This document shows, in pieces, positions 1-25,953 of a DNA stretch of 25,953 bases. This DNA comes from a virus. The first letter of the stretch is position 1. Each line of letters begins with the position of its first letter. The stretch covers positions 1-25,953 of IMG/VR virus record IMGVR_UViG_3300032087_000869. The stretch is one strand, 5' to 3'. The position numbers were made by a program, and so were the translations under genes. Under the pieces are notes generated by a model. The model searched no databases. It worked only from the letters and a program-made list of their open reading frames with translations, and was not told the origin of the DNA.

Positions 1-125
1 AAGGCTATGTTGAAGGTAATGTGCAATGGGTCTTGTCGGAAATTAATATGATGAAGCAACAGTACTCACAGGAAAGATTTATAGAATTGTGTTGTGCTGT
101 AGCAGATAAAGTAAATGGTGATTAA
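1..125 (+). CDS. HNH homing endonuclease, C-terminal fragment (cut by window edge)
   Basis: An open frame runs in from the left edge (frame starting at base 3) and ends with TAA at 123-125, giving about 40 residues. It reads GYVEGNVQWVLSEINMMKQ and then a short helix ending in ELCCAVADKVNGD. The GYVxGNVQWV...IN.MK pattern is typical of the last part of phage HNH endonucleases, where the Asn of the HNH fold sits in the GN-QWV stretch. The catalytic His residues would lie off the left edge. The stop touches the start of the next gene (TAAATG), so this nuclease gene sits inside the virion operon, as free-standing phage HNH genes often do. Confidence 0.6.
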   Translation, partial: GYVEGNVQWVLSEINMMKQQYSQERFIELCCAVADKVNGD

Positions 126-2687
126 ATGTTTAATTTAGATTTCTCAGGGTTGTTTGGTGGAGGTGGTTTTGCTTTGGATACGTCCAAGTTTAACTTCGAC
201 GCCTATAAAGCTCCTGAAGCAAAGAAAGAGGCTGTTGTAGACCCTGTAGACGTCGTTAGCGATAAGTCACCAACACCTAACGTAGAAGTCTTAGAAGGCG
301 CAGGTACTGTTGCTGTAACTAAGCCTGACCCTATTACACAGGCTATAGAGGCTCTGAAAGGTAAAGACCTATCTAATGACTTTAATGTTAACCCTATAGC
401 TCCAACTCCGGTGGCTATACAGCCTGTAATTCCCACACCTGTAGCGCCTACACCTGTAGCTCCTACACCTGTAACACCTACTCCGACAGAACCTACACCT
501 GTAGCTCCTACACCAGACCCTATTGCAGAAGCTATACAGACTGTTAAGCCTCTTGAGATGCCTAGTTTAAGTGGGCTTGGTGGTATTAGTGGTTTTGATG
601 TTACTAATAAGTCTGTTGATAATATGTTGTCGGAAGCTGAGACAAATAAAACCATTTTAAATCCTTTGATTGCAGATATTGATAAATTTAATGTAGGAGC
701 AGGACAAGCAGGTTTAATTAATACTACTACGGCAGATGATTTAAAAAAATACGTAGGAACTTCTGAGTTTTCCAATATAGTTGACCAATATTCTCAAGCT
801 CGTGTTGGCGAGCAGACGGGTGGTTGGGATGGTATGGCATCAAGAGAAGTGTTAAATGCTTTAGGTATTCCTCATTCTTTTGAAACTCAAGACGAATTTG
901 GTAGAACTTCTGTATATAACTTTGACGAACAAACTAATAATTTTGAATTGGTTAATGAGTATGGGGGCACTACAAAAGAAAATGAGATTATAAAAACTGT
1001 TTCTCAAGCGGCTGCTACTGCGGTACTTACGGCAGGTATAGGTACTTCTCTTAGTTCTAGTTTTGCTATAAGCTCAACAGCTGGGCAGGCGATTGCAGCA
1101 GGGGCTGTATCTGCAGCTCAAGGTAATGACTTAGAAGAAGTTATTATCTCAGCAGCGACAGCAGGTTTAGCTGAAGAGGTTAAAGCGGCACAGACAGCAG
1201 CAGAAGCAGTAGACGCTACTAAAGACGTAATAGCCTATGCAGACACTATTTCAGCTATTGAATCAGGTGTGGATATTGTTAAAGCTGTAGATAATGGTGA
1301 TGTATTAGGGGCTATTTCAAGTACGTTAGACTTAACAGGTAACGGCTCACCTGCTAGTTATATTAAAGATGCGTTAGGAACAACGGATGCACAGACAGCA
1401 GGTATTCTTAAAGTTATTGACAAACAACTACAAGGTGAGAGCTTAGATGATAGTGTTAAGTCAGGAGCTGCTGCATGGATTAAAGAAGGTGGTATTAAAG
1501 AATTAGACCTTGACATGGACTTTGGCGACGGTGATTGGGAGACACCAGAAGCTATTAAAGCTATTGGCGATAAGCTAGTAGAAGGTGCTTCATGGGCGAA
1601 TGAGAACTTTATAAAACCTGTTGTTAACACTGTTGAGACGTTAGGTGCAGGTGCTATAGAAGCAGCTTCACAGGCTAATCAGTTTGTACAGCGTGAAGTG
1701 ATTGATGAAGTTCAAGTGCTTATGTCTGAACAAAACCAAACATTCCAAGCAGCTATAGAGCCTATAAAAGAAGAGTTCTCACAACTAAATCAAAGTGTAC
1801 GTACAGATTTAGCTAACTTTGACAAAGAGTATTTACAGCCTGTTAAGGAAGAGATTTCAGTTATAAATCAAAATGTCAGAAATGAATTGGCATTGTTTGA
1901 TGATGAAACTCTACAGCCTATAAAGGAAGATATTGAAAATGTAATTACAAAAGTAGACACAACGTTAAGTGCGTTTAATCAAGATTACATTAAACCAATT
2001 GACGAAAAACTATCACAAACAAACAAAGATGTACGTGACCAGTTAGCTACTTTTGACAAAGACTACCTACAACCAATTAAACAGGACTTGTCAGATACTA
2101 ACAAGGCTTTTCAACAAGATATAGATGAAATACAACTAGCATTGTCAGAGCAGAATCAATCGTTTAGAGAGGGATTGTCAGGCTTTGAAGATACATATTT
2201 AAACCCTGTCAAGGAAGATGTTAAGGCATTAGCAGGGGATTTAAAGACTGGTCTATCTGACAGTAATCAGTATGTGCGTGACCAGTTATCAGGCTTTGAA
2301 GACGACTATTTAGACCCTATAAAAGATGACATTGAAACGATGGCAGGCAACTTGAAAGATGGCTTGTCTGACACTAATCAGTATGTTCGTGACCAGTTGT
2401 CTAGTTTTGATGATGATGTTTTACAGCCTATCAAGGGACAAATAGAAAGCGCCATAGAAAGTATTAGTGGTCTTGATGTGGATATGGGTGGTGTTCAAGA
2501 TATGTTAGGTAGTTTGTGGGATTCCATAAATGGTCTAAATACAGGTCTTGCTGCTACACAAGAAAAGTTTGGTAGACCTAGTGCTGACAAGAGTCCATTG
2601 GTTAAAATGCGTACACAATACGGTGAACAGTATGAGTTTGAAGACTTGAGAAACAATCCTTTGTTAAATAATGAATTTTTATCTTGA
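126..2687 (+). CDS. Large repeat-rich virion structural protein (tail or internal virion type), 853 aa
   Basis: No named family is recognised. The protein has three visible parts. Residues about 90-135 are a proline-rich linker built of five-residue PTPVA-like units. Residues about 288-352 are an Ala/Gly/Ser-rich hydrophobic stretch (QAAATAVLTAGIGTSL onward) of the kind seen in phage injection or tape-measure-like proteins. Residues 540-773 are a coiled-coil-like repeat with eight copies of F(D/E)xxxLxP(I/V)K, first every 25-26 residues (540, 565, 591, 617, 643) and later at 687, 724 and 761, the last steps being 37 residues. ATG follows directly on the upstream stop; there is only a weak ribosome site (GGTG). 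Its place just before the tail tube genes argues for a tail-associated or internal virion component. A tail-fibre role is possible but I see no receptor-binding or pectate-lyase-like motif. The stop codon overlaps the -35 of the next promoter. Confidence 0.8.
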   Translation: MFNLDFSGLFGGGGFALDTSKFNFDAYKAPEAKKEAVVDPVDVVSDKSPTPNVEVLEGAGTVAVTKPDPITQAIEALKGKDLSNDFNVNPIAPTPVAIQPVIPTPVAPTPVAPTPVTPTPTEPTPVAPTPDPIAEAIQTVKPLEMPSLSGLGGISGFDVTNKSVDNMLSEAETNKTILNPLIADIDKFNVGAGQAGLINTTTADDLKKYVGTSEFSNIVDQYSQARVGEQTGGWDGMASREVLNALGIPHSFETQDEFGRTSVYNFDEQTNNFELVNEYGGTTKENEIIKTVSQAAATAVLTAGIGTSLSSSFAISSTAGQAIAAGAVSAAQGNDLEEVIISAATAGLAEEVKAAQTAAEAVDATKDVIAYADTISAIESGVDIVKAVDNGDVLGAISSTLDLTGNGSPASYIKDALGTTDAQTAGILKVIDKQLQGESLDDSVKSGAAAWIKEGGIKELDLDMDFGDGDWETPEAIKAIGDKLVEGASWANENFIKPVVNTVETLGAGAIEAASQANQFVQREVIDEVQVLMSEQNQTFQAAIEPIKEEFSQLNQSVRTDLANFDKEYLQPVKEEISVINQNVRNELALFDDETLQPIKEDIENVITKVDTTLSAFNQDYIKPIDEKLSQTNKDVRDQLATFDKDYLQPIKQDLSDTNKAFQQDIDEIQLALSEQNQSFREGLSGFEDTYLNPVKEDVKALAGDLKTGLSDSNQYVRDQLSGFEDDYLDPIKDDIETMAGNLKDGLSDTNQYVRDQLSSFDDDVLQPIKGQIESAIESISGLDVDMGGVQDMLGSLWDSINGLNTGLAATQEKFGRPSADKSPLVKMRTQYGEQYEFEDLRNNPLLNNEFLS
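397..522 (+). repeat. Proline-rich pentapeptide coding repeat (PTPVA units)
   Basis: About six consecutive 15-base units of the cctacacctgtagct type encode PTPVA, PTPVT, PTPTE and PTPDP. This is a flexible linker inside the 853-aa protein. The near-identical DNA units could expand or contract by slippage. Confidence 0.8.
1743..2444 (+). repeat. Eight-copy coiled-coil repeat, period 26 then 37 residues
   Basis: The motif F(D/E)xxxLxP(I/V)K recurs with its Phe at residues 540, 565, 591, 617, 643, 687, 724 and 761 of the 853-aa protein. Steps are 25, 26, 26, 26, 44, 37 and 37. The difference between 26 and 37 is exactly 11 residues, one hendecad turn of a right-handed coiled coil. Most units also carry NQxVRDQL or a variant before the Phe. 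Confidence 0.8.
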
Positions 2688-2712
2688 CATTTAAACAAAA
2701 ACATGCTATAAT
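2684..2712 (+). promoter_or_regulatory. Strong sigma-70 promoter P1 with extended -10
   Basis: A perfect TTGACA (2684-2689) is followed by a 17-base spacer and a perfect TATAAT (2707-2712), preceded by TGC, which makes an extended -10. The -35 overlaps the stop codon of the 853-aa gene. The start point should fall near 2719, about 20 bases before the ATG of the next gene, so the leader is very short. This would drive the tail tube and internal virion genes using host RNA polymerase. Confidence 0.88.
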
Positions 2713-2716
2713 ATAT

Positions 2717-2726
2717 ACTATATAGT
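2717..2726. promoter_or_regulatory. Palindrome ACTATATAGT over the P1 start point (possible operator)
   Basis: This perfect 10-bp palindrome begins four bases after the P1 -10 box, so it covers the expected start of transcription. The identical palindrome sits three bases after the -10 of the primase-helicase promoter at 22617-22626. The shared placement suggests a common regulator site, but it may simply be AT-rich start-region DNA. Confidence 0.45.
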
Positions 2727-2739
2727 AAGGAATAAACAG

Positions 2740-3390
2740 ATGACATATTTACAGTTGGTTAACAGTGTACTTCGTAAGTTAAGAGAAGATGAAGTAACAA
2801 CCGTTAACGAAAACGATTATAGTAAACTTGTTGGTGATTTTGTTAATGACGCTGTAAAGTTCGTTGAAGCCTCTTGGGATTGGTCTTCATTACGTACAGC
2901 CATTGACATAACAACTGTTAACAATACTAAGACATATTCATTAACTGACTTCGGTATACGTGGTGAATTAATGTCTTTGTACAACGTTACAGAAAAACAA
3001 GAGATACGACAACGTACAAAAGCTTACATTAAAGATAAGCATTACAAAGACCCTGATAACACTACAGGTAAACCACGTTACTTTGCATTCGACGGAACAG
3101 ACGTTAACAACGATACACAAGTTACATTCTATCCTACACCTAATGATACGTATGTGTTAGAAGCTAATGTTGTGTTACGTGATACAGACTTAACAGGCGA
3201 TTCAGACACTACAAAGCTACCTACACAGCCGATTGTTCAACTAGCGTTTGCTTACGCTTTACGTGAACGTGGCGAAACAGGTGGTCAGAATGCAATGGAA
3301 CAGACCGTTATAGCCAATCAAGACTTAGCCAATGCTATTGCTTTAGATGCAGGTAATAATGGCGGTGAGCTTGTATTTGACGTACTTTAG
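2740..3390 (+). CDS. Head-tail adaptor / tail tubular protein A (T7 gp11-like)
   Basis: At 216 residues this matches the size of gp11-type proteins of T7-like phages, which form the ring that joins the portal to the tail nozzle. The N-terminus (MTYLQLVNSVLRKLREDEV), the following YSKLVGDFVNDA and the DWSSLR stretch are typical of the family in marine podophages, as is the C-terminal ALRERGETGG. The start has the ribosome site AAGGA nine bases upstream and is the first ATG after promoter P1. It lies ahead of a tail tube B-like gene, the usual order. The identification rests on overall pattern recognition, not on a catalytic motif. Confidence 0.8.
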   Translation: MTYLQLVNSVLRKLREDEVTTVNENDYSKLVGDFVNDAVKFVEASWDWSSLRTAIDITTVNNTKTYSLTDFGIRGELMSLYNVTEKQEIRQRTKAYIKDKHYKDPDNTTGKPRYFAFDGTDVNNDTQVTFYPTPNDTYVLEANVVLRDTDLTGDSDTTKLPTQPIVQLAFAYALRERGETGGQNAMEQTVIANQDLANAIALDAGNNGGELVFDVL

Positions 3391-3399
3391 GAGATATTA

Positions 3400-4905
3400 A
3401 TGGCAAAGCCACTACAAAGTATAGTTATACAAGCACCGGGCTTTTACGGCTTAAATACACAGGACAGCCCAACAGGTCTTACTGAACAGTTTGCTCTGAC
3501 GGCTGAGAATTGTGTTATTGATAGATTTGGTCGAATAGGTGCTAGAAAGGGCTATCAGTTCTTAAACACAACAAGTGATGCTGTTGTTAGTATGCACGAG
3601 CATATCAACGCTGATAGCTCTTCAGAGCTGATTAGCGCAACAGCCTCAGCAATCTATAAAGGTGAAGAAACACTCACTGACATAACACCTACGGGCTATA
3701 TAGTTAGTGATGGACAGTACAACTATGCTACACTAAACAACATTACATACATCTTCCGTCAAGGTACAGACCCTTTGTATTATGACGGTACAACGTGTGA
3801 TTTAGTTAGTAATCATCCTAACTACGCAGGTACTGTGCCACAAGGTAACATACCTTTATCAGCCTTTGGTAGATTGTGGGTAGCAGATGGTACAGTTGTG
3901 TACTTCTCAGACTTGTTAATCGGTGCAGCTTGGAATACAGGCTCGTCAGGTAGCATAGATGTTAGCAAGGTGTGGACAGGCGGTAGTGATGTTATTACTG
4001 GCTTAGCTACACACAACAACTTCTTGTTCATCTTCGGTAAGCGTCAGATAATTGTATACAGCGGTGCTTCAGACCCTGCAACAATGGAACTAGCAGATAC
4101 AATAGTTGGTATAGGCTGTTTAGAACACAGAACAATACAAAACACAGGTAGTGATTTAATATTTCTATCAGAAACAGGTGTTCGCTCAATCAACCGTACA
4201 ATACAAGAAAAGTCAGCACCTATTGGTGATATGTCTAAGAATGTGCGTAATGAGTTGGGTAGTTACTTGACAGCAGGCTATAGCTACGGTTCAGTCTATT
4301 CACCTGATGAAGCTTTCTACTTATTGAACATCCGTGGTGCAGGTGTTGTGTATGTATTCGATATGCGTGGCAACTTAGAAGACGGTTCAAGTCGTGTAAC
4401 ACGTTGGAACGCTATTAACCCGTTATGCTTGCTATACAGGACTGTAGAGAATGACGTACTGATTGGTAAAGAAACAGGCGTTACAAAATACACAGGGCAT
4501 TTAGATGGTGTGACAACGGATGGTTCAGGTGGTAGTGGTTATCAAATGTCCTACTTCACAAACTATTTAGACTTTGGAGCACCTTCTAACTTGAAGATGC
4601 TTAAAAACTTAAAGATAACATTTATTGGCGGTAGTGACACAGGCGTTACATTAAACTACGGCTACGATTATGACTTCGCTTACAAGAAACGAGCGTTTGT
4701 ATTACCGGAACAGAACATTGCTGAATTTGGAATTGCAGAGTTTGGAGTGGGTGAATACAATCAAGGGATACTGGTTAACAGACCAAGTGTTAACGCTTCA
4801 TCAGCCGGTGCAGTTGTACAGCTAGGTGTCGAAGTTAACATTGAAGGTAGTCCAATTTCTGTTCAACGAATAACAGCACAATCCGTATTAGGAAGGGTAG
4901 TATAA
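3400..4905 (+). CDS. Tail tubular protein B / stabilisation protein-like (501 aa)
   Basis: The N-terminus MAKPLQSIVIQAPGFYGLNT, followed by QDSPTGL, AENCVIDRFGRIGARKG and later GRLWVADGTVVYFSDL, is characteristic of a conserved podophage tail nozzle or 'stabilisation' protein that occupies the gp12 position after tail tube A. The remainder is rich in beta-strand-like alternation, consistent with a propeller-like nozzle protein. It starts nine bases after the tail tube A stop, with ribosome site AGGAG, and its TAA overlaps the next ATG (TAATG), so the two are in one operon. At 501 residues it is shorter than T7 gp12 (about 794). The role is known by family and position; direct homology to T7 gp12 is not demonstrated here. 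Confidence 0.75.
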   Translation: MAKPLQSIVIQAPGFYGLNTQDSPTGLTEQFALTAENCVIDRFGRIGARKGYQFLNTTSDAVVSMHEHINADSSSELISATASAIYKGEETLTDITPTGYIVSDGQYNYATLNNITYIFRQGTDPLYYDGTTCDLVSNHPNYAGTVPQGNIPLSAFGRLWVADGTVVYFSDLLIGAAWNTGSSGSIDVSKVWTGGSDVITGLATHNNFLFIFGKRQIIVYSGASDPATMELADTIVGIGCLEHRTIQNTGSDLIFLSETGVRSINRTIQEKSAPIGDMSKNVRNELGSYLTAGYSYGSVYSPDEAFYLLNIRGAGVVYVFDMRGNLEDGSSRVTRWNAINPLCLLYRTVENDVLIGKETGVTKYTGHLDGVTTDGSGGSGYQMSYFTNYLDFGAPSNLKMLKNLKITFIGGSDTGVTLNYGYDYDFAYKKRAFVLPEQNIAEFGIAEFGVGEYNQGILVNRPSVNASSAGAVVQLGVEVNIEGSPISVQRITAQSVLGRVV

Positions 4906-5138
4906 TGGCTAATTACACTAAAACAACAAACTTCACAGCAAAAGATGCACTAACCTCTGGCGACCCTGCTAAGGTGATTAAGGGTGCTGAGTTTGACGTA
5001 GAGTTTAACAACTTATCAACAGCAGTTAACAGCAAAGCTAACACAAACAACGCTGTATTAACAGGTACAACGACAGCCGTTTCGGTAACTGTCTCTGGTA
5101 CATTAGAAGCAGGTACTATTGACGGAGGTTCATACTAA
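4905..5138 (+). CDS. Small virion protein resembling a tail-fibre N-terminus (77 aa)
   Basis: This short protein begins MANYTKTTNFTAKDALTSGD, a start shared by many longer podophage tail-fibre or appendage proteins, and continues through an EFDVEFNNLSTAVNSKA segment that in those proteins is the virion-attachment part. Here it stops after 77 residues with a Thr/Val-rich tail, so either it is a stand-alone connector or the distal fibre is encoded elsewhere. The ribosome site GGAAGG precedes the ATG, which overlaps the stop of the tail tube B-like gene. Its own stop overlaps the next start. No frameshifted continuation of a fibre was seen downstream. Confidence 0.65.
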   Translation: MANYTKTTNFTAKDALTSGDPAKVIKGAEFDVEFNNLSTAVNSKANTNNAVLTGTTTAVSVTVSGTLEAGTIDGGSY

Positions 5139-8080
5139 TGAGTTTATTAGGTGATTTATGGGACAGTATTACAGGTAATGTAGGCAGTATAGCAGCAGGC
5201 GCAACAGGCTTGGCAGCTACGAATGCCGCTATCAATCAAGGTAAAGGCGACTTAGAGGCTATACAGAACGATTTAATGGCACGTTCAGGCGTGACAGCAG
5301 GTGATACATCATTAGCTGAACAGATTGCAGGTGGTACAACATTTAAACCATTCACTGTTACTTCTGGTGCAGGGACGGGTACGTTTGGTGACGAAGGGCT
5401 AACAATCTCACAAGACCCTAACCAACTAGCTCTACAGCAACGAGCTGCAGATATGATGGGTGGTGTAGGTCAAGGCGTTTATGGCTTAGGTAATACAAGT
5501 GCTAACGCATTCCAACAGGCTCAACAGGCTATGAATGCTCGTAGCGGTATGGGTACTCAACGCCTCGGTAGCATGTACACTTCAGCAGGACAACAACAAA
5601 TAGCTGATGCACAGTCACCTGCAGAGTTACAACGCTTACAAACAGCAATGACACAACAGGGCTTAACAGCTTCTGGACAGCCTTCTGCAGGCTTATTAGG
5701 CTTACAAGGTCTGACAGGTCAAGCAAACTTCGCAGGCAGCGGAGCAGACGTTACAGGCGCATTTAGCGGTATACAAGCACCGGGTGTTTCTGACGTTGCA
5801 GGCGGTATAGGCGCACAAGCTACACAGAACATGAACTTTGGTGCACAAGCGCCTAATGTTGCAGGGATGTTTAGTGGTATTAGTGGTAGTCCTTTCCAAA
5901 CAGGTGCTGCACAGGCTGTACAGAATCAAGCAATGGGTGGCATTAACGCAGCAGGTCAATATGCTAATGTTGGTGGTGCTTTTGCAGGGGTTAACGCTCC
6001 TAATGTACGTACAGGCGCAGGTAGCTTAGCAGGACAAGCTTTAGGTCAAGCTAACTTAGGCGCACAGGCACAAGACGTGTCAGGCGCTTACAGTGGTATT
6101 ACAGCACCTAATGTATCAACTGCTTTAGGTGGTTTAGCTTCACAGGCTCTTGGTCAAGCTAATCTAGGCGCTGCAGGTCAAGACGTTAGCGGTATGTTAT
6201 CAGGTGTTGCACCATCACAGTTTAGTGGTAATGCCGGACAGTTAGCAAGTCAAGCACTTGGTCAAGCTGATTTAGGTGCACAGGCTCAGAACGTACAAGG
6301 TGCATTTGCAGGTATTGATGCTCCGTCAACACGCACAGGTGCAGGTGAATTTAGCCAAGGGTTATTAGCACAAGCGCAACAGGCTTTACAAGGTGATACA
6401 CTAACAGCAGAGTCAATCTTTGACCAAATCAGAGCTACACAGACACCGGAAGAAGAACGTCAACGTATTGCATTAGAGAATCGTTTAGCCGCTCAAGGTC
6501 GTTTAGGTGTTAACACAGCGGCTTATGGTGGTACACCTGAACAGCTCGCTATGGAGAAAGCACAAGCAGAAGCTCGTAATGCTGCTTCACTACAAGCTAT
6601 CGGCATGGCTGACCAGTTGGCTACATCACAACAAGCAAGAGCTGCAGAGCTTGGTCAGATGGGCTTATCTGGTGAACAGATTCAAGCACAACTTGACAGT
6701 GAAGGTTTTGGTCAACAAATGCAACTTGGTCAGGCTAGACTGTCTGAAGCAACGACACAAGAATCATTACAATCAAGTGTTCAGCAACGTCAAGCACAGC
6801 TTGCTCAGTTAGGCTTATCAGCCGACCAAATACAGAATCAATTAGCTTCTGAAGGGTTTGGTCAGCAGTTGCAAATGGCACAGGCAGGTATGCAGTCTGC
6901 ACAGCTACAGAGTCAATTAGACAATGAAGCTATGAGTAGACAAACACAACTTGCTCAGCTAGGTATGTCAGCAGAACAAATCCAACAGCAAATGTTGTCG
7001 GAAGGTTTCAGCCAAGAAATGGCACTAGCAGCAGGTCAGTTACAGACTGCACAAACTCAAGAGGCTTTACAGTCAAGTGTCACACAGCGTCAGAATCAGT
7101 TAGCTCAATTAGGTTTGAGTGCAGAGCAGATTCAAGCGCAGATGGACGCAGAAGGGTTTGGACAGGCTATGCAGCTTGGACAAGCGGATTTACAGACTGC
7201 ACAGCTACAGAGTCAGTTACAGAATGAAGCGCAAGGCAGAGCTAATGAATTAAGACAAATGGGCATGAGTGCTGAACAAGTACAAAACCAATTGTTATCA
7301 GAAGGCTTTAGTCAGGACATGGCTATTGCAGGTGCTAACTTACAAGCTCAACAAGCTCAATCAGCGTTACAGTCTGAGATGCAAAACAGACAAGCACAGT
7401 TAGCACAACTAGGGTTGTCAGCAGAGCAGATACAAGCACAGTTGGAGAGTGAAGGATTTAGCCGTCAGATGCAATTAGGACAAGCTAACATTGGTGCTCA
7501 ACAGGCTCAATCAGCGCTTGACACAGAGTCACAGGCACGTGCTTCACAGCTTGCACAGCTTGGTATGTCTGCTGAACAGATTGCTTCACAGCTACAGTCT
7601 GAAGGTTTGTCACGTCAACAGTCGTCTGCACAGTTGGCTGCACAGATTGCACAGACCGGTGCAGGTATTAGTGCACAGCAACAACAGCTTGGTCAAGGTA
7701 TGCTTGGTTTAGGTATGCAAGCTCAAGAGTTAGGCGGTCAGTTAGGAATGCAAGACTTAGCACGAGCACAAGGTATGTTCGAGATGGGTCAGCAAGCTGC
7801 TGCATTACCTACACAGCTAGATAGTCAGCGATTAGCTAACATAACACAAGCTCTAAATGCATCGGGTATTCCGTTACAGCAACAGCTATCTATGTTACAG
7901 CCTGCACTACAGCAAGCTCAGTTACAACAAGCAGGTCAATTAGCAGGTACAAGTGCGTTAAGTCAATTAGGTACTGCCGAATTAGGTATGCTGAAAGAGT
8001 TAGGACTTGGTGGCGCTACATTGGATGCAGAGTTGTTACGTGCTATTAGTAATATATTCGTAGGCGGAGGTTCACAATAA
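5138..8080 (+). CDS. Gln/Ala/Gly-rich repeat virion protein, internal or tail type (980 aa)
   Basis: No named family is assigned. After a short N-terminus (MSLLGDLWDSITGN, then a hydrophobic Ala/Gly segment) the protein is mostly two tandem repeat systems. Residues 194-410 hold six copies of a 36-residue unit of the form GQANLGAQAQDVSGAYSGI. Residues 501-850 hold seven copies of a 50-residue unit of the form RQxQLAQLGLSAEQIQAQL followed by SEGF. The C-terminus is Gln-rich helix ending in IFVGGGSQ. The composition and place between tail and injection-type genes suggest an elongated internal core or tail protein delivered with DNA, but this is inference. GGAGG precedes the ATG; both this start and the next use the same GGAGGTTCA plus TAATG arrangement, showing translational coupling. 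Confidence 0.78.
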   Translation: MSLLGDLWDSITGNVGSIAAGATGLAATNAAINQGKGDLEAIQNDLMARSGVTAGDTSLAEQIAGGTTFKPFTVTSGAGTGTFGDEGLTISQDPNQLALQQRAADMMGGVGQGVYGLGNTSANAFQQAQQAMNARSGMGTQRLGSMYTSAGQQQIADAQSPAELQRLQTAMTQQGLTASGQPSAGLLGLQGLTGQANFAGSGADVTGAFSGIQAPGVSDVAGGIGAQATQNMNFGAQAPNVAGMFSGISGSPFQTGAAQAVQNQAMGGINAAGQYANVGGAFAGVNAPNVRTGAGSLAGQALGQANLGAQAQDVSGAYSGITAPNVSTALGGLASQALGQANLGAAGQDVSGMLSGVAPSQFSGNAGQLASQALGQADLGAQAQNVQGAFAGIDAPSTRTGAGEFSQGLLAQAQQALQGDTLTAESIFDQIRATQTPEEERQRIALENRLAAQGRLGVNTAAYGGTPEQLAMEKAQAEARNAASLQAIGMADQLATSQQARAAELGQMGLSGEQIQAQLDSEGFGQQMQLGQARLSEATTQESLQSSVQQRQAQLAQLGLSADQIQNQLASEGFGQQLQMAQAGMQSAQLQSQLDNEAMSRQTQLAQLGMSAEQIQQQMLSEGFSQEMALAAGQLQTAQTQEALQSSVTQRQNQLAQLGLSAEQIQAQMDAEGFGQAMQLGQADLQTAQLQSQLQNEAQGRANELRQMGMSAEQVQNQLLSEGFSQDMAIAGANLQAQQAQSALQSEMQNRQAQLAQLGLSAEQIQAQLESEGFSRQMQLGQANIGAQQAQSALDTESQARASQLAQLGMSAEQIASQLQSEGLSRQQSSAQLAAQIAQTGAGISAQQQQLGQGMLGLGMQAQELGGQLGMQDLARAQGMFEMGQQAAALPTQLDSQRLANITQALNASGIPLQQQLSMLQPALQQAQLQQAGQLAGTSALSQLGTAELGMLKELGLGGATLDAELLRAISNIFVGGGSQ
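5717..6367 (+). repeat. Six tandem 36-residue repeats (about 108 bases each)
   Basis: Units begin near residues 194, 230, 267, 303, 339 and 375 of the 980-aa protein. The core is (G)QANxGAQAxDVxGAxSGI...GxxxQAL. One unit is 37 residues long. The DNA units are diverged, so this is an old, maintained protein repeat. Confidence 0.85.
6638..7687 (+). repeat. Seven tandem 50-residue repeats (150 bases each)
   Basis: Units start exactly at residues 501, 551, 601, 651, 701, 751 and 801 with R(Q/A)xxLxQ(L/M)G(L/M)SAEQ. The second half of each unit alternates in type (TTQESLQSSV, AQLQSQLDNE, TQEALQSSV, AQLQSQLQNE, then QQAQSAL twice), which gives a 100-residue superperiod. The seventh unit degenerates at its end. 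Confidence 0.9.
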
Positions 8081-9513
8081 TGAACGCAGATATTAAAGGC
8101 TTGTTAGCTCAAGCAAATCCACAGCTAGGTAGACTGTTAGACGAAGAAGCCCGACAGAAGGCTCAACAGGCTCGGATGCAAGGTGCTAACTACGGGAATG
8201 ACGCTATGGGTAGGTTTTTATCAGCCTACTCAGGCGCTGCTCGCTCGGCTACAGAGGGTGGTCGAGCGTTAGCTAACAATGTGATGGGTAATAAGCCTGC
8301 TATGGGTAAGTATGAACAGATGGCTACACAGGCTCAAGAGTCTAAACTGGCTGAAGAAAGAAAGATGCAGGCTATACAGCAGAAACTGTCAAACGCATCA
8401 CCTCAACAGCTAGAAAGGATATATAGTAATAACATACTGACCAATCCAGAAATAGCAAAAGCTGCAGAGTCTTTGTTAGCTAAAGTACCGGAAAAGCCTA
8501 AAGATATTACAGGTACTATACAGGCTATTAACGCATCTGGTATATCTAAAGACCAAAAAGCTAGTCTGATACGTCTGACTGCTTCAGGTAATATTTCATC
8601 GGCAGAGGTTCTTGATAATATTAGTAGCATTACTAGGGAGAATAGAGAGTCTGCAGGTAAATGGAAATCAGCAGGTGGTGATGGTTCTGTTATTGTAAAC
8701 GATGTTACTGGTGAAGAAAGAACTATAAAGCAAGTGAACACAGGAAGAGACACTAGCCTTACTCAAGATAAAATAGCAAAGCTATACGAGAAATTTACAA
8801 AAGATAGTATAGCTGCTTTTATTGATGACCCTAAAGCTCCATTGATTTCGTTAGGTGAAAATAAAAAGGACACATTTGACTATGACGAGGCTAATAGTGT
8901 ACTTTCAGAGCTAGATAGAAAATCAACATCTTTAAGTAATTTAGCTTATAGGATTGGAGAGGCTGACCTTAAAGGTGGTATAAGAGGCTCAGTAACCGAG
9001 TTTGTAAAAGAAAAAGCAGGAATGCAAGATATTGAAACAGAAGTACGTAAAGAGTATGACTTGGTTGTTAAATCAGGTATGTTGAAGTATCTTCCACCCG
9101 GTGTTGCGTCTGATAAGGATGTGGCGTTAGTGTTACAAGGCTTGCCAGATACCTTTGCAAATGGTGAGACAGCTCGTAGATATATAATGGGCATGGCTAA
9201 GCTGCAAAGACAGCAGGCAAAATACCAGAAGGAACGTATAGCATATGCTCGTGACAATTCAGGTGATATGAGTGGTTTCTTGGATAGTCAGAAAAATAAA
9301 GCTATTAAAGAATATAGAGGTTCGTTTGACCAGTTAGCTGTTGCTGACCCTAACGTACAGAAGGCTTACGATAATGCTAAGTATCTTCTTAGTCTCGGTA
9401 TAGACCCTATAGAAGTAGAACAGAGAACATTTAACTTATTCTCAAAATATCCTGACTTAGGTGTTAGGAACGCAACATTAGTTAATGAGTTGATAAAATT
9501 AGAAGGGTATTAA
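8080..9513 (+). CDS. Putative internal virion protein (477 aa, unrecognised)
   Basis: I do not recognise a defined family. The N-terminal third is Ala/Gln-rich helix (ANPQLGRLLDEEARQKAQQA and LAEERKMQAIQQKL), the middle is charged and mixed, and the C-terminal third is helical, including a KLQRQQAKYQKERIAYARD segment. No signal peptide, transmembrane span or enzyme motif is visible. It follows the 980-aa repeat protein with overlapping stop and start (TAATG) after a GGAGG ribosome site, and it ends two bases before the next gene. By position in podophage genomes (tail tube, then internal core proteins) an internal or ejection protein is the best guess. Confidence 0.75.
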   Translation: MNADIKGLLAQANPQLGRLLDEEARQKAQQARMQGANYGNDAMGRFLSAYSGAARSATEGGRALANNVMGNKPAMGKYEQMATQAQESKLAEERKMQAIQQKLSNASPQQLERIYSNNILTNPEIAKAAESLLAKVPEKPKDITGTIQAINASGISKDQKASLIRLTASGNISSAEVLDNISSITRENRESAGKWKSAGGDGSVIVNDVTGEERTIKQVNTGRDTSLTQDKIAKLYEKFTKDSIAAFIDDPKAPLISLGENKKDTFDYDEANSVLSELDRKSTSLSNLAYRIGEADLKGGIRGSVTEFVKEKAGMQDIETEVRKEYDLVVKSGMLKYLPPGVASDKDVALVLQGLPDTFANGETARRYIMGMAKLQRQQAKYQKERIAYARDNSGDMSGFLDSQKNKAIKEYRGSFDQLAVADPNVQKAYDNAKYLLSLGIDPIEVEQRTFNLFSKYPDLGVRNATLVNELIKLEGY

Positions 9514-9514
9514 T

Positions 9515-11863
9515 ATGAATAGAGATGAACAGGCGTTGCCGAAGGACTTTGTGTTTACGCCTCCTAGTCCTGATGCTAAACTAGACCCTACACAGCCTAA
9601 AGAGGCTTTACCATCTAATTACACCTTTGAAGCACCTCAGCAAGTTACTACACAGCCTGAAGTAGGTAATGAGGATTTGGTAACATCTTTAGCAGGTGCT
9701 TTGGAAGATACATATGTAATGGGTGGCGATATAGCTCGTATGTTCTTGCAAGGTATTAGTTTAAATACGTACAATGATGGTAAAGCTTGGACTATGTCTA
9801 AGTTGATGGATGCAGGTGCTATGGATAAGCCTGCAGGTGCTCAGTCTTTATCAGGCGAAGAACTATACAAGCATATCCTACGTGGTGAACAACAGGCTAC
9901 ACAGGCAGGTAGAGAGCGTTCTCCTTATCTTACAGCAGGCGCTGAAGTGGCAGGTGGTCTATTAACTCCTAACCCTGCCGGTAAGTTACAGGCAGCTTCT
10001 ACTATTGCAGGTACAGGCTTTAGAGGAGTAAAGGCTGCGGCAGAAGGAGGTATTGCAGGTTACTTTTCGGAAGATGTAGACCAACGTACTGCTAGTGATG
10101 CTTTAGTAGGTAGTACTATAGGTTTGGGTTTTCAAGGTACGTTTGAAGGTCTTGGTTGGATGGTTAATAAAGCCACTTCTAGGAAGATTGAACAGGACTT
10201 AGTAGACATGGAGACAGGTGAGTTTACACCTATAACTCTAGCGGCTAATGAGGCTGATAAGAACGAAAACCCTTTACGTGCGTTTTATGCTGAACTGGTT
10301 GCTCCTTCCTTTGGCGCTCAGCGTATTATAAGAGAGCAGGAAGAAAAGATAATAGCACCTTACAGACTTCGTGAGTTTTTAATTAGTGAAGAAGTTGCTA
10401 AGGTTATTCCTCAAGCTAGGAAGACTATTAAAGAGTTAGAAGTGAAGCATAAGAAGGTATTATCTGATTACACTAAAAGAAGAGAAGAGTTGTTAAAAGT
10501 ACCTCCTGCAGAGCGACAAGCTGCGATGGAAGAACTCGACTTGGATTTCTCTAAACAAATGAGAGATTTAAGTCATAGAAGTGAAGAAGCTATAAGAACT
10601 GCTGAAGATACTTTTAGAATGTCTGTTATGGCTGCTTCATTGCCTACTAATATGGATAGAACTTTTGGAGAGGCTTTAGACGCTGCTCCTAATCCTAATG
10701 CTGCTTTAGCTCTTATCGATAACCAATGGGCGAACAATGGCTTTGCTATGGTGAATGATAGGTCTTTTCAGATACGTAAAAGTTCGTTCGACCCTGATAG
10801 CTTCGATGAAGATTTAAAAGACTTTGCTCCTGATATACGTGAACGCATGTCTCCTTTGATAAAACTAGCTAACTCAGAATTAGAAAGTATAGTTACTAAT
10901 GGTTGGGTTAAGGGACAGGACTTAACAAAGTTACGTACAATGTTCAGACAGCGTATTAACTCATTAGGAGATGAAGGGCAAGATGCGGCTACTAAAGCAG
11001 CTTACTCTGTAGTGGCTGACCGTATAGAGAAAACTATAAGAGGTCAGTTAAAGGGTAATCAGTTAAACGCTTACTTAGATGAACTAAAAGCTTACAAGAC
11101 CTATACAATCTTTAAGAACGCAGTTGAACAGAAGAGTAAGAAAACTGGACAGCATGGCGCTTTTTCTGCTGATGATTGGATGTTTGCTTTAGGTAAGGTA
11201 TCTAAAAAGGATAGGCAGCAAGGTGAAGGTCTTTTCCGTGGAGAGGCTGAATCGCTAGGCAGGCTTGTTAACCAAGAGCAGACAGCACAGCAACAGGCTG
11301 CTGACAACGTAGGTAAAGAACTTACTAAACAGAAAGCTAAGGAAAAAGCAAGAGAAAAAGCTGAATTGGAGCGCTTGAAAGCTCAGACAAAGGATAGACT
11401 AGAACGTCTTAAAAACCGACAGGCTAGTCAGCGTGATGTTATTGCAATAGCTGCTGAAGAGAAGAAGTTGAATGAACTAGAGCCTAAATTAAACCAAGCT
11501 AAACAGGAGTATACAGAGCTGAAAGGAAAAGCACTGGATAACAAAGTTAACTGGTTTAAGTCCATGGTTACTACAGGTATGTTAGGTAGTGGTTCAGGTG
11601 CTATGCTAGGGGCTGTTACAGGTGAGCCTATAATAGGAGGAGTAGGTGGACTTGCTTTAGGTATGACTACAGCAACTAAACTGGCTTCACCAACTGCACA
11701 GCGTGTAGCTGCAGGGCAAACAGCACCTCAACAGGCTGTTCAGTCTTTCTTACAAAAAGAAACTCCAACGTCTGTACAGGAGATAGCTAAGACACGACAG
11801 GAAGCGTTACAATATGCGTCACCTGTTATTGCTCGTATATTATCTCAAGAAGCATTAAACTAA
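9515..11863 (+). CDS. Putative internal virion / DNA-ejection protein (782 aa)
   Basis: No named family is assigned. A disordered, proline-rich N-terminus (LPKDFVFTPPSPDAKLDP and a second LPSNYTFEAP copy) is followed by a Gly/Ala segment (AGAEVAGGLLTPNPAGKL, GGIAGYFSEDVDQRTASDAL). Long coiled coils lie near residues 290-370 (ARKTIKELEVKHKKVL region) and 607-672 (AKEKAREKAELERLKAQT region). Near residues 685-725 is a Gly-rich hydrophobic stretch (MLGSGSGAMLGAVTGEPII), which could insert into membrane during ejection. It is the last gene before the bidirectional terminator. Ribosome site AAGGG is seven bases from the ATG. A glycine-rich hydrophobic region plus coiled coils is typical of podophage ejection proteins; no lytic transglycosylase motif was seen. 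Confidence 0.75.
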   Translation: MNRDEQALPKDFVFTPPSPDAKLDPTQPKEALPSNYTFEAPQQVTTQPEVGNEDLVTSLAGALEDTYVMGGDIARMFLQGISLNTYNDGKAWTMSKLMDAGAMDKPAGAQSLSGEELYKHILRGEQQATQAGRERSPYLTAGAEVAGGLLTPNPAGKLQAASTIAGTGFRGVKAAAEGGIAGYFSEDVDQRTASDALVGSTIGLGFQGTFEGLGWMVNKATSRKIEQDLVDMETGEFTPITLAANEADKNENPLRAFYAELVAPSFGAQRIIREQEEKIIAPYRLREFLISEEVAKVIPQARKTIKELEVKHKKVLSDYTKRREELLKVPPAERQAAMEELDLDFSKQMRDLSHRSEEAIRTAEDTFRMSVMAASLPTNMDRTFGEALDAAPNPNAALALIDNQWANNGFAMVNDRSFQIRKSSFDPDSFDEDLKDFAPDIRERMSPLIKLANSELESIVTNGWVKGQDLTKLRTMFRQRINSLGDEGQDAATKAAYSVVADRIEKTIRGQLKGNQLNAYLDELKAYKTYTIFKNAVEQKSKKTGQHGAFSADDWMFALGKVSKKDRQQGEGLFRGEAESLGRLVNQEQTAQQQAADNVGKELTKQKAKEKAREKAELERLKAQTKDRLERLKNRQASQRDVIAIAAEEKKLNELEPKLNQAKQEYTELKGKALDNKVNWFKSMVTTGMLGSGSGAMLGAVTGEPIIGGVGGLALGMTTATKLASPTAQRVAAGQTAPQQAVQSFLQKETPTSVQEIAKTRQEALQYASPVIARILSQEALN

Positions 11864-11869
11864 AACTAA

Positions 11870-11906
11870 AAAGCCTACATAGACCTATTAAGTCTATGTA
11901 GGCTTT
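11870..11906. terminator. Bidirectional intrinsic terminator between convergent operons
   Basis: A perfect stem (left arm AAGCCTACATAGAC at 11871-11884, right arm GTCTATGTAGGCTT at 11892-11905, extendable by one A-T pair) closes a 7-base loop. It is followed by TTGTTTTATT on the + strand and preceded by an A-rich run that gives a U-rich tail on the other strand. It ends the rightward virion operon just after its last stop and the leftward nrd operon just after the 64-aa gene. Confidence 0.92.
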
Positions 11907-11909
11907 GTT

Positions 11910-12104
11910 TTATTCGAAGTCTTCTAATTCTATCAGCTCGTAGAAACTACCGAAGCTAAATCGAAAGAAGGCTATATGGACTATGAAGCCTGTGAAGGTT
12001 AGGATGTCCCATTCTCCGTCACTGTTCAATCCCCATATAGGTTTGTTCTTCGTACGTTCTACTCCCATGTTAAACCCATTGAATAAACTAATTGCTATTG
12101 CCAT
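11910..12104 (-). CDS. Small conserved-looking phage protein, hydrophobic centre (64 aa)
   Basis: Function unknown. The start chosen is the second of two in-frame ATGs (12104), because AGGAG lies seven bases before it but only one base before the ATG at 12110. The reading is MAIAISLFNGFNMGVER, then a WGLNSDGEWDILTF segment, a hydrophobic FIVHIAFFRFSF stretch and an acidic tail (ELIELEDFE). The F-x-x-F-F-x-R-F-x-F pattern could be an amphipathic strand or short membrane segment. It overlaps the end of nrdB by 10 bases, so it is translationally coupled to it, and it is the last gene before the terminator. Confidence 0.6.
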   Translation of the reverse strand: MAIAISLFNGFNMGVERTKNKPIWGLNSDGEWDILTFTGFIVHIAFFRFSFGSFYELIELEDFE

Positions 12105-13045
12105 CCCCATTCTCCTGATAAGCCATTTGAATTGTATTCCGTTACAACTGTCTCGAAGAAGTTATCGTGTGATGTGGTAGCTATCAAAGGTTCTAACCAC
12201 TCCAACGGATTCTCCTTAACTCCATAGTTACCTCTTAACCCTAGCTGAATAAGCCTACGGTCTGCAACGTAACGAATGTATTGCTTAACCTCTTGTGAAG
12301 TCAAACCTTCTATATCTCCCATCTCATAAGCTAAGTCAATAACCTTGTCTTCTAACGCTACTGCCTCACGTACCATGCCGTATATCTGTGCTTTGAAGTC
12401 ATCGTTAACAATACGTGGATGTTCATTACAGAACTCACGAAACAGCCTTGTCATCCCTTCACAATGTAAACTCTCATCACGAATAGACCACTGAACAATC
12501 TCTCCCATGCCTCGCATCTTACCAAAGCGTGTATAGTTTAACAGCATAACGAATGCTGAGAACAATGACATACCTTCGTTAATAGCTGAACGTGCTACGG
12601 CTAATGCCAAGCCTGCATAGCTGTTAGTGTCTATGTTAGCCATAAACTCTAGCTTGTCTTTCATAGCTTCAACGTCTGCAAAGGCTGAGAATTCACTTTC
12701 AGGTAAGCCTAGTGTGTCGTTTAACAGCGCATAAGAACGTTGGTGTGTAAACTCACGATTAGCAAATGATGCTAACATACTTCTAATCTCGTTATTCTTA
12801 AACTTCTGTAAGTAGTGTTCGATGTAGTTTGTACCGACTGCTACGTCCGACTGAGTGAACAAGCGTAGTATCTGTGTAATGTGGTTCTTCTCTTGTGGTG
12901 ATAGCTTTGTCTTCCACTGCATCACATCGTCTTGTAACTTAGCTTCCCATTCTCCCCAGTGAAGGTGTTCGTGCTGTACACTATACTCAACAGCCCATGG
13001 ATACTTGAATGGCTTATAAACTTTACTACTCTCAACTAAACTCAT
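12095..13045 (-). CDS. nrdB: Ribonucleoside-diphosphate reductase, small (beta) subunit, class I
   Basis: The 316-residue beta subunit carries the di-iron/tyrosyl radical centre that starts reduction of ribonucleotides to deoxyribonucleotides. All six metal ligands are visible: D67 (QSDVAV), E98 and H101 (REFTHQRSY), E157 (INEGMS), E191 and H194 (RDESLH). The radical tyrosine Y105 sits seven residues after E98, the spacing of E. coli NrdB, so this is a canonical radical-bearing type. The C-terminus ends GEWGWQ, presumably the tail that docks in NrdA. Ribosome site AGGGG lies six bases before the ATG, which overlaps the upstream 64-aa gene by four bases. It is separated from nrdA by three small genes, in one leftward operon, so the phage can boost dNTP supply for replication. 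Confidence 0.95.
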   Translation of the reverse strand: MSLVESSKVYKPFKYPWAVEYSVQHEHLHWGEWEAKLQDDVMQWKTKLSPQEKNHITQILRLFTQSDVAVGTNYIEHYLQKFKNNEIRSMLASFANREFTHQRSYALLNDTLGLPESEFSAFADVEAMKDKLEFMANIDTNSYAGLALAVARSAINEGMSLFSAFVMLLNYTRFGKMRGMGEIVQWSIRDESLHCEGMTRLFREFCNEHPRIVNDDFKAQIYGMVREAVALEDKVIDLAYEMGDIEGLTSQEVKQYIRYVADRRLIQLGLRGNYGVKENPLEWLEPLIATTSHDNFFETVVTEYNSNGLSGEWGWQ

Positions 13046-13236
13046 AATAACCCCTGTTCTTTTAAATACACCTTCTGCGTACAGATGGTAAAGTCATACT
13101 CGATGTCAATGTTCTTTTCTAAAAAGTCTCTGTAGCGTGTAGCAGGTAGGTCTGCATAGGCTTCACAGTCTACCTGTAACACAACGTAAGAGTCTTTCGG
13201 TGTTCCTTTGTGGAATTGTATTACGTATTGGTTCAT
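13042..13236 (-). CDS. Small hypothetical protein between nrdA and nrdB (64 aa)
   Basis: Function unknown. It is a mixed alpha/beta small soluble protein: MNQYVIQFHKGTPKDSYVVL, then a helix (ADLPATRYRDFLEKN) and a closing strand (YDFTICTQKVYL). It contains two Cys (VDCEAY and TICTQ) but no CxxC, so it is not an obvious glutaredoxin even though such a partner would suit the site. It overlaps the genes on both sides by four bases, which is strong evidence that it is expressed as part of the nrd operon. Confidence 0.65.
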   Translation of the reverse strand: MNQYVIQFHKGTPKDSYVVLQVDCEAYADLPATRYRDFLEKNIDIEYDFTICTQKVYLKEQGLL

Positions 13237-13409
13237 ATCTTCTCTGACAACGCCCTAGTGATTGCATCAGTTATTGCATCGTCAAGATGTTCGTCTTTAC
13301 CACATATAAAGGTCTGTTCAGTTGAGATACCTACCATCTTAATCTGAATGACATGACCGTTAGCTACCTTTGTTACTTTAATTGATTCTATATAATTGTA
13401 TTCTTTCAT
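13233..13409 (-). CDS. Small hypothetical protein (58 aa) in the nrd operon
   Basis: Function unknown. The ATG at 13409 (MKEYNYIESIKVTKV) is preferred over an upstream in-frame TTG at 13427, which lacks a ribosome site. The ATG has AGGA close by and overlaps the stop of the 38-aa gene (ATGA). The protein looks like two or three beta strands (IKVTKVANGHVIQIKMVGIS) followed by an acidic helix (KDEHLDDAITDAITRALSE). It overlaps the next gene by four bases, so it belongs to the same coupled operon. Confidence 0.6.
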   Translation of the reverse strand: MKEYNYIESIKVTKVANGHVIQIKMVGISTEQTFICGKDEHLDDAITDAITRALSEKI

Positions 13410-13522
13410 AGTCCTATTAATCCCCAACCATGGTTTGCTATTGCGTTTGCGATAATGAAGAGGCAGGTGACTACCTCTAACACTATTATGGTATTTCTTA
13501 CTACCCTTGGCAGCTTATGCAC
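13406..13522 (-). CDS. Small membrane protein (38 aa), overlaps the end of nrdA
   Basis: Read directly from the sequence. GTG start at 13522 has AAGGAG ten bases upstream, inside the last codons of nrdA. The peptide is MHKLPRVVRN, then a membrane span (TIIVLEVVTCLFIIANAIA), then NHGWGLIGL. The basic N-terminus and hydrophobic core predict a single-pass inner-membrane peptide with a cytoplasmic N-end. Its TGA overlaps the ATG of the next gene (ATGA), closing the 13406-13503 gap with a coupled reading frame. Function unknown; a GTG start and tiny size keep confidence moderate. Confidence 0.5.
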   Translation of the reverse strand: MHKLPRVVRNTIIVLEVVTCLFIIANAIANHGWGLIGL

Positions 13523-15261
13523 TCGTCGTCATCTCCTTCAAAGTCTTTCAAGGCGTTGCGTACAACCTGCTGTCCTACGTTATCCGCTGTCTTGCCTGCT
13601 GTTGTCCGTAAGTAGTACAATCCTTTCAGCCCTTCCTTGTAGGCTTTCAAGTGTACTGAGTTTACATAACCCTTGTCAGCTCCTGACGGAAAGAACAAGT
13701 TAACACTCTGGCCTTGGCATATAAATTCTTGTCGTTTAGCTGAATGCTCAACAACCCAAGCTTGGTCTAGCTCAAAAGCCGTCTTAAACACAGCCTTGTC
13801 ATGGTCTGATAAGAAGTCTAGGTGTTGTACTGAGCCATCGTTAGCTAAGATACTATCCCATGTTTCTTCATAGTCCTTGTTAAGACTGTACAGCACCTTC
13901 TCTAAATACTTATTCTTAATCGTGTGAGCACCTGCTCGTGTACGGTGTACATACATGTTACTCTTCAATGGCTCAATAGACGCTGTACAACCACAAATGA
14001 TAGAACTATTTGCATTAGGAGCAATAGCGAGTAGATGAGCATTTCGAACCCCCGAGCCAACACCATCAGGACATTCACCACGTTCTTCCGCCAACTTCTG
14101 AGTTTGTGCCTGTGCCTGCGCTTTAATACGCTTAAACATCGAGTAGTTTGCCGAAGTTGCTTCCCAACTCTCCCACGCAATACCTTTAGACTGTAAGTAA
14201 CCATGAAAGCCCATAGCCCCGATACCAATAGAGCGTTCACTATAGGCTGAAAAACGTGCCTTGTCCAACTCTTCTGGCGCATGTACAATAAACTCCGTTA
14301 ATACATTGTCTAAGAATGTGGTTAAGTCAGCTACCATCTCACTGTCTTTCCACTCGTCAAACTTCTCAAGGTTTACACTAGACAGGCAACAGACTGCTGT
14401 GCGTTCCTCGTTAGTAGCTAAGTGTATCTCGTTACATAGATTACTACCATGAATCTTCAACCCTAGTTCTTTTTGGAAGTCTGGTAAAGCCTCATTAGCT
14501 GTGTCAATGAAGTTAATGTAGGGGCTACCTGTCCTGAAACGGGCTTCTAAGATGCGTTGCCACACCTCCCTAGCCTCTACAGTGTCTGTTACTTCTTTGG
14601 TGTGTGGGTCTTTTAACTGCCACTGAACACCGTTAACAACTGCTTCCATGAAGGCGTCTGAGACGTTCACAGCGTTGAACAGGTTAAAACATTTACGATT
14701 AATATCTCCACCTGTAGGTAGCTTGAAGTTAACAAACTCTACAATGTCTGGATGGTCACAGTCTAAATAGGCTGCATAGCTACCTTTGCGTGTCTTACCT
14801 TGCTTGTAAGCTGTCATCTGTCCGTCAGTTACTTTAAGCATTGGCATCACACCGACAGACTTCTCTGTCACACCACGTACACTAGACCAATGCCCACCTA
14901 CACCACCACCCTTAACAGATAGCCACGCTGTTTCTGCATGGTGTCCTATCAAGCCTTCTAAGCTATCGCCAACGTATGACAGAAAACAACTGATTGGTAG
15001 TGCTTTGTGTTCTTTGGTAGGTAGAGGTGCATTACTAAGGATTGGTGAGCTAAACATAAACCAACCTTTCGATACGTAGTCATAGATGCGCTGTGCTAGG
15101 CTTGTATCACCTGCACTGTAGGCTACTGCAGCCCTAGCATACGCTTCCTGTGGACTCTTCTCGCTGTCTAGCATGTAGAAGTCTTGTAACAATGTCAACG
15201 CCTGTGGTGTTAGCGTCGTGTCACGATTGTAATCTACGTTAATCCCATGAACTTGTGTCAT
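13501..15261 (-). CDS. nrdA: Ribonucleoside-diphosphate reductase, large (alpha) subunit, class I
   Basis: This catalytic subunit reduces NDPs using a thiyl radical. Visible active-site parts are N274-C276-E278 (SNLCNEI, the radical Cys with its Asn and Glu), the redox pair C92 (ISCFLSY) and C291 (AVCCLSS), the radical-transfer pair Y549-Y550 (GLYYLRT) and the C-terminal shuttle cysteines C581/C584 (ECISCQG). At 586 residues it is much shorter than E. coli NrdA (761), and it begins directly with the catalytic fold, so the N-terminal ATP-cone that gives dATP feedback inhibition is absent. This is common in phage enzymes and would leave overall activity unchecked by dATP. The ATG has AGGAG nine bases upstream and overlaps the 58-aa gene. 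Confidence 0.96.
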   Translation of the reverse strand: MTQVHGINVDYNRDTTLTPQALTLLQDFYMLDSEKSPQEAYARAAVAYSAGDTSLAQRIYDYVSKGWFMFSSPILSNAPLPTKEHKALPISCFLSYVGDSLEGLIGHHAETAWLSVKGGGVGGHWSSVRGVTEKSVGVMPMLKVTDGQMTAYKQGKTRKGSYAAYLDCDHPDIVEFVNFKLPTGGDINRKCFNLFNAVNVSDAFMEAVVNGVQWQLKDPHTKEVTDTVEAREVWQRILEARFRTGSPYINFIDTANEALPDFQKELGLKIHGSNLCNEIHLATNEERTAVCCLSSVNLEKFDEWKDSEMVADLTTFLDNVLTEFIVHAPEELDKARFSAYSERSIGIGAMGFHGYLQSKGIAWESWEATSANYSMFKRIKAQAQAQTQKLAEERGECPDGVGSGVRNAHLLAIAPNANSSIICGCTASIEPLKSNMYVHRTRAGAHTIKNKYLEKVLYSLNKDYEETWDSILANDGSVQHLDFLSDHDKAVFKTAFELDQAWVVEHSAKRQEFICQGQSVNLFFPSGADKGYVNSVHLKAYKEGLKGLYYLRTTAGKTADNVGQQVVRNALKDFEGDDDECISCQG

Positions 15262-15415
15262 CTTCTATATCTCCTGCTAAAGCATCGTATTGTTCTATTA
15301 TTCTATCTTCAAAAGCTTCAACAAGCAGCTCGCTGTTAATCTCTAGTGTTTCTAACAGGGTTACTTCGTCTATGCGTTGTAGTTTGTCTTTCAACTCTTC
15401 AATAGTTAGTGTCAT
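15239..15415 (-). CDS. Small acidic helical protein upstream of nrdA (58 aa)
   Basis: Read directly from the sequence. ATG at 15415 overlaps the previous stop (TAATG) with AGGTG five bases upstream, and TAA at 15239 lies inside nrdA. The protein is MTLTIEELKDKLQRIDEVTL, then LLETLEINSELLVEAFEDRI and an acidic end (AGDIEDDTSSWD). It is almost wholly helical and acidic, similar in feel to small conserved podophage proteins that sit beside replication or nucleotide genes. Function unknown. The overlaps on both sides make expression likely. Confidence 0.7.
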   Translation of the reverse strand: MTLTIEELKDKLQRIDEVTLLETLEINSELLVEAFEDRIIEQYDALAGDIEDDTSSWD

Positions 15416-15810
15416 TAGAACACCTGTCTCATTTTCTGCAAGTAATGAATAGCCTTGTCAATGTCTGCCAAACCACCTTTCTCCTGAAAGCGTGACACAT
15501 ACTTGATAACGTTACCTTGCAGATAACCGATGAAGGCTTCACAGCTCATCATGCTTTCCATGTACTCCCAAGGCTGTATCGGCAGGTTGTAATGGTCTGG
15601 ACACTTCTCATTCGGGTACTGGCTCTCGTCGTAGTGCAAGCCGTCGTTGCCGTTCTGCCCAATAACATCCATTCGTTCTTCTAATGCGTCTTTTAAGTTT
15701 GCTTCGGCTACATACCGTTCCCATTCTTTATTCCTACCATGTTTGTCGTTGAGTTCGTCCAAGTGCTTTAGCATGTCTTCTTCGTTTGTGTATTCACCAT
15801 CTTCATTCAT
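15415..15810 (-). CDS. DUF3310 protein, related to the T7 gp1.7 nucleotide kinase C-terminal domain
   Basis: The 131-residue protein has a charged N-terminal half (helical, Glu/Asp/Lys-rich) and a C-terminal DUF3310 domain from about residue 72: DHYNLPIQPWEYMESMMSCE, FIGYLQGNVIKYVSRF, then a DIDKAIHYLQKM helix. The Pro-Trp, GNxIKYVxRF and KAxxYL pieces are the hallmarks of this domain. In T7, gp1.7 with this domain acts as an unusual nucleoside monophosphate kinase. That activity is not shown for small DUF3310 proteins in general, so the kinase role is inference. It lies between MazG-like and nrdA genes, a nucleotide-metabolism cluster. AAGGA lies six bases before the ATG. Confidence 0.82.
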   Translation of the reverse strand: MNEDGEYTNEEDMLKHLDELNDKHGRNKEWERYVAEANLKDALEERMDVIGQNGNDGLHYDESQYPNEKCPDHYNLPIQPWEYMESMMSCEAFIGYLQGNVIKYVSRFQEKGGLADIDKAIHYLQKMRQVF

Positions 15811-15812
15811 AA

Positions 15813-16121
15813 TTAATCCTTAACAAATACACCGTCAACCATTTTGCCGGTGCGGTCTTTAATGTCATTGTATGCGTGTTCTAAGCATTGCTCTAGTGTT
15901 AACCCATTGCGCTCTGCAATGTTAATCAACACCACCATAATGTCACCTATAGCGTCTGTAATTTCTGGCGTGTAATTATCCAGATAAGAATTACAGATTA
16001 ACGCTTCATGTAACTCCAAGACTTCTTCTTGTAACTTACCAAATTGGTCTAGGTCAGTAGAACCCTCAATTAAGTTACGTGCATAGTGCCATTCTTTAAC
16101 CTTGTTAATTAGTTCATTCAT
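15813..16121 (-). CDS. MazG-like nucleotide pyrophosphohydrolase (102 aa)
   Basis: The protein has the all-alpha NTP pyrophosphatase pattern: QEEVLELHEAL (EExxE metal site) in helix two and EITDAIGDIMVVLINIAERN (ExxD-type second metal site) in helix three, ending with DRTGKMVDGVFVKD. Such enzymes cleave NTPs or dNTPs to NMP plus pyrophosphate. In phages they are proposed to trim non-canonical nucleotides or alter (p)ppGpp; which substrate applies here is unknown. At 102 residues it is a single-domain version. The start overlaps the stop of the preceding small gene (ATGA), and its stop leads directly into the ribosome site of the DUF3310 gene. Confidence 0.85.
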   Translation of the reverse strand: MNELINKVKEWHYARNLIEGSTDLDQFGKLQEEVLELHEALICNSYLDNYTPEITDAIGDIMVVLINIAERNGLTLEQCLEHAYNDIKDRTGKMVDGVFVKD

Positions 16122-16354
16122 GATTTTAAGAACACCTCCATGGTTGGTAGCTTTTCAAGGTCTGCTTTATACTGAACAGCTATGTAGTCTGCTAGTCTGG
16201 TTGCGCTACGGTAGTGTTGCTCTGCTTTCTTTAGGTAGTGACCTTCATCTACGTCGTAGGTGTTAACGGTTGACATGTTTTTAAATGTCTCTGCTAAGGC
16301 TAGTTCGCTGTAAAAAGCCTGTATAGTTCTAATTCTTTTTTGCAAGTCTGGCAT
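16118..16354 (-). CDS. Small helical hypothetical protein (78 aa)
   Basis: Function unknown. The frame is open as far as 16423, but the ATG at 16354 is preferred: it has GAGG about nine bases upstream and the protein then begins MPDLQKRIRTIQAFYSELAL. The longer form would begin inside the HNH gene with an unlikely Cys/Arg-rich leader. The protein is nearly all helix with many Tyr and Lys (EGHYLKKAEQHYRSATRLAD). It overlaps the 3' end of the HNH gene by 26 bases and the MazG-like gene by four bases, which supports expression within the operon. Confidence 0.65.
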   Translation of the reverse strand: MPDLQKRIRTIQAFYSELALAETFKNMSTVNTYDVDEGHYLKKAEQHYRSATRLADYIAVQYKADLEKLPTMEVFLKS

Positions 16355-16718
16355 TCTTTCTTTCCTCTGCTGTCTTTTTCTTATGACATTCTTTACATAA
16401 CAACTGTAAGTTATCAACTTCACAGAACAAGTTTTCTACAAAGCTAGGCAGGTCTTCATACTTTAATAAACTACCTGCCGGTTTGATGTGGTCAACCTGT
16501 ACGTCTTTACCTTTGAATGTTTGCTTACATTCTTCACAGTCATATTCAAACCTTGTGCGTTTGTCACTGCCTGAATAGGGCTTTTGTTTGCTCTTTAAGA
16601 ACTGATGCTTCACTGGATATCTTGACCATGCTTGTCTTAATGCTGAACGTATGAAAGAGAAGTAACGTGACTCAGTCCATGTGTTGTTTGCTCTGGTCTT
16701 TTTACCTCTCATATCCAT
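16329..16718 (-). CDS. HNH endonuclease (129 aa)
   Basis: A zinc-bearing HNH nuclease: C61-E-E-C64, D76-H77 (VQVDHIKPAG), N103 (EVDNLQLLC) and C108-K-E-C111-H112. These form the usual two CxxC zinc knuckles around a beta-beta-alpha metal site. The N-terminal segment (NNTWTESRYFSFIRSALRQA) is a conserved lead-in seen in phage HNH proteins found near replication genes. It may be a free-standing homing endonuclease or a host-DNA nicking enzyme; sequence alone cannot tell. It starts ten bases inside the exonuclease gene's end, and its stop lies within the next small gene. Confidence 0.85.
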   Translation of the reverse strand: MDMRGKKTRANNTWTESRYFSFIRSALRQAWSRYPVKHQFLKSKQKPYSGSDKRTRFEYDCEECKQTFKGKDVQVDHIKPAGSLLKYEDLPSFVENLFCEVDNLQLLCKECHKKKTAEERKNARLAKKN

Positions 16719-17416
16719 CCCTCACGTTTAGCGTAAGCCTCGAAGTCGTCGTTGTCGCTCCTAAGCATGTACAGCAAATGTCCATTCTCAATAGCCCTGT
16801 CAAGTCCTAGGTGTTCTACAATACAATCCCAACGTTCCTTGTTGTTAAGCTCTTCCAGTAGCTTCTGCGACTTCTTATCCCCTATTCCATGGACGCCTTG
16901 TATGTTGTCAATCCTATCACCTGTCAGAAACTGCTTAAAGAATCTCAAGTCTGCTTCGTCCTGTTCCATGTAGTACATGTCTTTCTTAACAAAGTTGTAA
17001 TGCCAACCGACTACTTGGTCTAGGTCTTTGTCAAGTGTAACAATTACTGATGCGTCCTTGTCTTCAAAGTTGTTGGTTAGTTCGTGTTGGCGTATTGCTA
17101 GTTTATCATCTGCTTCTATGCCGTCTGACACTACAGCGTCCCACTTATCAACTAGGTGTTTGCGGATTGCTTGGTAGTGTGTAGGCTTGGCAGTGCCTTT
17201 GCGGTTACCTTTGTAAGGTAGTGTAACTGCTTTATCGTATCGGAAGTTATCTTTACCTGTAAGGTGCATCTCCCATTCAAAGACTTCTGGTAAGTCAAAC
17301 AAGAATAGGTTTTCCACAAACGCATCAACCTTTGAAAGCGCATATGACTCGGTGTCATCATTACTCACCGAGCCAACTCGATAGACTAGAATGTCGCTAT
17401 CGACTAGCGCAATCAT
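16709..17416 (-). CDS. 5'-3' exonuclease / flap nuclease (T7 gp6-like, FEN family)
   Basis: A 235-residue FEN-type nuclease. Acidic metal ligands are visible in order: D7 with D9 (ALVDSDILVYR), the GIEADDK motif, VTLDKDLDQ and LTGDRIDNIQG. The last is followed by the helix-hairpin-helix VHGIGDKKSQKLLEE that grips duplex DNA. YKGNRKGTAKP matches the basic arch motif. In T7-like phages this enzyme removes RNA primers, degrades host DNA and processes concatemers. The size is a little below T7 gp6 (about 300). Its start overlaps the SSB stop (TAATG), so SSB, exonuclease and HNH are co-translated from promoter P2. Confidence 0.93.
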   Translation of the reverse strand: MIALVDSDILVYRVGSVSNDDTESYALSKVDAFVENLFLFDLPEVFEWEMHLTGKDNFRYDKAVTLPYKGNRKGTAKPTHYQAIRKHLVDKWDAVVSDGIEADDKLAIRQHELTNNFEDKDASVIVTLDKDLDQVVGWHYNFVKKDMYYMEQDEADLRFFKQFLTGDRIDNIQGVHGIGDKKSQKLLEELNNKERWDCIVEHLGLDRAIENGHLLYMLRSDNDDFEAYAKREGWI

Positions 17417-17823
17417 TAGAGAACGTCTAGGTCATCATCAACACCTGCTCCGACACCTTCTGGGTTGTATTCAACTAGCTTAGTAACTACTAGGCGGCTA
17501 AGTTGTGGGAAACGTCCGTACTTGTTTTCGTAGTAGCTGATAGTAGCGATAGCTTCTGAACCGTTACCAACTGTGCTACCGTCAATCTCATTACCTGTCG
17601 CATCAAAGACTCGAATAGCCTGAACAGACTTACAAGTGATTTTACTACCCATGCCTTCTTTATCATACACTTTCATACCCAAGCCCTTGATAGCACCGAT
17701 AGCTTTGTCTGATAACTCTGCTAGTGACACTTCATACTTAGGGTTATCTGGATTGAAACGGTCGTTTGGTACTGTTAAGTATGGGTACATGATAGTTGCT
17801 TTGATTTTTAATGTATCTGACAT
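17416..17823 (-). CDS. Single-stranded DNA-binding protein (T7 gp2.5-like)
   Basis: The 135-residue protein has the pattern of phage gp2.5-like SSBs: an N-terminal TIMYPYLTVPNDRF, KYEVSLAELSDKAIGAIK, a middle IGNGSxA-like segment (VGNGSEAIATISYYENKYG), an RLVVTKLVEY strand and an acidic C-terminal tail (VDDDLDVL) used by SSBs to contact polymerase and helicase. It would coat single strands at the phage fork. The ATG has AAAGGA upstream and is the first gene after promoter P2, with a leader of about 55 bases. It lies between polymerase and exonuclease, the expected neighbours. Confidence 0.9.
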   Translation of the reverse strand: MSDTLKIKATIMYPYLTVPNDRFNPDNPKYEVSLAELSDKAIGAIKGLGMKVYDKEGMGSKITCKSVQAIRVFDATGNEIDGSTVGNGSEAIATISYYENKYGRFPQLSRLVVTKLVEYNPEGVGAGVDDDLDVL

Positions 17824-17884
17824 AATAATTTTCCTTTCGGGTTATTGTAAAAATATATATAGTTTGTTACTGTATATACTATAT

Positions 17885-17913
17885 ATTATAGCATGGTTTT
17901 TTAGATATGTCCA
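17885..17913 (-). promoter_or_regulatory. Leftward sigma-70 promoter P2 (before ssb)
   Basis: On the minus strand TGGACA (17913-17908), a 17-base spacer and a perfect TATAAT (17890-17885) preceded by TGC. Sixteen bases around the -10 (17880-17895, CATGCTATAATATATA) are identical to promoter P1 at 2702-2717. It lies in the gap between the polymerase stop and the ssb start and would drive ssb, exonuclease, and the nucleotide genes down to the terminator. Confidence 0.85.
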
Positions 17914-17950
17914 CACTTTTTCTTTAAAATGTAGAACTTTTGTATACTTG

Positions 17951-19606
17951 TTAGTGTGTCTCCAACCAACTTTTTCCAACAGAATACTCAGCATCAACTG
18001 GTATTCTAAACCTTAGTACTTCACCTGCATTCTTAGCAGCCTGAACCATTAACTGCCCGGCTAGTTCAGCCTGTTCAGGTGGTACACTGGCTTGTATTTC
18101 ATCGTGAACCATAGCTACCTGTGTGAATTTAACTTGATGTTCACGCATTAGCTTGTGTGTTTCTACAATCCATTGCTTAGCTACTATAGCACCTGCTGAT
18201 TGTAACAGCATGTTAAGTGCTGAGTGTTCAGATTGTACACGAATGTAGCGTCCATCCATAGCAGGTACTGCGCCTTTGCGTGATATACGCTGTACTTTCT
18301 CAATCAACTTAGCCAAACTAGGTACACTCTTCATGAACTTAGACTTTAAGCGACCACCTGCTTGACTACCTTTGCCGACAATCTGACCAAGTTTCTCAGC
18401 ACCTGCACCGTATAGGAATGCGTAGATGAATGTCTTAGCGTTGTCACGTGTTGGTAAGCCTGCGGCTTTTTGGTTGTACGTATGTATGTCACCTTCTAGT
18501 ATCTGTTCTGTGTACTTCTTATCTTGCATGTAATGTGCTAAACAGCGTAGTTCAATACCTGATAAGTCAGCACCAACCATTACCTCGCCCTCGTTAGGGA
18601 TGAACAGGCTACGACACTCTGCACCGTACAGTGACTTAGTGCTAGGTACTTGTCCAAGGTTAGGCGAATGGTGTGCCATACGATTAGTAACAGTACCACA
18701 AGTGATAACACTACCTCTAATCTTACCGTCTGAACATACGTTCTTAATCCATGAAGACAAGAAACCGTCAACTTTCTGTAGTGTTAAGTACTCAGCGATA
18801 GGTTTCGCCTGTGGTATGTCTATGCCACGTAACACTGTCTCGTCAATCTTAGGTTGTCCACTTTCTGTAAACTCGTTAGGTTGCCATCCAAGACTTTTTA
18901 GCCTGTCTCCTATCTGCTTACGACTGCCGACGTTAAAGCGTGTAACTTTGTCTTTTAATCGTTTGCCTGTTTTCTCTGAAATACGCTCTTCAACAATAGG
19001 TGGGAATACAGCTTGCAGTTCATCCGTAATAGTAGCCATTCTATCTGCCACTTCTGCTTGTAGTACTGTAGCCCTTTCCAAGTCAAAGTTGAAACCGTTG
19101 CGTTCTTGTCTGCTGATGTGGACTGCGACGTCGTGTTCGAGTTGCATTGCTTTTTCATAATCACCCCAAGTTGCTAGTTTAGTTAACAAGTGTTTATAAA
19201 CTTCTACATTTAATGCTACGTCTTGTTTACAGTAGGTTATCATCTCTTCTGTCAAGCCTGCATCAAAGTCTTCAGCGTCAAAGTTAATCTTATCATTGCC
19301 CATAATCTTACCCCAGTTCTTTAGCGAGTGACCGCCTTCCAGGATTGGATTGTACAAGCGTGACATCATCAACGTGTCGTGTACTTGGTTAGGTCGTATT
19401 GTAACGCCCCATGCTTGACGTAGAACAGGTGCATCAAATGCTATGATGTTATGCCCTACAAATAAGTCATAGTCCTTTACAACGCTTTTGAGACGCTCTG
19501 GTGTGGTATGTACAATAACTTCACCAGTGTCTATGTCCTGTGTAACAGCGCACCATATCGTGTCGTGTTTCAGGTTTGTTTCTATGTCTATTAATAATCT
19601 TTTCAT
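17951..19606 (-). CDS. DNA polymerase, family A, T7 type (551 aa)
   Basis: Replicative polymerase with proofreading. Exo I is D7/E9 (LLIDIETN), Exo II N53/D58 (GHNIIAFDAP), Exo III Y125/D129 (YCKQDV). Polymerase motif A is D347 (GADLSGIELR), motif B R387-K391-Y395-Y399 (RDNAKTFIYAFLYGAG), motif C H501-D502-E503 (VAMVHDEIQ). The motif B Tyr395 matches T7 Tyr526, the residue that sets ddNTP acceptance. The Exo III to motif A distance is 218 residues against about 301 in T7, a deficit close to the 76-residue thioredoxin-binding loop, which therefore appears to be missing. The ATG lies four bases after the HNH/AP2 stop, with no strong ribosome site, so it may depend on coupling. Confidence 0.96.
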   Translation of the reverse strand: MKRLLIDIETNLKHDTIWCAVTQDIDTGEVIVHTTPERLKSVVKDYDLFVGHNIIAFDAPVLRQAWGVTIRPNQVHDTLMMSRLYNPILEGGHSLKNWGKIMGNDKINFDAEDFDAGLTEEMITYCKQDVALNVEVYKHLLTKLATWGDYEKAMQLEHDVAVHISRQERNGFNFDLERATVLQAEVADRMATITDELQAVFPPIVEERISEKTGKRLKDKVTRFNVGSRKQIGDRLKSLGWQPNEFTESGQPKIDETVLRGIDIPQAKPIAEYLTLQKVDGFLSSWIKNVCSDGKIRGSVITCGTVTNRMAHHSPNLGQVPSTKSLYGAECRSLFIPNEGEVMVGADLSGIELRCLAHYMQDKKYTEQILEGDIHTYNQKAAGLPTRDNAKTFIYAFLYGAGAEKLGQIVGKGSQAGGRLKSKFMKSVPSLAKLIEKVQRISRKGAVPAMDGRYIRVQSEHSALNMLLQSAGAIVAKQWIVETHKLMREHQVKFTQVAMVHDEIQASVPPEQAELAGQLMVQAAKNAGEVLRFRIPVDAEYSVGKSWLETH

Positions 19607-19609
19607 TGT

Positions 19610-20089
19610 TTATCCATGGTTGGCATATTCGCCATGTAGTTTTTCTCTAAGCTTTCTTACAGCGTTTTCAGCGTCTTTTATGTCGGTATGTCTACCTGCA
19701 CAGTGTTTCTTGCCATTAGCTTTAACTTGCCCCCTCCATTTGCCTGTTTGTTTATCCCATAATATACCTTTCACTCCTGATGTGTTGTTTATAGGTGTGA
19801 GCTCATTATGTGCGTTTTGTGCTGTGGTGGCTACTCTAAGATTTTCTATTCGGTTATCAGTCTTGTCATTGTTTATATGGTCTAGGTTTTCAGGTGGTTG
19901 TTCGCCCTTAACTAAAAACCATATTATTCTATGCGCACGATATGATGTATTTCTAAATCTTGTTACGATGTATCCTTGCCCATTAACATTACCTGTAGGG
20001 TGGTAAGCGTCGTTGATAAGTTTGAATAACTTACCATCTTCATATTTGAAGTATTCACCGATGTCTTCAGGTATCTTGTTTCGTTTCAT
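19610..20089 (-). CDS. HNH endonuclease with AP2 DNA-binding domain (159 aa)
   Basis: A homing-endonuclease-type protein. The HNH_3-like core is H53 (YRAHRIIWFLV), D70-H71 (NLDHINNDKTDNR) and N83 (IENLRVAT). It is followed from about residue 100 by an AP2-like DNA-binding domain (NNTSGVKGILWDKQTGKWRG, QVKANGKKH). The N-terminal part (IGEYFKYEDGKLFKLI...TGNVNGQGYIVTRF) is the usual lead-in for this family. It sits directly beside the DNA polymerase gene, a classic homing site. The start overlaps the end of the endonuclease VII gene by 23 bases in another frame, with GGAG seven bases before the ATG. No intron or intein is seen in the polymerase, so it is probably free-standing. Confidence 0.9.
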   Translation of the reverse strand: MKRNKIPEDIGEYFKYEDGKLFKLINDAYHPTGNVNGQGYIVTRFRNTSYRAHRIIWFLVKGEQPPENLDHINNDKTDNRIENLRVATTAQNAHNELTPINNTSGVKGILWDKQTGKWRGQVKANGKKHCAGRHTDIKDAENAVRKLREKLHGEYANHG

Positions 20090-20504
20090 TATGTTTCTCC
20101 AAATAGTCTATTGCCTTATTCAACAGCTCTGTATTATCTTTAAAGTTACCTATGCCAGTGTTACAGCTATTGCATAGCAGCTCTCTAACCTTACCAGTAG
20201 TGTGGCAGTGGTCAACTGCAAAGTCCTTTCTATTGTCCTCTGTGGTGCACTTACATATAGCACATAAGCCGTTCTGTAACTGATATAGACCTTTATAGTG
20301 TGTCTTCTTTCTGGTATAGTTTGCTTTACTGCATACTTTACAAGTAGAACCTAACCCATCAGGCTTGTAAGCGTTGTTAGGAAAATGGTCAACTGGCAAG
20401 TGTTCTTTGCACGTGTCGCATTTTTTTATTTCGCTTGTCTCGTTTAGTTCTTTCTGTAAACTCTTCAAGTTCAAACCGAGGTCTAGTTCTGGTTGTCTTT
20501 TCAT
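20067..20504 (-). CDS. Recombination endonuclease VII (145 aa)
   Basis: A Holliday-junction resolvase-like nuclease of the T4 endonuclease VII family. The N-terminal part has a zinc knuckle (C29-D-T-C32 with C55-K-V-C58, around the DHFPNNAYKPDGLGSTC segment). The catalytic part has C81-A-I-C84 and C111-N-S-C114 (zinc), D98-H99-C100-H101 (FAVDHCHTTGKVRELLC) and N120 (GIGNFKDN), ending with a LLNKAIDYLEKH helix. These enzymes resolve branched DNA before packaging. It sits between primase-associated and polymerase genes. The upstream ribosome site (GGGAA) is weak. Confidence 0.93.
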   Translation of the reverse strand: MKRQPELDLGLNLKSLQKELNETSEIKKCDTCKEHLPVDHFPNNAYKPDGLGSTCKVCSKANYTRKKTHYKGLYQLQNGLCAICKCTTEDNRKDFAVDHCHTTGKVRELLCNSCNTGIGNFKDNTELLNKAIDYLEKHNETKQDT

Positions 20505-20519
20505 AATTATTGTTTCCCG

Positions 20520-20951
20520 TCATAACTCAATCTCCTTATTGTTTAACATGTCACATAACTGTTCAGCGCATTGTTCTGACATGCGAATAGTACCTAGAGA
20601 TGGATAAGTGTCACATCCAATCACTTTATAATTTTGATTAAAATCCTTAAACACTTCACAGTATTGATTATCCCAATCCGTCTCATGCTCTTGCACGAAC
20701 TGACATAACATGTCGTAATCATGTACTTTTTTAGGTACTGGTATAGCAGGCTCGAATGTATTTACGTATTCTTTTTGCATAATAAACGTAGCTTCCCATT
20801 TAACTTTTGGTTTTATCCTATACTCCTTATTTTTATACCATGTAGGGGTAGGAATATATGTCCAAGCATTTACCATATCATTGTATATCTCTATCTCAGC
20901 ACCGTCTGCCCATGCCTTGATTAATTCTGCGTGTTTATGTGGTTTGCTCAT
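20520..20951 (-). CDS. Conserved phage protein of unknown function (143 aa)
   Basis: Function unknown. The opening KPHKHAELIKAWADGAEIEI, followed by a Trp-rich strand region (WTYIPTPTWYKNKEYRIKPK), is a pattern I associate with small phage proteins in which a helix precedes a short beta domain ending in YRIKP. The second half (YDMLCQFVQEHETDWDNQYC onward) is mixed and shows no catalytic motif. The ATG overlaps the primase-helicase stop (ATGA), so it is coupled to that gene, and it precedes endonuclease VII. Confidence 0.75.
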   Translation of the reverse strand: MSKPHKHAELIKAWADGAEIEIYNDMVNAWTYIPTPTWYKNKEYRIKPKVKWEATFIMQKEYVNTFEPAIPVPKKVHDYDMLCQFVQEHETDWDNQYCEVFKDFNQNYKVIGCDTYPSLGTIRMSEQCAEQLCDMLNNKEIEL

Positions 20952-22528
20952 AATGCTTCCTCTTCAAATGTTTCTGTCATTCTGCCACTGTCTAGGTCGT
21001 ATAATAACTGACAAGCCTTACCAGTGATACCTGCAAACCTATTCTTTAATACACGTACATGTGTGGTGTTCCTAACCGTAGGGTCATCTGCCTGACCATT
21101 CCGTTCTAAACCCAACACCATGTCGCTAAGCTGTGCAATACTACCTGAACCACGTAATTGAGCTAAACTTGTACTTGCGCCTTCTTCATGTCCTTTCTTA
21201 TCAGGTCTTTTCAGGTGTGATACAATGATAAGCGAAATCTCTGTCTCTTGTACTAACGTTCTTAGCTTAGTCATTATCTCGTCTATTGCTTTGCGCTCGT
21301 CTCCGTTGTCCTGTGCTGATACAATAATACTAACATGGTCTAAGAATATGTACTGGCAATCGGTAACTCTACTAAGATAGCGAACCCTATTAACAATGTT
21401 GTCAATGCTACTGCTCCCAAAATGGTCAAACATAAATATACGGTCTGTTCCAAGAGTTGCTTTGAATGCTTCGTCTTTCTCATCTTGTGTAGCCTGTGTA
21501 GTTGGTAAGTGTAAAGGTTTGTTAGCGTGTAATGACATAATGCTTAAACCAGTTTTGCGTGTACTTTCTTCTAAGAACATCAAGCCAACGTTATCGCCTG
21601 TGTTCTGTAGTATGTGATAAACCACTTCACGTAGAAACTGACTCTTACCTAAACCACTACCTGCTGTTACTGTTACCAGTTCACCCTTGCGTATGCCGTA
21701 TGTAAGCTCATTCAAACCCTTGTATGGATAGTCACAGTCTGATTTTTCCAAAGGCTTCATAACCTCGTCGTACAAACTTGCACCGCCTATGATGCCATCA
21801 GGTGTCCATCGTTTAGCGTTCCAAAACTGTTTCATTGCTTCAGCTGACTTGTTAGCCATTAAAAAGTCTGAACAGTCTTTAAAATCTGGTCTACCTCCAA
21901 CAATCTTAGCCTTATGTCCTAGAACTTCAGCACATTCATTAGCAGCTTTTACGCCTGCATCGTCATTGTCAAACCATATAATAACTTCATCAAATGAATT
22001 AAGAAAGTCGTAGTTATTCTTAATGTCTTTTAAAGCCGATGTAGCACCGTTTCTAACACTAACACTAGGTGTTGCATATCTACCTGACATTTGAAAGAAT
22101 GACATAGCGTCAAATTCACCCTCAGTTATGACAACAAACTTACCACCCTCTGCAAACTTATCCTGTCCGAATAGCTGTGTAGCGTCTGTAAAGCTACCCT
22201 CTATCTTAAACAGTTTTTCACCATTGATTCTTACTTTATAGGCTTTCTCGTTGTCAATAGGGAAATATAAATCATCCCCTTTATAACCAACATTGTAAAA
22301 CTTACACGTTTCAAACGTTAGCTTTCTATCTGATAACGGTTGTATATCTAAATTATGTTTCATTGTTTTACCTTTGTAAGGCTTTACAGCCTTGTTAAAC
22401 TTAACATCATTACCCTCGTATCGTCGTTGTTGACAGCTAAAGCAATTACCCCAGTCATTTTCGTCTATTGCATAAGCGTCTGAACTATTACACATAGGAC
22501 ATGGTAGTCCACTCTTTACATAAGCCAT
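20948..22528 (-). CDS. DNA primase-helicase (T7 gp4-like fusion)
   Basis: A single chain with primase and DnaB-family helicase. The zinc-binding site is C10/C13/C29/C32 (LPCPMCNSSD ... GNCFSCQQ). The TOPRIM primase site has E136 (VITEGEFDAM) and D187/D189 (WFDNDDAG). The helicase has Walker A GSGLGKS at 290-296, catalytic E320 (FLEEST), Walker B D397 (YIFLDHVSI), H438 (IVSHLKRP) and a sensor-like LRGSGSIAQLSD. It ends in an acidic tail (TFEEEAL), like the gp4 tail that contacts the polymerase. At 526 residues it is close to T7 gp4 (566). The ATG has AGGAG six bases upstream, and the promoter at 22630 gives it a leader of about 95 bases with possible hairpins. Confidence 0.96.
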   Translation of the reverse strand: MAYVKSGLPCPMCNSSDAYAIDENDWGNCFSCQQRRYEGNDVKFNKAVKPYKGKTMKHNLDIQPLSDRKLTFETCKFYNVGYKGDDLYFPIDNEKAYKVRINGEKLFKIEGSFTDATQLFGQDKFAEGGKFVVITEGEFDAMSFFQMSGRYATPSVSVRNGATSALKDIKNNYDFLNSFDEVIIWFDNDDAGVKAANECAEVLGHKAKIVGGRPDFKDCSDFLMANKSAEAMKQFWNAKRWTPDGIIGGASLYDEVMKPLEKSDCDYPYKGLNELTYGIRKGELVTVTAGSGLGKSQFLREVVYHILQNTGDNVGLMFLEESTRKTGLSIMSLHANKPLHLPTTQATQDEKDEAFKATLGTDRIFMFDHFGSSSIDNIVNRVRYLSRVTDCQYIFLDHVSIIVSAQDNGDERKAIDEIMTKLRTLVQETEISLIIVSHLKRPDKKGHEEGASTSLAQLRGSGSIAQLSDMVLGLERNGQADDPTVRNTTHVRVLKNRFAGITGKACQLLYDLDSGRMTETFEEEAL

Positions 22529-22566
22529 TGTTTACTCCTATATAGGCTTTTTAGTTTACTTTATAG

Positions 22567-22596
22567 TGGTTTTTTGTAATGGTAACAAAAACCATT
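22567..22596 (-). promoter_or_regulatory. Overlapping alternative hairpins in the primase-helicase leader
   Basis: In the transcript from P3, AATGG/CCATT (22596-22578) can pair around a 9-base loop, while TGGTTTTTGT can instead pair with the downstream ACAAAAAACCA (22594-22567, one bulge). The two pairings exclude each other. This could modulate read-through or translation, but stems are AT-rich and weak. Confidence 0.3.
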
Positions 22597-22616
22597 CTTA
22601 AAAGGCTTTAAAGCAA

Positions 22617-22626
22617 ACTATATAGT
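22617..22626. promoter_or_regulatory. Palindrome ACTATATAGT over the P3 start point (possible operator)
   Basis: Same 10-bp palindrome as at 2717-2726, three bases downstream of the P3 -10 box and covering the expected start. It is the second copy of a promoter-linked site. Confidence 0.45.
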
Positions 22627-22629
22627 AAT

Positions 22630-22658
22630 ATTTTATCATGAATTTTAATCGTTGTCAA
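22630..22658 (-). promoter_or_regulatory. Leftward sigma-70 promoter P3 (before primase-helicase)
   Basis: On the minus strand a perfect TTGACA (22658-22653), a 17-base spacer and TAAAAT (22635-22630), five of six matches. It overlaps the last codons of the 73-aa zinc-ribbon gene and gives a leader of about 95 bases to the primase-helicase. Confidence 0.82.
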
Positions 22659-22866
22659 TAGTATGACTGTAATCGTTAACAAATAAATTAATACTACTGT
22701 CTATTAATCCATGGTCTACAATACCGGTATCGTGATTTGTTGCTACTGTTACATCTTCTTTAACGCTATTGTAACAATAGTTACATAAATCTAAATACTC
22801 ACCGTCGTTATTTTGTCGTGTACTTTCATAGTCGCTTAATTCTACGTTACATGCTAAACATCTCAT
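22645..22866 (-). CDS. Small zinc-ribbon protein (73 aa)
   Basis: The N-terminal half is a zinc ribbon: C3-x-x-C6 (RCLACNVEL) and C28-x-x-C31 (YLDLCNYCYN). The rest is acidic and rich in Asp, Asn and Thr (VATNHDTGIVDHGL). Such small ribbon proteins are common among podophage early genes and may bind nucleic acid or a host protein; the role is unknown. The start overlaps the stop of the 25-aa membrane peptide (TAATG), and promoter P6 at 22921 lies about 48 bases upstream of it. Confidence 0.8.
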   Translation of the reverse strand: MRCLACNVELSDYESTRQNNDGEYLDLCNYCYNSVKEDVTVATNHDTGIVDHGLIDSSINLFVNDYSHTIDND

Positions 22867-22943
22867 TATTCAAAATCCTCATAAACTGCCCATATAATAC
22901 TAATGATTAAAACCATCCACATTATAAACTCTAAACTAGTCAT
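22866..22943 (-). CDS. Tiny membrane peptide (25 aa)
   Basis: Read directly from the sequence. ATG at 22943 has GGAG nine bases upstream; TAA at 22866 overlaps the ATG of the zinc-ribbon gene. The peptide is MTSLEFIMWMVLIISIIWAV then YEDFE, a single transmembrane span with an acidic cytoplasmic or periplasmic end. It overlaps the preceding frame as well. Function unknown; phage early membrane microproteins often target host envelope or enzymes, which is only a guess here. Curiously the perfect promoter P6 lies within its coding sequence. Confidence 0.55.
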   Translation of the reverse strand: MTSLEFIMWMVLIISIIWAVYEDFE

Positions 22944-22949
22944 TGTCAA
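22921..22949 (-). promoter_or_regulatory. Perfect-consensus leftward sigma-70 promoter P6
   Basis: On the minus strand TTGACA (22949-22944), a 17-base spacer and TATAAT (22926-22921), both perfect. It overlaps the start of the 25-aa peptide gene, so transcripts from it begin near 22914, lack that gene's start, and first express the zinc-ribbon protein and then the primase-helicase. Confidence 0.82.
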
Positions 22950-23097
22950 CCACTCCATCTGGTAAGATATAAAATTCTAAGTCAGGATATTGCGCCTGTT
23001 TTGTCAATAAAAACTTATAAGCCTTTGGCATATCTGGAAAGAATCCTAATTCTGATTCACTACCCGTTTTTGTACAGCACTGTATCACTACGAACAC
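22936..23097 (-). CDS. Small hypothetical protein with GTG start (53 aa)
   Basis: Read directly from the sequence. GTG at 23097 lies within the end of the 64-aa gene and has GGGGG six bases upstream. The protein is MFVVIQCCTKTGSESELGFF, then PDMPKAYKFLLTKQAQYPDL and EFYILPDGVVDND. It looks like a compact alpha/beta domain (strand, helix, strand). Its stop overlaps the start of the 25-aa peptide. Function unknown; good amino-acid texture and overlaps on both sides favour a real gene. Confidence 0.6.
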   Translation of the reverse strand: MFVVIQCCTKTGSESELGFFPDMPKAYKFLLTKQAQYPDLEFYILPDGVVDND

Positions 23098-23282
23098 AAC
23101 AATCCCCCTATACGCTCACGTAACACCTCGAAATCCTTATCCAATACTTCGCCACCGTCTTTGTCACTGAAGCGATTACATAGCTGTTCAGCGATGATAA
23201 GCGCTATACTATCAATAAATTCATGGTCTACTTGTCCATAATAGCCTTGTTCGTTTAAATCTTGTTCCATTTCATAAATCAT
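23088..23282 (-). CDS. Small acidic helical protein (64 aa)
   Basis: Function unknown. The protein is MIYEMEQDLNEQGYYGQVDH, then EFIDSIALIIAEQLCNRFSD and a C-terminal helix (VLDKDFEVLRERIGGLLCS). It is acidic, with no recognisable motif. The ATG overlaps the TGA of an upstream degenerate frame (TTATGA), and its ribosome site GAGGAA is provided by that frame's final codons. Confidence 0.7.
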   Translation of the reverse strand: MIYEMEQDLNEQGYYGQVDHEFIDSIALIIAEQLCNRFSDKDGGEVLDKDFEVLRERIGGLLCS

Positions 23283-23389
23283 AATTTCAATTCCTCAATC
23301 TGATAAGGTTTTAACCCATAATAACCTATCAACACATTAATAATATCATCCTTACTATAGACAATCCCTAACGTGTCCCCATTATTAAT
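23279..23389 (-). pseudogene. Start-less copy of the 51-aa small early gene (about 36 codons)
   Basis: An open frame without a normal start codon encodes NNGDTLGIVYSKDDIINVLI then GYYGLKPYQIEELKL. It aligns with the second half of the intact 51-aa gene at 23943-24098 (EYLGITYSRDDLIDVLVSYY, GLSTRDIEDLKL). The only possible start is ATT directly after GAGGAG. It is probably a decayed duplicate kept for its 3' end, which carries the ribosome site of the next gene. An ATT-started real peptide cannot be excluded. Confidence 0.55.
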
Positions 23390-23660
23390 ACTCCTCTAAA
23401 AACGCTTCAACTCTTTTTTGTACTTTTAAGTTAAACTCTTCAACGTCCCATTCGTCAAACAGAGTTTTTTTCTGCTCTTGAATTTCAATATTCATTTCAT
23501 TGCAATCATTAATAAAGCATTCATACTTACCGTCACGCCACATCTCTTCCACAACACATGCTTCACACGCATCATGTAGGTTATCAAACACACCCACAAC
23601 ATAGGTGTGATCTTCTCTATCACCCCAACGTAATGCTTCTACTACAAAAAGGTTATTCAT
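23385..23660 (-). CDS. Small acidic protein, early region (91 aa)
   Basis: Function unknown. The opening MNNLFVVEALRWGDREDHTY then VVGVFDNLHDACEAC is reminiscent of small phage proteins in which a 'VVE...YxVGVF' strand pair is followed by a helix; DUF7336-like at best. The rest is acidic helix (EEMWRDGKYECFINDCNEMN, EEFNLKVQKRVEAFLEEY). Four Cys are present but not in CxxC pairs. GAGGAG eight bases before the ATG is a strong ribosome site and comes from the 3' end of a partial repeat gene. Confidence 0.75.
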   Translation of the reverse strand: MNNLFVVEALRWGDREDHTYVVGVFDNLHDACEACVVEEMWRDGKYECFINDCNEMNIEIQEQKKTLFDEWDVEEFNLKVQKRVEAFLEEY

Positions 23661-23722
23661 AGTTTCAACTCCTCTATTTGATAAGGCTTTAACCTATAGT
23701 AAACTATCCATTTATATAACCC
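23657..23722 (-). pseudogene. 3' remnant of the same small early gene (about 21 codons)
   Basis: A short open stretch ends IVYYRLKPYQIEELKL followed by TGA, matching the C-terminus of the start-less copy at 23279-23389 residue for residue over LKPYQIEELKL. It begins after an in-frame stop with no start codon, inside the end of the 80-aa gene. Only the part that also serves as the ribosome site and start overlap for the next gene remains. Confidence 0.5.
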
Positions 23723-23946
23723 TCAATTTCACTTTCGACATTTTCCTTAGTCACTGCGTCAAAGGGTAACTCATTACCGTTAAGTACTAAGTGCTTCAAA
23801 TCGGCTACCTTTACTTGCTCACTGGTATCATAGGTCTCATGGACCTCATGTTTTATCTCATAGTAACAGTAAAGCGTCACGTATCCAATGGGCGGTAATT
23901 CCTCGACAATCTCTAAGCATTCGTACATATTATCATAGTCTCTCAT
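23704..23946 (-). CDS. Small acidic hypothetical protein (80 aa)
   Basis: Function unknown. It reads MRDYDNMYECLEIVEELPPI, then a beta-like GYVTLYCYYEIKHEVHET and an acidic end (TKENVESEIEGYING). No motif is recognised. The start overlaps the stop of the 51-aa gene (TTATGA), with GAGG ten bases upstream. Strongly acidic small early phage proteins are frequently DNA mimics or host-enzyme inhibitors, but nothing specific supports that here. Confidence 0.7.
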   Translation of the reverse strand: MRDYDNMYECLEIVEELPPIGYVTLYCYYEIKHEVHETYDTSEQVKVADLKHLVLNGNELPFDAVTKENVESEIEGYING

Positions 23947-24098
23947 AACTTAAGGTCCTCAATATCTCTTGTTGATAGGCCATAATAGCTCACTAGAACG
24001 TCTATAAGGTCATCTCTTGAGTAAGTAATACCTAAGTACTCATAACCCTCTTTAATCGTCTTAATGGTCTCTTTAAGCTCACTGTGTTTAATATTCAT
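23943..24098 (-). CDS. Small helical early protein, intact member of a repeated gene family (51 aa)
   Basis: Read directly from the sequence. ATG at 24098 has AAAGG nine bases upstream; TGA at 23943 overlaps the next start. The protein is MNIKHSELKETIKTIKEGYE, then YLGITYSRDDLIDVLVSYYG and LSTRDIEDLKL. The C-terminal 35 residues recur, decayed, at 23279-23389 and 23657-23722. RDDLIDVLVSYYGLSTRDIE has the look of a small helix-turn-helix, but this is not certain. Function unknown. Confidence 0.65.
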   Translation of the reverse strand: MNIKHSELKETIKTIKEGYEYLGITYSRDDLIDVLVSYYGLSTRDIEDLKL

Positions 24099-24219
24099 AA
24101 GTTAATACCTTTAGTTTACTATTGATTAATTTTCTATCGTTTGACTTGCGATTGTCCAATGGTTTGACCTTAGTCTTTACCGGTCGTTTATACTTTTGTT
24201 TATCTGCTTTAAGAATCAT
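24088..24219 (-). CDS. Small basic protein (43 aa)
   Basis: Read directly from the sequence. ATG at 24219 has AAGGAG ten bases upstream. The protein is MILKADKQKYKRPVKTKVKP then LDNRKSNDRKLINSKLKVLT and YEY: over a third Lys or Arg, no acidic cluster, so a nucleic-acid contact is plausible. Its start lies inside the end of the 63-aa gene and its end overlaps the start of the 51-aa gene by 11 bases. Function unknown. Confidence 0.6.
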   Translation of the reverse strand: MILKADKQKYKRPVKTKVKPLDNRKSNDRKLINSKLKVLTYEY

Positions 24220-24400
24220 AATTTATTTGCTCCTTAAATACTACCTCTTGATGCTCATCACCAAACAAATTGATACGTATAGGACCATAATTTGACTCAA
24301 TTACTAACGTATTAACAATGAATTCGTTAGCCGTCCCTTCGTCGTAAATCGCAGTCTCTTGCGTTACTGAAGTAACTTGATACAATGACATATTGTTCAT
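24209..24400 (-). CDS. Small beta-rich hypothetical protein (63 aa)
   Basis: Function unknown. It reads MNNMSLYQVTSVTQETAIYD, then EGTANEFIVNTLVIESNYGP and IRINLFGDEHQEVVF, an alternating strand pattern like a small beta barrel. GAGG eight bases before the ATG is a fair ribosome site. It ends inside the following 43-aa gene. The 56 bases between it and the 73-aa gene upstream hold only a weak GGACG/CGTCC hairpin. Confidence 0.7.
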   Translation of the reverse strand: MNNMSLYQVTSVTQETAIYDEGTANEFIVNTLVIESNYGPIRINLFGDEHQEVVFKEQINYDS

Positions 24401-24456
24401 CTTTAAACCTCTTAGAGTGTTATTACGGACGCCTTACGACGTCCATTTGATTACAA

Positions 24457-24678
24457 TTAGTTGCCTGCGAAATTCCACAAATCACGCTCGGCTTTTGACT
24501 TCTCAAGTGCAATGCTGATTTTACCTAGGTGCAATTGTTTAAAACAACGTTGGTCCTCAATACCAAAACCACGGCTTTTAACTTTACGTAACGCCACAAA
24601 GCCCGTAAATTTACCGATTGCAAAACGTGTGCGTCCATTGGTATGGTCAGAGATGCGAACATTTAAGAATTTAATCAT
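24457..24678 (-). CDS. Small basic protein, first gene after the operator-bearing promoter (73 aa)
   Basis: Function unknown. It is strongly basic (MIKFLNVRISDHTNGRTRFA, IGKFTGFVALRKVKSRGFGI, HLGKISIALEKSKAERDLW), with alternating strands then a helix, so it could bind nucleic acid. It is the first gene downstream of promoter P4, with a leader of about 45 bases and ribosome site AAAGG nine bases before the ATG. Being first under a promoter with an operator-like repeat, and basic, it is a candidate regulator, although no classical helix-turn-helix is evident. Confidence 0.7.
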   Translation of the reverse strand: MIKFLNVRISDHTNGRTRFAIGKFTGFVALRKVKSRGFGIEDQRCFKQLHLGKISIALEKSKAERDLWNFAGN

Positions 24679-24725
24679 AATATTTAACCTTTGTTTATTT
24701 TAGTTAATGCGTTAGTGCATTGTGT

Positions 24726-24750
24726 AGTACTCTAGATTATCTAAAGTACT
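24726..24750. promoter_or_regulatory. 25-bp near-perfect inverted repeat inside promoter P4 (operator candidate)
   Basis: The repeat is AGTACTCTAGAT / T / ATCTAAAGTACT on the + strand, symmetric except for one position per arm. It covers the P4 -10 box and most of the spacer, exactly where a repressor would block polymerase. It has no U-run, so it is not a terminator. Confidence 0.7.
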
Positions 24751-24757
24751 ATGTCAA
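24729..24757 (-). promoter_or_regulatory. Leftward sigma-70 promoter P4
   Basis: On the minus strand a perfect TTGACA (24757-24752), a 17-base spacer and TAGAGT (24734-24729), four of six matches. It would start near 24722 and drive the tiny early genes from 24678 leftward. The weaker -10 and the embedded inverted repeat suggest a regulated promoter. Confidence 0.72.
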
Positions 24758-24764
24758 TAGACTA

Positions 24765-24914
24765 TCACAAATTATTTAACCATTGAGCACATTCTTTCAA
24801 GCCGTCAAAGTATAGCTTTTGGTCATTACCTTGTAAAACTATCTCGGCACGTCCATACGAATAGACATCAAACCCGTGATTGTTCGCAAGTGTTATAAAG
24901 TCAAGTAGTAGCAT
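24765..24914 (-). CDS. Small hypothetical protein (49 aa)
   Basis: Read directly from the sequence. ATG at 24914 has GGGAG seven bases upstream, inside the last codons of the 95-aa gene. The protein is MLLLDFITLANNHGFDVYSY, then GRAEIVLQGNDQKLYFDGLK and ECAQWLNNL. It looks like a compact helix-strand-strand-helix unit. Its TGA lies just before the -35 of promoter P4. Function unknown. Confidence 0.65.
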   Translation of the reverse strand: MLLLDFITLANNHGFDVYSYGRAEIVLQGNDQKLYFDGLKECAQWLNNL

Positions 24915-24915
24915 A

Positions 24916-25203
24916 TTAAAACTCCCTCGCAATTACAAAGCCGTCGCCACGTGCTACGACATACTCTAATATTTCATATATAGACACATCGGAATAACAC
25001 TCTTTAAGCTCCTCTAGACTTTCGTACTCGTTAAACTCGCAACGTATAGCGACGATATCTAATTCAATGTTTGATCCAGTTTCCTCGGATAATTCCTCGA
25101 GATACTCGGCTAATGCATAAGCTCCTTCACGTGACCAGTTTGCCCAGTCATCTTGTAATAATTCATCTGCAATCATAGAGGAAGTTTGTTTAATGTATAT
25201 CAT
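24916..25203 (-). CDS. Conserved-looking small acidic phage protein (95 aa)
   Basis: Function unknown. The frame is open to 25311, but the ATG at 25203 is chosen because AGGTG lies eight bases upstream and promoter P5 lies between it and the upstream ATG. It reads MIYIKQTSSMIADELLQDDW, then ANWSREGAYALAEYLEELSE and IELDIVAIRCEFNEYESLEE. The 'EGAxALxEYLEE...VAIRCExxEY' pattern is one I associate with a widespread phage small-protein group of unknown role. It is the first gene of the leftward early region. Confidence 0.75.
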   Translation of the reverse strand: MIYIKQTSSMIADELLQDDWANWSREGAYALAEYLEELSEETGSNIELDIVAIRCEFNEYESLEELKECYSDVSIYEILEYVVARGDGFVIAREF

Positions 25204-25242
25204 GGTATTCACCTGTTTGTTGTGTTTGTTAATCGAGACCCT

Positions 25243-25271
25243 ACGATATTGCAAGGCCTTTGGTTTGTCAA
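25243..25271 (-). promoter_or_regulatory. Leftward sigma-70 promoter P5 (rightmost leftward promoter)
   Basis: On the minus strand a perfect TTGACA (25271-25266), a 17-base spacer and TATCGT (25248-25243), four of six matches. Transcription would begin near 25236, 33 bases before the 95-aa gene. The spacer holds AAGGCCTT, a short palindrome. Confidence 0.65.
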
Positions 25272-25301
25272 TTATGGGTTGCCCCGTTGACTTGGTTCCC
25301 A

Positions 25302-25310
25302 TTATCCACA
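25302..25310 (+). promoter_or_regulatory. Exact DnaA box TTATCCACA
   Basis: A perfect match to the E. coli-type DnaA box, pointing opposite to the three exact boxes at 25714-25757. It marks the left edge of the gene-free right-end region. Confidence 0.6.
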
Positions 25311-25311
25311 C

Positions 25312-25440
25312 AATCGAATAACAACATATCCGACCAGTTAAACTATTTGATAATCCTTTGATTTTCTTAGGTTTTTAGTTACCTGTGATTATCCTGTGAT
25401 TACCTAGGATTGTACAAATAGTATACAATATATTAGTCAT
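25312..25440. other. AT-rich gene-free stretch, possible unwinding element
   Basis: No gene is seen. The stretch is AT-rich (TTTGATTTTCTTAGGTTTTT region) and holds two CCTGTGATTA units at 25382 and near 25393, forerunners of the array further right, plus a TATACAATATATTAG run. It could be the melting part of an origin. Confidence 0.35.
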
Positions 25441-25442
25441 GT

Positions 25443-25542
25443 GGTTGTCTAATGGTGGTCAATAGGTTGTCTAGATAGGCATGGTTCTTGTGGTTGTCTA
25501 TAGGTGGTCATAAGGTAGTCATAAGGTAGTCATAAGGTCCCT
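25443..25542 (+). repeat. 11-bp phased array of GGTNGTC
   Basis: GGTNGTC occurs at 25443, 25454, 25465, 25492, 25503, 25514 and 25525, with a partial copy (GGTCCC) at 25536 and a poor one (GGTTCTT) near 25483. Steps are exactly 11 bases apart from one gap. The last units are the tandem GGTAGTCATAA. Further single copies lie at 25839 (GGTGGTC) and 25859 (GTTGGTC). Confidence 0.85.
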
Positions 25543-25561
25543 ATGACATCCTCACGTTTAC

Positions 25562-25757
25562 CCTGTGAACACCTGTGGACAACCCTGTGAATAACCTGTG
25601 GATACCTGCCTGTGAGTATCCTGTGCATATCGTATGTATAACCTTGGGGATATCCTGTGGACAGCCTGTGGGTAACCCTGTGGACAAACCTGTGGACAAC
25701 CCTGTGAATAACCTGTGGATAAACCTGTGGAAAACCTGTGGATAACCCTGTGGATAA
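25562..25757 (+). repeat. Iteron array: 15 CCTGTG units, 11-12-bp phased, with three exact DnaA boxes
   Basis: CCTGTG begins at 25562, 25572, 25584, 25595, 25609, 25620, 25654, 25665, 25677, 25689, 25701, 25712, 25724, 25735 and 25747. Typical units extend to CCTGTGGATAA or CCTGTGGACAA. Exact TGTGGATAA, the reverse of the DnaA box, occurs at 25714-25722, 25737-25745 and 25749-25757; others differ by one base. Near-helical spacing puts all sites on one face of the DNA. This looks like an origin-type DnaA or initiator binding array. Confidence 0.85.
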
Positions 25758-25763
25758 GCCCCC

Positions 25764-25786
25764 GGGGAGGGGTCTTAGGGGTGGGG
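25764..25786 (+). other. Four-tract G-quadruplex motif
   Basis: Four GGGG tracts (25764-25767, 25769-25772, 25778-25781, 25783-25786) with loops A, TCTTA and T. It abuts CCCC to make the palindrome CCCCGGGG at 25760-25767. It is a sharp G-rich island in AT-rich DNA, seven bases after the last DnaA box. Confidence 0.75.
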
Positions 25787-25913
25787 ATTTCTTAAGGGTG
25801 CCCCATAGTTTTACAAAAGAGTGAAATTGACTACTAAAGGTGGTCAAAAGTACCAAAAGTTGGTCAAAAAGACTACTTAAGAATACCTAAGAATATCAAA
25901 GGTTTACGTAGGT

Positions 25914-25943
25914 TAGACATAATCATTAAGTTTTCTGTAAAAT
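25914..25943 (+). promoter_or_regulatory. Possible rightward promoter at window edge
   Basis: TAGACA (25914-25919), an 18-base spacer and TAAAAT (25938-25943), each five of six matches to consensus. If real it would drive genes to the right of the window and make the repeat region a divergent control region. Confidence 0.4.
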
Positions 25944-25953
25944 ACCAAAGAAA

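Follow-up and report, generated by a model that had tools for sequence, protein, structure and literature searches.

The DNA analysed here (the window) is a complete IMG/VR record of 25,953 bases, a linear fragment from an uncultured, probably marine, virus. Structural genes run rightward up to position 11863, while a replication module encoding ribonucleotide reductase, a MazG-like protein, an exonuclease, a PolA-type polymerase and a primase-helicase runs leftward from about 25.3 kb (Table 1). Three HNH/endonuclease VII-type genes (16329-16718, 19610-20089 and 20067-20504) interrupt this module. The phage had been taken for a T7-type phage, which holds as regards its T7-type polymerase and primase-helicase; the fragment yielded no gene for an RNA polymerase, an absence that is provisional as it concerns the fragment only. 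A T7-type polymerase and primase-helicase together with a ribonucleotide reductase and no RNA polymerase in the fragment is the combination of Zobellviridae/cobavirus-like phages, and the window primase is 44-51% identical to those of cobavirus and HTVC103P-group phages. The lack of an RNA polymerase in the fragment and this kinship of the primase thus argue against a classical T7-type autographivirus. The terminase is 28-42% identical to those of named phages among the matches listed, no capsid gene was identified in the window, and the window had no megablast match among named phages. A scan of a genome collection for the host returned nothing but metagenome bins from unrelated taxa, which were taken to be mis-binned. 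No match to a Rep-like initiator, as would accompany plasmid iterons, was obtained among the proteins scanned, where several small early genes have no assignment.

A relative 95-97% identical to the window (L083) extends beyond the window end. Past the array described below it carries a perfect TTGACA-17-TATAAT promoter, a gene for a 139-residue AT-hook protein and then the large terminase gene. The AT-hook protein is a putative small terminase (TerS), by its position and AT-hooks rather than by a family match, and a TerS search of named phages returned none. This continuation places the array between divergent early and late operons, with early genes leftward and the putative TerS and the large terminase (TerL) rightward, the position held by a T7-type terminal repeat.

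Table 1. Coordinates of genes and sequence elements in the window
Feature	Position	Strand	Remark
T7-type DNA primase/helicase	20948..22528	-	PHROG 239, E 1.9e-170
First leftward gene of early/replication module	24916..25311	-	later start at ~25203 likely, as in L083
Isolated exact DnaA box, opposite orientation, outside array	25302..25310	+	
Two extra, degenerate CCTGTG units (CCTGTGATTAT, CCTGTGATTAC)	25382..25398	+	
Left flanking block CCTATGACATCCTCACGTTTAC (family consensus ..CnCACACACTTGTC)	25540..25561	+	predicted left edge of terminal-repeat region
15 CCTGTG(GATAA) units	25562..25752	+	11.6 bp period
Exact DnaA box TTATCCACA	25714..25722	-	
Exact DnaA box TTATCCACA	25737..25745	-	
Exact DnaA box TTATCCACA	25749..25757	-	
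G-rich element CCCCGGGGAGGGG...GGGGTGGGG	25760..25786	+	family form GGGGCGGGGGAGGGG, directly after array
Right flanking block GGTGCCCCATAGTTTTACAAAAGAGTGAAATTG (consensus GTAGCCACCCAGGCACAAAATAGGGnAAAATT)	25797..25829	+	predicted right edge

The CCTGTG array

The original prediction described fifteen CCTGTG units within 200 bases, 10-14 bp apart with one larger gap, and this description is borne out. The units, all on the + strand, start at 25562, 25572, 25584, 25595, 25609, 25620, 25654, 25665, 25677, 25689, 25701, 25712, 25724, 25735 and 25747, the larger step measuring 34 bp. Such a density lies far above chance, as Markov shuffles of the intergenic stretch (n=2000) gave at most 3 CCTGTG per 196 bp against the 15 observed; in the whole window CCTGTG occurs 44 times against 11.4 expected. 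In the coding sequence between 126 and 22528, CACAGG is found on the sense strand only (25 to 0), a bias shared by ACAGGC, GCAGGT and ACACAG, so that it may be no signal but an effect of codon usage.

The three exact DnaA boxes reported in the array were recovered, as were the one-base variants and the fourth exact box of opposite direction. Eight further array units are one mismatch away from the DnaA box (TTGTCCACA three times, TTATTCACA twice, and TTTTCCACA, TTACCCACA and GTATCCACA once each), and only nine such sites occur in the remainder of the window. The array boxes all read TGTGGATAA toward the G-rich element. The strict helical phasing that had been proposed does not hold, since the best-fit period is 11.6 bp and not 10.5, so that the face presented by successive units rotates slowly; the period is nearer to the 11-bp pitch of the DnaA arrays in E. 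coli oriC. With three exact and eight one-mismatch boxes at this period, the array has the spacing of a cooperative DnaA-box cluster, and consensus, orientation and pitch support its reading as a row of DnaA boxes. The sigma-54 core TGGCAYN5TTGC has no occurrence in the window.

Constant layout and exchanged units in relatives

The window belongs to a large group of uncultured phages, from which searches with the terminase gathered 397 related loci, some of them the same contig fetched twice. The relatives share a fixed order, consisting of a CTCACAC-like block, the array, the element GGGGCGGGGGAGGGG, about 25 bp, a GTAGCCACCCAGGCACAAAATAGGG (CACAAAA) block, the promoter and the terminase gene. 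The left block, read by eye in the window and by a weight-matrix search in relatives, was recovered in several hundred of these at a median of 238 bp from the right block, the weight matrix of which matches 351 loci, and the G-rich element is present in 124 relatives, 75 of them distinct. Short repeats also lie outside the blocks of the window, with several copies of GGTAGTCATAA 11 bp apart on the left (25440-25540) and GGTGGTCAAAA/GTTGGTCAAAA on the right (25838-25880).

The surroundings of the array are conserved, but its unit sequence is not. The array of L083 is 99.5% identical to that of the window over 197 bp, and L005, with a primase 94% identical, has CTGTTTAG-type repeats in place of the DnaA array. 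(L005 and L003 also differ in the early genes adjoining the array.) A further class of unit reads TTGGCAYGNNNCTTGCAT, the -24/-12 consensus of sigma-54. Left of the G-rich element in the 75 distinct relatives, 207 exact DnaA boxes occur in 38 loci against 0.77 expected, an enrichment of about 270-fold, and 94 sigma-54 cores (TGGCAYN5TTGC) occur in 35 loci against 0.50 expected. Control spacings of N4 and N6 gave zero matches in the same relatives, the sigma-54 matches agree with the RpoN consensus at their free positions too, and beyond the G-rich element, toward the terminase gene, there are neither DnaA boxes nor sigma-54 cores. The boxes of the family are spaced by 11, 22 or 12 bp and keep a single orientation in 36 of the 38 loci.

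When 114 distinct relatives are classified, 42 carry DnaA units, 29 sigma-54 units and 43 neither. On a tree of the 114 terminase proteins, which is built on few columns and in which many forks are weak, the three classes require at least 34 changes, with DnaA and sigma-54 types alternating among near neighbours. One contig even holds two strain versions, a sigma-54 array with and without an inserted DnaA pair. The array turns over quickly and still comes back to the same two host sequences. What related phages share with the window is thus the intergenic place of the array and its surroundings, and not the type of unit. Host DnaA is nevertheless the likely ligand of the window's array, judging from the match in consensus, orientation and pitch and from the enrichment of exact boxes at the equivalent place in relatives, although that place is not specific to DnaA across the group.

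Sites of other regulators were also sought in the array zone. LexA sites number 8 in 4 loci (1.7 expected) and Fur-like sites 6 in 4 loci (0.4 expected), and with four loci each these are too weak to be claimed as further classes; LexA-like (CTGTN8ACAG) and Fur-like (GATAATGATTCTCATT) sites are seen in the array zones of L234, L225, L201 and L185. Sites for CRP, FNR, PurR, ArgR, Rex, PhoB, HexR and Zur are not enriched in this zone (0-1 each). An enrichment of primase sites (GGGTC/TGGTC/GTGTC) was rejected, as the counts in the window are too small and the family is mixed. Single sigma-54 cores (e.g. TTGGCACGATAGTTGC) lie left of the array and face the early genes in L182, L217, L315 and L123, and may mark a sigma-54 promoter of early genes in lytic phages.

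Evidence for a proposed genome end at the array

The closest guide to the position of the physical ends is the Lentibacter phage ICBM1, a cobavirus, for which direct terminal repeats of 172 bp with a conserved GC-rich end have been mapped by PacBio sequencing (PMC6775973). Its primase is about 44% identical to that of the window. In ICBM1, short repeats are followed by GGGGCGGGAAGGGGGG, about 30 bp, the repeat end, ACACAAAA and a TTGACA-17-TATAAT promoter leading into the late genes, an order matching that of the window's group, and an element resembling the G-rich one lies near the end of the mapped repeat. The terminal repeats of ICBM1, ICBM3 and RIO-1 are without exact DnaA or strict sigma-54 sites. 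RIO-1 does have an 8-bp tandem array of the GCTAGANG type (121-330) beside its mapped 121-bp terminal repeat, and in VpV262 six sigma-54-like GG-N10-GC sites (0.04 expected) lie beside an annotated 138-bp repeat.

Within the group, G005 is the only contig with a direct repeat at its ends whose length is not an assembler k-mer; the repeat is 146 bp and covers the block, the array and the G-rich element. Contig ends are about three times denser over the array zone, with no sharp pile-up, and this diffuse excess was rejected as proof of termini. Several complete contigs close elsewhere, with overlaps of assembler length (127 bp). By analogy and from this one contig, and with no sharp peak of contig ends, the placement of a terminal repeat is well supported, not proven. 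The array would accordingly lie in the genome-end and packaging region, within a predicted direct terminal repeat between the operons, and the physical ends of the window's phage are predicted to fall at the array.

DnaA arrays near genome ends are also found in other phages. An idealised DnaA array matches 73 named phage records, and among the T7-like phages, the terminal repeats of which were identified by comparing the two ends of each record, four exact boxes lie within the 177 bp identical ends of A7, five within the 195 bp end repeat of phiEap-1 (mostly 21-22 bp apart), six within the 292 bp repeat of ZK1 (mostly 21 bp apart) and two within the end repeat of at least 114 bp in cp31. P483, nasanit and NJ2 have the array just past the large terminase gene, at the expected site of the terminal repeat. 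In the Arthrobacter phages Tiff81 and Seahorse, an array of four CCTGTGGATAA units and a G-run stop about 60 bp short of the right end as deposited, and gene 1 of Tiff81 encodes the small terminase. A search of named phages for the sigma-54 array by blastn, which is insensitive to gapped motifs, found none, and no relevant work on DnaA boxes within the terminal repeats of phages came out of a literature search.

Not every DnaA array is linked to a genome end, since such arrays also occur, without a packaging end, in circular microviruses, within the genomes of Lactococcus phages and in a small plasmid. In Microvirus mar31 (L339), a single-stranded DNA phage, about 11 perfect CCTGTGGAAAA repeats occupy positions 1954-2075 in the capsid-pilot gene interval. 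An unrelated viral contig (L077) has 23 exact DnaA boxes at 12862-13339 near a sigma factor gene. Since the arrays in L077, L130, L140 and L160 adjoin sigma factor, helicase/primase or unassigned genes, other uses of DnaA arrays exist.

Possible functions and comparison with known systems

The exchange of a DnaA row for sigma-54 sites in relatives suggests that host proteins are docked on the chromosome ends of these phages. We tentatively read the array, with somewhat less than an even chance of being right, as a docking array for a host protein, here DnaA, serving as a nucleoprotein landmark for processing of the terminal repeat or for packaging. In the window's lineage, DnaA monomers would occupy the same-way boxes spaced by 11-12 bp and form a static nucleoprotein filament ending at the G-rich element. 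This filament would most likely serve the processing of ends on the replicated concatemer, as a fixed landmark or as a roadblock, possibly by placing the terminase at its two cut sites, or by holding or duplicating the terminal repeat, and in other lineages sigma-54 sites would do the equivalent job. DnaA and the sigma-54 holoenzyme are both tight binders of double-stranded DNA that do not process it, and as their recognition sequences are nearly invariant across bacteria, an array built from them would survive a change of host. Against this reading count the 43 relatives in neither class and the terminal repeats of ICBM1, ICBM3 and RIO-1 devoid of such sites.

The original prediction proposed DnaA-assisted initiation. 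At such an origin, DnaA on the 11-bp array would open AT-rich DNA to the right and help load the phage primase-helicase. An AT-rich stretch does lie right of the array, the site is between divergent operons, TAGTAG-like triplets follow the G-rich element in several relatives, and a pitch of 11-12 bp with a single orientation is that of oriC DnaA arrays (PMC4451416). At an oriC-like origin the boxes should be conserved with the replication machinery, but the replication genes are common to relatives with sigma-54 arrays or neither type, L005 among those without a DnaA array. With about a quarter of the 114 relatives of sigma-54 type and over a third of neither, the firing of an origin with help from DnaA cannot be what the array does in general. 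T7-like phages, moreover, carry their boxes in terminal repeats, which in T7 are not the origin, and the present phage encodes a primase-helicase and polymerase of its own. We consider such an origin unlikely in the window, though it is the main rival of the docking reading. The iteron alternative, in which the units serve a phage initiator or the small terminase and resemble DnaA boxes by chance, draws on the iteron-like difference of unit sequence between lineages and on the AT-hooks of the adjoining putative small terminase. It is very improbable, as two independent classes fit two host consensuses exactly, with zero matches at altered sigma-54 spacing, and a near-identical terminase protein stands beside either class.

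Titration of DnaA had also been offered, and can be widened to a decoy in which hundreds of replicated genomes with about ten sites each would sequester DnaA or sigma-54, and thereby stop host initiation or sigma-54 programmes. The many sites and the interchange of two unrelated host regulators fit a decoy, as do the few relatives with LexA or Fur-like sites. A decoy could lie anywhere, in any orientation and at any pitch, yet place, orientation and pitch are all conserved, and the decoy reading leaves unexplained why the sites keep to the array's side of the G-rich element, within the early-terminase interval; we regard both titration and its supposed effect on the host as improbable. Control of the divergent early and late promoters by DnaA or sigma-54 holoenzyme seems to us to have a similarly small chance. 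Here 73 of the 94 sigma-54 sites face the early genes, a single sigma-54 site lies to the left of the array in some relatives of the DnaA class, and the terminase gene of L083 follows a perfect sigma-70 promoter. Arrays of 6-12 same-way boxes, however, far exceed the needs of known regulated promoters, T7-like phages with an RNA polymerase of their own also have DnaA boxes in their terminal repeats, and the window is without a sigma-54 site.

Extending the docking reading beyond this group, it may be, still more tentatively, that unrelated tailed phages have repeatedly built interchangeable chromosome-end arrays for universal host DNA-binding proteins (DnaA, sigma-54 holoenzyme, perhaps LexA and Fur). 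What would matter is tight, static binding at the ends, serving end processing, packaging or entry and not the usual function of the protein. If true, host replication and transcription proteins would be tied to the processing of phage genome ends, and we know of no established role of T7-type end arrays in this process. Cultured T7-like phages with deposited ends (P483, phiEap-1) offer systems for a direct test, and the swap between DnaA and sigma-54 is a natural comparison for which property of the bound protein matters.

Among known systems, T7 has the short repeats SRL and SRR, with CCTAAAG units about 12-13 bp apart. The direct terminal repeats of T7-like phages, which SRL/SRR adjoin in T7, likewise combine a short repeat array with a genome end, placed between the early genes and the terminase side, and in A7, phiEap-1, ZK1, cp31 and P483 a DnaA-box version lies within the repeat. 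The T7 units are not host-protein sites, whereas the unit is a DnaA box in the window and a sigma-54 site in relatives, and the T7-like ends are known from deposited records, whereas the window's end is placed by comparison. ICBM1, of the Zobellviridae (PMC6775973), resembles the window's group in its GC-rich repeat end, in ACACAAAA past that end and in a strong sigma-70 promoter into the late genes, but has another repeat unit, no DnaA or sigma-54 sites and replication proteins only about 44% identical. The E. coli oriC arrays (R5M-tau2-I1-I2) consist of 9-mers plus 2 bp at an 11-bp pitch in one orientation (PMC4451416), and share with the window same-way 9-mers separated by gaps of 2-3 bp; the window differs in the absence of chromosomal partners, in a phage-encoded helicase and in a unit type that is not conserved in relatives. 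The right end of Tiff81 and Seahorse shares the CCTGTGGATAA array, the G-run and the genome end, in unrelated phages and with only four units. Finally, in lambda cosB the host protein IHF, bound at site I1, helps to form the terminase nucleoprotein complex (PMC4856287), a role of a host DNA-binding protein that is a precedent for a docking array, with one IHF site in lambda where the window's group has 6-15 DnaA or sigma-54 sites.
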